Translations under genes and position numbers: made by a program | Assembly (NCBI GenBank): GCA_003218375.1 | Contig: QHNH01000008.1 | Coordinates: 1 to 64,000 of the forward strand | From: Verrucomicrobiota bacterium | GTDB lineage: Bacteria > Verrucomicrobiota > Verrucomicrobiia > Chthoniobacterales > UBA10450 | Length of the DNA: 64,000 nt | Direction of reading: 5' to 3' | In this document: piece by piece, positions 1 through 64,000 of the stretch | Position numbering within the stretch: position 1 is the first letter of the stretch | How the letters are laid out: each line of letters opens with the position of its first letter | Notes under the pieces: model-generated | Told to the model about the DNA's origin: nothing | Database searches by the model: none | The model's input: only the letters and a program-made list of their open reading frames with translations

Positions 1-1145
1 GTTGGGGTGGTGGTGGGCGTGGAAGTTGGGCTTGGGTATGGAGTTGGCGTCGGAGTCGAAGTTGGGCTGGCGGTCGGGGCTGGACTCGCAGGGTCGGCGG
101 CCTTGGCTACTCCAAGCAAGCCGGACGCGCTATAGAACGAGTATCGGTCCCCGAGCGGAGAAAAGGCAAAGTCCCAAGGCCAGAGCCCGAACATGTCGGT
201 CTGCAGGGTCTGGCCGGTGTTGACGTCCCAGAACTGGACCGCGCCACTATTGTCATGATCGTGGGAATAGGCAGCGCCGATTATTGTGCCGCTGGGCGAG
301 AAGGCGATCTGAGGGAAATGCATGTTGTTGCCATTGTCGAAGATCCTCACCAGCGCTCCATCGGAGACGCGGAACATCTTTACCGCGCAATCGATGCAGT
401 TGGAGTAAGTCGGATCGACGATATTCACCCCGGCGGCGACGTATTGTCCATCGGGCGTAAAAGCCACCGAATTTGTTTTCATCGAATTAGGCGCGTTCGT
501 GTTCAAGATCCGAACCAGGGATCCATCAGAGACACGACGCAGGTGAACGCCGCGATTGTCCCCGAGCGCGATGAGCTGGCCGTCGGGCGAAAAAGCGACC
601 GCGTTCGTCCGGACGTTGTATCCGAGGTCCGGATCGAAATTGCCGACATCGGCCACCAAGGCCATGTCCGGAACGTGATAGATCTTGTAGTTGTTGGCGT
701 GAAAGCCGGCGGCCGCGAGCAGTTGCCCATCCGATGAGAACGCGAGGCTGATCGTGCCGTTGTTAAAGGCATGGATGCGACCGACCACGCGCACGCCGTC
801 CGCTACCCGCCAGAGATTCAGGTTGAGAGTTGCTCCTCCTCCACCGGTTCCGGTAGCCAGATATTGGCTGTCCGGCGAAAACCTGATGACGTTCGCGTCG
901 TTGTCTCTTCCGTTTAAGATCCGCACGAGCGCTCCGGTCTCGGCGTCCCAAAGCTTTACATTGTTATCGTCCTGGCGACCGCTTGCGACCAGGGCGCCGT
1001 TTGGCGAATAAGCGATCGCTGCTGCTTGCGTAGTCGCAACTGGATCCTGCTGGGACCAGATAATGGTAGGACCGGATTGCCCGCGTAGCTCCGCCTGGGG
1101 TCCGGCCAAAAGCAGGAGCGCAAAGACAAACGAAAACGTTTTCAC
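1..1145 (-). CDS. Secreted WD40-repeat protein (C-terminus beyond window)
   Basis: The minus-strand frame is open from a GTG at 1145 to the left edge (about 381 residues seen). A stop codon lies just upstream in frame, so GTG is the only sensible start. Residues 1-22 (KTFSFVFALLLLAGPQ core) look like a signal peptide. The body has at least seven WD40-type strands built on A-F-S-P-D-G-Q cores (AYSPNGALVASG, RFSPDSQYLATG, AFSPDGQLIALG, AFTPDGQYVAAG and others), with V-K-L-W-D and V-Q-F-W-D ends. This predicts an exported beta-propeller, probably a protein-binding scaffold. The visible tail turns into a Pro/Thr/Ser linker (SPTSTPTPTP-like), suggesting a further domain or surface anchor beyond the edge. 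Substrate or partner cannot be told. The propeller call is secure; the role is unknown. Confidence 0.8.
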   Translation of the reverse strand, partial: MKTFSFVFALLLLAGPQAELRGQSGPTIIWSQQDPVATTQAAAIAYSPNGALVASGRQDDNNVKLWDAETGALVRILNGRDNDANVIRFSPDSQYLATGTGGGGATLNLNLWRVADGVRVVGRIHAFNNGTISLAFSSDGQLLAAAGFHANNYKIYHVPDMALVADVGNFDPDLGYNVRTNAVAFSPDGQLIALGDNRGVHLRRVSDGSLVRILNTNAPNSMKTNSVAFTPDGQYVAAGVNIVDPTYSNCIDCAVKMFRVSDGALVRIFDNGNNMHFPQIAFSPSGTIIGAAYSHDHDNSGAVQFWDVNTGQTLQTDMFGLWPWDFAFSPLGDRYSFYSASGLLGVAKAADPASPAPTASPTSTPTPTPYPSPTSTPTTTP

Positions 1146-1219
1146 AAAAACGTTTCGGGCGCCTCTTCAAAAGCGCGCGTATCCGTTCTGGTAACAGCGT
1201 TGTTACTTTTTGAGCTGGG

Positions 1220-3385
1220 TTAACGGCGGGGCCGTTCCTCGAGTTGATCCGGCTCTGTGGTCTGCCCGGCTTCGGCGGCGGCGCGTTCCTTGAGCGCGGC
1301 TTTTCGGCTCAATTTCACCCGGCCTTTGTCGTCGATGCCGATGCATTTCACCCAGATCATCTCGCCCATCTTGGCCACGTCTTCGGTCCGGTTCACCCGG
1401 AAGTCCGCCAGCTCGGAAATATGAACGAGGCCATCCTTGCCCGGGAAAACTTCGACGAACGCACCGAAATCTTTGATCGAAACGACGCGGCCGTGATAGG
1501 TCTGGCCGACTTCGATCTCGCGGGACATGCCGCCGATGATTTCCTTCGCGCGCGCCATGCTTTCAGGACTGGTCGCGTAAATGTGGACGGAGCCGTCGTC
1601 TTCGATGTTAATCTCCGCGCCGGTCTCGGCGACGATGCCCTTGATCGTTTTGCCGCCGGGCCCGATGAGGGCGCCAATCTTCTCGGGATTAATTTTGATC
1701 GTCTCAATCCGGGGCGCGTACTTGCTTAGGTCGGCTCGTGGTTTGTCGAGCGCCTGCGCCATGATGCCAAGAATTTTCGTCCGCGCTTCTTTCGTGCGCA
1801 CCGTCGCTTCGGCCATAATTTTTTGGCTGACGCCGGGCAACTTCAGATCGAGCTGAAATCCAGTGATGCCGGTTTCCGTCCCGCAAACTTTGTAATCCAT
1901 GTCGCCGAAGTGATCCTCGGAACCAATGATATCCGTGAGGAGCTCGTAGCGTTTCAGGTCACCGCCGTCGCCGAACTCGGTGACGAGGCCGACGCTGATT
2001 CCGGCGACGGGAGTCTTGATCGGAACGCCGGCATCCATCAGCGCCAGCATTCCGCCGCAAACGCTGGCCATCGAGCTGGAGCCGTTTGATTCCATGATCT
2101 CGCTCGTGATCCGGACCGCGTAACGGAAATCCTCGGTGCCGGGAATCACCGGCTCGAGCGATCGCTCGGCGAGCGCGCCGTGGCCAATCTCGCGACGGCT
2201 GGCGCCGCCAGTCCGGCCAGTTTCGCCGACGCTGAACGGCGGAAAGCTGTAATGGAGGAGAAAGCTCTTCGAAGTTTCGCCGCCGCCGTAGGCATCGATG
2301 TTCTGCGCTTCTTCGATCGGCGCGAGAGTGACGAGGGCGAGAGCCTGGGTTTCGCCGCGCTGGAAAATAGCGGAGCCGTGTGCGCGCGGGAGCACGCCTA
2401 CTTCGCAGGTGATCGGACGCAAATCCTGATAGCCGCGGCCATCCATGCGCTTTTGCTTGTCGAGAACGCTGATCCGGAACGCCTTTTTCTGCACGTAATC
2501 AAACGCCTGCGAGATCGCGAATTTGTCGGCGTCGGGAAATTTCTCCAGGACCGCCGCTTTCACTTCCTCCTTCAAGGCGTTGACCGCTTTACTGCGGTCG
2601 ACTTTCTTCTCGTTGTAGAGAGCGCCTTCGATGCGCTCGCCGGCAACCTGATAAGCCACCTCGAGGATGTCCTGGTTCACCGTCATCAACGGCATCTCGC
2701 GCTTTGGCTTGCCCACTTGCGCGGCGAGCTCTTTCTGGATCCGGATCATCTCACGCGCATGTCCGTGGGCGAACTCGAGCGCCCTGACGAAATCCGCTTC
2801 CGGAATTTCGCGAGCGGCGCCTTCAATCATAATGACGTCGTTTTCCGTGCCGACGTAAACCAGATCGAGATCGCTTTCGTTGCGTTGATCGTGAGTCGGA
2901 TTGGCGATGAATTCGCCATTCACGCGGCCCACGCGCACGGCGCCAATCGGCCCGGCAAACGGAATGTCGGAAACGGTCAGGGCGGCGGAGGCGCCGTTGA
3001 TCGCGAGAATATCCGGGTCGTTCTGGCCATCCGCGCTGAGCAGCATCGAGATAATCTGGGTGTCGTAGAGATAGCCAGCGGGAAAGAGCGGACGCAGCGG
3101 GCGGTCCGTCATCCGCGAGGTCAGCGTCTCTTTTTCCGACGGCCGCCCTTCGCGTTTGAAATAACCGCCCGGAAATTTCCCGACCGCCGCCGCTTTCTCG
3201 CGGTAATCGACCGTGAGCGGAAACCAATCCTGGCCTTCCTTGATTTGCGTAGCCGAGACCGCGCTGGCGAGCACCATGGTGTCGCCGCACGAGACGATGA
3301 CCGCGCCGTCGGCGAGCTTGGCGATCTTGCCGGTTTCGATGGAAATTTGCGTGGACCCGATCTGGGCCGTGACCTTGTGTTGCAT
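1220..3385 (-). CDS. pnp: Polyribonucleotide nucleotidyltransferase (PNPase)
   Basis: 721 residues, the normal PNPase length. PNPase is the phosphorolytic 3'-5' exoribonuclease of the RNA degradosome; it can also add heteropolymeric tails. Visible order: first RNase PH domain (about 12-140, with [15 protein letters not shown]), alpha-helical domain (about 240-310), second catalytic RNase PH domain (about 320-470, with ERSLEPVIP and [13 protein letters not shown]), KH domain (about 555-615, [14 protein letters not shown]) and S1 domain (about 622-690, [18 protein letters not shown]). The ATG at 3385 has an AGGAGA ribosome site nine bases upstream. It lies directly downstream of rpsO on the same strand, the common bacterial rpsO-pnp order, with a hairpin in between. 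Large open frames on the opposite strand here are codon-bias shadows. Confidence 0.98.
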
Positions 3386-3435
3386 GACTACGTTTCTCCT
3401 GGATTGGCGAATCCCAGGCCGGTCACCCTGATCGT

Positions 3436-3471
3436 AGGTTTTAACCCCGAGACGCGTCGGGACTAAAACCT
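3436..3471 (-). promoter_or_regulatory. Hairpin in the rpsO-pnp spacer
   Basis: Two 15-base arms (AGGTTTTAACCCCGA at 3436-3450 and TCGGGACTAAAACCT at 3457-3471) pair at 13 of 15 positions around a six-base loop. There is no T-run, so it is unlikely to be an intrinsic terminator. In enteric bacteria the same spacer holds an RNase III hairpin that controls pnp. This one could play that part, or could simply be another dispersed palindrome. Confidence 0.55.
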
Positions 3472-3582
3472 CTAATCAAAGTGGAACGTCGGCCTGAGCG
3501 CCGGGTTTACTTTCTATTTAACCGACTCGTTAGGCCGGAAGCGCGCACCAAGGACGAACGCAAACCAGAGACGGACCGGCGG

Positions 3583-3846
3583 CTACTTCCGCAGGTTGAG
3601 TTTCTCGAGCAGGTTTTTATACCGGTCGGACTCCGACTTGCTCAAATAATCGAGCAAGCTCCGGCGCATCGCCACCATCTTGAGGAGGCCGCGGCGCGAC
3701 GAATGGTCTTTGGCATGGCTCTTGAGGTGTTCGGTCAGCTGCCCAATCCGGCGGGTCAGAAGTGCGACCTGCACGTCCGCGCTGCCGGTATCCTTCTCGT
3801 GGAGCTGGAACTCCTTCATGTCCATCGTGTCACTGCTTTCTGCCAT
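3583..3846 (-). CDS. rpsO: 30S ribosomal protein S15
   Basis: 87 residues, against 88-89 usual for S15. S15 binds the central domain of 16S rRNA early in 30S assembly. The body is typical: [16 protein letters not shown], then [20 protein letters not shown], then LLDYL and LGL/LNLRK-type end. The frame stays open 66 codons further upstream, but that stretch is translated repeat sequence. The start was set at MAESSD because it gives the family length; the next ATG (MDMKEF, seven codons in) is an alternative. No strong Shine-Dalgarno is visible before either. Likely co-transcribed with pnp downstream. Confidence 0.95.
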
Positions 3847-3911
3847 AAACGAGCCGGTATTGTAGGTGAAGAACGCGGCTTGGCAAGGGGCAGTGTGAGG
3901 CGCGACGGGCG

Positions 3912-4140
3912 CTGCCGTCATCCCGAGCCGCGTAGACGGCGAGGGATCCCAAAAATGACGAAGCTCGAATGACGAATGTCGAAACAATGACGAAGTGCCA
4001 ATATCGAAACCAAAGCAGAGCATAGCTTTTGGGTTTTTCATCAATTCGGTATTCCTTCGTCCTTCGTCATTCGGAATTCGTCATTTACGAGCGGTCCCGC
4101 GGTCCCTCGGCGCGCTTCGCCAGCCTCGGGATGACATCTG
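3912..4140. repeat. Nested pair of inverted repeat families
   Basis: The 314-base gap upstream of rpsO is almost all repeat. An outer pair begins GTCATCCCGAG...GAGGGA (about 3918-3952) and is mirrored near 4100-4135 (GTCCCTCGG...CTCGGGATGAC). Inside it lies an inner pair of the AATGACGAATG family (3954-3995, mirrored as CGTCCTTCGTCATTCGGAAT near 4062-4085). The inner family recurs at 18.4, 41.4, 51.1 and 51.6 kb. No promoter for rpsO could be picked out. Confidence 0.7.
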
Positions 4141-4160
4141 TAATATCAAGCCGCACGCCG

Positions 4161-4622
4161 CTACTGCTTCTGCATCTCCTTAATGAGTTCGCTCGAGCCT
4201 TTCAACCTGACGTTGTGCGACTTCGCGATCTGGGCCCAGTTTTGGCCGGATTTCTTCAGGGCCACGATCCCGCTGAACTTTTTCCTGGTCGCGAGCGCGA
4301 GCGAATGCGCGACATAGACGTCACCGAAGCTGAGCCCGGTCCGCTCCTTTTCCTGCTCCAGGGTGGACGCCGCCACGTCCGTGTTAATGGTGATGATGCT
4401 CAGCATGCGCTGCTTGTTCGCGCGCACGGCGGCGTTGATGTCCTCAATTAGTTTGGCGATTGCCGCCGGATCGTTTTGCCGAATTCGCGAGGCCGCGGCG
4501 GATCCTCGCACTCCTGAGACGTTGCGTTCGAACGCGTCTCGATCCTGTTCTATTCCGTGGGCGCCCGGGACTATTACCGCCGACAGCAATGTCGTCAGAA
4601 AAACGACGACGAACGTTTTCAT
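4161..4622 (-). CDS. Small exported protein of unknown function
   Basis: 153 residues with a clear signal peptide (MKTFVVVFLTTLLSAVIV, cut probably after GAHG). The mature part is mostly helical, with no Cys and no recognised family motif. The C-terminal half (GIVALKKSGQNWAQIAKSHNVRLKGSS) has an SGQNWAQIA-K segment of the sort seen in other small secreted verrucomicrobial and acidobacterial proteins. It is a single gene between repeat elements: the composite repeat lies downstream and a GTAGCC-type repeat upstream. The ATG gives the best signal peptide, although the Shine-Dalgarno is poor. Function unknown; real coding status is supported by the signal peptide and codon pattern. Confidence 0.65.
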   Translation of the reverse strand: MKTFVVVFLTTLLSAVIVPGAHGIEQDRDAFERNVSGVRGSAAASRIRQNDPAAIAKLIEDINAAVRANKQRMLSIITINTDVAASTLEQEKERTGLSFGDVYVAHSLALATRKKFSGIVALKKSGQNWAQIAKSHNVRLKGSSELIKEMQKQ

Positions 4623-4666
4623 AGGTGGCCATCTTAATTTTGCATGATCCGGGCCGGAGCGCGAAC

Positions 4667-4734
4667 CTGTAGCCGGGATCGATGAGCCCGGCCCGCGGAG
4701 TGTCGTCTCACCGGATCAACGATCCCGGCTACAG
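4667..4734. repeat. GTAGCC-family inverted repeat doublet
   Basis: Ends are CTGTAGCCGGGATCG and CGATCCCGGCTACAG, perfect inverted copies of 15 bases, with a GC-rich centre. The CTGTAGCC/GGCTACAG ends are shared with the elements at 6.6, 43.9 and 49.2 kb. It occupies most of the spacer between the exported protein gene and the cupin gene. Confidence 0.75.
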
Positions 4735-4741
4735 AAAGCGG

Positions 4742-5083
4742 TTATTGTTGCCGCGCTTCTTCGTCGAGCGCGATGTATTCGTGGCGTGGCGGGCTGAAGG
4801 TGTCGATGACGCGCGTGTCTTCCGGCGTTTCGACCCCATGCGGAACATTACTCGCGAGATAGTAGGAATCTCCGGCCTGCAGTTCGTGGGCGCCGCCGTT
4901 CGCGAACACGGTCATCCGTCCCGACAGAATATGAACGATCTGCTCCTGAGGATGTTTGTGCTCCGGCATTTTGCTGCCGGCTTTTAGTTCGGCTATCATC
5001 TGGTACATCGTCTCGCCGTGGGTCACCGTGCGACGCCGAATCCCCGGGCAGATGTCGATCCACGGATTTTCTTTTGAGCTCAT
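4742..5083 (-). CDS. Single-domain cupin protein
   Basis: 113 residues forming one small cupin barrel. Cupin motif 1 is visible as PEHKHPQEQIVHILSG (metal ligands His-x-His and Gln/Glu). Motif 2 is GDSYYLASNVPHGVET with the final His ligand. Such stand-alone cupins bind a divalent metal and are isomerases, dioxygenases or sensors; the substrate cannot be read here. It starts nine bases after the AI-2E-type permease stop, and the order GNAT, permease, cupin on one strand suggests a short operon. Confidence 0.8.
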   Translation of the reverse strand: MSSKENPWIDICPGIRRRTVTHGETMYQMIAELKAGSKMPEHKHPQEQIVHILSGRMTVFANGGAHELQAGDSYYLASNVPHGVETPEDTRVIDTFSPPRHEYIALDEEARQQ

Positions 5084-5092
5084 CCAGTCGTC

Positions 5093-6118
5093 TTAACTTG
5101 CGCGCTCGATCCGTTCAACCGCGGGCTGGCCGGACGGTGCCGTAGTCGACCTGACTTCGATTTTCGACATCTCGACCCGCAGATAATTCAGCACCACCGG
5201 CGAAAGGATCATGCCGGGGACGCCCATCAGTTTTTCCCCAATGATCAGGCCGATCAACGTCAGCCAGATCGGGTTCCGGATTCGGGCGCCGATGATTTTG
5301 CTGTTCAGGAAATATTCCAGCTTGTGGATCACGACGAGGAAGATGAGCGCGATGAACGCGACCTTCGCTGACACAAGAAAACCGATGAAGACGATGACCG
5401 TATTGCTCACGACATTCCCGACGATGGGGAAAAGGCCGCAAAGAAAAGTCAGCCCGACCACGACCGCGCCGTAGGGAAGCTGGACGGCAAGGACAAAAAT
5501 GGCGGTCAGGATTGTGTTGATCGCGGAAATCGTCATCTGGGCGCCGATGACGGTGGAAAAGCTGCGGTAAAAGTCGCTGAAGCGCGCGGTGACTTCGTCG
5601 CAGTAGACCGAGTAAAGATTGTTCCGGACCTTGTGCGCTTCGCGGAAGAGATCGAGCTGGCTGTTGAAGAAAAGGCTCACGGCGCAGACGATGGCGATGA
5701 TGATGAAGACGAAGGTGGTCGAAGCGTGCCGGGCGAAATTGGCGAAATCGCCCAGGTAGCGGGCCTGGTCTTTTACCGTAGTCATCGCGGTGGCCTTAAG
5801 GCCCTCGAAATCCTCGAACGGCAGATCGAAATTATATTTTTCGGCCAAGGCAATCACGGATGGCACCGACTTATCGGCGATTGTTGGAAGAGCGTTGATG
5901 GCGGCGCGAATGAAATGGACGGCCGCGTAACCAATCCCGGCGACGATCAGGATAAAGATCGCCAGGGTGACCCATTTGTTCGGAATGAAACGGCCGAGCT
6001 TGCTCAGCACGAAATAGGAAAAGAGAAGAGCGAGAAAGGGCGCGCCGAGCTGAAGAAAACCGACGAGAACCAGCGTGATCGCGAGCACGACATACGACCA
6101 ACGAGCCTGTTTCGTCAT
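5093..6118 (-). CDS. AI-2E family (TqsA/PerM-type) membrane transporter
   Basis: About 341 residues with seven to eight hydrophobic segments: two near the N-terminus (SYVVLAITLVLVGFLQLG and APFLALLFSYFVLS), one at about 53-72, one near 140 (TFVFIIIAIVCAVSLFF), and a C-terminal cluster including PYGAVVVGLTFLCGLFPIVG and KVAFIALIFLVVIHKLEYFL. The Gly-Leu-Phe-Pro-Ile-Val-Gly-Asn turn and the KIIGARIRNPIWLTLIGLII stretch are characteristic of the AI-2E transporter family. Members export autoinducer-2 or act as antiporters, and the substrate is not predictable. A TTG three codons upstream (6127) is an alternative start; ATG was preferred. Confidence 0.85.
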   Translation of the reverse strand: MTKQARWSYVVLAITLVLVGFLQLGAPFLALLFSYFVLSKLGRFIPNKWVTLAIFILIVAGIGYAAVHFIRAAINALPTIADKSVPSVIALAEKYNFDLPFEDFEGLKATAMTTVKDQARYLGDFANFARHASTTFVFIIIAIVCAVSLFFNSQLDLFREAHKVRNNLYSVYCDEVTARFSDFYRSFSTVIGAQMTISAINTILTAIFVLAVQLPYGAVVVGLTFLCGLFPIVGNVVSNTVIVFIGFLVSAKVAFIALIFLVVIHKLEYFLNSKIIGARIRNPIWLTLIGLIIGEKLMGVPGMILSPVVLNYLRVEMSKIEVRSTTAPSGQPAVERIERAS

Positions 6119-6157
6119 CGGGTTCAAGGTGCGTGCGCCGGGTTTGTTCGTCCAGCC

Positions 6158-6622
6158 TCAAGTCGGGCGCGGAACGTGAAATTCCAGCAGCGGAAGCGCG
6201 CGCCTTTCGCCGTCGGCCTCGCTGACCCTGGTTCCGGCGCGCGTCGCGCCCATCCGTTTGTAGAACCCTTCGGCGTTCGGGTCCGCCTCGATCTTGATCG
6301 AATCGAATCCGGAATTTCCTGCCTGGGCCGTCGCGTGCTCGAAGAGCGCTCGTCCGATTCCCCGGCGCATCGCACTGGGGACGATCCAGAGATGGTCGAG
6401 ATGAAGGCCGTCGTTCTCGGTGGTGAGCACATAGAATCCAACGGCGCGTTCAGCTTCGATCGCGCAGTAGGCGACATTAGAGGCGATGAAGTGGGGACGC
6501 ATCGTCAGGATGTCGCACCATGCTTCGATCCAATCTTCGGGATATCCCCAGTGACGTTTCGCGGCGAAAGCGATCTCCGTGAGCGTATCGGCGTCTTCCG
6601 GTTTCGCGCGGATGATTTGCAT
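6158..6622 (-). CDS. GNAT-family N-acetyltransferase
   Basis: 154 residues, the standard size of a single GNAT domain. The acetyl-CoA pyrophosphate-binding motif A is visible as HLWIVPSAMRRGIGRALFEH (R-R-G-I-G-R). The motif B region is IKIEADPNAEGFYKRMGATR. Substrate unknown; most such genes acetylate an amine on a small molecule or a protein N-terminus. The start codon at 6622 sits only three bases from the edge of the GTAGCC repeat, so the repeat end (CTACAGAAG) lies where the ribosome site should be and may supply a weak AGAAG. Probably first gene of the GNAT, permease, cupin run. Confidence 0.88.
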   Translation of the reverse strand: MQIIRAKPEDADTLTEIAFAAKRHWGYPEDWIEAWCDILTMRPHFIASNVAYCAIEAERAVGFYVLTTENDGLHLDHLWIVPSAMRRGIGRALFEHATAQAGNSGFDSIKIEADPNAEGFYKRMGATRAGTRVSEADGERRALPLLEFHVPRPT

Positions 6623-6625
6623 CTT

Positions 6626-6719
6626 CTGTAGCCGCCGCCCTGTGGGCGGCGTGGGACTAGGCTACGTCGCACCAAAAGCCGCACCAACTCTCACGCTTCG
6701 CACAGCGAAGCGGCTACAG
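6626..6719. repeat. GTAGCC-family repeat doublet bridging two genes
   Basis: Left half CTGTAGCCGCCGCCC with a TGTGGGCGGCG hairpin. Right half CGCTTCGCACAGCGAAGCG ends in GGCTACAG. It fills the whole gap between the queuosine transporter and GNAT genes. Its right end overlaps the transporter stop codon and its left end nearly touches the GNAT start. Nearly the same element recurs at 43914 and 49189. Confidence 0.85.
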
Positions 6720-7466
6720 GACTTGCTGACGACGCGCGAACGGATTGAAGTTTGTGTCGCGATCGTACACATCCACGCCCTCCGCGCGCTTCAGTTTGTT
6801 GACGACTAGATAAGTCAGCGGTGTCGCCGCCGCCTCGTAGAGAACCTTGCCGACGTAACCTGAGATAATCAGATTCAGCATCGTCAGCCACGATTCGCGC
6901 CCGCCGAAGGCGATGAGGACAAGAACCGTCGTATCGACAAATTGTCCGGCGACAGTCGAGCCGACCGTGCGCGTCCAGAGCCATTTCCCATCCGTCCACA
7001 GTTTCATTTTCGCCAGGGTGTAGGAGTTGGTGAATTCGCCGAGCCAGAAAGCGACTAGGCTCGCGACGATGAAACGCGGCACCGTGTAAAAAACCGCTTC
7101 GAACGCCGCCTGGTTCGGCCAATCCGGCGCCGCCGGAATCCAGACGATGAACAGCCCCATAAGCGACAGGATTGTGCACGCGAAGAATCCCAGCCAGATC
7201 GCGCGGCGGGAGGCGCCGTAGCCGTAAACTTCCGTGAAGATGTCGCCGAAGATGTAAGTGATTGGGAAAAGGACCTGCGCGCCGGAAATTTTCGCCGTCC
7301 AAAGCTCGCCGTGAAAATTGAAGAGCGGGACCGCGCAGATTTTTTGTCCGACCAGGTTCGAGATCAGCAGGATGACGACGAAGACGTGGACCAGCAGGTC
7401 GTAATAACGAAAACTGCTCAGCCGCGCATCGCGCGCCGTCAATCGGCGGATCATTGTCTCAGGCAT
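6714..7466 (-). CDS. yhhQ: Queuosine precursor transporter (VUT/YhhQ family)
   Basis: 250 residues with six membrane segments: LLVHVFVVILLISNLVG, VLFPITYIFGDIFTEVYGYG, WLGFFACTILSLMGLFIVW, FIVASLVAFWLGEFTNSY, TVAGQFVDTTVLVLIAFGG and MLNLIISGYVGKVLYEAAAT. The F-P-I-T-Y-I-F-G-D-I-F-T-E-V-Y-G-Y and FWLGEFTNSY...K-M-K motifs are diagnostic of the VUT family, which imports queuosine precursors (preQ0/preQ1 or queuine) for tRNA modification. The last residues, R-Q-Q-V-L, read straight into the repeat element, whose CTGTAG end supplies the TAG stop. The C-terminus may therefore have been altered by the repeat's arrival. Confidence 0.88.
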   Translation of the reverse strand: MPETMIRRLTARDARLSSFRYYDLLVHVFVVILLISNLVGQKICAVPLFNFHGELWTAKISGAQVLFPITYIFGDIFTEVYGYGASRRAIWLGFFACTILSLMGLFIVWIPAAPDWPNQAAFEAVFYTVPRFIVASLVAFWLGEFTNSYTLAKMKLWTDGKWLWTRTVGSTVAGQFVDTTVLVLIAFGGRESWLTMLNLIISGYVGKVLYEAAATPLTYLVVNKLKRAEGVDVYDRDTNFNPFARRQQVL

Positions 7467-7514
7467 CGAGACGTGATCTTAGCACAGCGCCAAAGGCGCG
7501 ACGTTCATGAGTAG

Positions 7515-7690
7515 CCTGGGGCAACGCCCCAGGAATCCGAGCAACACCGAACCGCCAGCGCTGAAGGCGCGATTCATAGTGGGATCAGATTGAATCGCGC
7601 TTTCAGCGCTGACGTTATCACTTCGATCGAGTCCTGGGGCGGTGCCCCAGGCTTTGATGAGATTGCGCCGATGGCGCTGGAAGTTGCAAA
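7515..7690. repeat. CCTGGGGC-family multi-hairpin repeat
   Basis: Two perfect CCTGGGGC-NNN-GCCCCAGG hairpins (7515-7533 and 7633-7651) flank an inverted pair: CAGCGCTGAAGGCGCGATTC at 7557 and its near mirror at 7591-7611. A further GCGCCGATGGCGC hairpin follows. The same arrangement returns at 54.9 kb and 59.8 kb. Confidence 0.8.
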
Positions 7691-7691
7691 C

Positions 7692-8037
7692 CCTCGCGGG
7701 CCGTCCGGCGTTGTCAGGCGCTGCTTTGGTCGTTGGGATTTGATTGGAGCTTGGGGTTTTGGGGATTGGGATTTCCGCTTCAGCGGCGATGGCGCTTCAC
7801 GGATCCAACCGCTGCCGTCCATTCAGTGCTGTAACCGCGCCGCTCTGTCGGCGTGCGCACATGGAACGGCGTCCATAGAAACTCGACGGCTTAAAGCCGT
7901 CGAGTTTCGGAGGGCTGAAAGTTGATGGAGAAACGACTTGCCGCGTCGCTGCAGGCGGAGCTATCGCTGACAATTCTTTTACAATCTTCGAACGGGGCTC
8001 TGACACACGATTTCGCGAGTCGTGTCTAACTGAGAAC
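7692..8037. other. Gap upstream of the VWA gene, no gene seen
   Basis: This stretch contains a low-complexity run of TTGGGATTT-type words (about 7735-7785) and a near-perfect hairpin at 7879-7907 (AACTCGACGGCTT and its mirror AAGCCGTCGAGTT, 13 bases each) without a T-run. No convincing coding frame or promoter was identified. The VWA gene starts at the right edge. Confidence 0.5.
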
Positions 8038-9366
8038 ATGAAAAAACTACTGTTAGCCAGTCTCGCGGCAGCGCTCGCGCAAGCAGCCTCCGCTTCACCC
8101 GCGCCCGATCTGACTCTGCGAGTCACGCCGGAACGCGATTACGTTTACCGGCTCGGCCCACGCGAAGTGATCGTCCAGGTCGAAGTCGAAGCGCGCAAAA
8201 GCGACGACATGCGACGTTCGCCGATGAATCTCGCGATCGTCCTGGATCGCAGCGGTTCCATGGAAGGCGCGAAACTCGAGAAAGCGCGGCAGGCCGCAGC
8301 GATGGCGGTCGATAAGCTGGGCGACGACGATATTTTTTCGCTCGTCACCTACGATGACCAAACCGATTTGCTCATCCCACCCGAGCGCGTCGGCGGCCGC
8401 GACCATCGTGAGGAACTGAAGGCGCGCATCCATCGCATCCAGGCCGGCGGAAGCACGGCGCTCCACGCGGGCGTAGTCCTGGGCGCGAAGCAGGTCCGCC
8501 GTCTGTTCGACAAGGAGCGAGTCAATCGCGTGATCCTGTTATCGGACGGTCTCGCCAATGTCGGGCCGAGCAGCACCTCGGACCTCTCGCGTCTGGGTCG
8601 CGAATTGCGCGCCGACGGCATCTCGGTCAGCACCGTCGGCTTGGGCGACGATTACAACGAAGATCTCATGACCGCTCTCGCCGAGGCCAGCAACGCTAAC
8701 TATTACTATGTGAAAGACGCCGAGAAATTGCCCGGCATCTTTGCGCAGGAACTGGGCGCGGCGCGTTCGCTCCTGGCGCGCAGCATTGTCATTCGCATCG
8801 AGGCGCCGGATGGCGTCCATCTGAAAGAGATCATCGGCCGGCCGGACATCGAGTGCCATGACCGGGTCGCGGAAATCAAAATGCCGGAGCTGTTCGGTTC
8901 GGAGAAGCGGCGTTTCCTCGTCCGTTGCGTGGCCGAGGCGAAGACCGCGGATACGGTCGAACCAGCCTCTGTGGAATTGAACTACTCAACTTTGGCCGGC
9001 GATCTTGCGCCGGTGCAACGGCAGACGGCGAAAATTGTCCTCACCGATGATGAGAAGAAAGCGGACTCGAGTGTGCGGGTGGATGTCGCGCGAGAGCATA
9101 GCGTCGTCCAGAACCGGGTCGCGAAAGAGACGGCGGTAAAGCTCGCCGATGAAGGCAAGGCGAAGGACGCAGCCGCCCTGCTTCGCAGCCAGGCCGCCAA
9201 GAACGCCGCCGCGCCGAAAGAGATGCAGGTGCCCGGCGTTGCCGAGGAAAATCGAAAACTCGAAGAGGCCGCCACCGAGATGGATTCCAGCGGCGCCATC
9301 GCGAAGTCGCGCCGGAAGGCGATGCAGTTTGAAAACTACGCGGACAAATACCAGAAGACCCGCTGA
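8038..9366 (+). CDS. Exported von Willebrand factor A domain protein
   Basis: 442 residues. Signal peptide MKKLLLASLAAALAQAASA, then a beta-rich stretch, then a VWA domain at about 63-240. The MIDAS metal site is complete in its first part (VLDRSGSME, D-x-S-x-S), with GGSTAL giving the Thr and LLSDGLANVG the distal Asp. A second beta domain (about 250-345) and an Ala/Lys/Glu-rich helical tail follow. It resembles the YfbK / Ca-activated chloride channel-like group, whose bacterial members are envelope-associated and of uncertain role. It is a single gene between repeats and ends close to the kinase gene on the same strand, but with a 355-base repeat-filled gap. Confidence 0.85.
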   Translation: MKKLLLASLAAALAQAASASPAPDLTLRVTPERDYVYRLGPREVIVQVEVEARKSDDMRRSPMNLAIVLDRSGSMEGAKLEKARQAAAMAVDKLGDDDIFSLVTYDDQTDLLIPPERVGGRDHREELKARIHRIQAGGSTALHAGVVLGAKQVRRLFDKERVNRVILLSDGLANVGPSSTSDLSRLGRELRADGISVSTVGLGDDYNEDLMTALAEASNANYYYVKDAEKLPGIFAQELGAARSLLARSIVIRIEAPDGVHLKEIIGRPDIECHDRVAEIKMPELFGSEKRRFLVRCVAEAKTADTVEPASVELNYSTLAGDLAPVQRQTAKIVLTDDEKKADSSVRVDVAREHSVVQNRVAKETAVKLADEGKAKDAAALLRSQAAKNAAAPKEMQVPGVAEENRKLEEAATEMDSSGAIAKSRRKAMQFENYADKYQKTR

Positions 9367-9373
9367 TTGATTT

Positions 9374-9674
9374 CTGTAGCCGCGGCCCTGCCTGCCACGC
9401 CGAAGCCAGGCGAAGGCGGGCGGGCCGCGCGGGAGAAGACGTTCGATGAAAGCCTGTGCAATTTTCGACGAAGCGTTCCGCACGTTCCGTGTGGCAAGCT
9501 CGCCCTCTCTGGAAATAGCCCAGCGTTTTAACGCTGGGTTTCGATCAGGAGAATTCCGGAAGTCCCGTCAGGGACGACAGGACCGTGGAAGTTTGTTGGC
9601 GCTTTCTTTCGTCCCTAAAGGGACTCCGACATTTCCCTTACGTCATTTTCCCAGCGTTGAAACGCTGGGCTATT
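9374..9674. repeat. Half GTAGCC element plus CCCAGCGTT-family doublet
   Basis: The 355-base gap between the VWA and kinase genes is mostly repeat. It holds one GTAGCC half element (9374 to about 9431), then an AATAGCCCAGCGTT-TT-AACGCTGGG hairpin at 9514-9537 mirrored by CCCAGCGTTGAAACGCTGGG at 9650-9669. A smaller pair lies between them (CCGTCAGGGACGAC near 9564 and GTCCCTAAAGGGAC at 9611). Confidence 0.75.
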
Positions 9675-9721
9675 TTCGGGAGCACAGACGGACGGCAACG
9701 TGATACCCTGCGCCTCGTCTC

Positions 9722-11536
9722 GTGAAACGGAGCATCTGGATATTTTTCCTGGCCATCGTCCTGCCGAGCATCGGTCTCGGGTGGCTGGCCCTGCGCAGTG
9801 CGAACGAGCAGCAGATCATTCTCGAACGCCGGACCGCGGAGCTTTACCAAAAAGAGACAGATGCGATGGCGAGCGCGGCGCGCGGCTTGATCGAGGAAGA
9901 GCGGCGCGCCTTTGTCGATCGCGTGCGCCAATTGCTGGCGGGTGAATCGGCTCCGCAGCTCGCGCAGGATTTCGCGGCGAAGCTCTCGCGGGCCTGGCCG
10001 CGCCAGGCGATCGGATTCGCGCTGAGCGCGGAGGGCAACCTCATCTCTCCTTCCGCCGAAGAAGCGCGCGGTGACACCGAACGGCAGAGATTTCTCCAGA
10101 ACAACGGCGCGTTTCTCTCCGGGACAACGCCCGCGACCGTTTACTCGGTTCCCGCTGAGGAATTGAATCGCCCGGAACAACGGCGCAAACAGCAGAGCGA
10201 AGTTGAAAACAAAAACGCTTCGGACGCGGCGACGAAAAAATCGGTAGCCAAACCGAAGTCCGCGCCGGCGGCGCAGGACAAAGATGAAACCAGCCAGGCA
10301 GCGCAGATGCGCAACGTCGCCCCGCAGAACGTGCTGAACGAAAATGCGCCCGCGGTTTCACAGCTCGTGCCGGCGACGGCGGACTTCAAAGCGCTTACTT
10401 CCGATCAACCGGAAGGTGTGGTCACGCGTTTCATGCAGGATCGCCTCGAAATTGTCTTCTGGCTGCGGCCGCCGGACGCGCCCGGCATGATTTTCGGCTG
10501 TCTGTTGAGCGTCGATGCCCTGACCGATCTCTGGCGCAATGCGCTCCCGGATAACGCCGCTCCGGATTACGCCGTGGCGCTTTTGAACGACAAAGCGCGG
10601 CCGGTCGCCATTCAGCCGCCGGGCGAGAAGGTGCGGGATTGGAAACACCCGTTCGTCGCCACCGAAATCGGGGAAGCGTTGCCGCATTGGGAAGCCGCGC
10701 TCTATCTCATGCGCCCGGAACAATTGCAGGAAAGTGCGCGCAACGTCCGCCGCACCCTCGTGCTCCTGATCGCGGCCGCTTTGGCGGCGATTGCCTTTGG
10801 CGGCTGGGTGGTGTTCGCGGATGCGCGCCGCCAGCTTGCGCTCGCCCAAAAGAAAACGGATTTCGTTTCCAACGTCTCGCATGAACTCAAGACCCCGCTC
10901 ACTTCGATCCGGATGTTCGCCGAGATGATGCAGGGCGGGAACGTGGCTGCCGAGAAGCGGCCTCAATATCTGCGGATCATTGTGGCGGAGGCGGAGCGGC
11001 TTACCCGCTTGATTAACAACGTCCTCGATTTCGCGCGACTCGAACGAAAGCAGAAGCGCTACGATTTTCGTCCGCTCGATTTGCATGAAGTGCTGGCCCG
11101 AACCTGGGAAGGGCACGAGCTCCATTTGCGCGAGCAGGGATTCACCACCAGTTGGCAGGCGTCGCCGCCGCCTTATCCGGTGCACGGCGACGAGGACGCT
11201 CTCGCCCAGATCATTGTGAACCTCTTGTCGAACGCGGAAAAATACAGCGCCGACCGGAAAGAGATCGAGGTCCACAGTTACCTGACGGAAAATTCGGTGC
11301 ACGTCAGTGTGCTCGATCGCGGCTCCGGCGTGCCCGCGGGTGAAGAGACAAAAATCTTCGAGGCGTTTTATCGCGCGCACGATTCGCTCGCGAGCGGGAT
11401 CCAGGGCTCCGGTCTCGGGCTCACCCTCGCGCAACGCCTCGCCCGGGAACACGGCGGCGAGATCACGTATCAGTCGCGCGAAGGCGGCGGGAGCAATGTG
11501 ACGCTGCGCCTTCCTTTGACGGAGAAGTTGAAATGA
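9722..11536 (+). CDS. Membrane sensor histidine kinase
   Basis: 604 residues from a GTG start. An N-terminal membrane segment (WIFFLAIVLPSIGLGWLAL) and a second at about 342-363 (LVLLIAAALAAIAFGGWVVF) frame a ~315-residue periplasmic sensor region with a charged, Ala-rich middle (about 155-205). HisKA follows with the phospho-acceptor His387 in VSNVSHELKTPLTS. The HATPase domain shows the N box (NLLSNAEKYS), G1 (DRGSGVP) and G2 (GSGLGLTLA). No HAMP domain is evident. Its ATGA end overlaps the start of the response regulator, so the two are translationally coupled. Signal unknown. Located just upstream of the DUF4097 and permease block, its most obvious candidate targets. Confidence 0.92.
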   Translation: MKRSIWIFFLAIVLPSIGLGWLALRSANEQQIILERRTAELYQKETDAMASAARGLIEEERRAFVDRVRQLLAGESAPQLAQDFAAKLSRAWPRQAIGFALSAEGNLISPSAEEARGDTERQRFLQNNGAFLSGTTPATVYSVPAEELNRPEQRRKQQSEVENKNASDAATKKSVAKPKSAPAAQDKDETSQAAQMRNVAPQNVLNENAPAVSQLVPATADFKALTSDQPEGVVTRFMQDRLEIVFWLRPPDAPGMIFGCLLSVDALTDLWRNALPDNAAPDYAVALLNDKARPVAIQPPGEKVRDWKHPFVATEIGEALPHWEAALYLMRPEQLQESARNVRRTLVLLIAAALAAIAFGGWVVFADARRQLALAQKKTDFVSNVSHELKTPLTSIRMFAEMMQGGNVAAEKRPQYLRIIVAEAERLTRLINNVLDFARLERKQKRYDFRPLDLHEVLARTWEGHELHLREQGFTTSWQASPPPYPVHGDEDALAQIIVNLLSNAEKYSADRKEIEVHSYLTENSVHVSVLDRGSGVPAGEETKIFEAFYRAHDSLASGIQGSGLGLTLAQRLAREHGGEITYQSREGGGSNVTLRLPLTEKLK

Positions 11537-12225
11537 AAAAGCGCCTGCTCGTGGTCGAAGACGATGCCCACATCCGGCTCGGCCTGTGCGAGGCGCTGCG
11601 CGCGGAAGGTTACGACGTCATCGACTGCCGCGACGGCGCGCAAGCCGGGCCGCTCGTCAAACAACAGAAACCAGACCTCGTCATTCTCGACATCATGTTG
11701 CCCCGGAAAAGCGGGTTCGATTTGTGCCGCGAAATCCGCGCCGCCAAGAACCGGGTTCCGATCCTGATGCTCTCCGCGAAAGGCCAGGAGATCGACAAGG
11801 TGGTCGGCCTGGAACTGGGCGCGGACGATTACGTGACCAAGCCATTCAGTTTGCGCGAACTGATCGCGCGGGTGCAGGCGCTCCTGCGCCGCTCCCAAGC
11901 CGGCGGCGCCGCGAGCGATCTGCCGATGGAGATCGCGTTCGGCAAAGTGCGGATCGACTGCAAAGCGTTGCGCGGAAAACGCGGCCGGGAATCGATCGAG
12001 CTGACCCCGCGCGAAATGAAAGTGTTGGCGGTCCTATTTCGCGAACGCGGCAATGCTGTTTCGCGCGAAGCACTACTCAATGAAGTATGGGGCGTCGATT
12101 ACTACGGCACTACGCGAACGCTCGATCAATTGATCGTCAAGCTGCGCCAAAAGATCGAAGACGTTCCCGGCGAACCGCACCATCTGCTCACGGTGCACAC
12201 GTTAGGATATCGGCTGGAAGTCTGA
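11533..12225 (+). CDS. OmpR/PhoB-family response regulator
   Basis: 230 residues. The receiver domain (1-120) has the acidic pair E9-D10-D11, phospho-acceptor Asp53 (VILDIMLPRKSG), switch residue Ser in MLSAKG and Lys in DDYVTKPFS. The C-terminal winged-helix DNA-binding domain (about 130-228) carries ELTPREMKVLAVLFRERG and TRTLDQLIVKLRQKIE with the final HTLGYRLEV. It is coupled to the kinase by a four-base overlap. Regulon unknown; the downstream exported DUF4097 protein and ADOP permeases are in the same orientation. Confidence 0.95.
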   Translation: MKKRLLVVEDDAHIRLGLCEALRAEGYDVIDCRDGAQAGPLVKQQKPDLVILDIMLPRKSGFDLCREIRAAKNRVPILMLSAKGQEIDKVVGLELGADDYVTKPFSLRELIARVQALLRRSQAGGAASDLPMEIAFGKVRIDCKALRGKRGRESIELTPREMKVLAVLFRERGNAVSREALLNEVWGVDYYGTTRTLDQLIVKLRQKIEDVPGEPHHLLTVHTLGYRLEV

Positions 12226-12292
12226 GCCAGCGTTTTTGGTTTCGATGAACTCTGCAGAGGAGAAGGCCCGCCTTCGCAAGGCTACGGCGTGG

Positions 12293-12322
12293 CGAAACGA
12301 GCGGAGTGATCCGCTCGTTTCG
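12293..12322 (+). repeat. Perfect 13-bp hairpin after the response regulator
   Basis: CGAAACGAGCGGA, loop GTGA, then TCCGCTCGTTTCG. The stem is perfect but is followed by AAAATGGG rather than a T-run, so intrinsic termination is doubtful. The rest of the 278-base gap before the next gene shows nothing further that can be supported. Confidence 0.55.
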
Positions 12323-12503
12323 AAAATGGGACGGTGAAATCCCGGGCACGGGAAGAATTTTGGATCACGAAATTCGGCTGCGGCGCGTAACTCGTTGCAA
12401 GCGAAGTGGCAAGAGATGATTCGCGAGCGTGGCATAGGGCATGCAAAGGCGTCACGGTTGGAGTCGCTTCCATGCGCTTGCAAAACTCAACCCAACTCGC
12501 CCT

Positions 12504-13499
12504 ATGATCATTCGCATCCTCTTTCTGCTCGCTCTCGCCACGGTCAGCGCCTTCGGTTTGTCCGAGGAAAACGTCAGCCAAACTCTCGATGGCGCGCCCG
12601 GCGGCCGGCTCATCGTCGACGTGGATTTCGGAACGATCGATGTCTCGGCGGGCGCGGATAACAAAATCTCGGTCGTGGCGCATCGGAAGATCGATTCCGA
12701 CAACGATGCGCAGGAAAAGGAATATTTCGCGTCGACGCCGGTAACGATCAGCAAGGACGGCAACACCGTGACGGTGCGGGCGCGCCGCCAGAACAAGGAC
12801 AAGAACCTGAACTGGAGCGGGCGTTGCAGCATGGACGCGCGTTACACCGTCCAGGTGCCGAAGAGTTTCAACTCCGAGCTGCGCACCGGCGGCGGTCAGA
12901 TCATGGTCTCGGAAATCACCGGCACGATGAGCGCCGATACGAGTGGCGGGAAATTGAAGTTCACGCATCTCAAAGGCCCGACCGGCGCGACGACGAGTGG
13001 CGGCAGCATCGAGCTGAGCGGTTGCGAAGGCCCCCTCAAAGTCGACACGAGCGGCGGACGGATTGAAGCCGTGGACGGCAGCGGCTCGCTCGAAGCGCGC
13101 ACCTCCGGCGGCTCGATTGTGGTGCGGAACTTCGGTGGCGATGCGAAGGTGGAAACCAGCGGCGGCCGGCTCGCGTTTGAAAACATCAACGGCAAAATCT
13201 TTGGACGGACTTCTGGCGGATCAATCAGTGCGAAATTGAAATCGCCGGTGCCCGGCGACGTGAACCTGGAAACGTCGGCAGGGAGCATCGACCTGATGGT
13301 TCCGGCCGATGCCGGTCTCGACATTGAAGCCGAGGCAAGCTCAGGGCGCGTGACGAGCGATCTGCCGTTTATCGGCACACGGACGGACCGCGATTCGATG
13401 AAAGGAAAAATTAACGGCGGCGGGAAATCAGTCGTGCTGCGCTCAGGCGCGGGCAGCATTTCGATAAAGCCCGCGTCCGCCGAAGTAGCGGTGAGATAG
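12504..13499 (+). CDS. Exported DUF4097-type beta-repeat protein
   Basis: 331 residues from the ATG at 12504 ([18 protein letters not shown] is a signal peptide; the 21 extra in-frame codons upstream have none). From about residue 110 the chain is a regular series of short strands with a T-S-G-G-x-I/L core every ~19 residues: [70 protein letters not shown]. This matches the DUF4097 'putative adhesin' fold, a right-handed beta-solenoid. Only 13 bases, containing a CGGAGGG ribosome site, separate its stop from the first permease, so it is probably co-transcribed with at least that gene. A role in the cell envelope is inference. Confidence 0.85.
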
Positions 13500-13512
13500 A
13501 TCGGAGGGCGCC

Positions 13513-15930
13513 ATGAACGACCTCCGCTTCGCGTTCCGCCAGCTCCGGAAATCACCCGGCTTCACTCTCATCGCGGTCCTCACCCTCGCGCTCGGCATCG
13601 GCGCGAACACCGCGATCTTCAGCGTCATTTACGCGGTCCTGCTCCAGCCGTTGCCCTACCCAGACGCAAGCAAGCTGGTCATCCTCACCGAGACCGACTC
13701 GAACCAGCCGCAGATTTCCGTTTCCTATCCGAACTACGTTGATTGGAAACGCGATAACACCGTTTTCGAAAACATCGCCGTCTCGCGCCGGGAATCATTC
13801 AACCTGAGCGGGCTTCAGGGTCGCGCGCCGGAGCAGGTGCCCGGCGGTCTCGTGACTGCGAACTTTTTCAAGGTCATCGGACTACAGCCGCAACTGGGCC
13901 GCGTCTTCACCGAAGAGGAAGACCGGGTCGGCGGCCCGCTGGTTTGCGTGATCAGCGACAAACTTTGGCAGCGAGTCTTTGCACGCGACCCGAATGTGCT
14001 CGGTCGCGCAGTGAACTTCGGCAACCAGCCTTACACCGTCATCGGCGTGATGCCGCCGCAGATGTTCTCGCCGCGCACCGCGGAAGTCTGGTTTCCGCTC
14101 ACCCGCCGGACCGGCGACGCGATGTGGCAATCGCGCGACAATCATCCCGGTTTGTTCGGCTGGGGCCGGCTCAAGGAGGGCGTGACGATCGAGAAGGCGC
14201 TGGCCGAGATGAAAGAAATCGCGGCGCGTCTCGCCAACCAATATCCGAAATCGAATGCCGGCGTCAGCGTGACGGTCACGCCGTTGCTCGAGAACCAGGT
14301 CGGCGATTATCGCGCGAGTCTTGGTCTCCTGCTCGGCGCGGTTGGGCTCGTGTTGTTGATTGCGTGCGCGAATCTTGCGAACCTGCTGGCCGCGCGCGGC
14401 GCGGCGCGGGCGCGAGAATTCGCCGTGCGGTCGGCGGTCGGCGCGTCACGTTGGCAAATTATTCGCCAGCTTTTGATCGAAAGTTTTGCCCTGGCTCTGG
14501 TCGGCGGTTTGCTCGGTCTTTGCCTGGCAGCGTGGGGCCGTGACGTGTTGGTGGCGCTCGCGCCGCCCGGCGTGCCGCGCTTTCAAAATGTAGCGCTGAG
14601 CGGCTGGGTGTTGGTCTTTAGCCTGGCGCTTTCATTCGTCACGAGCGTCCTCTTCGGTCTCTGGCCGGCCTGGCATACATCGCGAGCGGACATTCAACTC
14701 GCCTTGAAATCGGGTGGGTACGGCAGTTCGGAATCGCCAGGGGCGCGTCGCTCGCGCGACCTGCTCGCCATCGCGGAAGTAGCGCTCACCCTGGTGCTCT
14801 TGAGCACAGCGGGATTGGTCCTCAAGAGTTTTGCGAACGCGCGCAACCTCGGGCTGGGTTTCGATCCGCATCTCCTCCTCTCCGCGCGCGTCGATCTGCC
14901 ATCGCCGACTTATTCCGACGCGAAAAAGCTCCTGAATTTTAATGAGAGCCTGATGCAGAAATTGTCCGCACTGCCCGGGGTGCAGAACGCGGCGCTCGCC
15001 TCGAATCCGCCGCTCATGACGGGCTGGCAGACTTCGTTTTTGCCGGAAGGAATGCCGGAACCGGAGCCGGGAAAAAATCCGGCGGTGGAAATGGCGGTCG
15101 TGACGGAAGGCTATTTCCAAACCATCAAGACGCCGCTGCTGCGCGGCCGCGCCTTTGGCGCCCAGGACACGAAGGAAGCGCCGCCGGTCCTCATCGTCGA
15201 TCAGTTATTGGCGGACCGTTATTTTCCCGGCGAAGACCCAGTCGGTAAACGCATCGGAATGTTTACCGGTGACGCCGACAAGCGCGAATATCGCACCATC
15301 GTCGGAGTCGCGCCCCATTTGAAGGTCTACGGCTTCGAGGAGACCACGATTTTGCCGCAGGCATACTTGCCGATGAAGCAAAAGCCGCAGACGGGCCTGG
15401 TGGTGCTTCTGCGCACGACGCTTTCGCCGAAGTCGCTCGAGAAACCGGTGCGCGACATCGTCGCCTCGCTCGATCCGGCCCAGCCCGCCTTCGAATTCAA
15501 GACGATGCAGGAGCGCGTCGAGGAAACCTGGGCCACACCGCGGTTGATGAGTTTTCTTTTGGTTTGTTTCGCGGTGCTCGCGCTGACCCTGGCGGTCGTC
15601 GGCCTCTACGGCGTGATGGCCTTCAATGGCTTGCGGCGGATGCGCGAGATCGGAGTCCGGCTCGCGCTCGGCGCGATGCCCGCCCAGATCCGCACGATGA
15701 TGCTCGGCCAGGGGATGCGGCTGCTCGGCGCGGGTCTGGTCCTCGGTTTCGTCGGGGCCGTTGCGCTCTCGCGCGTCATTCGCAGCTTGCTTTTTGGCGT
15801 GAGCGCAAACGATCCGCTGATCTATGCGACGGTCACGGTCGTCCTGATCGTTGCTGCCGTCGTCGCTTGCTGGCTGCCAGCCCGGCGGGCATCACGGGTG
15901 AATCCCATGATCACTCTGCGCGCCGAATGA
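13513..15930 (+). CDS. ADOP-type ABC permease 1 of 12
   Basis: 805 residues, used here as the model for the array. Residues 1-17 form a cytoplasmic [17 protein letters not shown] helix, TM1 is at 18-45 ([13 protein letters not shown]), and the first MacB-like periplasmic core is at about 46-262. The FtsX unit has TMs near 268-292, 317-338 and 357-380 ([20 protein letters not shown]). TM5 is at about 416-440, a second periplasmic core at about 441-675, and a second FtsX unit at 678-800 ending [17 protein letters not shown]. MacB-family permeases normally carry or pair with an ATPase; none is fused here, which defines the acidobacterial duplicated orphan permease (ADOP) group. Closest relative in the array by eye is permease 4. 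Good ribosome site (GGAGGG). Confidence 0.95.
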
Positions 15931-15957
15931 ACAAAAACACTGATGAGTGACGACAAT

Positions 15958-16016
15958 TGTAGGGCGTCTGTGTCAGACGCCGAGAGAGAAACGGCGTCTC
16001 ACAGAGACGCCCTACA
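15958..16016. repeat. TGTAGGGCGTCT inverted repeat
   Basis: A 59-base element: TGTAGGGCGTCTGTGTCAGACGC, then GAGAGAGAA, then the mirror GCGTCTCACAGAGACGCCCTACA. Each half is itself a hairpin. It fills the junction between permeases 1 and 2. Confidence 0.85.
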
Positions 16017-16031
16017 AAAGGAAATCATGCG

Positions 16032-18440
16032 ATGAACACCCTTCGCTACGCGGTTCGCCAATTACGCAAGTCACCCGGATTCACGTTCGTCGCGGTGCTC
16101 ACGCTCGCGCTCGGCATCGGCGCGAACACCGCCATCTTCACGGTCGTCAACGCGGTCCTGCTCTCGCCGTTGCCGTATCCCGACGCCGATCGCCTCGTCA
16201 TGGTGCAGTCGCGCAATTTCCAGGAGAACCTGAAAGGTCTCGGGTTCGCCCCGGCCGGTTTCCGCGACGTCGAGAAACAGGTCACGTCGTTCGACGGCAT
16301 CGCGGCGGGTCGCTACAACTACGATAATCTCACCGGCATCGAGAAACCCACGTCGCTAACCGGCAGCCTCGTTACCCAGGATTATTTCAAGGTCTTGGGC
16401 GAAAAGCCGCTGCTCGGCCGCACCTTCATTCGTGACGACGCGGCGGCTGGCGCGAAAGCGAGCGTCGTCCTGAGCTACGATCTTTGGCAGAAACAATTCG
16501 GCGGACGGCGCGAGATCGTCGGCGAATCGGTCACGCTCAACGACGTCCCGCACGAGGTCATCGGCGTGATGCCGCGCACCTTCAAGGATCCGTTCAACGT
16601 CTCGGCGCTCTGGCGGATTTTTCCGAACGAAGGCGGCGAGAACATGGTGGCCAACGCGCGATTCTGGGCCGTCATCGGAAAACTAAAGTCGGGCGTCCCT
16701 GCTGCAACGGTGCAGGCCGAGCTTTCCACAATTGCGGCGCGGCTCGTCCAAAGTGATCCGAAATTTTACAAGGGCTGGGACTTCACCGTGATTCCGCTCC
16801 GCGACCAGGTCGTGGGCAATTACCGGGAAGGTTTACTGCTGGTCGTCGGCGCATCGGTGCTCGTGTTGCTCATCACCTGCGCGAATGTCGCCGGCCTCCA
16901 GTTCGTGCGCGCTTCCACCCGGCAGCGCGAAGTCGCGATCCGTCTCGCCTTGGGCGCGAGCCGCTCGGCCATCGCGCGCAGTCATTTGGTAGAATCGCTC
17001 TTGCTCGTCGCGCTCGGTGGAATTGGCGGTGTCGTGATCGGCAGTTGGGGATTGGATTTGCTCCTGGCCAGTCTCGCGCGCGATTGGATCCCGCGGAGTG
17101 ATGAGATTGCGCTGAACACAACCGTATTGGCGGTGACCGGCGTGACCGCGCTCGTGACCGGAATCGTGTTCGGCCTTTTTCCGGCGTGGCAGGCGACGCG
17201 AATCGAGGCCGTCGATTCATTGCGCGACGGGAGTAAAGGCTCGGCAGGTTTGCAATCGGTGCGCCTGCGGGGCGCCCTCGTCATCGGTCAAATCGCACTC
17301 ACGCTCGTGCTCTTGGTTTGCGCTGGGCTGGTCTGGAAAAGTTTCGCTGCGATCACGCGTGTGAATCCCGGGATCCAAATCGACAACACCCTGAGCATGG
17401 TTCTCACGCTTTCGCCCACGCGTTACGATACCGGACCGAAGCGCACCGATTATTACCGCCAGGTGCTTGAGCGCATCGCCGCCGTGCCCGGCGTGGAATC
17501 GGTCGCGTTCACCCAGACGATGCCATTCATGTGGGGAATCCCGGCCACTTTCTCTGTCTATGGCCTGCCGGATGACGCCGCCAAATTGCCGCCCGCCTAC
17601 TACGATTCCGTCAGCCCCTCCTATTTTTCGACGATGCACATTCCGCTAATCGCCGGTCGCACCTTTGCCGAAACCGACAACGCGCAGGCGCCGGGCGTGA
17701 TTGTTCTCAGCCAGTCCGCTGCGAAGAAATTTTTCCCGACCGAAGATGCGCTTGGCAAGCGGCTTACACTTCCGCCCCGTCCACCGCAAACAATCCCGAC
17801 GGCGCTCGAAGTTGTCGGCGTGGTCGGTGACATTCCGCGGGACGGGCTCGATTCCAACACACCGTATCAGGTTTACGCGAGCCTGAACCAGCGCGGCTGG
17901 CCGTTCGCAACATTACTCGTTAGGTCGCCCTTGCCGGTCGAGACGCTTTCGCAAACGATCCAGCGCGGGATCTGGGAATTTAATCCGGAGCAAACGATCT
18001 CGAACATCGCGCCCGTGCGGACGCTCGTGAAACAAAGCCTGACCCAGCCGCAACTTTATCTGACGCTCTTCAGTCTCTTCGCCCTGCTCGCGTTGCTCCT
18101 CGCGGCGATCGGTCTTTACGGGCTCATTGCTTACAGCGTCGCACAACGCACCCGCGAGTTCGGCATTCGTTACGCGCTCGGCGCGCAGGTCCGCGATGTT
18201 TTGGGGTTGGTGATGGGACAGGGTGCGCGGCTCACCGCGTTTGGACTTGCGATCGGCGTGCTGGTCGCGGCCGGCGTGGCGCGCCTGATGGAAACGCTTC
18301 TTTTCCGCACGACCGCTTACGACCCGATCGTTTTCGCCGGCGTCGTGTTTATCCTCGCTGCCATTGGTCTTCTCGCTGCGTTGTTACCGGCGCTCCGCGC
18401 GACAAAAGCGGATCCCGTTGCAGCTCTCCGCGCTGAATGA
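16032..18440 (+). CDS. ADOP-type ABC permease 2 of 12
   Basis: 802 residues with the full double MacB-core/FtsX plan. N-terminal [20 protein letters not shown] leads into TM1 [20 protein letters not shown]. The first FtsX block is VGASVLVLLITCANVAGLQF, in which 'VAGLQF' replaces the NLANLL found in most other members. The second FtsX block is LFALLALLLAAIGLYGLIAY with YSVAQRTREFGIRYALGAQV. The end is LPALRATKADPVAALRAE, lacking the usual P-A-R-R. AAGGA nine bases upstream supports the ATG. Its periplasmic sequence is well diverged from its neighbours, so it is not a recent copy. Confidence 0.95.
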   Translation: MNTLRYAVRQLRKSPGFTFVAVLTLALGIGANTAIFTVVNAVLLSPLPYPDADRLVMVQSRNFQENLKGLGFAPAGFRDVEKQVTSFDGIAAGRYNYDNLTGIEKPTSLTGSLVTQDYFKVLGEKPLLGRTFIRDDAAAGAKASVVLSYDLWQKQFGGRREIVGESVTLNDVPHEVIGVMPRTFKDPFNVSALWRIFPNEGGENMVANARFWAVIGKLKSGVPAATVQAELSTIAARLVQSDPKFYKGWDFTVIPLRDQVVGNYREGLLLVVGASVLVLLITCANVAGLQFVRASTRQREVAIRLALGASRSAIARSHLVESLLLVALGGIGGVVIGSWGLDLLLASLARDWIPRSDEIALNTTVLAVTGVTALVTGIVFGLFPAWQATRIEAVDSLRDGSKGSAGLQSVRLRGALVIGQIALTLVLLVCAGLVWKSFAAITRVNPGIQIDNTLSMVLTLSPTRYDTGPKRTDYYRQVLERIAAVPGVESVAFTQTMPFMWGIPATFSVYGLPDDAAKLPPAYYDSVSPSYFSTMHIPLIAGRTFAETDNAQAPGVIVLSQSAAKKFFPTEDALGKRLTLPPRPPQTIPTALEVVGVVGDIPRDGLDSNTPYQVYASLNQRGWPFATLLVRSPLPVETLSQTIQRGIWEFNPEQTISNIAPVRTLVKQSLTQPQLYLTLFSLFALLALLLAAIGLYGLIAYSVAQRTREFGIRYALGAQVRDVLGLVMGQGARLTAFGLAIGVLVAAGVARLMETLLFRTTAYDPIVFAGVVFILAAIGLLAALLPALRATKADPVAALRAE

Positions 18441-18575
18441 AGAAAATGACGAAGCACGAATGACGAATGACGAAACAATGACGAAGCCCGAATTCACAAA
18501 AGAAGTGCGCTGCCGTTCGAAGTTCGTCATTCGAGCATTCCTTCGACATTCGTCATTCGTCATTCGGCATTTTAC
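18441..18575. repeat. AATGACGAATGACGAA-family repeat pair
   Basis: AATGACGAAGCACGAATGACG and related words run rightward from 18445 to about 18485. They are mirrored as CGTCATTCGAGC and CATTCGTCATTCGTCATTCG at 18525-18570. It occupies the whole gap between permeases 2 and 3. Confidence 0.8.
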
Positions 18576-18578
18576 CTC

Positions 18579-21056
18579 ATGAACAACCTGCGCTACGCCT
18601 TTCGCCAATTGCGCAAAGCTCCGGCGTTCACGTTCACCGCGCTGGCTACGATCGCGATCTGCCTCGGAGCGAACCTCGCGATTTTCGCGGTGATAAATTC
18701 CATCCTGCTCCGTCCGCTTCCCTTTCCGCAATCCGATCGGCTGGTGACGATCTACAACACATATCCGAAAGCGGGCGTCGAAAATGACGGCTCGTCGATC
18801 ACCAACTACTACGAGCGTCGCGGCAATATCCCGGCCTTATCGAGCCTTTCCATTTATATGGAGCGCAGTGAAGTCGTCGGCGAACCGGGCTCGACCGAGC
18901 AGATGGGAGTCATCCGCATCTCACCCGATTTCTTCGCTACGCTCGGCGTGAGGCCCGCGCTCGGCCGCAGTTTCACCGAAGAAGAATGGATTCAGCAGAA
19001 GAACGTCGCCATTCTGACGGACGCCTTTTGGCGCGAACGTTTTAATTCCGATCCAAGCGTTCTGGGCCGCGAGACCCGGATCAATGGCATCCCCAGAGAG
19101 ATTGTTGGTGTCCTGCCTCCTGGTTTTCGCTTTCTGTCGTCCGAAGCGCGCCTGTTTGTTGGGATGAAATTCAACGAGGAACAGCGTGGACCGAAAGCGC
19201 GCCATTCTGGTGGCGGCGCCACCCACATGATCGCGCGTTTGAAAGCGGGCGCCACGATCGCGGAAGCGCAAGCGCAGATCGACGCGCACAACACCGCAGT
19301 CGAAGTGGACAATCCAGAAGCGAAGGCCATGGCCGAGGCCGGTTTCCATTCACCGGTGGTTTCGCTGCATGCGGATCATGTTCGCTCCATTCGTCCGACA
19401 CTTTTGTTGATGCAGGCTGGCGTGTTTTTCCTCCTGCTCATCGGCGCGGTTAATCTCGTGAACCTGCTTCTGATCCGCGCGAGCGGACGTGCGAAAGAAA
19501 TGGCGATCCGTCAATCGATGGGGGCGAGCCGGCGCCAGATTGTGGGGCAGGTCATGGTTGAGACCGTGGCTTTGACCGCGAGCGGCGGATTGCTCGGACT
19601 CGCCGCCGGAGCGTGGGGAACGCGGTTACTCGAAATTCTCGGGGCGGACCGCCTGCCGCTCGGCGCGCGGATTGAGTTCGATGGCTGGCTGGCGGCAATC
19701 GGTCTCATCGGCTCGCTTGTTCTCGGCATCGTCATCGCTCTGCCGATTGCGTGGTTCAACCTGAGCAGTCATCTCGGGCGCGCGCTTCAATCTGAGTCGC
19801 GCAGCGGCACGGTCAGTCGCGCGGCGCAACGTCTCCGCCACGGCTTCATCGTTGCGCAGATCGCGCTCGCGTTCGTTCTCCTGGCCGGCGCTGCCTTGCT
19901 CGGACTGAGCCTGAAAAAAGTCATGGCTGTCTCTCCGGGCTTCCAGTCCGATCACATTCTTACCGGCGAGTTGACGGTCCCGTGGCAAAGCGATCCGAAG
20001 CGCCACGTTGAGATGGGCGATCGCTTGCTGGAATTGATCCGCCAGCAGCCGGGTGTGACCGCTGCCGGAATCATCACGAACATGCCGCTGACGGGCGATA
20101 ACGGCAAAACGGCTGCCGCGCCGAAGGGCTATGTGCCGCCGGCGGGCCAGTCGTTGCAGGGTCATTACTCCTATGCCGTCACCGGCGATTACTTCACCGC
20201 GCTCGGCATTCCGTTGCGCGAAGGACGGTTTCTGACCTCCGAGGATTCGCACCGGGCGGAACGAGTCTGTGTCGTCGATGAAGATTTTGCGCGCCATTAT
20301 TTTCCCAGCGGCGGCATGCTCGGTGAGAAAATCACGCAGGCCGGCGAAAGGGATGCGAACGGCGGCGTGGTCGGCCAGAAAATCGCGCACGCGGGCGAAA
20401 CCGATGACGCGAAACTCTTCACGATTGTCGGGATTGTCGGTCGGGTGAAACAGGCGGCGCTCACCGAGCCTCAAGGCCAGGGGGCGGTTTACATTCCGTT
20501 CAGTTATCGAGAGAACTCTTATTATTTCGTGGTCACGCGCACCAGTCAGCGTCCTGAAGCATTGGGCGGGACGCTCCGCAAATTGGTCCGCGCGGCTGAT
20601 CCGGATTTGGCGATCGACAACATCCGCTCGATGGAGACGCACGTCGCGGACAGTCTTATCACGCGGCGGTCGCCGGCACTGCTGGCGGGAATCTTTGCCG
20701 GAGTGGCTCTCCTCCTGGCTGCGATCGGGATCTACGGAGTTTTGAGTTATGCGGTCGCCCAACGCAATCGCGAGATTGGGATACGGATGGCCGTGGGCGC
20801 GCAACGGCATCAAATCGCCGCCCAGTTCCTCTCGTTAGGCCTGCGCCTGCTCATCGGCGGAACTGCTCTTGGCTTTATCGGCGCATGGTGGGCGGGTCGA
20901 GCGATGCAAAGCGTCCTCTTCGGCGTACCGGCGTTGCCCGTCGCCACATTTTTCGGCACCGCAATCGTGTTGGGCGCGGTGTCGCTGATCGCCTGTCTCA
21001 TCCCCGCGCGTCGCGCCTCCAAAGTCGACCCCATGACCGCACTCCGAGCCGAATGA
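18579..21056 (+). CDS. ADOP-type ABC permease 3 of 12
   Basis: 825 residues with the duplicated MacB-core/FtsX plan. The N-terminal signature is diverged (LATIAICLGANLAIFAVINS instead of [19 protein letters not shown]). The extra length lies partly in the second periplasmic core, where GEKITQAGERD is followed 17 residues later by GQKIAHAGETD, an internal duplication of roughly 50 bases. FtsX blocks: LLLIGAVNLVNLLLIRASGRAKEMA and [20 protein letters not shown]. End: IPARRASKVDPMTALRAE. The ATG follows directly on repeat sequence and no clear ribosome site is seen. Confidence 0.94.
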   Translation: MNNLRYAFRQLRKAPAFTFTALATIAICLGANLAIFAVINSILLRPLPFPQSDRLVTIYNTYPKAGVENDGSSITNYYERRGNIPALSSLSIYMERSEVVGEPGSTEQMGVIRISPDFFATLGVRPALGRSFTEEEWIQQKNVAILTDAFWRERFNSDPSVLGRETRINGIPREIVGVLPPGFRFLSSEARLFVGMKFNEEQRGPKARHSGGGATHMIARLKAGATIAEAQAQIDAHNTAVEVDNPEAKAMAEAGFHSPVVSLHADHVRSIRPTLLLMQAGVFFLLLIGAVNLVNLLLIRASGRAKEMAIRQSMGASRRQIVGQVMVETVALTASGGLLGLAAGAWGTRLLEILGADRLPLGARIEFDGWLAAIGLIGSLVLGIVIALPIAWFNLSSHLGRALQSESRSGTVSRAAQRLRHGFIVAQIALAFVLLAGAALLGLSLKKVMAVSPGFQSDHILTGELTVPWQSDPKRHVEMGDRLLELIRQQPGVTAAGIITNMPLTGDNGKTAAAPKGYVPPAGQSLQGHYSYAVTGDYFTALGIPLREGRFLTSEDSHRAERVCVVDEDFARHYFPSGGMLGEKITQAGERDANGGVVGQKIAHAGETDDAKLFTIVGIVGRVKQAALTEPQGQGAVYIPFSYRENSYYFVVTRTSQRPEALGGTLRKLVRAADPDLAIDNIRSMETHVADSLITRRSPALLAGIFAGVALLLAAIGIYGVLSYAVAQRNREIGIRMAVGAQRHQIAAQFLSLGLRLLIGGTALGFIGAWWAGRAMQSVLFGVPALPVATFFGTAIVLGAVSLIACLIPARRASKVDPMTALRAE

Positions 21057-21057
21057 A

Positions 21058-21091
21058 ATCTGACTTCCGAACTCTGACCTCTGACCTCCGC
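21058..21091 (+). repeat. Short TCTGAC(C/T)TC tandem words
   Basis: The 37-base junction between permeases 3 and 4 reads as TCTGACTTCC, GAACTCTGACC and TCTGACCTCC, three near copies of a ten-base word. The last one ends at the start region of permease 4. Confidence 0.5.
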
Positions 21092-21093
21092 TC

Positions 21094-23514
21094 ATGAACG
21101 ATCTCCGCTTCGCGCTTCGCCAGCTCCGCAAATCGCCGGGCTTCACCATCATCGCGGTCCTCACGCTCGCACTCGGCATCGGCGCGAACAGCGCGATCTT
21201 CAGCGTCGTCAACGCCGTCCTTCTCCGGCCGCTTCCGTATCCGCAACCGGAGCGGCTCGTTTACCTCAATGAGACCGCCACCGGAACGAAGGTCTCGATC
21301 GCGTTGCCGGATTATGTCGATTGGCGGAAAGACAGTAATTCGTTCCAGCATCTCGCGATCAGCCGGCTGGAATCGCGCAACCTGAGCGGAATCGCCGGCC
21401 GCGAACCGGAGCGCATCTCGGTTGCGTATGTAACTGCAAATTTCTTCAACGTCATCGGTCTGCCGCCGCAAATCGGACGCACCTTCACCGAAGACGAAGA
21501 CAAGCCGGGCGCGCCCGCGCTCGCGGTCATCAGCGATCGGCTCTGGGACCGCGCCTTTCATCGCGACCCGAAAATCGTCGGGCAGCCGATGAATTTTCAC
21601 GGGACCCCGATCACCGTCATCGGTGTGATGCCGCGCGAGATGGATTCGCCGCACGGAGTGGACGCCTGGTTCGCCGTGATGCGCCGCGCCAATATACCGG
21701 GATGGCAGAACCGCGCCAATCACCCGATGTTTTTCGGCTGGGGCCGGCTCAAGGATGGCGTGACGGTCGAGCAAGCGCGCGGCGAGATAAAGGCAATCGC
21801 GGCGCGTCTCGAGAAACTTTATCCGGCAACGAATGCCGGCGTCGGCGCCGAGGTGCGTCCGCTCCTCGAAAATCTTCTCGGCAATTACCGGACCAGTCTT
21901 GGGTTGCTTCTCGGCGCGGTCGCCGTCGTTTTGCTCATCGCCTGCGCGAACCTTGCGAATCTTCTGGCCGTGCGTGGGGCCGCACGTGCTCGGGAGTTCG
22001 CGGTTCGCGCGGCGATGGGCGCTTCCCGGCGCCAGATTATCCGGCAACTCCTGATTGAAAGTTTTGTCATCTCCGCCATCGGCGGCGCCCTCGGTTTGGT
22101 CTTTGCGATTTGGGGCCGCGACGCACTCGTCGCGTTCGCTCCCGCCGGCGCGCCGCGCTTCGAAGGAATCGGCTTCGACTGGCGTGTGATGACGTTCACC
22201 TTTTCGCTCGCGGCGCTCACCACGATTTTGTTTGGCCTCTGGCCAGCGTGGCAGGCCGCGCGCGCGGACATCAACGCGGCGCTCCAGGCCGGTTCGTTCG
22301 GAAGTTCGGAAACCAAAACTGCGCGGCGCAGTCGCGACTGGCTCGTGATCGTCGAGGTCGCATTGACACTGTTGCTCCTCAGCGCCGCGGGCCTCGTTCT
22401 GAAGAGCTTCGCAAAGATGCAGTCAGCCCAGCTCGGCTTCAATCCTCAGCAACTGCTCACCGTCCACGTCGAGCTGCCCTTCACAAAATATAATGAGCTG
22501 AACAAAATCCTGAGTTTCACGACGCCGTTGCTCGACGAAGTTCGCAAACTGCCGGGCGTGCAATCCGCCGCGCTTTCATCGAACCCGCCGATGCTGAGCG
22601 GCTGGCAGCTCAATTTCATGCCCGAAGGCGCGCCGCCGACCGACCCAAGCCAGCAACCCGCGGCCGACAACGAAGTGGTGCAGGGCGATTATTTCGCTGC
22701 CCTTGGGATCAACCTCGTCCGCGGCCGGACCTTCAACGAACACGACACGGCCATTTCCCCGAAAGTGGTGATCATCGATCAAACCCTGGCCGACATGACC
22801 TTCAAGGGACAGGATCCGATCGGCAAGCGGATCATGGTCGATAGCGAATCAGATTCCTCGGCCGGTCCGCAGCTCCACGAGATCATCGGCATCGTCCCGC
22901 ATATAAAAATGCGCGGCTACGACGACGTGATCCCGACGCCATCGGTCTTCTTCCCGGAAGCGCAGGTCGGGCGGAGCAGTTTTGTTCTGCATCTCCGCGC
23001 TTCGGGGAATGTGAAGCGGCTCGAAAAGCCAGTGCGCGACATCATCAACCGCCTCGATCCATCACAACCAGTTTTCGATGTGCGGACGATGGAAGAACGC
23101 GTCGCCGAAACGTGGGCAACGCAGCGGCTCCTCACATTCTTACTGACGATCTTCGCGGGACTCGCGTTGCTCCTCGCGGCCGTCGGGCTCTATGGCGTGC
23201 TGGCGTACACCGCCGTCCGCCGGCTGCGCGAAATCGCGGTCCGTCTCGCGCTCGGGGCGCGTCCGGCGCACATTCGCGGATTGGTATTGGGTCACGGTCT
23301 CCGGCTCTTCGGTGTGGGAATCGCAGTTGGCGCGCTCGCCGTCGTTGCGTCTGCCGGCGTGATCCGCAGTTTCCTTTTCGGTGTCTCGCCGTTGGACGCC
23401 CAGACCTACGTCATCGTCGGCTTCATCCTTTCTCTCGTGACCATCCTGGCTGCCTGGCTTCCCGCGCGCCGTGCCTGCCGGGTGAATCCGATCGTGGCGC
23501 TGCGGGCTGAATGA
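21094..23514 (+). CDS. ADOP-type ABC permease 4 of 12
   Basis: 806 residues. Resembles permease 1 along most of its length: [20 protein letters not shown], then a periplasmic core with [11 protein letters not shown] and [13 protein letters not shown] where permease 1 has [11 protein letters not shown] and [13 protein letters not shown], and the same [21 protein letters not shown] block. Second half: [37 protein letters not shown], unusual in having AVRRLRE rather than SVAQRTRE, a feature shared with permease 1 (GLRRMRE). End: [18 protein letters not shown]. Inferred to be an older duplicate of permease 1. Confidence 0.95.
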
Positions 23515-23541
23515 ATATGAAAACGCGGTCTTCAATTCTCC

Positions 23542-23666
23542 GGGGAGCGCACGCGCCCTCGCGTGCTGGTTTCGGCGCCCTCGCCGAAACAATCTTTTCC
23601 CCCTCTCCGGAAAAGTCCGCGATGGCGGAGACGCCATCGCCAGCACGCGAGGCGCGTGCGCTCCCC
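23542..23666. repeat. Long GGGGAGCGCACGCG inverted repeat, copy 1
   Basis: Outer arms GGGGAGCGCACGCG...GCGTGCTGG and their mirror CCAGCACGCGAGGCGCGTGC...CTCCCC, with inner hairpins (TTTCGGCG...CGCCGAAA, and GCGATGGCG...CGCCATCGC). It lies between permeases 4 and 5. Confidence 0.85.
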
Positions 23667-23691
23667 GGATTGCTGCGACGACGCTCTTAAC

Positions 23692-26106
23692 ATGAACACG
23701 CTGCTTTACGATCTTCGCTATGGCTTCCGGATGCTTCTGAAAAATCCCGGTTTCACCTTCGCCGCGCTCATCACCCTCGCACTCGGCATCGCCAGTTCGA
23801 CGGCCATCTTCAGCGTAATCGACGGCGTTCTGCTCCATCCATTGCCGTATCCGGATTCGGAAAAAATCATGGTTGTCGATCAAACCGTGCGCAGCACCGG
23901 CGCTCGAGGCGGCGCGTCCGCGCCGGCGAACTACATCGATTGGGTGGCCCAGAACGATCTCTTCTCCCAAATGTCTGCGTCGCGCGGCGAACAATGCAGC
24001 CTCAGCGACGGCGACCGTCCCGAGCGCGTCCGCGGGACGATGACGACTTCCAACCTGTTTCCGCTTTTCGGCGTCTCGCCGGTTCTCGGCCGCACCTTGC
24101 TCCCCTCTGACGAGCAGCCGGGGCACAACCACGTCGTCGTGCTCAGTTCGGAATTGTGGGCGCACCGTTACGGCTCCGATAGCAACATAATCGGCCGCCA
24201 AATTTTGCTGAACGACGAGATCTACACCGTCGTCGGCGTGATGCCGCCCAATTTCCAGCCAGACAGTTATGGCGAGCTGTGGATTCCATCCGCCTTCGGT
24301 GTGCCGACCAATTCAACCCGGCCGAGCGTCGATCCGCGGCCAATCCGCGGCAGCAATTATCTCGACGTCTACGCAAGATTGAAACCGGGCGTCAGCATCG
24401 AAAAAGCGCGCGCCGAAATGGACGCAATCGGTCGCCGGCTCGAGAACCAATATCCCGTAGACAATCGCGACACCGGGATCCGGGTCACGCCGCTGCACGA
24501 AGAAGCGGTCGGCAAAATCCGGCCGGTCTTGCTCTTGCTCTTCGCCGCCGTCGGCTTCCTCCTCTTCATCGGGTGCGCGAACGTCGCGAATCTTTTGCTG
24601 GCCCGCGCCGCGACCCGGTCGCGCGAAATTTCCATCCGCGCTGCCATGGGCGCCAGCCGTTACCGGCTGATCCGGCAATTGTTGACCGAAAGCGTGATGC
24701 TGGCCGTCATCGGCGGCGCGCTCGGCGCGTTGCTCGCCGCGTGGGCGATTCCGCTTTTGATGGCGATGGCGCCTCCCGGTTTGCGCAACTTCAAAGACGT
24801 CGGCATTAACAACGAAGTCCTCGCCTTCAGCCTCGGCGTGTCGGTTATCACCGGCATTTTGTTCGGGCTCGTCCCAGCGCTGTCTTCTTCGTCCGGCAAC
24901 CCGGCGGACGCTTTAAAACAAGGCGAACGTGGCAGCACGGCCGGCGGCAGCCGGCGCCGGGCATTTCTCATCGCCATAGAAGTCGGCCTCTCGCTGATCC
25001 TCCTCATCGGCGCCGGCCTGATGATCAAGAGCTTCGCGAACCTGACGAAAGTCGATCCCGGCTTCAATCCGGACCGGCTTCTCATATTTAATGTAGGCGC
25101 GTCCGCTACGGCCGACGAAGATCGGCAGCTTCAGTTTTTCCAGCAGATTGTGGAACGCGTGGCGAACGTCCCTGGCGCGCAACACGTGGCCGCCGTCAGC
25201 CGTCTTCCATTTTCCGGCGGGAATAGCACCCGCACATTCAATCGTCCCGGTAGCACAAAGGAAGACCGCGCCGATATCCGCATCGCGACGCCCGATTATT
25301 TCCAGACGATAGGCATGCCGCTCGTCCGCGGCCGCAATTTTACCGATCATGACACAAAGGGTTCGGCGCTGGTCGCGATCATCAACGAACAGACCGCGAT
25401 GGAAGTTTTCCCCGGCGAAGATCCGATCGGCCAGTCCATCGAGAACTACGGTCCGAAAGACGAAAAGCTTCAGGTCGTGGGCGTGGTGGGCAATGTCCGC
25501 CATCTTGCCCTCGAGACCGCGCCGCGCCCTGAACTTTACCAGCCGCTGGGCCAGGGGATGTGGCCGGGCCTGTTCGTCGCCGTGCGGACCGCGCCGGAGA
25601 ATCCCCTGACGCTCTTGCCCGCGGTGCAGCAGGCCGTCTGGAGCGTGAACAAATCGGTACCGCTCGGTAATCCGCGAACGATGAACGAGATCATCGCGCG
25701 CACGTTGCTCCAGAAAAAATTCACGATGCTGTTGCTCAGCATTTTCGCAGGCGCAGCACTGTTGCTGGCGGCCATCGGTTTGTACGGCGTGATCTCGTAT
25801 TCCGTTGCGCAACGCACGCGCGAGCTCGGAATCCGGATCGCGCTCGGCGCGCAACGGAGCGATGTCCTGCGATTGATTCTGCGTCAAGGGATGACCGTCG
25901 TCGCAGCCGGTGTCGTCTTCGGCGTCGCCGCGTCATTCGGCCTAACGAGACTGATCGCATCACTCCTTTACGGCATTAGCGCGAGCGATCCGATCACTTT
26001 CCTCCTCCTCTCGGCGGCGCTCGTGTTCGTCGCGTTCATTGCCTGCTGGTTGCCCGCGCGCCGCGCCAGCGCCGTCGATCCCATCGTAGCCTTGCGCGCC
26101 GAATGA
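23692..26106 (+). CDS. ADOP-type ABC permease 5 of 12
   Basis: 804 residues from the ATG at 23692. The frame is open 43 codons further upstream, but that stretch is translated repeat sequence. N-terminus MNTLLYDLRYGFRMLLKNPG, TM1 LALGIASSTAIFSVIDGVLL. First FtsX block [20 protein letters not shown]; second IFAGAALLLAAIGLYGVISYSVAQRTRELGI. End [18 protein letters not shown]. The periplasmic cores retain the family landmarks (VVLSSELWAHRYG, NDEIYTVVGVMP, IGMPLVRGRNFTDHD). A typical, intact member. Confidence 0.95.
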   Translation: MNTLLYDLRYGFRMLLKNPGFTFAALITLALGIASSTAIFSVIDGVLLHPLPYPDSEKIMVVDQTVRSTGARGGASAPANYIDWVAQNDLFSQMSASRGEQCSLSDGDRPERVRGTMTTSNLFPLFGVSPVLGRTLLPSDEQPGHNHVVVLSSELWAHRYGSDSNIIGRQILLNDEIYTVVGVMPPNFQPDSYGELWIPSAFGVPTNSTRPSVDPRPIRGSNYLDVYARLKPGVSIEKARAEMDAIGRRLENQYPVDNRDTGIRVTPLHEEAVGKIRPVLLLLFAAVGFLLFIGCANVANLLLARAATRSREISIRAAMGASRYRLIRQLLTESVMLAVIGGALGALLAAWAIPLLMAMAPPGLRNFKDVGINNEVLAFSLGVSVITGILFGLVPALSSSSGNPADALKQGERGSTAGGSRRRAFLIAIEVGLSLILLIGAGLMIKSFANLTKVDPGFNPDRLLIFNVGASATADEDRQLQFFQQIVERVANVPGAQHVAAVSRLPFSGGNSTRTFNRPGSTKEDRADIRIATPDYFQTIGMPLVRGRNFTDHDTKGSALVAIINEQTAMEVFPGEDPIGQSIENYGPKDEKLQVVGVVGNVRHLALETAPRPELYQPLGQGMWPGLFVAVRTAPENPLTLLPAVQQAVWSVNKSVPLGNPRTMNEIIARTLLQKKFTMLLLSIFAGAALLLAAIGLYGVISYSVAQRTRELGIRIALGAQRSDVLRLILRQGMTVVAAGVVFGVAASFGLTRLIASLLYGISASDPITFLLLSAALVFVAFIACWLPARRASAVDPIVALRAE

Positions 26107-26130
26107 TCTCGTATACGTCGCAACAGCTCT

Positions 26131-26263
26131 GGGTAGCGCGCGCGTCTCGCGCGTTGGTTTCGGCGTCTCGCCGAAACGATCTTTCCTTAACCCATGACCC
26201 TCCTGTTGAAAAGTTCGCGACGGCGAGACGCCGTCGCCACCACGCGAGACGCGTGCGCTACCC
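26131..26263. repeat. Long inverted repeat, copy 2 (variant)
   Basis: GGGTAGCGCGCGCGTCTCGC...TTTCGGCG, mirrored by CGCGAGACGCGTGCGCTACCC. Same plan as the elements at 23.5 and 28.7 kb, with compensated changes in both arms. It lies between permeases 5 and 6. Confidence 0.82.
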
Positions 26264-26290
26264 AATCCGATAATCAACGCCCACTAACCC

Positions 26291-28705
26291 ATGAAAGACT
26301 TCCGTTACGCACTCCGCCAACTCCTGCGACAACCCGGCTTCACCATCCTCGCGGTTGTCGCGCTCGCGCTCGGCATTGGTGCGAACACCGTCCTCTTCTC
26401 CGCGATCAACACCCTGTTCCTCCGTCCACTTTCCTATCCGCAGCCGGAACAGCTCGTCCGTGTCTGGGGTTCGTTCCCGGAACGCGGCCTTGATCGCGCG
26501 AACATTTCCTGGCCGCGTTACTCCGCCTGGCGCGATGGACAACAAAGTTTTTCCGAGTTTGCCGCCCAGTCGAATACCGGATTCACCCTGACCGGTCGCG
26601 GTGAACCGGAAAATCTCAACGGTGTCCGGGTGACGGAGAATTTTTTCCGAACGCTCGGCGTGCAACCGCTCCTTGGCCGCGTTTTCAATCCCGATGAAGA
26701 TCGCCCCGGCGGCGCGAACGTGGCCCTGTTAAGTTACGCCTTCTGGCAAAAACGTTTCGGCGGCGACAATAATATTCTCGGTCAGGCGATCACGCTCAAC
26801 GGCGCGCCGTTCACTGTCATCGGCGTCCTGCCCGCGACGTTCCAGTTTCCGTTTGCGCAACGCCAGGTCTGGCTGCCCCGCGTCTTCGAGCAGGAAGGAT
26901 TACCGCCCGATATCATTCAACGCGGGACGGGTTTTCTCACGCTGCTCGGCCGGCTCAAACCGAACGTGACTCGCGCGCAGGCCGAGGAACAAATGCATGT
27001 GATCGACCGGCGTTACCAGGCCGCTAATCCGGAGAAGGTGGATGCGAAGGCTGGCATGGGCGTCTACTCGTTTCATGACGATCTCGTCGGCCAGCAGCGG
27101 CCGATGTTGCTCACGCTTTTCGCCGCGGTCGGGTGCGTGCTCCTGGTCGGTTGCGCGAACGTCGCCAACCTTCTTCTGGCGCGGTTCATATCGCGCCGGA
27201 AAGAAATCGCGATCCGTGCGGCGCTGGGCGCAACGCGGGCGCGGATCGTGTTTCAATTTCTGGCCGAGAGCGTGTTGACCGCGGCGATCGCGGGTGTGCT
27301 CGGCGTGTTGCTCTCGATCTGGGGACTCGATCTGCTGAAGAAGGTCGCGGAAAATTTCCTGCCGCGCGTGCGCGAGATTTCGCTGGACGTGAACGTGCTT
27401 CTTTTCGCGGTCGGTCTTTCGCTCGTCACTGGCATTGTCCTCGGACTTGTTCCCGCCTTGCACGCATCGCGGAGCGATCCGATCGATTCGTTGAAGGATT
27501 CATCGCGCGGCAGCACGGGGCGGCAGGCTGGCCGATTGCGCGCCGGCTTGCTCGTGGCCGAAGTCGCGCTCTCGCTCGTCCTTGTCGTCGGCGCCGTTCT
27601 TTTGGTGGATAGCTTCCGGCGTTTGCAAAACGTCGCTCCCGGTTTTCGCGCCGAAGGGATCACGACATTTTTCGTCGGTCTGCCGCCGGGTTCGTACCCC
27701 GATCTCGATCGTCAGGGATTGTTCTTTCAAAACGCGATCGAGAAACTCAAGGCGCTTCCCGGCGTGACCAACGCCGCCGCCGGTTCCAACCTGCCGGCGT
27801 CGGACAACGGAAACACGCGTTCGCCCGCCGCGGTGGAAGGCCGGCCCTTGCCGCCCGTGAGCGATCGCACCATCGTGGTGCGTTCCACCATTTCTCCGGG
27901 CTTCCTCGAAACGCTCGGGATTCCAATCAAGCAAGGCCGCGATTTCAACTGGCGCGATCGCGCGGATGCGCCGGGTGCCGTCATCATCAACGAAGCGATG
28001 GCGAAAAAGTTTTTCCCCGGCGAAAATCCCATCGGTCACCGTCTCATCACCGGCATCGCGTCGATCCCGCGTGAGATTGTGGGCGTCGCGGGCGATGTCC
28101 GTTCGGAAAACCTGTCGCTCCCGCCCGGGATGGAGATGTATTACCCGTCCACTCAACTCGACGGCGCTTTTCTGAGCATCGTCGTCCGGAGCGAGCGGCC
28201 GTCGGCAAGTTTGCGCTCGGAACTTGTCGCGGCGATTCACTCGCTCGATCCGGGGCTGCCCATCGAAGAAGTGCAGTCTTATAACGAAGTGATCGCTCAG
28301 GCCACGGCCGATCGCCGGCTCTCGATGTACTTGCTCGGCGGTTTCGCCGGGCTCGCGCTCGCCCTGGCCGGCATGGGAATTTACAGCGTCATCGCCTACG
28401 GCGTCGCACAACGCACGAACGAGTTCGGGATTCGTTTCGCCCTCGGCGCGGCCACGCGCGATGTGATTGGGCTCGTGATGAAGGAAGGCTTGCGTCTTTC
28501 AGTTGTCGGACTCGTTCTCGGTCTCGGCCTTTCCCTTGCCGTTACCCGGCTGATGCAACGCCTGCTCTTCGAAGTCAGCCCGCGCGATCCACTGCTTTAC
28601 GGTGGCGTGGCGCTTTTCATTTGCAGCATAGCGGCGCTGGCTTGTTTCGTTCCCGCCCTGCGCGCCACGCGGATCGATCCCATGCAAGCGTTGCGCACGG
28701 AATAA
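26291..28705 (+). CDS. ADOP-type ABC permease 6 of 12
   Basis: 804 residues. N-terminus MKDFRYALRQLLRQPGFTIL with TM1 [20 protein letters not shown]. First periplasmic core has NISWPRYSAWRDGQ and VLPATFQFPFAQRQ. FtsX block 1 is [23 protein letters not shown], and block 2 FAGLALALAGMGIYSVIAYGVAQRTNEFGIRFALGAA. End VPALRATRIDPMQALRTE. Distinct in its periplasmic sequences from the neighbours, so any substrate or partner may differ. Start codon follows the repeat by 28 bases; only a weak ribosome site is seen. Confidence 0.95.
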   Translation: MKDFRYALRQLLRQPGFTILAVVALALGIGANTVLFSAINTLFLRPLSYPQPEQLVRVWGSFPERGLDRANISWPRYSAWRDGQQSFSEFAAQSNTGFTLTGRGEPENLNGVRVTENFFRTLGVQPLLGRVFNPDEDRPGGANVALLSYAFWQKRFGGDNNILGQAITLNGAPFTVIGVLPATFQFPFAQRQVWLPRVFEQEGLPPDIIQRGTGFLTLLGRLKPNVTRAQAEEQMHVIDRRYQAANPEKVDAKAGMGVYSFHDDLVGQQRPMLLTLFAAVGCVLLVGCANVANLLLARFISRRKEIAIRAALGATRARIVFQFLAESVLTAAIAGVLGVLLSIWGLDLLKKVAENFLPRVREISLDVNVLLFAVGLSLVTGIVLGLVPALHASRSDPIDSLKDSSRGSTGRQAGRLRAGLLVAEVALSLVLVVGAVLLVDSFRRLQNVAPGFRAEGITTFFVGLPPGSYPDLDRQGLFFQNAIEKLKALPGVTNAAAGSNLPASDNGNTRSPAAVEGRPLPPVSDRTIVVRSTISPGFLETLGIPIKQGRDFNWRDRADAPGAVIINEAMAKKFFPGENPIGHRLITGIASIPREIVGVAGDVRSENLSLPPGMEMYYPSTQLDGAFLSIVVRSERPSASLRSELVAAIHSLDPGLPIEEVQSYNEVIAQATADRRLSMYLLGGFAGLALALAGMGIYSVIAYGVAQRTNEFGIRFALGAATRDVIGLVMKEGLRLSVVGLVLGLGLSLAVTRLMQRLLFEVSPRDPLLYGGVALFICSIAALACFVPALRATRIDPMQALRTE

Positions 28706-28746
28706 AGAATCAGTCATGGAATTGAGATCGACGTTTCGGTTTGGTC

Positions 28747-28869
28747 TGGGGAGCGCACGCGCCTCGCGTGCTGGTTTCGGCGCCTCGCCGAAACAATCTT
28801 TTCCCGCAGAGGAACAAGTTCGCGATGGCGGGGGCGCCATCGCCAGCACGCGAGGCGCGTGCGCTCCCC
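28747..28869. repeat. Long GGGGAGCGCACGCG inverted repeat, copy 3
   Basis: GGGGAGCGCACGCGCCTCGC...TGCTGG mirrored by CCAGCACGCGAGGCGCGTGC...CTCCCC. Nearly identical arms to the copy at 23542, with a similar GATGGCG/CGCCATC inner hairpin. It lies between permeases 6 and 7. Confidence 0.85.
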
Positions 28870-28894
28870 AGACCACGCATATCACTCGCGCTCT

Positions 28895-31462
28895 ATGATC
28901 AATGACTTCCGCTTCGCATTCCGCCAACTTTGGAAATCGCCCAGTTTCACGATCGCGGCCGTGACGGTGCTCGCGCTCAGCATCGGAGTGAACACCGCCA
29001 TTTTCAGCCTGGTCGACACTCTGCTGTTCAAGCTGCCGGCTTATCAACAGCCGTCCGAGATCGTGCAGCTCTTCTCCCAGGACAAAAAGAATCCGAAGAC
29101 TTTCCGCTCCTTCTCCTATCCGACCTACTCCGATATTCGGGAACAGAACACCGTGTTCTCCGGGGTGCTGGCCCATTACGACACGATTGTAGGATTTGGG
29201 GAAAAGGGAAATACCCGTCGCACTCTAGCGGATTTGGTGAGTGCCAACTGCTTCTCAGTCCTCGGCGTCTCACCGGCCTATGGCCGTTCGTTTTTGCCGG
29301 AGGAAGAAAAGCCTGGCCGCGATCAGCGCGTCGCCATCGTGAGCTATCGGTTTTGGAAGAAACACTCGAGCGATCCCTCGCTGCTCGGCCAATCGCTCTT
29401 GATCAATGGCCGCGCATTTACCGTCGTCGGCATCATGCCGGAAGGATTCACCGGCATGACGAGCATCTTTTCGCCGGAAGTCTGGCTACCGCTCGGAGTC
29501 CAGGACGATATCGCGACCGATTTGGGAAGCGCGCGGACCAATTCGCTCGCCGACCGCAGCACTAATAATCTTATGGTTATAGGCCGGCTGAAGCCCGGAG
29601 TCACGGCCGAGGCAGCCGCCCCGGCGCTCAAAGGCCTCGCGGCGAATCTGGAGACGGCATTTCCAGTCGAACAAAAGAATCAAACCTTCATCACGGCACC
29701 GTTGTTTCGCTTCGACACCATCAACGATCCCGCGGAAGCCGGACCGGTGACCACCATCGGAGCGCTCCTCACTGGAATGGCGGCGGTGGTGCTGCTCGTC
29801 GCGTGTTTGAACCTGGCCAACATGCTGCTTGCGCGCGGCACCGCGCGGCGCAAGGAGATCGCAATCCGTCTCGCGCTCGGCGGCAGCCGCGCCCGAATCG
29901 TCAGGCAACTTCTCATCGAGGGATTTGTGTTGGCGCTGCTTGGTGGCGTGTGCGGATTACTGCTCGGACTTTGGTCGTCCGATCTTCTCATCGCCTCCCT
30001 TCGCACGATCATCCCAGTCGACATCGTTTGGCTCAGCGGCCCTAATCCCGTGATCCTCGGCGCGACTTTCGTGTTCTGCGTTCTCGGCACACTTGGTTTT
30101 GCGCTCGGTCCGGCGCTCAAACTCTCACGCACTGCGGTGATCGGAGATTTGAAACAACATGCGGGCGAGGACGTGCACCGGCCGCGCTGGAAATTTCTGC
30201 CGCGCAATCCGCTCGTGGTGGTCCAGCTGGCCTTCTCCCTCGCATTAGTCACCGCCGCCGCGCTTTTCATTCGCGGCGCCGGGAAAGTGGCTTCGGTCGA
30301 TACAGGGTTGCGGACCGACAATACCTTTCTGGTGGAAATTGATGCGAGCCTGGGCGGCTTCGACCAGAAGCATGCCCGGGATCTTTATCGGATCCTTGGT
30401 GAAAAATTTGCGGCGCTCCCTGGCGCGCAACACGCCAGTATCTCGGCGGCGGTTCCGTTTGGGATGAATTCCGCGAGAACAACCGTGCAGAGGGCAGGCG
30501 TCCATCCCGCGCCGGACGCCAAGCCTGCGACCGCGGCGGAGGGACTTGTCTTCAATCCCCGGTCGAACAGCATCGGCGCGGATTATTTCGCGACGGTTGG
30601 GTTGCCCTTGCTTCGGGGTCGCGCCTTCACGGCCGCGGAAGCGACGCAGCCTGGCGGGCCCGCTGTCGCCGTTATCGACGAAGTGCTCGCAAAAAAACTC
30701 TGGCCCGAAGGGGACGCGCTCGGCCAACGGATTCAATTTCCAATGCCGGACAACGCGCCGCCGGAAAATTCCGCCGCCGACAGCGGCGAAATCAAACGCG
30801 GCGAATCGATCGAGATCGTTGGAATCGTCCCCGCGACAAAAGGGCGAATGTTTGAGAAAGCACCGTCGGGCGCACTTTACTTGCCTTACGCTCGCGCGTT
30901 CCACAGCGACACGTTTTTCTTCGTGCGCTTTGCCTCGCTCCCCGCGAGCAGTGAAGCCGCGACGGCGGATCTCGTGCGCAGGACGGTGCAGAACGTCGAT
31001 CCGGTGCTGCCCATTCTCGAGTTGAAAACGTTCGCGAAGCACATGGAGGGAAATCTGCTGTTGTGGATTGTCCGCGCCGGAGCGGCCCTGTTTTCCATCT
31101 TTGGTGGAGTCGCCCTCGGCCTGGCCGTCGTTGGAATTTACGGCGTGAAAGCGTACTCCGTCGCGCGGCGCACACGGGAGATCGGCATCCGCATGGCGCT
31201 CGGCGCCGAGGGCAAGACGGTGCAGTGGATGATTCTGCGCGAAGGGTTCGCCATGGTCGCGGCGGGTCTTGCGCTCGGGCTTCTCCTCGCCTTCGGAATC
31301 GGAAAAATCGTCAGCAGCATTCTCTTTGATGTGAGCTCGACCGATCCGTTCGCGTTTACGCTTGCGCCGCTCGTGCTCATGACGGCTGCTTTGGTCGCCA
31401 CCTGGATCCCCGCCCGCCGCGCCACGAAAATCAGTCCGATGGCCGCGCTTCGCACCGAATAG
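28895..31462 (+). CDS. ADOP-type ABC permease 7 of 12 (longest)
   Basis: 855 residues from the ATG at 28895; upstream in-frame codons are repeat-derived. N-terminus MINDFRFAFRQLWKSPSFTI, TM1 LALSIGVNTAIFSLVDTLLF. Both periplasmic cores are longer than in other members (for example DIATDLGSARTNSLADRSTN in the first and NAPPENSAADSGEIKRGES in the second). FtsX block 1 CLNLANMLLARGTARRKEIAIRLALGGSR; block 2 AVVGIYGVKAYSVARRTREIGIRMALGAEG. End IPARRATKISPMAALRTE. The most divergent intact member, suggesting an older or separately acquired lineage. Confidence 0.95.
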   Translation: MINDFRFAFRQLWKSPSFTIAAVTVLALSIGVNTAIFSLVDTLLFKLPAYQQPSEIVQLFSQDKKNPKTFRSFSYPTYSDIREQNTVFSGVLAHYDTIVGFGEKGNTRRTLADLVSANCFSVLGVSPAYGRSFLPEEEKPGRDQRVAIVSYRFWKKHSSDPSLLGQSLLINGRAFTVVGIMPEGFTGMTSIFSPEVWLPLGVQDDIATDLGSARTNSLADRSTNNLMVIGRLKPGVTAEAAAPALKGLAANLETAFPVEQKNQTFITAPLFRFDTINDPAEAGPVTTIGALLTGMAAVVLLVACLNLANMLLARGTARRKEIAIRLALGGSRARIVRQLLIEGFVLALLGGVCGLLLGLWSSDLLIASLRTIIPVDIVWLSGPNPVILGATFVFCVLGTLGFALGPALKLSRTAVIGDLKQHAGEDVHRPRWKFLPRNPLVVVQLAFSLALVTAAALFIRGAGKVASVDTGLRTDNTFLVEIDASLGGFDQKHARDLYRILGEKFAALPGAQHASISAAVPFGMNSARTTVQRAGVHPAPDAKPATAAEGLVFNPRSNSIGADYFATVGLPLLRGRAFTAAEATQPGGPAVAVIDEVLAKKLWPEGDALGQRIQFPMPDNAPPENSAADSGEIKRGESIEIVGIVPATKGRMFEKAPSGALYLPYARAFHSDTFFFVRFASLPASSEAATADLVRRTVQNVDPVLPILELKTFAKHMEGNLLLWIVRAGAALFSIFGGVALGLAVVGIYGVKAYSVARRTREIGIRMALGAEGKTVQWMILREGFAMVAAGLALGLLLAFGIGKIVSSILFDVSSTDPFAFTLAPLVLMTAALVATWIPARRATKISPMAALRTE

Positions 31463-31475
31463 ACCCGCTCAAAAA

Positions 31476-33869
31476 ATGTTAGCCGATCTTCGCTACGCGC
31501 TGCGCCAACTGCTGAAATCTCCCGGCTTCACCGCCGTAGCCATTCTCACGCTTGCGCTCGGCATCGGCGCGAACACCGCCATCTTCAGCGTCGTCGATGC
31601 GGTTCTTCTACGCGCGCTGCCCTATCATAACTCCACGCGACTGATCGATCTCTTTTCGATCAACCCCACCGGAGATCGCGACAGCCTCTCGATGGCCGAG
31701 TTCGAGGATTTTCGAAAGCAAATGCGTTCGCTGGAGGACCTGGCCGGATTCCAATCGCAAAGCATCAACCTGACCGGCGGCGAGCGGCCCGATCGCATCC
31801 GGGGCGCGTTCGTTTCGTCGAACTTCTTTGAAGTTTTCCACCTCGCTCCGGTTCTCGGACGGACACTGGCGCCGGGCGAAGATCAGCCCGGCGCGGCAAA
31901 GGTCGCCGTGGTCAACGAGAAGCTCTGGCGTGAGCGATTGAATGGCACTGCCGACCTCGCGAACCAGAAACTGATTCTCAACGGCGAGCCGTACAGCGTC
32001 GTGGGCGTTATTTCCGCCGCCTTTAAGAGTCCCTTCGATCCGGATATCGAAGTCTGGATTTCGATGGCAAACTATCCTGGGGTCACGGCGGCACGCGACT
32101 CGCGCTTTTTGATTCCGCTGGGTCATCTCAAATCCGACGCGGCTCTCGCCCAGGCGCAGGCGGAAGCGAATACGATCGCGAGCCGGTTCGCGGCGGCGTA
32201 TCCGAAGGAGAACGCCGGGCGCGGCGTGAAGATCGATTTCTACCAGGACTTCGTCGTCGGTCAGGTGCGACCGATGCTCTGGCTGCTCTTTCTCGCGGCC
32301 GGAGTGATTCTTCTCATCGCGTGCGCGAATCTGGCGAATCTTCTGCTCGCGCGCGGGCTCGCGCGGCAAAGAGAGATGGCGGTGCGGGCGGCGCTGGGCG
32401 CGAATCGGTGGCGACTCGTTAGGCAGCTCCTGACGGAAACGACCGTGCTTGGATTGATGGGCGGCTTTGCGGGCGTGCTCCTGGCGCATTGGGGCCTGTG
32501 GGGGTTGCTCAAGTTGCCGCAGAACTTCGTCAACGCAGAAGACGCGAGCATCGATACGCGCGTTCTTTTCTTCGCGCTTACCGTTTCGATTTTCACCGGT
32601 TGGCTATTCGGTCTCGTCCCCGCGCTGCACGTGGCGCGGGCGGAGGTGAATGCCGGATTGAAAGAAGGCGGACGCGGCACCGGCGGCGGCCCGCGCTGGA
32701 ATCGGATGCGCAGTGGTTTCGTCGTCGCGCAGGTCGCCTTCTCCATTCTACTTCTGATTGCCGCCGGATTGCTCGTTCGCAGCTTCGGAAAAATGTTGCA
32801 GGCCGAAGTCGGCTTCGAATCGAAGAATCTGCTCACGTTGGAATACCGCCTGCCCCGCGCGAAGTACACCCAGCCGGATGCAACCTGGAATTTTCACCGG
32901 CAAGTGGTCGAGCAAGTGCAGCAACTGCCCGGAGTAAAATCAGCGGCGCTGATCAGAAGTTTGCCATTTAGCGGCAACGGCGGCACGACGGCAATTGCGC
33001 TGCTCGACCGGGAAACACCGTCGGCCGGTCGTGAGCCGCAGGTCACCTTCAATGTCGCGACGGCAGGTTATTTCGGCACCGCGCAGATACCGCTCATTCG
33101 CGGGCGGCTTTTCGGCGATCAAGATCGGGTCGGCACGTCGCTGGTTCTTATTATCAATCAAACCATGGCGCGCCGATTCTGGCCGGACCAAGATCCGATC
33201 GGGAAACAGATCAAGCTCGACGACGGCCCGTCGGGCGCAGTCATAGGGATCGTTGGCGATACGAAACAATACCGGCTCAACGAGGAGCCCGCGCCTCAGC
33301 TCTATGCCGCCTACAGCCAGCAGCCGGTTTTCTTCGCTACCCTCGTCGCGCGCACTACGGTCGATCCACTGAGTCTCTCGGAATCCGTTCGTCGGGCCAT
33401 CTGGCGCGTCGACCCCGATCAACCGATGTGGAAAATCCGTTCTGTCCAATTCCTCGTGGAACGGAGCGTTGCGGATCGAAAATTTCTTCTCGCCTTGATG
33501 ACTGTCTTCGCCGCGCTCGCCCTCGCGCTAACCGTGATCGGACTTTACGGCGTGATCAGTTATCTCGTGAATCAGAGGACGCAAGAGATCGGCATTCGCA
33601 TGGCCCTGGGTGCGCAAGTCCGGCATATTTTGCAACTGATCTTGAAACACGGCGTGCTGCTGGTTTCCCTCGGTGTGGTGATTGGGTTGAGCGCCGCGGC
33701 GGTCCTGACGCGTTTGATGGCGCATCTACTCTACAACGTCAGTGCGACCGATCCGCCGACTTTCGCCGCAATCGGATTTCTTCTCACGGTTATTTCCCTC
33801 GTGGCTTGTTACCTTCCGGCACGTCGCGCCGCGCACGTGGACCCTGTGATTGCCCTCCGTTCCGAATAA
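31476..33869 (+). CDS. ADOP-type ABC permease 8 of 12
   Basis: 797 residues. Begins 13 bases after permease 7, with no repeat between, so the two are probably co-transcribed. N-terminus MLADLRYALRQLLKSPGFTA, TM1 [20 protein letters not shown]. First core has SMAEFEDFRKQMRSLEDLAG. FtsX block 1 [29 protein letters not shown]; block 2 LALALTVIGLYGVISYLVNQRTQEIGIRMALGAQV. End LPARRAAHVDPVIALRSE. Intact. Confidence 0.95.
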   Translation: MLADLRYALRQLLKSPGFTAVAILTLALGIGANTAIFSVVDAVLLRALPYHNSTRLIDLFSINPTGDRDSLSMAEFEDFRKQMRSLEDLAGFQSQSINLTGGERPDRIRGAFVSSNFFEVFHLAPVLGRTLAPGEDQPGAAKVAVVNEKLWRERLNGTADLANQKLILNGEPYSVVGVISAAFKSPFDPDIEVWISMANYPGVTAARDSRFLIPLGHLKSDAALAQAQAEANTIASRFAAAYPKENAGRGVKIDFYQDFVVGQVRPMLWLLFLAAGVILLIACANLANLLLARGLARQREMAVRAALGANRWRLVRQLLTETTVLGLMGGFAGVLLAHWGLWGLLKLPQNFVNAEDASIDTRVLFFALTVSIFTGWLFGLVPALHVARAEVNAGLKEGGRGTGGGPRWNRMRSGFVVAQVAFSILLLIAAGLLVRSFGKMLQAEVGFESKNLLTLEYRLPRAKYTQPDATWNFHRQVVEQVQQLPGVKSAALIRSLPFSGNGGTTAIALLDRETPSAGREPQVTFNVATAGYFGTAQIPLIRGRLFGDQDRVGTSLVLIINQTMARRFWPDQDPIGKQIKLDDGPSGAVIGIVGDTKQYRLNEEPAPQLYAAYSQQPVFFATLVARTTVDPLSLSESVRRAIWRVDPDQPMWKIRSVQFLVERSVADRKFLLALMTVFAALALALTVIGLYGVISYLVNQRTQEIGIRMALGAQVRHILQLILKHGVLLVSLGVVIGLSAAAVLTRLMAHLLYNVSATDPPTFAAIGFLLTVISLVACYLPARRAAHVDPVIALRSE

Positions 33870-33870
33870 T

Positions 33871-36273
33871 ATGTTAAACGATCTCCGCTACGCTCTTCGT
33901 CAGCTCATCAAAGCGCCGAGCTTCACCATCGTCGCCATCCTCACCCTTGCGCTCGGCATCGGCGCCTGCACCGCGATTTTCTCCGTGGTCAATGTCGTGT
34001 TGCTCCGCCCGCTCGATTATCCGGAGCCGGACCGCATCGTCACCATCCGGGAAACGAATTTGCCGCAGTTCCCGGAGTTCTCCGTTTCGCCACCGAACTA
34101 TCTCGACTGGGAAAAGCAGACCAAATCGTATGAATATCTGGCGGCCTACAACAGCTCTCGGGTCAATCTCACTGGCGACGGCGAGCCGCAGCAGCTCCTG
34201 GCCCTCAAGGCGACCGCCCATTATTTCGACGTCTACGGCGTGAAGCCCATCCTCGGCCGGATGTTGCTCCCGGAAGAAGACGCGCAGGGAAAAAACCACG
34301 TGGTCGTGTTGAGCTATCCTTTCTGGCAACGCGTCTTCGGCGGAGCGCATGACGTGATCGGGCGCGCCATTCAACTCAACGGCGAACCGTACACAGTCGT
34401 CGGCGTTGCGCCGGTCGGGTTTGGCCTAACGAGTAAAGTGGATGCGTGGATGCCGATGGCATTTAAGCCGGGCGAGACCGCGAATGACGCGCGGGGCGGG
34501 CATTACATTAATGTCGTGGGACGCCTCCGGTCCGGCGTGACCGTGGCCCAGGCCCGGGCAGAACTGGAAGTGCTGGCCTCCCAGCTCGCGAAACAATATC
34601 CGGATTCGAACAAGGGCTGGGGAATTTTCATGATGCCGATTCAGGATTACACCGTGCGCGATGTGAAGCCGGTCCTCTACACGTTGCTCGGCGCGGTCGG
34701 CTGCGTCCTGCTCATCGCCTGTGCGAACCTTGCGAATCTTCTGCTTGCTCGCGCGACGGCGCGTTCCCGCGAGATTTCCATTCGCGCGGCTCTCGGCGCC
34801 GGACGCGGCCGGCTGATTCGGCAACTGCTCACCGAGAGCGTGGTCCTCGCCGTTTGCGGCGGAGTGGCCGGGGTGCTGTTGGCGCGCTGGGGTCTCGATG
34901 CTTTGCTGGCCCTCGCGCCGACGACCTTGCCGCGGATCACGGAGATCCATCTCGATTCCGGCGTGCTCTTGTTTTCCCTCGCGCTCAGCGTCGTTACCGG
35001 GCTCGTCTTTGGAATCGCTCCGGCGTGGCTGGCGGCGCGTGCTGATGTGAACGAGGCGCTGAAGCAGGGCACTCGCGGTTCGACGGAAGGCGGCGCGCGT
35101 GGCCGTTTGCGGAGCGCACTGGTCGTACTCGAAGTGACTTTCGCGCTCGTCCTGCTTGGCGGCGCCGGTCTGCTCGCGCGCAGTTTCATGCAGCTCGCGC
35201 AGGTCGATCCCGGGTTCATTCCGGAGAACGCCACTCTGCTCCGCCTTTCGCTCCCGCAGAAAAAATACGCGCAGCCGGAGCAGCAAAACGCTTTTGCCAA
35301 TGCGCTTCTCGAACGAGCGAAAGAGTTACCCGGCGTGCAGGCGGTGGGCATCACGCATTCGATGCCGCTGGTGGGCGATTACGTTCTTGGCTTCAACATC
35401 GAAGGCCGGCCCGCCATCGCGCCGAGCGATTTGCCGAGCACGAATTATTACGCGGTCACGCCCGACTATTTCCGCGCGATGGGAATCCGGCTCGTGCGCG
35501 GCCGCGTTTTCACTCCGCGGGATGACGCCAAGGCGCCGCGCGTCGCGATCATCAACGAAACGATGGCCCGCCAGTTTTTCCCGAACGAAGATCCAATCGG
35601 CAAACGGATCAACATTACCAACGGCCCGGACACCTGGCGCGAGATCATCGGCATCGTCGGCGACATCAAACAATACGGCGTGGACAAGGCCACGAGCGCC
35701 CAGTCCTACGAACCGTTCGCGCAGGTTCCTTTCAGCTCGATGAATGTCGTCATCCGCACGAAGGGTTCGCCGGCGTCGATGCTCGGCGCGTTGCGTCCGG
35801 CGGTTTACGCGGTCGATAAGGACCAGCCGGTCGGCATCATTCGGCCGCTGGAAGAAATCATGGCGGACAGCATCGCGCGGCAGCGTTTCGCGATGCTGTT
35901 GCTGACGGTGTTTTCCTCGGTCGCACTTGTCATTGCCGCCGTCGGCATTTACGGCGTGATGGCTTACAATGTCGTCCAGCGGACCGGCGAATTCGGCATT
36001 CGCATGGCGCTCGGCGCACAACAACGCGATGTCCTGCGACTCGTGCTGACGCAAGGCGGGAAGCTTATCGGTCTCGGTTTGCTCATCGGGCTCCTCGCGA
36101 CGCTCGGAGCGTCACGCGCCATGGGCTCGATGCTTTTCAACACCAGTGCTTACGATCCATTGACGCTGACCAGCATCACCTTGCTGCTCGGCGCTGTAGC
36201 GCTAGTCGCGTGTTTCTTTCCCGCCAATCGCGCCACGAAAGTGAACCCGATCGAAGCCTTGCGCGCAGAATGA
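33871..36273 (+). CDS. ADOP-type ABC permease 9 of 12
   Basis: 800 residues from the ATG at 33871, one base after the stop of permease 8 (TAA-T-ATG), so translation is likely coupled. N-terminus MLNDLRYALRQLIKAPSFTI, TM1 [20 protein letters not shown]. FtsX block 1 [29 protein letters not shown]; block 2 VFSSVALVIAAVGIYGVMAYNVVQRTGEFGIRMALGAQQ. End FPANRATKVNPIEALRAE. Intact. Permeases 7-8-9 form the only run in the array without repeats between genes. Confidence 0.95.
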   Translation: MLNDLRYALRQLIKAPSFTIVAILTLALGIGACTAIFSVVNVVLLRPLDYPEPDRIVTIRETNLPQFPEFSVSPPNYLDWEKQTKSYEYLAAYNSSRVNLTGDGEPQQLLALKATAHYFDVYGVKPILGRMLLPEEDAQGKNHVVVLSYPFWQRVFGGAHDVIGRAIQLNGEPYTVVGVAPVGFGLTSKVDAWMPMAFKPGETANDARGGHYINVVGRLRSGVTVAQARAELEVLASQLAKQYPDSNKGWGIFMMPIQDYTVRDVKPVLYTLLGAVGCVLLIACANLANLLLARATARSREISIRAALGAGRGRLIRQLLTESVVLAVCGGVAGVLLARWGLDALLALAPTTLPRITEIHLDSGVLLFSLALSVVTGLVFGIAPAWLAARADVNEALKQGTRGSTEGGARGRLRSALVVLEVTFALVLLGGAGLLARSFMQLAQVDPGFIPENATLLRLSLPQKKYAQPEQQNAFANALLERAKELPGVQAVGITHSMPLVGDYVLGFNIEGRPAIAPSDLPSTNYYAVTPDYFRAMGIRLVRGRVFTPRDDAKAPRVAIINETMARQFFPNEDPIGKRINITNGPDTWREIIGIVGDIKQYGVDKATSAQSYEPFAQVPFSSMNVVIRTKGSPASMLGALRPAVYAVDKDQPVGIIRPLEEIMADSIARQRFAMLLLTVFSSVALVIAAVGIYGVMAYNVVQRTGEFGIRMALGAQQRDVLRLVLTQGGKLIGLGLLIGLLATLGASRAMGSMLFNTSAYDPLTLTSITLLLGAVALVACFFPANRATKVNPIEALRAE

Positions 36274-36291
36274 AGTCGCAGATTAACTCAC

Positions 36292-36318
36292 GAGCGGCCC
36301 ACAGGGCCGCTGCTACAG
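36292..36318. repeat. Half GTAGCC-type element
   Basis: GAGCGGCCC-ACAG-GGGCCGCT hairpin followed by GCTACAGAAG, the same end as the GTAGCC family. Only one half is present. It lies directly before permease 10. Confidence 0.65.
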
Positions 36319-36328
36319 AAGAATATTT

Positions 36329-38796
36329 ATGCTAAATGACATCCGTTACGGCTTACGCCAACTCTGGAAGCATCCGGCCTTCACCATCATCGCGATCCTC
36401 ACCCTCGCGCTCGGCATCGGCGCGAACACTGCCATCTTTAGCGTCGTAAACGCGGTCCTTCTGAAACCGCTCCCGTTTCCCGAGCCGGAACAACTGATCG
36501 CGCTCGGCATGACTGATGAGTCCACGCGCCTGAAGGGGGCACACATGGAGTTGAACTCGCTGTCATATCCGGATTTCTTCGACTATCGCGAACAGAACCG
36601 CACCCTCGCGAACAGCGCGGTTTATCGCGATCGCACCTTCGCCCTCACGAGCGAAGAGGGAGCGACTAGTTTGCGCGGTGTCAAAGTCAGTGCGGAGTTC
36701 TTCGATGTCCTCGGGATCAAACCCAAGATGGGTCGCACTTTCAGCCGCGATGACGAACAGGGTGGCGGCGGGCCCGGCGGATTCAAAGTCATTATCAGTC
36801 ACGGTTTCTGGCAGAATCATTTCGGCGGTGATCCGAATGTGCTCGGACGCACCGTCACGCTTGATCGACGCCAGCACACGGTCATCGGTGTCATGCCCGC
36901 CGGCTTTCAATTCCCCATCCAGAATGATCCGCTCGATTTCTACGTGACGATCGCGGAGGACGCGGCGAACCCCGATGGGTCGAAGCCGATGACACAGCAG
37001 CGCGGCAATCACAGCATCCAAGCCATCGCCCGAATGAAGTCCGGCGTGACGATCACGCAAGCGCAAGCCGATTTGGCGGCCATTGCCGCCGCTCTCGAGA
37101 AGCGATACCCGACTCGAACACCCACATGGGAGTCGCCACCAAGCCGTTGCGTGAGGAAATGATCGGCGATGTGCGGACCGCGCTTTACGTTTTGTTCGGC
37201 GCAGTCGTCTGCGTGTTGCTAATTGCGAACGCCAACGTCGCGAATCTTCTCCTCGCGCGCGCTTCGGCCCGCGGAAAGGAAATCGCCTTGCGCGCCGCGA
37301 TGGGCGCCAGCCGCGCCCGCATCATCCGGCAACTGCTCACAGAAAGTCTTTTGCTGTCCGGCTTGGGCGGCGCGCTCGGTCTGCTCATCGCGCAATGGGG
37401 AACCGAAGCGCTGATCAAGACCGTCCCGCAAAATATTCCGCGGATCAGCACCATCCAACTCGATGCCGCGGTGCTCGGATTCACCTTGGTCGTCTCTTTA
37501 GCTACCGGCGTGATCTTCGGACTCGTGCCGGCCTGGCAGGCGTCCCACGTCGATCTCAACAGTTCACTTAAATCCGGCACGCGAACCGGCGGTGGCGGAG
37601 AAGGTAAAGGCCGTGTCCGGAACGCGCTCATCATGGCGGAAGTCGCGCTCGCGCTGGTCTTGCTGATCTCTGCCGGACTTTTGATTCAAAGCTTTGCGCG
37701 ACTCGGCCGGGTGCAGCCTGGCTTGCGCACCGAACGTCTTCTGACCGCGCGCGTCTCGTTGCCCGACACTGCGTATCCGAAGAATGAAAATATTATCGCA
37801 TTCTCCGACAAATTCCTGCCCGGAATCCGCGCGCTGCCCGGCGTCGAATCGGCGAGCACGATCGTGCCGCTGCCCTTGAGTGGCAATAACATGACCACTT
37901 CCTTCGACGTCGAAGAACGTCCGCTGCCGCAGGGTCAGCGCCCAACCGCGCCGATCCGTGTCATCGCGACCGACTACTTCAGGACCATGGGCATCCCGGT
38001 GCGGCAGGGCCGCGTCTTCGACCAGAACGATCGGTTCGAGTCGGCGCCGGTCGTGATCGTGAACGAGCGCTTTGCGAACAAATTCTTTCCCGGTCAGAAT
38101 GTCATCGGCAAGCGAATCATGCCTGGCATGGCCGCCGACGATAGCGGAGAAAAGATGCGGGAAATAGTGGGCGTGGTCGGGAACGTGAAGCACCTCGCGC
38201 TGAAGAACGAGGACTCGCCCGAGATGTATCTGCCGCAAACGCAGATCCCCTTCAATATTATGTCGCTCGTCATTCGGACGAGTGTTTCAGATCCGAGCGC
38301 ACTCACAGCTTCTCTGCGAAAGGAGCTTGCGGCTCTTGATAAGACGATTCCGCTGACCAGTGTTCGCGTTTTCGACGAATACGTTTCGCGTTCACTGGCC
38401 CGGCCGCGTTTCAACGCCTTGTTACTTTCGATCTTCGCCGGCACCGCGTTGGTGCTCACGGCGATTGGAATTTATGGCGTGCTGGCCTACTCGGTCGCGC
38501 AACGAACGAGCGAGATCGGAATTCGAATCGCGCTCGGCGCCGGCAAGTCGTCGATCTTCCAGCTCATTGTTGGCCAGGCCATGACCCTCGTCGGAATCAG
38601 TCTCGTCATCGGACTTGCGGGCGCGTTTGCCGCGACGCGATTGTTGAACAGCTTGCTCTTCGGTGTCGGCGCATCGGATCCGGCAACATTTATCGGCATC
38701 GTGTTGCTTGTTTCCGCCGTTGCCTTCATCGCGGCCTGGGTACCGGCGCGCCGCGCAACGCGCGTCGATCCGATTATTGCTCTGCGTGCTGAATGA
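36329..38796 (+). pseudogene. ADOP-type ABC permease 10 of 12, frameshifted
   Basis: The gene is split in two frames: 36329-37162 (MLNDIRYGLRQLWKHPAFTI to ALEKRYP, then nonsense TRTPTWESPPSRCVRK) and an in-frame continuation read from about 37111 (D-S-N-T-H-M-G-V-A-T-K-P-L-R-E-E-M to [10 protein letters not shown]). Adding one base after TACCC at 37106-37110 restores Y-P-D-S-N-T-H exactly as in permease 11. The rejoined protein would be about 822 residues, with all domains present. Apart from the lost base there is no other damage, so the break is recent, a programmed shift, or a sequencing/assembly error. A downstream ATG at 37126 could still make a C-terminal 556-residue piece that lacks TM1 and the first periplasmic core. 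Confidence 0.85.
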
Positions 38797-38820
38797 GAAG
38801 AAACCTGTTCATAACGCAAG

Positions 38821-38904
38821 GTGGATCGTGCGCGCCGCGCGCGATGCCAATGTGGCGGCGAAGCCGCAAATTTAAACATCGCGCGACGGAGCGCACGATC
38901 CACC
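38821..38904. repeat. GTGGATCGTGCGCGC inverted repeat
   Basis: Outer arms GTGGATCGTGCGCGCCGCGC and mirror GCGCGACGGAGCGCACGATC-CAC, with an inner GTGGCGGCGAAGCCGCAAAT hairpin. A family not seen elsewhere in the window. It lies between permeases 10 and 11. Confidence 0.8.
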
Positions 38905-38926
38905 ACGAAAGCGGACCACCTCTGAT

Positions 38927-41386
38927 ATGATGACCGACCTTCGCTACGGATTACGCCAACTTCTCAAGCATCCCGCATTCACAATCATCGCGATCCTGAC
39001 TCTCGCGCTCGGCGTCGGCGCGAACACCGCGATCTTCAGCGTCGTCAACTCCGTCCTGCTAAAACCGCTGCCGTTTCCCGAGCCCGATCAGCTAATCGCA
39101 CTCGGGAATATCGATACGCGGCAGAAGGGACAGACGGACCTCAACGCGCTCTCATATCCGGATTTCTTCGATTTCCGGGACCAAAACCGCACCCTTGCCA
39201 GCATCGCCGCTCTTCGCGATCCCATCCTTTCCCTGTCGAGCGAGGAGGGCGCGTCGAGCGTCCGCGGCATAAAGGCCAGCGCGGAATTTTTCGAGGTGCT
39301 CGGCATCAAGCCCCAGATGGGGCGCGCCTTTGTCCGAGATGATGAACAGGCCGGCGGTGGAGCGGGAGGCTTGAAGGTCATTATCAGTGACGATTGCTGG
39401 AAAAAACGTTTCGCCGCCGATCCGAACGTGATTGGACGCACCGTCACGCTCGATCGCCGCCCGCATACCGTGATTGGCGTTATGCCTGCGGGTTTTCAAT
39501 TCCCGATTCAAAACGATCCAATCGATTTCTATGTTTCGATCGCTGAGGATGCGGCGATGCCCGACGGCTCGCAGCCATTAACAAAAGAGCGCGGTATGCA
39601 TACTCTCGCGGCCGTGGCGCGATTGAGAGCCGGCGCGACCATCGCCCAGGCGCAATCGGATTTGTCGACGATCGCCGAGGCGCTGGAGAAGCAATACCCA
39701 GACTCGAATACGCATTTCGGCCTCCTCGCCAAGCCACTCCGGGAAGAAATGATCGGCGATGTTCGCACCGCGCTTTATGTCCTTTTTGGCGCGGTCGTCT
39801 GTGTGCTGTTGATCGCGAACGCTAACGTCGCGAACCTGCTGCTTGCTCGCGCGTCCACGCGGGGAAAGGAAATTGCGTTGCGCGCGGCGATGGGTGCCAG
39901 TCGCTTCCGGATCATCCGACAATTGCTCACCGAAAGCGTCTTGCTTGCCGGACTAGGAGGCGCCTTCGGATTGCTTCTCGCGCAATGGGGAACCGAAGCG
40001 CTGGTTAAGACCGTGCCACAAGATATTCCGCGCATCAGCAACATTCAGCTCGACGCGCCGGTGCTGATATTCACGCTGCTCGTTTCCGTCGCGACCGGTG
40101 TCGTCTTTGGCCTTGTCCCCGCCTGGCAGGCGTCACACGTCGACCTCAACAGCTCGCTCAAGTCCGGCAGTCGAACGGGTGGTGCTGGCGAAAGCAAGGG
40201 CCGCTTTCGAAAAGCGCTCATCATGGCCGAGGTCGCGCTCGCTCTCGTGTTGCTGATATCTGCCGGCCTGTTGATCCAGAGCTTCGCTCGGCTCGGTCGT
40301 GTCCAACCCGGCGTGCGCAGCGAGCGGCTCCTCACCGCCCGCGTTGCTCCGCCCGGCGTAACCTACCCGAAAAACGAAAACGTCATCGCATTCTACGACC
40401 GATTTTTGTCGCGAATTCGCGGCATTCCCGGCGTCGAATCGGCGAGCACAATCCTGCCGCTGCCGTTGAGCGGCGACAACATGAGGACCTCTTTTGATAT
40501 CGAGGAGAGTCCGCTCCCCGAGGGCCAGCAACCGGCCGCCCCGGTTCGGATCATCACAACTGACTATTTCAAGACGATGGGCATCCCCGTCCGGCGAGGC
40601 CGTGTCTTCGATGAGCGTGATCGGTTCGACTCCGCTCCCGTCGTGATCGTAAACGAGCGCTTCGCGCAGAAATATTTCCCCGGACAGAACGTCATCGGAA
40701 GACGGATCAAGCCGGGGCTTTCCGCCGACGATAACGGAGAAAAAATCCGCGAGGTCGTCGGGCTCGTCGGGAACGTGAAGCATCTTTCGCTGCGGAACGA
40801 GGATTCGCCGGAGATGTATCTGCCGGCGACGCAGATTCCGGCCCGTGGCATGTCGATCGTCATCCGGACGAGCGTTTCAAATCCGAGCGCGATTACGAAC
40901 TCGCTCCGCAAAGAACTCGCGGCCATGGATGCGACGATTCCCCTGACGAACGTGCGGGTGTTCGATGAATACATCTCGCGCTCGCTCGCTCGGCCGCGGT
41001 TCAACACGCTCTTGCTCTCGATTTTCGCCGGCACGGCGCTCATCCTGACAGCGATCGGAATTTATGGCGTGCTGGCCTACTCGGTCGCGCAACGAACGAG
41101 CGAGATCGGAATCCGGATTGCGCTCGGCGCTGGGAAAAGCTCGATCTTTCGCCTCATCGTCGGCCAGGCCATGATGCTGGTCGCGGTGAGTCTCGCGCTC
41201 GGACTCGTCGGTGCGTTTGCTGCGACACGATTATTGGACAGCCTCCTCTTCGGAGTCGGTGCGTCCGATCCGGGGACATTCGTCGGGATCGTCTTGCTGG
41301 TTTCCGCGGTTGCCTTTAGCGCCGCCTGGGTGCCAGCGAGGCGGGCCACGCGAGTGGATCCGATCATTGCTCTGCGAGCGGAATGA
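38927..41386 (+). CDS. ADOP-type ABC permease 11 of 12
   Basis: 819 residues (a second ATG lies one codon in). By eye it is the nearest relative of permease 10: both have [70 protein letters not shown] and [13 protein letters not shown]. FtsX block 1 here uses [29 protein letters not shown]; block 2 [31 protein letters not shown]. End [18 protein letters not shown]. Intact, so if permease 10 is dead its nearest paralogue may cover for it. Confidence 0.95.
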
Positions 41387-41505
41387 GGAGAAATGACGAA
41401 GGAATGACCAAATGACGAAGCACGAATTCCAACGCAGGCCCTCTCCGTCATTAGGATTTCGTCATTCCTTCGTCCTTCGACATTCGAGCTTCGACATTTT
41501 TTTAG
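41387..41505. repeat. AATGACGAATGACGAA-family repeat pair
   Basis: AAATGACGAAGGAATGACC and CAAATGACGAAGCACG run rightward from 41391. They are mirrored by CGTCATTAGGATTTCGTCAT and CCTTCGTCCTTCGACATTCG up to about 41500. It fills the gap between permeases 11 and 12. Confidence 0.78.
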
Positions 41506-41517
41506 CCTAACGACTCC

Positions 41518-43899
41518 ATGCAAACCTTACTTTCCGACATCCGTTACGCCTTTCGAATGATCGCGAAATCGCCGGCCTTCGCCGCGCTGGCCGTTCTCGC
41601 CTTTGCTCTCGGGATCGGGGCGAACACCGCGATCTTCAGCGTGGTCAACGCCGTCCTCCTCCGGCCGTTGCCGTATCCGCATTCGGAACGGCTCATCACC
41701 ATCCGCGAAAGCACACCGACCTTCCCTTCCGGCTCCGTCAGTTATCTAAACTTTCTCGATTGGCGCGCCGCGCAACACACCTTTACCGATCTCGCTCTTT
41801 ACCGGCGCGACGCTTACAACCTCTCGAGTGGAAGTGGGGCCGCGCCAGAACGTGTCGGCGGCGCGCGGGTAAGCGCGAATTTTCTGAAGGTTTTGGAAGT
41901 ATCGCCGCAGCTCGGACGCGATTTTACAGATGAGGATGATGTGCCACGGGGCCGCAAGGTCGCCCTGCTTACCGATGGCACCTGGCGTCGGCGCTTCGGC
42001 GCTGCTCGCGATGTTTTGGGAAAACAAGTCCTGGTCGATGGGATTTCGCGTGAAATCATCGGCGTGCTTCCTCCTTCGGTGAAGGTTCCTCGCCTGGCCG
42101 AAATCTATATCCCATTGGATGACCTGCGAATTGCCGAAAACGTTTTGCAGCGGGACAACCATCCTGGTTTCAATGCGCTGGGGCGATTGAAGGCGGGCGT
42201 GACGCTCGAACAAGCCCACGCGGATTTGGAAACGATCGCGATCGCGCTCGAGAAAAAATATCCGGAATCGAACACGGGCCGTCGCATCACGACCCAACGA
42301 TTGTTAGAATCAGCCGTCGGCACTTACCGGCAAAGTCTTTATCTTTTGCTCGGCGCGGTCGCCTGCGTATTGCTGATCGCCTGCGCCAACGTGGCCAACC
42401 TCCAGCTCGCGCGAATGCTGGCGCGCGGAAAAGAGCTGGCGGTGCGGAGCGCCCTCGGCGCGAGCGGCTGGCGATTAACGCGACAAGTCCTCACCGAAAG
42501 CGCAGTGCTGGCTCTCCTCGGCGCGCTTGCCGGAGTGTTGCTCGCGATCTGGAGTCTCGACGCGATCCTCGCGCTTAGTCCGGCGACCGTTCCCCGTTTC
42601 CAGGAAACCCGGATCGATCTCACCGCGCTCGGATTCACCGTTGCAGTCGCGATCATTTCCGGTGTCCTCGTCGGAATCTGGCCGGCGTGGCGGATTTCCA
42701 AGAGCAGCTCGCTCTCTCTCGCCCTCCACGAAAGTACGCGTGGCAGCAGCGATGGCGCCAGCCGGCAACGCGCCCGTGCTGCGTTGGTCATTATCCAGGT
42801 CGCGCTCGCGGTCGTGTTGCTCGCCGCCGGTGGACTAATGCTCAAAAGTTTCTGGCGCGCGCAACAGGCGCCGCTCGGCTTTGAACCGCGCGGCATTCTC
42901 ACCATGACGATCTCATTGCCGGCCGTGCGTTACGACAAGCCGGAAAAAATAACGGCCTTCTACGACAGGCTGCTGGCGAAAGTTTCTGTGCTGCCCTCGG
43001 TCACAGCGGCGCCTTATCAACATGGCCAGGAGCCGTCCGCGGAAATGAACATGGTCTCGCCGGATTATTTTCGCGTCATGGGCATGCCGATCTTGCGCGG
43101 GCGCGCGTTCGGCCCCCAGGATGTGGCGGACAAGCCGGGCGCGGTGATTATCGATGAGAGTTTGGCGACGCGTTACTTTCCGCATCAGGATCCGATCGGC
43201 CGCCAATTGGATAACAATCAGACCCTCAAACCGAATCCGCCGCCGCTGACGATTGTCGGAATCGTGCCGCGGACTCGAAACGAAGCGCCGGGGGAAGAGA
43301 ACGTCGAGAAATTGAATTTTCCCCAGATCCATCTTCCGGCGGCGCAGTTTGCGGAGGAGAGCGTGACCTTGCTCGTTCGCGTCGCGTCAGGTGATCCACT
43401 CACGCTGGCCGCGGCGGTGAAGCGCGAAGTGCAGGCGATCGATCCCGACCAGCCGGTTTCCGCGATCTCGACCATGGAAAAAAATATTGGCGCGAGTTTG
43501 GCGGCACGGCGCCTGACGATGACGTTGCTCGGTTCGTTCGCCGGTCTCGCTCTCGTGCTCGCGAGCGTCGGAATCTATGGCGTGATGGCGTTGAGCACGA
43601 CGCAACGCACCCGCGAGATGGGGATTCGTTTCGCGCTCGGCGCGAGTCGCGCCGATGTGTTGAAGCTGGTTCTCGGCAAGGGCATCGCGCTGATTGGAGT
43701 TGGGCTGGGAGCGGGATTGATCGGGGCCTTCGCCGCGAGCCGCGCGCTCAATAGTTTGCTCTACGGCGTTGGTTCGCTGGATGCCATCGCCTTGATCGGC
43801 GCGCTCATCACGCTTGCCGTGGTCGCGTTCATCGCCTGTTATTTGCCGGCGCGGCGCGCGAGCATGGTCAATCCCATCGAAGCGCTGAGGACGGAATGA
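41518..43899 (+). CDS. ADOP-type ABC permease 12 of 12
   Basis: 793 residues, the shortest member. N-terminus MQTLLSDIRYAFRMIAKSPA, TM1 [20 protein letters not shown]. FtsX block 1 is CANVANLQLARMLARGKELAVRSALGASG; block 2 FAGLALVLASVGIYGVMALSTTQRTREMGI. End LPARRASMVNPIEALRTE. The second periplasmic core is short (SVTAAPYQHGQEPSAEMN follows the 'LPSV' helix directly), which accounts for the lower length. Intact. It closes the array; the next gene is an unrelated dehydrogenase. Confidence 0.95.
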   Translation: MQTLLSDIRYAFRMIAKSPAFAALAVLAFALGIGANTAIFSVVNAVLLRPLPYPHSERLITIRESTPTFPSGSVSYLNFLDWRAAQHTFTDLALYRRDAYNLSSGSGAAPERVGGARVSANFLKVLEVSPQLGRDFTDEDDVPRGRKVALLTDGTWRRRFGAARDVLGKQVLVDGISREIIGVLPPSVKVPRLAEIYIPLDDLRIAENVLQRDNHPGFNALGRLKAGVTLEQAHADLETIAIALEKKYPESNTGRRITTQRLLESAVGTYRQSLYLLLGAVACVLLIACANVANLQLARMLARGKELAVRSALGASGWRLTRQVLTESAVLALLGALAGVLLAIWSLDAILALSPATVPRFQETRIDLTALGFTVAVAIISGVLVGIWPAWRISKSSSLSLALHESTRGSSDGASRQRARAALVIIQVALAVVLLAAGGLMLKSFWRAQQAPLGFEPRGILTMTISLPAVRYDKPEKITAFYDRLLAKVSVLPSVTAAPYQHGQEPSAEMNMVSPDYFRVMGMPILRGRAFGPQDVADKPGAVIIDESLATRYFPHQDPIGRQLDNNQTLKPNPPPLTIVGIVPRTRNEAPGEENVEKLNFPQIHLPAAQFAEESVTLLVRVASGDPLTLAAAVKREVQAIDPDQPVSAISTMEKNIGASLAARRLTMTLLGSFAGLALVLASVGIYGVMALSTTQRTREMGIRFALGASRADVLKLVLGKGIALIGVGLGAGLIGAFAASRALNSLLYGVGSLDAIALIGALITLAVVAFIACYLPARRASMVNPIEALRTE

Positions 43900-43913
43900 T
43901 TTTCGACGCTCTT

Positions 43914-43990
43914 CTGTAGCCGCCGCCCTGTGGGCGGCGCGAGAGCAGCGTTGTTTTGTTCCCGCGCTTCGCATAGCGAAGCGGCTACAG
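43914..43990. repeat. GTAGCC-family repeat doublet
   Basis: CTGTAGCCGCCGCCC-TGTGGGCGGCG on the left and CGCTTCGCATAGCGAAGCGG-CTACAG on the right, almost the same as the element at 6626. It occupies the gap between permease 12 and the FAD/Fe-S dehydrogenase. Confidence 0.85.
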
Positions 43991-44013
43991 AAGAGTAATC
44001 TTGCGGAAGCGCG

Positions 44014-46893
44014 ATGACTTCCGCCCAAAGATCCACGCTCGCCGCCGCTGATTGTGAAATCGCGTTCGACGATTTGACGCGAAAGCTCTACGCCACCGAC
44101 GCATCGCTCTATCAGCTCGAGCCGGCGGCCGTGGCGTTTCCGCGTAGCGCGCGACAAGCCCGCTCGATCATCACGGCGGCGGCGGATGCCGGCGTTTCAA
44201 TTACACCGCGCGGCGCGGGCACCGGTTTATCCGGCGGCGCGATTGGCGATGGATTGATCGTCGAGTTCTCGCGCTACAATCGCCGGATCACCGACCTGAA
44301 TCTCGAAGCGCGCACCGTCCGCACCGGCGCGGGCGTTGTTCTCGATCAGCTCAACGCGTTTCTCAGGCCGCACGGGTTTTGTTTCGGGCCCGACGTTGCG
44401 ACCAGCTCACGCGCCACGATCGGTGGCATGATCGCGAACGATTCTTCCGGCGCGCGCGTTCCGGTTTACGGCACGACGGCGGACCACGTTGTGTCGCAGG
44501 AATTGGTGATGGCGGACGGCTCTATCCATCAAATCGGCCCCGCCCATCAGACTTTGCGCGCGCAGCGGGAAGTGATTGCGAACCTGATCGCGGCGCATGC
44601 CGGCGAGATTGCGGAGTGGATGCCGCCGGGATTGGAGAAGCGCTGGTCCGGTTACGCCCTGGCCCGCTGGCTCCGCGACCCGGGGAATCTTAACAACATG
44701 CTTTGCGGCAGCGAAGGAACGCTCGCCGCGATTTTCTCAGCGGAATTAAAGATCGTGCCCTTGCCGCGCGAGAAAGGGCTGGGTCTGGTTTTCTTCGCTT
44801 CCGTCGCGGAAGCGATGCAGGCGACTGTCGAGCTGCTCGGACTGAAGCCCTCGGCGATCGAGCACATCGACCGGCCCTTGTTCGACCAGACGAAAGGGCA
44901 ACTGCTCTTCGAACCGGCGCGACAGTTACTCGAGCTCGACAACAAGCCGTGCGAATCGGTTCTGATCGTCGAGTTCTACGATGACGTCACGGAGCGTCTG
45001 GCTCTGTTGGCGGCAAAGAAACTCGGCTTGCGCACGACTATCTGCACCAAACCGGCGGAGATGAATCTCGTTTGGTCCATGCGCAAAGCCGGACTCTCGC
45101 TTCTCACCGGGCGCAAGGGCGCCGCGAAGCCGATCGCCTTCATCGAAGACGCAGCGGTCCGGCCGGCGCAACTGCCCGCTTATGTCGCCGGGCTCGAGTC
45201 GATCATGCGACCGCTTAACCTCGAGGTTTGTTACTACGGGCACGCTGCGACCGGTCTCTTGCATGTCCGGCCAGTGCTCGATCTTCATACCGCGGGCGAC
45301 CTCCGAAAATATCGGCAGGTCGCGGACCAGGTTTCAGCACTCGTTAGGCAATTCAAGGGATCGCTGGCCGCCGAGCACGGCGTCGGCATGGCGCGGACGG
45401 AATACATGGCAGAGCAGATGGGCGACGAGCTGCTCGGCGTGATGCGGCAAATCAAGCAACTCTTCGATCCGAAGAACCTGTTTAACCCGGGAAAGATTTT
45501 CAGCGACGGCCGGTTCAAGATCGACAATCACCTCCGGGTGGAATCGGAAACGCGGTTGCGGATTCCGTTCGAGCCGGTGCTCGCGTTCGCCTTCAAGGAT
45601 GAGTCGTTCATTGGGAACCTGGAGCAATGCAACGGCTGCGGCGGTTGCCGCAAAGATGCGCCGACGATGTGCCCGACTTTCCTCGCGACTGGCGAGGAAT
45701 ACATGTCGACGCGGGGACGCGCGAACGCGATCCGGGCCGCGCTCGAATTGCGTTTTGAAGATGATCCGCTGCGGAGTGCGGAGCTCGACGCCGCCCTCAG
45801 CAACTGCCTTTCGTGCAAAGCCTGCACGGTTGAGTGCCCATCGAATGTAAACCTCGCGCTGCTCAAAGCGGAGCTGACGCACGCCCGGCATCAGCGCGAT
45901 GGGTTGCCGTTGCGCGAACGAATCCTGAGCAACGTCGACTTGTTAGGCCGGCTCGGTTGCATGCTCCCGGCGCTCGCAAATGCCAGTCTGGATTCGCGGA
46001 TCATCCGGCGTTTGATGCGACACGCGCTCGGTGTAACCGACAAGCGCCCGTTACCGCACTATACGAGACAGCGTTTCGATCGCTGGTTTCGCAAGCATGT
46101 AGCGGCGCTCTGCGAGCGCCGAATAAATAATGCGACGGTCACAGACCGCCGCCACAGGTCACGCGGTGACGTCATCCTTTGGGACGATACCTTTGTCCGT
46201 TACCACGAGCCGCACATCGGGATCGCCGCGGTCAAAGTTCTCGAAGCTCTCGCTTTCAACGTCTCGCTCGTCAAAGGACGCAAATGTTGCGGGCGCCCTG
46301 CCTTCAGTCAGGGCAATCTCGAAGCGGCGCGCGAAATGGGCCGGCACAATCTCGATCTGCTTCGCGACTCGAACGCCGACACGCCGATTCTGTTTCTCGA
46401 ACCTTCCTGCTACTCGATGTTCGTCGAAGACTACCGCGAATTGAAGTTGGCCGACACAGAGGCGGTTGCCCGGCGCTGCCGTCTCTTCGAGCAATTCGTC
46501 GAAGAACTGCTCGAGCGGGAACCGGACGCGTTGCGCTTCAACAACCAGCCCGGCCAGGTGGCGATCCACGCCCATTGCCACGCGAAGTCGCTCGTGAAAA
46601 CAGGGTTCATGGCAAGACTCGCCGCGCGCCTGCCCGGCCGAACTGCCACTCTCCTCGATACCGGCTGCTGCGGCATGGCGGGCGCCTTTGGTGCGCTCGA
46701 ATCGAAATACGAGCTTTCGCTTAAGGTCGCCGCGCCCCTCGTTCAGCAGGTGAACGCGCAACCGCCCGATGCCATCATCGTGGCCTCCGGAACCAGCTGC
46801 CGGCATCAACTCGAGCACCTCACCCCGGTTCATCCCACACACATGGCGGAGCTGCTGGCCGACGCGATTAGGCAAGACGGCGCTGAATCCTAG
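44014..46893 (+). CDS. FAD-linked oxidase fused to Fe-S reductase (GlcD-GlcF / YdiJ type)
   Basis: 959 residues. FAD-binding PCMH domain at about 38-215 (ITPRGAGTGLSGGAIGDG, TIGGMIANDSSGAR), FAD-oxidase C-terminal domain at about 250-500 (AAEHGVGMARTEYM). Two [4Fe-4S] ferredoxin motifs start at Cys539 (CNGCGGCRKDAPTMCP) and Cys598 (CLSCKACTVECP). Two CCG-type domains follow (KCCGRPAFSQGN; HAHCHAKSL and TGCCGMAGAFG). This layout matches 2-hydroxyacid dehydrogenases such as YdiJ (D-2-hydroxyglutarate) and the glycolate/D-lactate oxidases, which pass electrons to quinone. The exact substrate is not readable. Residues about 695-714 are encoded by a palindromic repeat lying in frame between the second Fe-S and first CCG domains. 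GGAAG eight bases upstream supports the ATG. Confidence 0.92.
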   Translation: MTSAQRSTLAAADCEIAFDDLTRKLYATDASLYQLEPAAVAFPRSARQARSIITAAADAGVSITPRGAGTGLSGGAIGDGLIVEFSRYNRRITDLNLEARTVRTGAGVVLDQLNAFLRPHGFCFGPDVATSSRATIGGMIANDSSGARVPVYGTTADHVVSQELVMADGSIHQIGPAHQTLRAQREVIANLIAAHAGEIAEWMPPGLEKRWSGYALARWLRDPGNLNNMLCGSEGTLAAIFSAELKIVPLPREKGLGLVFFASVAEAMQATVELLGLKPSAIEHIDRPLFDQTKGQLLFEPARQLLELDNKPCESVLIVEFYDDVTERLALLAAKKLGLRTTICTKPAEMNLVWSMRKAGLSLLTGRKGAAKPIAFIEDAAVRPAQLPAYVAGLESIMRPLNLEVCYYGHAATGLLHVRPVLDLHTAGDLRKYRQVADQVSALVRQFKGSLAAEHGVGMARTEYMAEQMGDELLGVMRQIKQLFDPKNLFNPGKIFSDGRFKIDNHLRVESETRLRIPFEPVLAFAFKDESFIGNLEQCNGCGGCRKDAPTMCPTFLATGEEYMSTRGRANAIRAALELRFEDDPLRSAELDAALSNCLSCKACTVECPSNVNLALLKAELTHARHQRDGLPLRERILSNVDLLGRLGCMLPALANASLDSRIIRRLMRHALGVTDKRPLPHYTRQRFDRWFRKHVAALCERRINNATVTDRRHRSRGDVILWDDTFVRYHEPHIGIAAVKVLEALAFNVSLVKGRKCCGRPAFSQGNLEAAREMGRHNLDLLRDSNADTPILFLEPSCYSMFVEDYRELKLADTEAVARRCRLFEQFVEELLEREPDALRFNNQPGQVAIHAHCHAKSLVKTGFMARLAARLPGRTATLLDTGCCGMAGAFGALESKYELSLKVAAPLVQQVNAQPPDAIIVASGTSCRHQLEHLTPVHPTHMAELLADAIRQDGAES
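46098..46156. repeat. GTAGCGGCG-type repeat inside a coding region
   Basis: TGTAGCGGCGCTCTGCGAGC-GCCG at 46098-46121 and CGACGGTCACAGACCGCCGC-CACA at 46133-46156 are inverted partners that match at 19 of 24 positions. The form is the same as the intergenic doublets (two hairpins in opposite orientation), but it is read as H-V-A-A-L-C-E-R-R-I-N-N-A-T-V-T-D-R-R-H-R in the dehydrogenase. Confidence 0.75.
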
Positions 46894-46988
46894 CCGTAAA
46901 AGCACTCGCCAGCGGCCGATGTAAGGCGGCCGGCGACTTCGTGAAAAACGATGATTTTGTAGTAATTGGAAGTCCCTTCTTTCCCTTT

Positions 46989-49079
46989 ATGAAGCGCATC
47001 ATTCCGGGATTTTTTTGCCTCCTGGGGTTCATTACATTGGCGGCTTTTTCCCTGGCCGCAGAAATGGGCGCGCCCAGTGCGGCTGAACATGTCTCGCGGG
47101 CAGCTGACCATGAATTAATAGTTGAGATGATGGATGACGCAACGACCGCGGATGGCGCTGTCTCACCGGAGGCCATCGTTTCGACCCGAAGCAGCTTTAC
47201 CGCGCGGTGGAAACCGGTGAGCCAGACGACGAGTTACCGACTCGAAGTCTCGCTCTCTCCCTCTTTCGATAGCTATGTAACCGGCTATCACGGTTTGGAA
47301 ATAGGTCCAGCAACGTGGCAAGTCGTAACGGGACTAAGCCCGGGCACGACTTACTATTATCGGGTAACGAGTTCTAGCGAGACAGGCGTTATCGCTAACT
47401 CGGAGGTGATGAGCGGCACGACTGCCACCGGCTCCGGCCTTGTTATTAGTCCGACGTTCGACAGCTCGATTACGAATAATCCAAACGCGGCCGCAATCGA
47501 AGCGATGATCAATCGAGCGATCGCGATTTATGAATCGTTGTTCTCCGATCCAGTCACGGTTTTCATTCTCTTCCGTTACTCGACGACCAAACCTAACGGC
47601 ACTCCGATCGGATCCACAAACCAGATCGCGCTGAGTAACTACGTGGTTTATGGGCCCTCGTGGAGCACCTACATCAATGCCTTGCAAGCCGATGCAAAGA
47701 CCGCCAATGACTCCACCGCCAATGCCAGCCTTCCGGCAAACCAGTTGTCCGCTAGTATCATTCCATCGAGCGCCAACGGCCGGGCGCTCGGTGGTGACAC
47801 GCCGCCGGCGATGTTCGCCGATTCCACCGTCGCCGCGGGCGGACCTTATGATGGTATTGTCACGCTCAATTCCGGATCGGGATTCCAGTTTGTCCGCCCG
47901 CCTAATAGCAGTAGCTACGATGCGCAAACCGCCGTCGAGCATGAGATGGATGAGGTTCTCGGGCTTGGGTCTCGCCTGGACACTTCGAACAGCAATGTTC
48001 GGCCCCAGGATTTATTCAGCTGGTCTTCTCCTGGAGTCAGGAACATCAGCACGTCCGGGACGCGCTATTTTTCGATCGACGGTGGAAACACGCCCATCGT
48101 CAACTTTAGTCAGACCGCGAACTTCGATCACGGCGATTGGCAGAGCGATCCCTGTCCGCAGTCGAATCCATATGTGCAAAATGCTTTTGGCTGCCGTGGT
48201 CAGGCCGCGGATATAAGCGACTCCTCCCCGGAAGGGATTAACCTCGACGTGATTGGCTATGACCGGGTAGCGCCGCCGGCCGGACGATTACTTAACATCT
48301 CCACTCGCATGGAAGTGCTGACCGGAAATCAGGTCCTGATCGGTGGTTTCATTGTAACCGGGAGCGATCCGAAAAAAGTTATCGTGCGAGGGATGGGTCC
48401 GTCGCTTTCCGTGAATGGGCCATTAGCTGATCCGACTCTGGAGTTACATCAGGGAAATACAACGCTGGCCACCAATGATAACTGGAAGATCAACGACCAG
48501 ACTGGCCAATCGCAGGAAGCGGAGATTCGGGCCACGACCATTCCGCCTGGTAACGATTCGGAATCTGCCCTGGTAGCAACGCTCAGTCCGGGATCCTACA
48601 CAGCCGTGCTAGCGGGGAAGAATGGAACTACCGGCATAGGCTTGGTGGAAGTTTACGACCTGGCTCAGGGCGCGAACTCCAGGCTGGCGAATATCAGCTC
48701 GCGTGGGTTCGTGGATACGGGCGACAACGTCATGATTGGCGGCTTCATCGTCGGCGGGCCGAGTGGAGATAGCGCCAGTGTGTTGGTGCGCGCCCTGGGA
48801 CCATCGTTGACAAGCTCAGGCGTCGCGGGCGCCCTGAACGATCCTTTCCTGGAACTGCACGATGGCAACGGAAATACGATCGCCATCAACGATAATTGGA
48901 AAACGCGTCCTGACGGAACCAGCCAGGAAGCCGAAATTCAAGCCACTACCATCCCGCCGACAAACGACTTGGAATCGGCTCTGGTGCGACTGCTGCCGCC
49001 CGGCAACTACACCGCCGTCGTGCGCGGCACGAATAACTCGACCGGCGTCGGCCTGGTCGAGGTTTACAATCTTCAGTAG
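46989..49079 (+). CDS. Secreted metalloprotease-like protein with two C-terminal modules
   Basis: 696 residues from the ATG at 46989, which gives a proper signal peptide (MKRIIPGFFCLLGFITLAAF); the 16 upstream codons do not. Order: a fibronectin-III-like stretch (about 50-135, GLSPGTTYYYRVTSS), a protease-like region with VEHEMDEVLGLGS around residue 320 (an H-E-x-x-E zinc-type motif rather than H-E-x-x-H) ending GINLDVIGYDRV, then two tandem ~120-residue modules (each L-x-N-I-S, QVLIGGFIV, VRGMGPSL, PTLELH, NDNWK, ESALVATLSPGSYTAVL, GIGLVEVYDL). The modules match the decayed gene at 56.6-57.2 kb and look like a shared surface-attachment or sorting domain. Protease activity is inferred from the motif only. 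Confidence 0.75.
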   Translation: MKRIIPGFFCLLGFITLAAFSLAAEMGAPSAAEHVSRAADHELIVEMMDDATTADGAVSPEAIVSTRSSFTARWKPVSQTTSYRLEVSLSPSFDSYVTGYHGLEIGPATWQVVTGLSPGTTYYYRVTSSSETGVIANSEVMSGTTATGSGLVISPTFDSSITNNPNAAAIEAMINRAIAIYESLFSDPVTVFILFRYSTTKPNGTPIGSTNQIALSNYVVYGPSWSTYINALQADAKTANDSTANASLPANQLSASIIPSSANGRALGGDTPPAMFADSTVAAGGPYDGIVTLNSGSGFQFVRPPNSSSYDAQTAVEHEMDEVLGLGSRLDTSNSNVRPQDLFSWSSPGVRNISTSGTRYFSIDGGNTPIVNFSQTANFDHGDWQSDPCPQSNPYVQNAFGCRGQAADISDSSPEGINLDVIGYDRVAPPAGRLLNISTRMEVLTGNQVLIGGFIVTGSDPKKVIVRGMGPSLSVNGPLADPTLELHQGNTTLATNDNWKINDQTGQSQEAEIRATTIPPGNDSESALVATLSPGSYTAVLAGKNGTTGIGLVEVYDLAQGANSRLANISSRGFVDTGDNVMIGGFIVGGPSGDSASVLVRALGPSLTSSGVAGALNDPFLELHDGNGNTIAINDNWKTRPDGTSQEAEIQATTIPPTNDLESALVRLLPPGNYTAVVRGTNNSTGVGLVEVYNLQ

Positions 49080-49169
49080 CACAACCGGGTTCCCCAGCTT
49101 GAACGAATCGGACGCGATCCCCTGCAGGTGCGGGTGAAGAACGTGACGAGGGATTGGACGAAGAAGTAA

Positions 49170-49266
49170 CTGTAGCCGCGGACATCTTCTGTAGCCGTCG
49201 CCCTGTGGGCGACGCGGGGTTGCGGCAACGTCAGCCTTCACGCTTCCCACAGGGAAGCGGCTACAG
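49170..49266. repeat. GTAGCC-family repeat with an extra half copy
   Basis: A complete doublet (CTGTAGCCGTCGCCC-TGTGGGCGACG to CGCTTCCCACAGGGAAGCGG-CTACAG, 49189-49266) is preceded at 49170 by a second CTGTAGCCGCG start, as if one copy landed in the end of another. It separates the convergent secreted-protein and mlaD genes. Confidence 0.8.
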
Positions 49267-49279
49267 AAGAAGGGACGGA

Positions 49280-50182
49280 CTACGGTTTCTTCGCCGGCAA
49301 CGGTTCCTTGCTCTTCAGGATCTCCGACTCCGGGGTGAGCTTGTTGCCTTTTCCGCTAAAGATGATGCGGTTCGGTTTCTCGGCCAGCGACTCGACAAGC
49401 GCTTTCGCGTGGGTGCTGACTACCTTCAGGTTCAGCAGGATCACGCGCAGCTCTTTCATCTGATCCTGAAGCTGCCTGTCGGTGTTGCCGACGAATTTGC
49501 CGGCATTCTCGAAAACGGCGTTCGCATTTTTTTCAACGTCATCGAGGCCCTTGATGATGCGCTGCAGTTCTTCGAGGTCCGCTTTCGCGGTATCGAGAAG
49601 CGGCGGGATCTTCGGCATGAATCCGTCCAGGTTGGTGCGCACGCCAGTAATGGTGCCGTCCAGGTTGGTAACCGTGCGGGTGAGTGTGTCGATCAGTTTG
49701 TTCGCGTTGTCGACCAACGGCCCGGCCGCGGCAGCGATCTGCTGGATTCCGTAGGCCGGATGCCCTTCGATTAAAGCATTGTTAGCCAGCATCTCGCCGC
49801 CCGGAGTGCCAGCAGAGAGGGCAACGAACATCGGCGCGAGCAACGTATCCGAGCTCAGCGTCGCGATGATATCGGCGGGCAGCGGCGGAATCTCGTCCGC
49901 GAGACTTACCGTGACCCGCACGGCATTTCGCCTGTTCGCCGCCGATTCGCGCTGGTCGCGGCTCAAATGCCGCATCGCGATCACCCGGCCGGCCGGCGCC
50001 CCGGCGTAACGAACTTCGGAATGGAGCTTCACGCCGGTGACGTCTTCAAAATCGATCTGCAACGTTCGCGCCGGTTTTTTCAACCGGAAACCGGACAGCG
50101 CCATCGTCAGCGCAACGAGCAGGATCACGCTGCAAACGATGACCGAAAGCGCCACGACGTAATCGGACAGGTTTTTTTTCAT
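49280..50182 (-). CDS. mlaD: MCE-family lipid-binding protein (MlaD type)
   Basis: 300 residues. N-terminal membrane anchor (VVALSVIVCSVILLVALTMAL), a single MCE domain at about 38-125 (DFEDVTGVKLHSEVRYAGAP-AGRV, then ADIIATLSSDTLLAPMFVAL), and a long helical tail (about 150-270) with LDTAKADLEELQRIIKGLDD. This is the periplasmic substrate-binding ring subunit of the Mla phospholipid transporter of the inner membrane. Its ATG overlaps the mlaF stop (ATGA), showing translational coupling. Two to three times longer than E. coli MlaD because of the helical tail, as in many MCE proteins outside the Enterobacteria. Confidence 0.9.
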   Translation of the reverse strand: MKKNLSDYVVALSVIVCSVILLVALTMALSGFRLKKPARTLQIDFEDVTGVKLHSEVRYAGAPAGRVIAMRHLSRDQRESAANRRNAVRVTVSLADEIPPLPADIIATLSSDTLLAPMFVALSAGTPGGEMLANNALIEGHPAYGIQQIAAAAGPLVDNANKLIDTLTRTVTNLDGTITGVRTNLDGFMPKIPPLLDTAKADLEELQRIIKGLDDVEKNANAVFENAGKFVGNTDRQLQDQMKELRVILLNLKVVSTHAKALVESLAEKPNRIIFSGKGNKLTPESEILKSKEPLPAKKP

Positions 50183-51030
50183 GGCATTTTGTGGTGGAAA
50201 CGCCGGCGCGCCGAGACTAGCGGGCGCGCTTTCACATGCGGATGATGTTCGTGATCATCCTGCGACAGGTTCAAAGGCATGGGACCGTCGGCTTCGCCAT
50301 TGATGAATTGTTGCACTTCAGGATCGGGGTGGGTCCTGATTTCCTCGGGAGTACCTTGCGCGAGAATCTTGCCGCGTCCGAGCATAATCATCCGCGTCGC
50401 GATCCGGAACGCGCTCGTCATGTCATGGGTAACGACGACCGCGGTCATGCCTTCGTCCTTCGTCAGCTCGAGGGTGAGCTTGTCCACGACCGCGGTCATG
50501 ATGGGATCGAGGCCGGAAGTCGGCTCGTCGCTGAAGAGCAACTCGGGATCGAGCGCGAGGGCGCGCGCCAGGCCGACGCGTTTTCGCATGCCGCCGCTGA
50601 TCTCGGAAGGCTTGAGTTCGTTGAAGCCGCTCAGTCCCACCATCTGGAGCTTCTGGGTTACGGTTTCGTCGACTTCGTCGATTGTCAGGTCGGTGTGTTG
50701 TAACAACGGCAGCGCCACGTTTTCGCCCACGGTCAGCGACGCGAGGAGCGCGCCGGATTGAAAGAGCATCCCGAAACGCCGGCGGATTTCCTCGATCTGG
50801 CGATCGTTCATCGTCGTGATTTCTTCGCCGAAGATTTTGACCGATCCGGCGGTCGGTTTCATTACTCCGATGATGTGGCGGAGGAGGGTGCTCTTGCCGC
50901 AACCGCTCCCGCCCATGATCACGAGCGTCTCGCCGCGATGGATGGTGAAGGAAAGATTGTCGATCACGGTGCGACTCCCGAAGGTGCGGGTGAGATTGGT
51001 GACTTCGACGACGACAGGAGTGTTAAGCAT
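50179..51030 (-). CDS. mlaF: Mla transporter ATPase
   Basis: 283 residues. ABC ATPase with Walker A at 40-48 (GGSGCGKST), Q-loop in MLFQSGALLASLTVGENVALP, signature SGGMRKRVGLARALALDPEL followed by Walker B LLFSDEPTSGLDP, and H-loop VVVTHD. The 'ALFQSGAL' region and SGGMRKR signature are typical of MlaF/Ttg2A. It powers lipid transfer with MlaE and MlaD. A ~30-residue C-terminal extension after ~250 (DGPMPLNLSQDDHEHHPHVK) is rich in His. Downstream mlaD overlaps it; upstream, the IVP-like gene separates it from mlaE. Confidence 0.93.
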   Translation of the reverse strand: MLNTPVVVEVTNLTRTFGSRTVIDNLSFTIHRGETLVIMGGSGCGKSTLLRHIIGVMKPTAGSVKIFGEEITTMNDRQIEEIRRRFGMLFQSGALLASLTVGENVALPLLQHTDLTIDEVDETVTQKLQMVGLSGFNELKPSEISGGMRKRVGLARALALDPELLFSDEPTSGLDPIMTAVVDKLTLELTKDEGMTAVVVTHDMTSAFRIATRMIMLGRGKILAQGTPEEIRTHPDPEVQQFINGEADGPMPLNLSQDDHEHHPHVKARPLVSARRRFHHKMP

Positions 51031-51034
51031 GGGG

Positions 51035-51135
51035 AAAATAGGGACAATGACGAATGACGAATGACGAAGGATGGAGCAAATGACGAATGACGAATGACGA
51101 ATGACGAAGGAATGACAAAACTCGAATGACCAAGG
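51035..51135. repeat. AATGACGAATGACGAA repeat, mlaF side
   Basis: A run of AATGACGAATGACGAA words from 51048 to 51132 (at least six ATGACGAA copies), ending beside the stop of the four-helix-bundle gene. Confidence 0.8.
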
Positions 51136-51522
51136 TCATGTTCCGCTCCTCCGGATTTTCGAGAAGATCAGGTGCAGTTCGCGAGCTTCCATCCAGAGTT
51201 TTCGAGCTCGCGGTTTCAATTCGGGCACGGCCCGCACGGCCATGCGCAGGAAGTGTTTCGTTTCGCGCGCCTCTTTTCGGCAGGTGCCGATGTTTCGCAG
51301 GAATTCCTTCTTTGAGACGGCGTCGTCTGCTTCGACGTAATTTGCTCCGACGCTCGTCGCTGCTCCGACGAGCTGCGCGATGATCCGATTCGTTACTGGG
51401 TTTTGTGGAATGCTCTTGGCGAAATCGATGACCGTTTCGCCGAAGACCGCGGTACGTTCCTCCAGGTCATAAGCGCGTTTCTCGTCCGGCTCTTCGCGAA
51501 CTATGAGGATATCACCATCCAT
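51136..51522 (-). CDS. Four-helix-bundle protein (23S rRNA intervening-sequence type)
   Basis: 128 residues from the ATG at 51522, chosen because GAGGAG lies about nine bases upstream. The longer frame reads backwards through the repeat as M-T-N-S-R-M-T-N-D-E and is not expected in the protein. The core YDLEERTAVFGETVIDFAKS, then LVGAATSVGANYVEADDAVS-KKEF, then GTCRKEARETKHFLRM, is the signature of the S23/IVP four-helix-bundle family. This was first found in 23S rRNA intervening sequences and is common as single genes of unknown role. It lies between mlaE and mlaF, on their strand, with inverted AATGACGAA repeats on both sides, which suggests an inserted unit. Confidence 0.85.
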   Translation of the reverse strand: MDGDILIVREEPDEKRAYDLEERTAVFGETVIDFAKSIPQNPVTNRIIAQLVGAATSVGANYVEADDAVSKKEFLRNIGTCRKEARETKHFLRMAVRAVPELKPRARKLWMEARELHLIFSKIRRSGT

Positions 51523-51544
51523 CCAAAAGCGCTCCTCGCTGCTT

Positions 51545-51605
51545 GTGCCTTCGGATTTCGTCATTCCTTCGTCATTCGTCATTCGGGAATTCGTCATTTT
51601 CATCC
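51545..51605. repeat. AATGACGAA repeat, mlaE side (inverted)
   Basis: CGTCATTCCTTCGTCATTCG, then TCATTCGGGAATTCGTCATT: the same words as at 51048-51132 but in the opposite orientation. It ends next to the mlaE stop codon. Confidence 0.8.
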
Positions 51606-51608
51606 TCG

Positions 51609-52346
51609 TCAATTGAAGAAGAACAGCGCGGTGAGAATCGCGTTCGTCACCAGCATGGCCAGGAGCGATTGGACAACTGCGGACGTGGTCGCCTGGCCAA
51701 CGCCTTCCGCGCCGCCTTCGACGTGCAGGCCGGCGTTGCATGCGATGGTGATGATGAGCCAGGCGAAGACCGCGCTTTTAATGATCCCCGAATACAGGTC
51801 CCAGGTGTCGGCGCTTTGGAGGGCGCGCAAAATGTAACCGGCCGTGGTCACATCGAGCGCGAAATAGCAGACGGCCCATCCGCCGAAAACGCCGATGTAA
51901 TTTCCGAGGACGGTGAGCGCCGGCAGCATGATGAGCATGGCAATGAAACGCGGGACGATCAGGTAGCTGATCGGATTGATCGCCATCACTTCGAGCGCCT
52001 CGATTTCCTCGGAGACTTTCATGGTTCCCAATTCGGCTGCCACCGCGGATCCGCTCCGGCCGATCACGATGACGGCGATAAGCACGGGCCCCATCTCGCG
52101 CAGCAACGTGACCATCACCAGATCGGGCACGTAAATTTCCGCGCCGAGTTGTTGGAGCGAATGCGCGGCCTGCATGGCGAGAGTCACGCCGATGCTGAAC
52201 GCGGTCAGCGCCACCATCGGGGTCGCGCGCACCCCGATAAAAACCATCTGGCGGAAGATCGGCGATATTTTGAAGAGCTGGCCCTTGAAGGGCGCGACCA
52301 GGACCCAGTAGAGCAGGCTAGCGTTGAGCCGGAGAAAATTTTTCAA
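51609..52346 (-). CDS. mlaE: Mla transporter permease
   Basis: 245 residues, the usual MlaE size. Five to six hydrophobic segments and the family's signature loop: VTLLREMGPVLIAVIVIGRS, SGSAVAAELGTMKVSEEIEA and LEVMAINPISYLIVPR. The protein forms the inner-membrane channel of the Mla lipid system with MlaF and MlaD. It lies first in the operon (mlaE, IVP-like gene, mlaF, mlaD). An MlaB-type STAS partner, MlaA and MlaC are not in the window. Confidence 0.95.
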   Translation of the reverse strand: MKNFLRLNASLLYWVLVAPFKGQLFKISPIFRQMVFIGVRATPMVALTAFSIGVTLAMQAAHSLQQLGAEIYVPDLVMVTLLREMGPVLIAVIVIGRSGSAVAAELGTMKVSEEIEALEVMAINPISYLIVPRFIAMLIMLPALTVLGNYIGVFGGWAVCYFALDVTTAGYILRALQSADTWDLYSGIIKSAVFAWLIITIACNAGLHVEGGAEGVGQATTSAVVQSLLAMLVTNAILTALFFFN

Positions 52347-52427
52347 AGCGCGGTCGCAAGATTATCACCGCGCCATCCGCTCTTTCCAGACTAGAAACGC
52401 TCGTGGGATCGTGAGCGCTCGCCCTTG

Positions 52428-52516
52428 ACCCTCATCCTAACCTTCTCCCTCAGGGAGAAGGAACTCACGGCTAACAGCGTTCCGTCACTCATTCCTCTCC
52501 CTGAGGGTCCGCGGGG
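52428..52516. repeat. CCCTCATCCTAACCTTCTCCC repeat pair
   Basis: CCTTCTCCCTCAGGGAGAAGG is a perfect-stem hairpin, mirrored by CCTCTCCCTGAGGG at 52493-52506. A sister copy lies at 63355-63473. It fills the gap between the cupin stop and mlaE start. Confidence 0.78.
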
Positions 52517-52547
52517 TTGGCGTTGCGGTGATCTCAGCAATCGAAAA

Positions 52548-52913
52548 TCAACTGGCGTAATGCTCGGCGCCGAGAAAATGGAGCGAGACATACGGCTCGT
52601 CGCCGACGACCCAACTGTCGTGCCCCGGGCCGATGGAGAAAAGATCGCCGGGTTTCATTTCGTAATAACGGCCGTCGTTCATCCGGCAGGCGGCGGAGCC
52701 GGAAATGACGAGGCCGATGTGCTCCACTTCGCACGAGGTTGCCCCGGTCGTCGGTCCGACGTGCTCGGACCATTTCCAGCCCGGCTCGTAGCTCGCCCGG
52801 CCGATCGTCGTCGAACCGATTTTGACGATCTCGAACTTCCCCTTGGTGAACGTCCGGACTTCATCCGGCTCCTCGAAGCGCTTGATGAGGAAGTCGACGT
52901 CGGCCGGAGTCAT
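52548..52913 (-). CDS. Cupin-domain protein in the ECF operon
   Basis: 121 residues, single cupin domain. The motif 1 region is SEHVGPTTGATSCEVEHIGLV-ISG, with Glu/His ligands spaced as in cupins. Motif 2 is GDLFSIGPGHDSWVVGDEP. It begins only three bases after the LTXXQ gene stop (TGA-gca-ATG), so is the fourth gene of the sigma/anti-sigma/LTXXQ transcript. Whether it is an enzyme or a ligand sensor cannot be told. Confidence 0.78.
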   Translation of the reverse strand: MTPADVDFLIKRFEEPDEVRTFTKGKFEIVKIGSTTIGRASYEPGWKWSEHVGPTTGATSCEVEHIGLVISGSAACRMNDGRYYEMKPGDLFSIGPGHDSWVVGDEPYVSLHFLGAEHYAS

Positions 52914-52916
52914 TGC

Positions 52917-53351
52917 TCAGGGCGTGGGCGGCGACGGTTTGTCTTTCGGCGGCGGCGGCGGCAGGAACCCGTGGTGTAGCATCATTTTGCGATGCTCCGA
53001 ATCGAGTTTCTCGAGTTTCTTCTGCTGTTCCGGCGTCAGTAACGGAGCGACTTCTTTCTTCGAATCTTCCATGACGGTGCGCACGCGTTCCGCGGTTTCG
53101 ACGCGAATCGTCTCCAGCCTGGCGCTGGTCGCGTCTATGATGGGCGCGATCTTCTTTTCCTGCTCGGCCGTCAAATCGAGCGCATGCCGGAGATGTTCGC
53201 GCATCCTGTCAGGCATGTCGCCTGAGTGCGGCGGCCCGAGCATAACATGATGGCGAAGATGGTGAACGCCGAGGAAAACACCGGTGGCGCCACCGGCCAC
53301 GAAGACAAGCAGCAAGGCAAAAGCCAGTTTCCATTTCAACGCGCTGTTCAT
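52917..53351 (-). CDS. Membrane-anchored LTXXQ (Spy/CpxP/CnrX-like) protein
   Basis: 144 residues. N-terminal membrane anchor (WKLAFALLLVFVAGGATGVF), then a His-rich segment (HHLRHHVMLG), then a helical hairpin with two LTxxQ-type motifs (LTAEQEKKI and LTPEQQKKL) and a Pro-rich end (PPPPPKDKPSPP). The fold group includes the periplasmic chaperones Spy and CpxP and the metal sensors ZraP and CnrX. As third gene of a sigma/anti-sigma operon it is best placed as the sensor that signals to the anti-sigma factor, as CnrX does. That role is inference. Its start overlaps the anti-sigma stop (ATGA). Confidence 0.8.
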   Translation of the reverse strand: MNSALKWKLAFALLLVFVAGGATGVFLGVHHLRHHVMLGPPHSGDMPDRMREHLRHALDLTAEQEKKIAPIIDATSARLETIRVETAERVRTVMEDSKKEVAPLLTPEQQKKLEKLDSEHRKMMLHHGFLPPPPPKDKPSPPTP

Positions 53352-53653
53352 TGCGAAAATTCCGTCTGGATCGCCGAGTCGGCGATCGCGTATTCGTTTG
53401 TCGGCACGGTCACGAACGTTTTCTCGTCTCGGTACTGCCGATAAGCCGCAGTGCCGGCCAGGACGAGGACCGCGGAAGCTACAATCCCCGCGCGGCGCAC
53501 AAACGACAGAAGTTCGGCGACGTCCTTCGAGCCGTTGCCGGAACGCCAGGACGCGACGACCCGAGTATCGAAACCAAAAGGCACTTCCGGCGCCGACTCA
53601 TCAGGCGCATCGGCAGCCGAACGCAAGAGGCGATCCACATCAGTTGACTTCAT
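53348..53653 (-). CDS. Probable transmembrane anti-sigma factor
   Basis: 101 residues from the ATG at 53653, which overlaps the sigma gene stop; an extra 30-codon open stretch upstream belongs to the sigma gene's other frame. N-terminal soluble part (MKSTDVDRLLRSAADAPDES), one membrane helix (GIVASAVLVLAGTAAY at about 60-76) and a short periplasmic end. No CxxC zinc motif. Size, topology and the overlaps on both sides fit a small CnrY-type anti-sigma factor. The assignment is by context rather than sequence signature. Confidence 0.65.
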   Translation of the reverse strand: MKSTDVDRLLRSAADAPDESAPEVPFGFDTRVVASWRSGNGSKDVAELLSFVRRAGIVASAVLVLAGTAAYRQYRDEKTFVTVPTNEYAIADSAIQTEFSQ

Positions 53654-54234
53654 GAGTTCTCCCGGGCCCTCATGTTCGATAAGAGCTGTTTCATTTTCTG
53701 CCGCGCCCGAAAGGCGCGGACTTTGACGAGCGCGCCGCTCCACCCGGTGACACGCCGGATCTCCTCGACGGACTGTTGTTGCAGATAGAGCAGATCAATC
53801 ACGAGGCGGTCCGCGGGTTTCAGCGCGTTCATAAGATGCTCGACAAGCTGGCGCGACGCAAAGCTCTGGTCGGGCGCCAGGTCATCCGTGGTCGCGGCCA
53901 GGTTCCGGACGACGGCTGCCTGTTCTTCGCTGAGATCGGCTTCGCGCAATTCCGGTCGCGCTTTCTCGGCCTGGATCTGGTTGAGGCAGGTGTTGATCGC
54001 GATCCGTGACACCCAATGCTCGAGCGGCACCTTGCCGGAAAATTGGGGCAGCTTCTGCAAAATCTTGATGAAGATCATCTGGCAAAGATCCTCCTCGGCG
54101 CTGCGAACCGCACGATGCGCTCGCACGAGTTTGGCCACGAGCGGATAAAGACTCCGCACCAGCTCGCGGGCCGCGCTTTCGTCCTGCCGCAGCACCGTCG
54201 CCACCAACTCGCGTGAGACACTTTCGTCAGCCAT
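53650..54234 (-). CDS. ECF-type RNA polymerase sigma factor
   Basis: 194 residues. Region 2 at about 22-90 (LYPLVAKLVRAHRAVRSAEE-DLCQMIFIKILQKLPQFSGK then LEHWVSRIAINTCLNQ), short linker, region 4 at about 130-185 (ALKPADRLVIDLLYLQQQSV-EEIRRVTGWSGALVKVRAFR-ARQKMKQLL). No regions 1 or 3, so it is an ECF (group 4) sigma factor. Leads the operon with the anti-sigma, LTXXQ and cupin genes. Its upstream region carries a TGTAACC-N17-GTCAT motif also present before the divergent LTXXQ gene, suggesting autoregulation. Confidence 0.93.
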   Translation of the reverse strand: MADESVSRELVATVLRQDESAARELVRSLYPLVAKLVRAHRAVRSAEEDLCQMIFIKILQKLPQFSGKVPLEHWVSRIAINTCLNQIQAEKARPELREADLSEEQAAVVRNLAATTDDLAPDQSFASRQLVEHLMNALKPADRLVIDLLYLQQQSVEEIRRVTGWSGALVKVRAFRARQKMKQLLSNMRARENS

Positions 54235-54264
54235 GTAAAGCCAAACCAGTCCACACCATCGGCA

Positions 54265-54293
54265 ATGACAGCGGGAAGCGGGCGGCGGTTACA
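54265..54293 (-). promoter_or_regulatory. Predicted ECF promoter of the sigma operon
   Basis: On the minus strand TTTGTAACC (-35 at 54293-54287) and GTCAT (-10 at 54269-54265) are separated by exactly 17 bases, about 30 bases upstream of the sigma start. Identical elements and spacing lie on the plus strand at 54341-54369. Confidence 0.7.
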
Positions 54294-54340
54294 AAATAAT
54301 CTCGCAGCCGTCCGGGCCGGGAAGATTTTCGCGAACAATT

Positions 54341-54369
54341 TGTAACCCGACGGCGCTGTGACCAGTCAT
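54341..54369 (+). promoter_or_regulatory. Predicted ECF promoter of the divergent LTXXQ gene
   Basis: TGTAACC (54341-54347), 17-base spacer, GTCAT (54365-54369). The -35 word has the AAC core common in ECF promoters. Matches the divergent element base for base in both boxes, while the spacers differ. Confidence 0.7.
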
Positions 54370-54424
54370 CCATTCATGAAAAGGCGCTCTGATTGCGCCC
54401 AAAAACAAGAAACAAAACCAAACA

Positions 54425-54826
54425 ATGACGCGAAAAATTATCACACTCACGGCGGCGGCAGCGTTGTCGCTGGCCGGTCTCGTTTACCTCCAGGCCAAGG
54501 AACCGGGCGAGCACGGACCGAAACACGACGGCCCCGGCCCGCACCACATGATGATGGGGAATCCGCTCGAGCATTTGAGCAAGGACCTCAATCTCACCGA
54601 CGATCAGAAGACAAAGGTCCAGCCGATCATCGACCAGACCAAGCCGCAGATCGCCGCCATCCATAAGGAGGCGATGGAAAAAATGCACGCCCTGCTCGAA
54701 AGCGCCGGCGCGCAAATCCGGCCGCTCCTCACGCCGGAGCAGCAGCAAAAATTCGATGCGATGAAAAAGGCGCACGAAGACATGCGCAAGGCCGAGCAGG
54801 AAATGCACGACGCCCAGAAACTGTAA
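54425..54826 (+). CDS. Periplasmic LTXXQ (Spy-like) protein
   Basis: 133 residues. Signal peptide MTRKIITLTAAAALSLAGLV, then a His/Gly-rich stretch (GEHGPKHDGPGPHHMMMG, possible metal binding), then a helical hairpin with two LTxxQ motifs (LTDDQKTKV and LTPEQQQKF). Paralogue of the anchored protein in the divergent operon, but exported rather than anchored. With the shared promoter motif, it is the likely effector of the ECF module: a periplasmic chaperone or metal buffer. A good terminator follows. Confidence 0.85.
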   Translation: MTRKIITLTAAAALSLAGLVYLQAKEPGEHGPKHDGPGPHHMMMGNPLEHLSKDLNLTDDQKTKVQPIIDQTKPQIAAIHKEAMEKMHALLESAGAQIRPLLTPEQQQKFDAMKKAHEDMRKAEQEMHDAQKL

Positions 54827-54850
54827 CTGCGGTTACTGAAGGGGAAACAG

Positions 54851-54882
54851 ACGGCGGCGATCGCAGGGTCGCCGCCGTTTTT
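54851..54882 (+). terminator. Intrinsic terminator
   Basis: ACGGCGGCGA, eight-base loop, TCGCCGCCGT then TTTTTCTT. A perfect 10-bp GC-rich stem with a T-run, 25 bases after the LTXXQ gene stop. Confidence 0.88.
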
Positions 54883-54904
54883 CTTAGACGGCTTTGGCGC
54901 GGAC

Positions 54905-55143
54905 CAATCATTGGCGTTCAGCGCCAATGGTGCGGTTCATAATTAGCCTGGGGCGACGCCCCAGGTATTCGTGCCACGCCAACACGATCAGCGCTGAAAG
55001 CGCGATTCATCCGAGACCGGCGTCGCCTGCATGTCCGCGAACCGAATGCATTGACTCGCGCTTTCAGCGCTTCTTCGTCCGCATGAAACTCCTGGGGCGC
55101 TGCCCCAGGCTGGAATGAGACCGCGCCGTTGGCGCTTACGGAT
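54905..55143. repeat. CCTGGGGC-family multi-hairpin repeat
   Basis: CCTGGGGC-GAC-GCCCCAGG at 54947-54965 and CCTGGGGC-GCT-GCCCCAGG at 55091-55109 flank an inverted pair (CAGCGCTGAAAGCGCGATTC at 54989 and its near mirror at 55052-55071). TTGGCG...CGCCAA hairpins lie outside. Ends beside the APC permease stop codon. Confidence 0.82.
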
Positions 55144-55148
55144 CCCAA

Positions 55149-56477
55149 CTAGGTTTCAGCGCGAGGCGCCGCCCAACACCAATAGACCAGCGCGCCGAGC
55201 CCCAGGATCACAACTCCGATCCCGGCATTCTGCGGATAGCGCACCAGGGTACTGATGGCCAGGGTCCAACACGCAAGGACGAACACTCCAGTAGTCACGG
55301 GATGCCACGGCACCCGCACGAATTTTTCATTCGTCTCCTTTGGTTCTCTCCGGCGGAAGATGAACAACGCCGCGCCGGTAAGGCCGAAGAACAAAACGTC
55401 GATGGTCACGACGTAGTTGAGGATTTGCTCATACCTACCGGTCATCGCGACAAGCGCCGCCCACGCCCCTTGCAGGATAATCGCCACGACCGGCACCCGG
55501 GTTCGCTCGCTCAACTGCCCGACCGCCTTGAAGAAAACGCCGTCACGAGCCATCGCGTAATACACTCGCGGGGCTGTGAGAATGCTCTGGCTGAGAAAGC
55601 CGACGGTCGAGATCGCGATTCCGCAGGCGATAAGCTTTGCGCCTCGCGAACCGAGAGCCTGCCGCATGACCTCCGAAGCCGGAGTGTTGGTATTCGCAAG
55701 GCCCGCTGGCCCGAGCGCGCGAAGACAGACCCAGGTAACTAGGACATAGACAACGATCACGCCGGCGACCCCAATAAAAAGTCCGCGCGGCAGATCGCGC
55801 CGCGGATCGCGCATCTCGCCGCTGACAAAGCTTGCGGTTTGCCATCCGCCGTAGGCAAAGAGCACCGGCACCATCGCCGCGGCGAGACCCTGCCAGGCAT
55901 TGCCGGATTGCAGCGGAAGACTTGTCGTTAGGCCAGGCGCCGCCGGGGCCACCATCATCCAGCCAACGCCGATCAGCATGGCAATCGCGCCGAGCTTGGT
56001 GAGCATCAAAGCGCTCTGGACATTGCTCCCGGCGCGGATCCCGAAGCAATTGATCGCGGTCAAGATGGCCAACGTAATGGCCGCGACAGCCTGCTCCGGA
56101 ACTGGCAGGCCTGATAGTTCCCGAAAATATCGCCCGAAGATGATGGCAGCGCCGGCCATGCCGCCGGTTTGGACCACAAGCAGAAGAGTCCAGCCATACA
56201 AGAACGCGACGATTGGGTGGTAGGCATCGCGCAGATATGCATACTGTCCGCCCACTCGCGGCCGGAGGACAGCCAGCTCCGCATAGACGAACGCGCCGAT
56301 CAAGGCGATGGCGCCACCGATCAGCCACGCTCCCAGGATGAGCATGGGCGTGTGCACCTGCGACGCGACCACCGATGGGTTAACGAAGATGCCGGCGCCG
56401 ATGATGCCGCCCATTACGATCATGGTCGCGTCGAAGGCACCGAGGCGGCGGGCGAGAGAAGGTTCCGGCGAATTCAA
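55149..56477 (-). CDS. APC-family amino-acid permease
   Basis: 442 residues with twelve hydrophobic segments. The family's first helix motif is complete (MIVMGGIIGAGIFVNPSVVA), followed by GGAIALIGAFVYAELAVLRP-RVGGQYAYLRDA in TM2-3, the hallmark of the APC amino-acid/polyamine/organocation exchangers (LAT-like group, compare the Ser/Thr exchanger SteT). TM6-7 hold FAYGGWQTASFVSGEMRDPR. It is predicted to import or exchange an amino acid across the inner membrane; the substrate is open. Stands alone between repeats. Confidence 0.92.
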   Translation of the reverse strand: MNSPEPSLARRLGAFDATMIVMGGIIGAGIFVNPSVVASQVHTPMLILGAWLIGGAIALIGAFVYAELAVLRPRVGGQYAYLRDAYHPIVAFLYGWTLLLVVQTGGMAGAAIIFGRYFRELSGLPVPEQAVAAITLAILTAINCFGIRAGSNVQSALMLTKLGAIAMLIGVGWMMVAPAAPGLTTSLPLQSGNAWQGLAAAMVPVLFAYGGWQTASFVSGEMRDPRRDLPRGLFIGVAGVIVVYVLVTWVCLRALGPAGLANTNTPASEVMRQALGSRGAKLIACGIAISTVGFLSQSILTAPRVYYAMARDGVFFKAVGQLSERTRVPVVAIILQGAWAALVAMTGRYEQILNYVVTIDVLFFGLTGAALFIFRRREPKETNEKFVRVPWHPVTTGVFVLACWTLAISTLVRYPQNAGIGVVILGLGALVYWCWAAPRAET

Positions 56478-56516
56478 TTTCCCAGTCGAACGAATTGCCG
56501 CGTCATTTGCAAGTCT

Positions 56517-56611
56517 AGGTAGGGACGCTTTTCCGAAGCGTCCGACTTATCGAGAGAAAAAATCGCGTTAATTGAAGAATAGTCGGACGCTTCGGAAAAG
56601 CGTCCCTACCT
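56517..56611. repeat. GGTAGGGACGC inverted repeat, copy 1
   Basis: AGGTAGGGACGCTTTTCCGA-AGCGTCCGACT mirrored by AGTCGGACGCTTCGGAAAAG-CGTCCCTACCT with about 35 AT-rich bases between. Each arm is itself a hairpin. The sister copy is at 61221. Confidence 0.88.
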
Positions 56612-56628
56612 GAGAGCACGGCGCGCGC

Positions 56629-57259
56629 TTACGGAAGGTTATAAACCTCGACGAGGCCCACGCCCGTTCCGCGGTTCTTCCCAGCGACGATCGCAGTGTA
56701 GGTCCCCGGAACCAGGCTGGTCGCCAGCGCGGACTCGAGCGGATTCGATGGCGCGAGACCATTCGCACTGATCTGCGCCGCCTGGCTGGCATTGTCCTGC
56801 CAGTTATCGTTTCCGATCACGAGCGCGCCGTTATTATCGTGCAACTCGAGCGTTGGATCGAGAAGGGGATTGGTTATGCCTGACTGCGCAAGCGAAGGTC
56901 CGATCGCGCGCACCACGACTTTCGCGGCGCCGACGTTATTCCCGACAATAAAGCCTGCGATCAGCACATTGTTGCCAGTCTGGACCGAAGCGCGTCCGCT
57001 GATGTTACCCAAGCGCGAAGAGGCGGCCCGATCGACGTCATAGATCTCTAACAGACCTACGCCCGTGGAGTTACTTTGTCCTCGAATGATGGCTGTGTAG
57101 TTCCCAGGCTGGAGCGTGCTGACAATGGCTGACTCGAGATCGCTCGTTGGTGCTAGCTGCGGCCGTGCCCGTGTTAATGAAGCCGCGCCACCGCCGAAAT
57201 CTGCAATCCAATTGGGTACTCCGAACCGAATTCTTTGTGCGGACGTATGCCGCGTAAAT
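56629..57259 (-). pseudogene. Decayed 3' end of a C-terminal-module protein
   Basis: The minus-strand frame is open from a TGA near 57260 to the stop at 56629. It encodes one complete ~120-residue module (LGNISGRASVQTG, NVLIAGFIVGN, VRAIGPSLAQSG, PTLELHDNNGA, NDNWQDNAS, ESALATSLVPGTYTAIVAGK, GVGLVEVYNLP) preceded by the last ~55 residues of another (LAPTSDLESAIVSTLQPGNY, STGVGLLEIYDVDR). These match the two modules of the secreted protein at 46989-49079. No start codon with a signal peptide precedes it. Upstream is non-homologous sequence and then the divergent erythromycin-esterase gene. Best read as a truncated remnant; an ATG at 57012 could express a leaderless single module. Confidence 0.7.
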
Positions 57260-57260
57260 C

Positions 57261-58586
57261 ATGATGACGCTGACAAAGGCCGCCGATTCTGTCGCCGCGG
57301 TGGCTCACCCGGGGGCCATTGAGTCCGACTACGAGCCGCTCCGGCAAAGGGCCGGGGATCGTCAGGTTGTTTTGATCGGGGAAGCCTCCCACGGCACCCA
57401 TGAATTTTACGAAATCCGAGTGGAGCTGACGAAACGGTTGATTGCGGAAAACGGTTTCCGCTCGCTCGCGGTCGAAGCGGATTGGCCGGATGCGCTGCGG
57501 GTTCATCGTTACGTCCAGGGTTCGGGCGTCGATGCCACCGCTGAGGCCGCGCTCGGCGATTTCAAACGCTTTCCCCAATGGATGTGGCGCAATACGGTGG
57601 TGCTGGAATTTGTCGAATGGCTCCGGCAATGGAACCGAGCCCATCCAAACTCGCAGGCCGGCTTCTACGGCATGGATCTTTACAGTTTGCATTCGTCAAT
57701 CACGGAAGTGCTGCGTTATCTTGACGAAGTCGATCCGGCCGCGGCCCGGCGAGCGCGCCAGCGTTATGCTTGCTTCGAGGATTTTGGCGACCCACAGCTC
57801 TACGGTTACGCCGCCGAAAAGGGAATGAGCGAGCCGTGTGAAGACGAGGTCGTAGCCCAGTTGATGGAACTGCGAAGGCGCGCCGGCGATATGATGCAGG
57901 CAGATGGCAAGCGCGCGGCGGCGGAGTTTTTTTATGCGGAGCAGAATGCGCGTCTGATCGCGAATGCCGAACGGTATTACCGCTCGATGTTTAAAGGACG
58001 CGCTTCCTCCTGGAACCTGCGCGACCAGCACATGGCTGGAACTATCCAGTCACTTCTCACTCATCTTGATAGCGGCCGAAGTAAGATCGTGGTTTGGGCG
58101 CATAACTCTCATCTGGGCGACGCGCGCGCGACGGAGATGAGCCAGCGCGGAGAGTTAAACGTGGGTCAGTTGATCCGCCAGAAATTCGGGGAAGACGCGT
58201 TCCTGCTCGGCTTCAGCACTTATAAGGGGACCGTAACCGCCGCCGATGATTGGGGTTCCCCAGCCAGGCGTAAACAGGTCCGCCCGGGGATGGGCGGCAG
58301 TTACGAAGAACTTTTTCATGCTACCGGCATTCCCCGTTTCTGGGTCGACCTGCGCGAAACGGCGGATGACGCCAGAGACGCCCTGCAGGGGCCGCGGCTC
58401 GAGCGCGCCATTGGGGTAATCTATCGGCCCGAGACAGAACGCTGGAGCCATTATTTCGAGGCGCGCCTCGCCCAGCAGTTCGATGCTATCATCCACGTAG
58501 ACGACACTCGCGCGCTTACTCCCTTGGAACGGTCTGGCGAATGGGAGCGGGGAGAATTGCCCGAGACATTTCCGAGCGGCATCTAG
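57261..58586 (+). CDS. Erythromycin esterase-like protein
   Basis: 441 residues, the usual length of the family. Motifs: VVLIGEASHGTHEFYEIRVE (catalytic His and Glu region), GFRSLAVEADWPDALRVHRY, FYGMDLYSLHSSITEVLRYL, RDQHMAGTIQSLL and VVWAHNSHLGDARATEM (second active His). The family includes EreA/EreB macrolide esterases and succinoglycan-synthesis proteins; most environmental members have unknown substrates. Start is either of two adjacent ATGs (57261 or 57264). No resistance-gene neighbours or mobile element suggest recent capture, so a macrolide role is possible but unproven. Confidence 0.88.
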   Translation: MMTLTKAADSVAAVAHPGAIESDYEPLRQRAGDRQVVLIGEASHGTHEFYEIRVELTKRLIAENGFRSLAVEADWPDALRVHRYVQGSGVDATAEAALGDFKRFPQWMWRNTVVLEFVEWLRQWNRAHPNSQAGFYGMDLYSLHSSITEVLRYLDEVDPAAARRARQRYACFEDFGDPQLYGYAAEKGMSEPCEDEVVAQLMELRRRAGDMMQADGKRAAAEFFYAEQNARLIANAERYYRSMFKGRASSWNLRDQHMAGTIQSLLTHLDSGRSKIVVWAHNSHLGDARATEMSQRGELNVGQLIRQKFGEDAFLLGFSTYKGTVTAADDWGSPARRKQVRPGMGGSYEELFHATGIPRFWVDLRETADDARDALQGPRLERAIGVIYRPETERWSHYFEARLAQQFDAIIHVDDTRALTPLERSGEWERGELPETFPSGI

Positions 58587-58651
58587 GCGACCGCTCCTTC
58601 ACGGCGCCGAAATACATCCGCGCCGCTGTGCGGCGGCGTAACTCTTTTGTT

Positions 58652-59110
58652 ATGCCAGAAAAAGAAACAATAGAACGTGCTCGCAAAGATGCCGAGGAAG
58701 GCAAGGCGCCGTCTACCCAGGCGGGCGAATTTGTTCGCGAGGAAATGGAACATATCCGCGAGGGGGAACATGGCGCGCGCTCTGCCAAACAGGCAATCGC
58801 GATCGGACTGTCCAAGGCGCGGCGCGCGGGCGTGAAGCTACCGCCGCCAGACAAGGGTGCGACGTCAAAACGAACGAGGAAACAGGCAAAACGCGACCTG
58901 AAAAAGGCGCGAACTCGTCGGAAGAAAAAACCATCGCGCGCCCGCTCTCGTGCCGTCAAGAAAGCGCTCAAGCGCGAGCCGCGTTCCGCCGCTTCCCACC
59001 GCGCCTTGTCACGACAGGCTCGTTCGACGGCGCGCAAACGCAGCGCAGCGAGCCGTTCGCGCGCCGCGAAAAAAGCAGCCGCGACCAGAAAACGAAAGCG
59101 AAAGCACTGA
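58652..59110 (+). CDS. Small DUF6496-like protein with a highly basic tail
   Basis: 152 residues from the ATG at 58652. The N-terminal ~65 residues (MPEKETIERARKDAEEGKAP, STQAGEFVREEMEHIREGEH, AIAIGLSKARRAGVK) match DUF6496-type proteins. After that the chain is an extended Lys/Arg/Ala/Ser tail (KRTRKQAKRDLKKARTRRKK...) ending KRKRKH. The tail resembles histone-H1-like bacterial proteins and should bind nucleic acid. Fifteen bases before the next small basic gene. Role unknown. Confidence 0.82.
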   Translation: MPEKETIERARKDAEEGKAPSTQAGEFVREEMEHIREGEHGARSAKQAIAIGLSKARRAGVKLPPPDKGATSKRTRKQAKRDLKKARTRRKKKPSRARSRAVKKALKREPRSAASHRALSRQARSTARKRSAASRSRAAKKAAATRKRKRKH

Positions 59111-59124
59111 GAACCGACCGGCTA

Positions 59125-59277
59125 ATGGCAACAAGGAAACAGACAACTGCTGCTCGGCGAAACATTCGCAAGGCCGCCCGGGCTGCGAAACGAAAGCGAA
59201 CTATTGCTCATCTACCTGCGAAAGTCCGAACTGCGTTAGGAAAAGAGGGAGCGAAAGCAGCCAGGAAACGTCGATAA
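59125..59277 (+). CDS. 50-residue basic protein
   Basis: A short frame with a normal ATG and TAA. The product begins MATRKQTTAARRNIRKAARA, continues AKRKRTIAHLPAKVRTALG and ends KEGAKAARKRR. About a third of the residues are Lys or Arg. It follows the DUF6496-like gene by 14 bases on the same strand, so likely the same transcript. Composition and the conserved-looking LPAKVRTALGKEGA segment argue for a real small nucleic-acid-binding protein. No experimental role can be assigned. Confidence 0.72.
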   Translation: MATRKQTTAARRNIRKAARAAKRKRTIAHLPAKVRTALGKEGAKAARKRR

Positions 59278-59344
59278 GATAGCTTACCGCCTTTAATTTG
59301 TACATCGTAATGCCTGACGACAGCCCACGGCTTTGAGGCAATCG

Positions 59345-59770
59345 TTAGTCTCTGCGCTTTTCGTCGAAGTCGATTAGCTCGGGGATTGTGACAATGTCCG
59401 TCCGGTCGGTTATGCCGCATCTTTGCTTTCCTTCCTCCAGGAGCGGCGAAGCGAAATCGTTCCAGCCGAGCTTTGAAACAAATCCATTCCAGACCAAGAG
59501 ATCACCTTCATTGAGTCGCCGGCCATTGGCGTAGCACCATTCCAGGATCTCTTCATCGGTCCCGCCCTTGAGCACGCGCTGGCGCAGGACGCCATAGTTC
59601 ACGCGGAGGAAATTCGTGCAGGCGCCATCGGCCGTTCTGGGTCTGCCCAAATTGGCGTGATAATCCTCCGGCAACTCGCCAGCTCCGTGCAGGCGAATCT
59701 TGTCCAGCATCCGCGGGAAATACATCATGCCGCCGGTCATCTCCTTCGGGCTTTTCGGGTAGGTGCTCAT
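59345..59770 (-). CDS. DUF5069 protein (copy 1)
   Basis: 141 residues. Landmarks of the family: SPKEMTGGMMYFPRMLDKIR, LPEDYHANLG and DEEILEWCYANGRRLNEGD. DUF5069 proteins are small, cytosolic and of unknown function. A second, diverged copy is at 62867-63331 on the other strand. Convergent with the small basic gene. Confidence 0.85.
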   Translation of the reverse strand: MSTYPKSPKEMTGGMMYFPRMLDKIRLHGAGELPEDYHANLGRPRTADGACTNFLRVNYGVLRQRVLKGGTDEEILEWCYANGRRLNEGDLLVWNGFVSKLGWNDFASPLLEEGKQRCGITDRTDIVTIPELIDFDEKRRD

Positions 59771-59831
59771 ACCTGCGACTTAATCGCAGTTCTGCCTACC
59801 TCGCAAACGAAACGCGGGATGAGAGCCTGAG

Positions 59832-60036
59832 TGAATCGCGCCTACAGCGCTGGCGCTCTCGCGTTGCACGGTGCCCTGGGGCGTTGCCCCAGGCTGCTTA
59901 TGAATAGCGCCCTTGGCGCTAGACAGAGTCGCGTGAAGTTGGCTTTAGCGCCAAGGGCGCGTTCTCTCATAGAAGCCTGGGGCAGCGCCCCAGGATTACG
60001 GTCCAATGACGGACCCAGCGCTGAAAGCGCGATTCA
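59832..60036. repeat. CCTGGGGC-family multi-hairpin repeat
   Basis: CCTGGGGC-GTT-GCCCCAGG at 59875-59893 and CCTGGGGC-AGC-GCCCCAGG at 59976-59994. The outer pair TGAATCGCGCCTACAGCGCT and AGCGCTGAAAGCGCGATTCA is at 59832 and 60017, and GCGCCCTTGGCGC and GCGCCAAGGGCGC lie inside. The open frame that runs through it into kynA is not coding. Confidence 0.82.
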
Positions 60037-60072
60037 ACGCAGGCGTATCGCGCATTTCGCATCCCGCGCGCG

Positions 60073-60105
60073 TCACTTGTCACTTGTCACTTGTCACTTG
60101 TCACT
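60073..60105 (+). repeat. CACTTGT tandem heptamer
   Basis: CACTTGT repeated four times with a fifth partial copy, in the 5' region of tryptophan dioxygenase, ending 20 bases before its start codon. Too regular to be chance; could be a slippage-prone tract. Confidence 0.8.
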
Positions 60106-60124
60106 GCGTTGGCGAGAGTCCGCC

Positions 60125-61216
60125 ATGGATTGCCCGTTCAAGACTGACGAGGAGCCCGCCTACTACGGCAGTTACCTTGCGGTCGATAAGCTCCTCTCGT
60201 TGCAGGCGCCCCTCAGCCTTATCGAAGGGAAGCTTCACGCTCACGACGAGATGCTCTTTATTATCGTCCACCAAACCTACGAGCTTTGGTTCAAACAGAT
60301 CCTGCACGAATTGAAGGCGTGCTGCGATGTCCTCCAGAAACCTTCCGCCGATGACGACGGTCCGGACATGAACGTGGTGGTGCATCGTTTGAAACGGATC
60401 GTGGAAATCTGGAAGCTCCTAAACCAGCAGGTGGACGTCCTGGAAACGATGACGCCGCTCGATTTTCTCGACTTCCGTTCCAGCCTCGAAGGCGCTTCCG
60501 GCTTTCAAAGCACCCAGTTCCGGCAGATCGAAGCGACCCTCGGATTGCGGATGGAGAACCGGTTTCGGCCGGATTACTATAAGCACACCGAGATAGGCGG
60601 TTTCAACCCGGCAGACTACCAGACGATCGTCGAAGCGGAGAAGGGCACTTCCCTCCTGCGATTGGTCGAGCAATGGTTGCGGCGCATGCCGTTTTTCGGT
60701 GACGCTTTCTGGCAAAATTGGAACGGAGAAGAAACGGACGCGACCAACACGGCAACGCCCAAGTTCTGGAAGGGCTATCGAAAACTGTATGAAGCCAGCC
60801 TGTCCGAGCGCGATGAAAGAGCCGATCTTCTCAGCAAGTTCGACGAGACGTTTTTTAAGAGCGGTGCCGGCGATTTTTCGGCGCAAGCATTGCGTGCCGC
60901 TCTTTTTATCATGCTTTATCGCGACGAGCCGCTCTTTCGTCTGCCCTTTGCGCTGCTTAACAGTTTGATAGAGATCGACGAGCAACTGGCTAACTTCCGT
61001 TACCGTCATTTACAGATGGTCCGCCGAATGATCGGCACGAGGATAGGAACCGGCGGCAGCAGCGGCGAGCAATATCTCCAAGGCGCCGTGAACAAGAACT
61101 ACATCTACAAAGAGCTGGCCGGCATTATCACTTTCCTGATCGAAAGACGGAACCTTCCGAAGTTGCCGGAGCGCCTTCACCAGGCTTTGCGCTTTAGCTC
61201 GACCGAACGCGACTAA
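60125..61216 (+). CDS. kynA: Tryptophan 2,3-dioxygenase
   Basis: 363 residues from the ATG at 60125; the open frame upstream is repeat sequence. The heme enzyme opens the indole ring of L-Trp to N-formylkynurenine, the first step of the kynurenine route. Visible: ISLIE-like substrate region (APLSLIEGKLHAHDEMLFII), VHQTYELWFKQILHEL (distal His of the active site), TPLDFLDFRSSL, SGFQSTQFRQIEATLG, and RYRHLQMVRRMIGTRIGTGG-SSGEQYL with the proximal heme His. The other kynurenine-pathway genes are not nearby. Ribosome site weak (GCGAGAG). Confidence 0.95.
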   Translation: MDCPFKTDEEPAYYGSYLAVDKLLSLQAPLSLIEGKLHAHDEMLFIIVHQTYELWFKQILHELKACCDVLQKPSADDDGPDMNVVVHRLKRIVEIWKLLNQQVDVLETMTPLDFLDFRSSLEGASGFQSTQFRQIEATLGLRMENRFRPDYYKHTEIGGFNPADYQTIVEAEKGTSLLRLVEQWLRRMPFFGDAFWQNWNGEETDATNTATPKFWKGYRKLYEASLSERDERADLLSKFDETFFKSGAGDFSAQALRAALFIMLYRDEPLFRLPFALLNSLIEIDEQLANFRYRHLQMVRRMIGTRIGTGGSSGEQYLQGAVNKNYIYKELAGIITFLIERRNLPKLPERLHQALRFSSTERD

Positions 61217-61220
61217 CTGC

Positions 61221-61310
61221 AGGTAGGGACGCTTTTCCGAAGCGTCCGACTTATCTCAGAGATGGGTCGATAGCAGAATAGTCGGACGCCTCGGAAAGGC
61301 GTCCCTACCT
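61221..61310. repeat. GGTAGGGACGC inverted repeat, copy 2
   Basis: Same arms as the element at 56517: AGGTAGGGACGCTTTTCCGA on the left; the right arm has two matched changes (GGACGCCTCGGAAAGGCGTC). It separates the convergent kynA and gdhA genes. Confidence 0.88.
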
Positions 61311-61312
61311 GA

Positions 61313-62722
<1,410 letters not shown>

Positions 62723-62866
62723 TTAGGAAGGTGTTTTGCCCGTCGGGACCATCGCCGAAGCGCGCGAAGAATGTTTCATGAACGCGTGGGAGCCTATTCT
62801 GGATTGGAAATCGAACAGAAGCAAAATCTTTGACCTCCTGCCGCCGTGGCCAATAGTCGACTGATC

Positions 62867-63331
62867 ATGCCTGACGCACCGCAAATTTCCGCACCGGATC
62901 TGACGAAACGACCGCCCCGAAGCCCCCGCTGCCGCCTCGGTGGCTACGTCATCCTGGCCCGGCTCCTCGATAAGGGCCGCGCCACCATCGCCGGGACGAA
63001 CGGCGAGTTTACCTACGACGCGCCCATCGATCAGCACATCAAGGATTTCCTCGGCCTCGATCTCGCGGCGTTGCGCGAACAGCTGGCGGCCGGAAAAGGT
63101 GATGGCGAAATTCTCGAATGGATAAATGCGAATGCGACGCACAAACGCGCGGCCTGGGAGATCGAGCAATGGAGCAGCTTCATGGATCGCCGCGGCCCCA
63201 GTGGTGACGTCGAGACGCTGCAATTCTTTGCCGAGTCCGTCGGCAAGTTCGCAAAAGACCGGGAAGACATTAAGACTTGGTTCGACCTCGTCGATCTCGA
63301 CGATCATGTGAGCTTCGACGGCAAGGCATGA
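62867..63331 (+). CDS. DUF5069 protein (copy 2)
   Basis: 154 residues from the ATG at 62867; a GTG seven codons upstream is possible. Family core is clear: APDLTKRPPRSPRCRLGGYV, ILARLLDKGRATIAGTNGEF, DGEILEWINAN. More typical of DUF5069 than copy 1. Function unknown. Divergent from gdhA across a 192-base gap in which no clear promoter was picked out. Confidence 0.87.
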   Translation: MPDAPQISAPDLTKRPPRSPRCRLGGYVILARLLDKGRATIAGTNGEFTYDAPIDQHIKDFLGLDLAALREQLAAGKGDGEILEWINANATHKRAAWEIEQWSSFMDRRGPSGDVETLQFFAESVGKFAKDREDIKTWFDLVDLDDHVSFDGKA

Positions 63332-63354
63332 ACGCAGCGCAACCAGCCGAAGGC

Positions 63355-63473
63355 ACCCTCATCCTAACCTTCTCCCTTAGGGAGAAGGAACTGTCTTTAC
63401 AGGATATCGATCTGTTAGTCTCTTGGCGAATGCCGCTTCCTCTCCCTTTGGGAGAGGGCAGGGTGAGGGCCAT
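63355..63473. repeat. CCCTCATCCTAACCTTCTCCC repeat pair, copy 2
   Basis: CCTTCTCCCTTAGGGAGAAGG hairpin (63367-63387) mirrored by TCTCCCTTTGGGAGAGG and AGGGTGAGGG at 63441-63471. Same family as 52428-52516. Ends 13 bases before the K+ channel start. Confidence 0.78.
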
Positions 63474-63485
63474 TGGTTTGCCGCG

Positions 63486-64000
63486 ATGAAACACAGACCT
63501 CGCTCTCCCATCTCTACGCGGGCCGGCCGCACGGAGTTCCTTAAGATCAACGCCGCGGTCAGCGGCTGGCGGGACAGTTATCACTGGGTCTTGTCACTGA
63601 GCTGGCCGCGTTTCGCTCTTTTCCTCGCCGGTAGTTACATCGTCATCAACCTGCTCTTCGCCACTCTTTACGCGCTTGGCGGGAACTGCATCGCCGACAT
63701 GACGCCGGGCTCTTTCCCCCAGGCCTTCTTCTTCAGCGTCGAGACGCTTGCTACCGTCGGTTACGGTCACAACTATCCGGCCACGGTTTATGGTCATATT
63801 GTGGTTACGATCGAGATCTTTCTCGGCATGATCTGGATCGCGGTCATTACCGGTCTCATTTTTGTCCGGTTTGCGCGGCCGACCGCCCGCATCGTCTTTA
63901 GCAATTGTCTGGTTATAGCGCCGTTCGACGGCCGCCTTAGCCTCATGTTCCGGGTAGCTAACCTGCGGCATACGAGTATGGCCGAAGCTGAATTCCGGAT
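63486..64000 (+). CDS. Inward-rectifier-type K+ channel (C-terminus beyond window)
   Basis: 171 residues seen, open to the right edge. Amphipathic N-terminus, outer helix SWPRFALFLAGSYIVINLLF, pore helix FPQAFFFSVETLATVGYGHN with selectivity filter Thr90-Val-Gly-Tyr-Gly94, inner helix IVVTIEIFLGMIWIAVITGL, then the beginning of the cytoplasmic immunoglobulin-like domain (FARPTARIVFSNCLVIAPFD-GRLSLMFRVANLRHT). The two-helix pore plus R-x-x-x-RVANLR region is diagnostic of KirBac channels. Regulation (lipid, pH) is family knowledge, not seen here. Confidence 0.93.
   Translation, partial: MKHRPRSPISTRAGRTEFLKINAAVSGWRDSYHWVLSLSWPRFALFLAGSYIVINLLFATLYALGGNCIADMTPGSFPQAFFFSVETLATVGYGHNYPATVYGHIVVTIEIFLGMIWIAVITGLIFVRFARPTARIVFSNCLVIAPFDGRLSLMFRVANLRHTSMAEAEFR

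Follow-up and report, generated by a model that had tools for sequence, protein, structure and literature searches.

Twin outward-facing promoters, very probably read by the adjoining ECF sigma factor, between a sigma operon and a Spy-like chaperone gene in a Verrucomicrobiota bacterium

The DNA analyzed here, called the window, is a stretch of 64,000 nt from a Verrucomicrobiota bacterium (UBA10450; GCA_003218375.1, contig QHNH01000008.1, positions 1-64,000). Within it, an operon encoding an ECF sigma factor is separated from the divergent gene of a Spy-like protein by a gap of 190 bases, which harbors one match to TGTAACC-N17-GTCAT on each strand. The features of the locus are as follows:

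52917..53351, minus strand: LTXXQ (Spy/CpxP-like) protein anchored in the membrane, probably a periplasmic sensor (25.3 bits with Pfam LTXXQ, cut-off 24.3)
53348..53653, minus strand: 101-aa protein, probable membrane-anchored anti-sigma factor (position, ATGA overlap with the sigma stop, alignment, low-confidence model)
53650..54234, minus strand: 194-aa sigma factor of the ECF type (Sigma70_r2 and r4_2 of Pfam both exceed the cut-off; NCBIfam sigma70-ECF 70.3 bits, cut-off 42.9)
54265..54293, minus strand: predicted ECF promoter of the sigma operon (-35 TGTAACC 54293-54287, N17, -10 GTCAT 54269-54265; exact match, N17 in 12/12 orthologs)
54341..54369, plus strand: predicted ECF promoter of the Spy-like gene (-35 TGTAACC 54341-54347, N17, -10 GTCAT 54365-54369; exact match, N17 in 12/12 orthologs)
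54383..54399, plus strand: short hairpin (GGCGC-N7-GCGCC; fold -9.6 kcal/mol, z -2.87) within what would be the 5' leader of the Spy-like transcript
54425..54826, plus strand: secreted Spy-like periplasmic chaperone with a His-/Met-rich N-terminus (Pfam LTXXQ and Metal_resist above cut-off)

The sigma factor consists of regions 2 and 4 only and terminates soon past region 4. The 101-aa protein following it matched no family in Pfam or NCBIfam and no PDB chain at E 10. It is kept in ten orthologs, where the short tail is conserved, and a low-confidence model displays two short helices, a long helix expected to cross the membrane and a further short helix. Judged by its position and modeled shape, this protein is probably the anti-sigma factor, with a CnrY-like place and build. 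The start of the LTXXQ gene again overlaps the stop of the preceding gene (ATGA). For its product, a profile search matched Spy chains in the PDB and did not find CnrX, while Metal_resist stayed below the Pfam cut-off. The structure model is helical, and a structure search with it returned weak, scattered helical matches, with both CnrX and Spy absent from the list, an outcome that carries no weight in either direction. A role as periplasmic sensor is probable for this protein. The divergently encoded Spy-like protein matched the NCBIfam Spy model at 5.8e-11, which is under the equivalog cut-off, and is probably the main target of the sigma factor.

Within the leader of the Spy-like mRNA, a sequence similar to the hairpin is present in six close relatives (L004-L009) and absent from more distant ones. 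The leader of the sigma mRNA contains a conserved (A)GTGTGGA element between the -10 box and the start codon (window 54240-54257, minus strand), which is found in nearly all of the 13 loci compared below. The sigma operon is followed downstream by a cupin gene and MlaE/ABC/MlaD transporter genes.

Both sites face outwards, one toward the ATG of the sigma gene (54234) and the other toward the ATG of the LTXXQ gene (54425). An earlier note on this DNA had described exact boxes occurring once on each strand of the 190-base gap, and coordinates, gap and boxes were all confirmed. Also correct was its statement that the spacers, GCCGCCCGCTTCCCGCT and CGACGGCGCTGTGACCA, are without resemblance to each other. 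Its judgment that two such matches are improbable by chance agrees with shuffles of the window, which gave an expectation of 0.01 matches and in no case two. With spacers of 15-19 bases, no further TGTAACC-GTCAT match besides the twin sites was present in the window.

In the whole assembly of 3.96 Mb, the exact N17 form is represented by the twin sites only, and a reversed-pattern control gave zero exact matches. One extra exact match has an N18 spacer (C52:115199); since it lies within an open reading frame, it was rejected as a promoter and taken as chance. A one-mismatch match at C1:25860, also within an open reading frame, was set aside. The loose form GTAAC-N17-19-GTCA yielded 57 matches in the genome compared to 49 for the reversed control, which makes the full boxes the only informative form. 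A further one-mismatch site (GTCTT; G000:C52:129353-129381, L119) is intergenic, and 7 bases beyond it an open frame begins that would encode a hydrophobic protein of 232 aa; the site is a possible third target or a chance match.

For the family, 61 genomes were scanned with TGTAACY-N17-GTCAT, and 90 matches were obtained versus 3 for the reversed pattern. The matches examined mostly precede genes for the sigma factor, Spy-like proteins (second copies included), DUF1800 proteins and secreted proteins. The secreted ones comprise a protein of ~158 aa and a second one; a small His-rich protein resembling a lipoprotein is also encoded behind the motif, and a few of the examined matches have no convincing gene behind them. 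The scan is the check for which the earlier note had asked, and the motif passes it. The same note had proposed that the consensus would define the regulon. This holds in principle; the own genome, however, yields essentially the divergent pair, and further targets appear only in relatives. In some of the family's genera the motif is immediately followed by a DUF1800 gene (L134, L135, L140); the window genome yielded one DUF1800 gene, which lacks a full motif upstream. The ~158-aa secreted protein with the motif (L121, L123, L124, L128) occurs in exactly those four sampled congeners (G033, G019, G006, G050) that also carry an extra sigma paralog; the window genome gave no match to this protein.

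The presence of the motif follows that of the sigma gene. It was detected in 43 of the 51 genomes with a sigma ortholog versus 2 of the 10 without one (Fisher p 1.5e-4, ignoring kinship), leaving 8 genomes with the sigma gene only and 8 with neither. Both genomes with the motif only are less than 70% complete, and some of the 8 sigma-bearing genomes perhaps lack a match because the exact pattern is over-strict.

Some relatives carry additional sigma operons with this layout, whose sigma proteins are ~50% identical. One subfamily (L216, L219, L220, L222) possesses a divergent promoter pair of its own, with identical boxes and N16 at 8/8 sites, and another (L217, L218, L221) has one site, TGTAACC-N17-GTCT, ahead of the sigma gene and lacks the twin. 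The sites of the window could be promoters on which a different ECF sigma factor of the cell mainly acts, the neighboring one being just one of the regulated genes. Since the paralogs share the -35 box before their own operons, cross-reading is possible, and where they lie behind nearly the same boxes the pairing of sigma factor and site is ambiguous. Nevertheless, this explanation is unlikely. A second close paralog is not seen in the window genome (one match, E 1e-30), the first subfamily uses N16 and not N17, and the genomes without an ortholog that are at least 90% complete (G015, G022, G029, G058) are also without the motif. As the boxes are the same, spacer length may help to separate the N16 subfamily from the window type, a suggestion drawn from few loci. 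The N16/N17 split among paralogs offers a natural experiment on the separation of sigma factors that share boxes.

Recognition by the adjoining sigma factor gains further weight from the orthologs. A search of genome contigs delivered 12 Chthoniobacterales/Spartobacteria loci, 68-91% identical, which together with the window make up 13 loci. In 12/12 orthologs both sites are present at identical spacer length, while the bases of the spacers drift. GTAAC-N18-GTC (equal to TGTAACC-N17-GTC) occurs at both sites in 13/13 loci, with GTC in 26/26 sites. The invariant core is TGTAACY-N17-GTC, the single exception being CGTAACC (L013). The trailing AT of the -10 box is less strict, above all on the sigma side, where GTCGT, GTCTT, GTCCT, GTCTA and GTCTG are found (L004-L009); on the chaperone side GTCA is unchanged across the loci, whereas the sigma-side bases after GTC vary. 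The consensus is to be loosened from TGTAACC-N17-GTCAT to TGTAACY-N17-GTC(A)(T).

The gap between the two -35 boxes amounts to 47 bases in the genus of the window and to 20-150 in the family. Given this variable distance, the sites behave like two independent promoters rather than one paired operator. The inverted copies within one intergenic gap could instead be operators to which an unrelated DNA-binding regulator binds, or the halves of one cooperative site. We regard this as very improbable, because N17 within each copy is fixed while the distance between the copies is not, single copies also precede other genes, and the order, spacing and sequence of the boxes match ECF promoters (PMC8315932, PMC3426412). 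Chance repetition in G+C-rich DNA is refuted by the conservation in 13/13 loci, besides the shuffles and the excess over the reversed control in the family.

The promoter can be traced beyond the phylum. A set of 36 distant orthologs (28-37% identity) with the gene order sigma factor, anti-sigma factor, LTXXQ protein is nearly all acidobacterial; one of the genomes (L029) is labeled Bacillota, yet its locus is nearly identical to that of Terriglobia L032. GTAACC-N17-GTC precedes the sigma gene in 36/36 of these loci. In three of them (L015-L017) the start codon of the sigma gene lies downstream of the promoter, the arrangement also seen in the window. For the remaining 33 of the 36 (L018-L052 minus L019 and L048), the promoter straddles the start codon as GTAACC-N8-ATG-N6-GTC, and this ATG is in frame, with no in-frame stop up to the conserved domain. 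Here, codon 4 is GTC in 33/33 loci, compared to a GTC share of 24% among later valine codons, and codon 5, when proline, is CCA in 27/27, compared to 8% further on. This skew points to a constraint on the DNA at the first sigma codons beyond that on the peptide alone; a codon bias near gene starts could explain CCA, but hardly GTC.

A promoter lying across the ATG would mean that the sigma-driven transcript cannot encode the full-length sigma factor, whereas the downstream genes could still be expressed. As a hypothesis, the straddling site would drive the zinc-type anti-sigma factor and the Spy-like protein without full-length sigma factor. Alternatively, a shorter sigma factor may be made from a leaderless mRNA in 15 of the 33 loci, in which an in-frame ATG or GTG stands nine bases past GTC, at the expected start of transcription. 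In the Acidobacteriota loci, the second gene mostly encodes a protein of 160-170 aa with H-x3-C-x2-C as in zinc-type anti-sigma factors, which replaces (L018-L052) the small one-helix protein of Verrucomicrobia; one of these proteins, compared with Pfam, matched no family. In 12 Acidobacteriota-type genomes, TGTAACC-N16-CGTC gave 14 matches versus 21 for the control and is thus not enriched, which leaves these genomes without sign of a wider regulon. The combined proposal that the sigma factor of Acidobacteriota drives its own brake instead of itself, and that a sister subfamily in Verrucomicrobia is separated by a one-base change of the spacer, is tentative, and we would lean somewhat against it. 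The overlap with the start codon, if functional, would represent an unusual feedback design, which is directly testable.

The two-part promoter is nearly unchanged across two phyla and is therefore very probably the switch of the sigma factor for itself and its main target. With high confidence, the twin sites of the window can be considered divergent promoters that the adjoining sigma factor would recognize. The view that this ECF sigma factor drives its own operon, adopted earlier from the behavior of such factors in general, is now supported by the 12/12 orthologs, the enrichment in the family, the co-occurrence with the sigma gene and the boxes in Acidobacteriota. The sites, their position, spacing, conservation and enrichment as well as this co-occurrence are direct observations, around which the following circuit can be proposed. 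A signal in the envelope, presumably misfolded envelope proteins or metal, would be sensed by the LTXXQ protein and would free the sigma factor from the 101-aa anti-sigma factor. RNA polymerase carrying the sigma factor would then start leftwards, ~20-25 bases before the sigma ATG, raising sigma factor, anti-sigma factor and sensor together. A second start, rightwards and ~50 bases ahead of the Spy-like gene, would raise the periplasmic chaperone, by which the stress would be relieved.

This circuit is a new example of an ordinary kind of ECF circuit, in a lineage for which the literature searched gave no description. The search, with subscription papers mostly outside its reach, found no account of the arrangement of sigma factor and LTXXQ protein. 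For an envelope-stress sigma factor of largely uncultured soil Verrucomicrobia, a well-supported promoter consensus is now at hand, and the regulon thereby becomes readable. The persistence of the promoter across phyla, the N16/N17 split and the start-codon overlap raise the interest above that of an ordinary circuit.

Among known systems, the promoter of ECF16, described for BcrS of Brucella melitensis as (T/C)GTAAC-N17-CGAA (PMC8315932), is similar. The window sites share its -35 TGTAAC and have the identical distance to the four-base -10 box, and BcrS is an autoregulated sigma factor with an anti-sigma gene, as the sigma factor of the window probably is too. In contrast, the -10 box is CGAA there and xGTC(A)(T) in the window type, and the neighbors are bcrS-abcS and bcrXQP in the one case and genes for the sigma factor, the one-helix protein and the LTXXQ protein in the other. 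Membership in ECF16 was rejected on the -10 box, as GTC and not CGAA stands at 26/26 sites of the 13 loci. ECF41 recognizes TGTCACA-n16-CGTC, and ECF promoters in general combine an AAC-type -35 with a CGT -10 box (PMC3426412). The window type shares with ECF41 the GTC of the -10 box and very few, neighboring sigma targets; it differs in the -35 TGTAACC, in the 194-aa sigma factor without C-terminal extension and in the apparent anti-sigma gene. Since the large extension and TGTCACA are both absent, membership in ECF41 was likewise rejected. Of the general traits of autoregulated ECF sigma factors, two are found, namely regions 2 and 4 only and an AAC-type -35 with a GTC-type -10 box before the own operon. 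A co-transcribed anti-sigma factor is probable from the position, ATGA overlap and shape of the 101-aa protein, which matched no family, and dependence of both transcripts on the sigma factor is predicted.

In layout, the circuit appears to resemble CnrYXH of Cupriavidus metallidurans, which comprises the ECF sigma factor CnrH, the small anti-sigma factor CnrY and the membrane-anchored periplasmic sensor CnrX. A CnrH-CnrY structure is cited in PMC8103513. Common to both are an ECF sigma factor, a protein of ~100 aa with one (in the window, predicted) membrane helix and a membrane-anchored protein of the LTXXQ/metal-resistance group. Differences exist in the gene order, which in the window is sigma factor, anti-sigma factor, sensor, and in the 101-aa protein, which has no detectable sequence match to CnrY. 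Furthermore, the locus adjoins no metal efflux operon, its probable divergent target is a Spy-like chaperone, and its sigma factor is nearer to RpoE than to CnrH in sequence. In enterobacteria, envelope stress induces Spy and CpxP via two-component systems. There, a Spy-like chaperone is likewise provided on demand, and in the window an ECF sigma factor would take the place of the two-component system.
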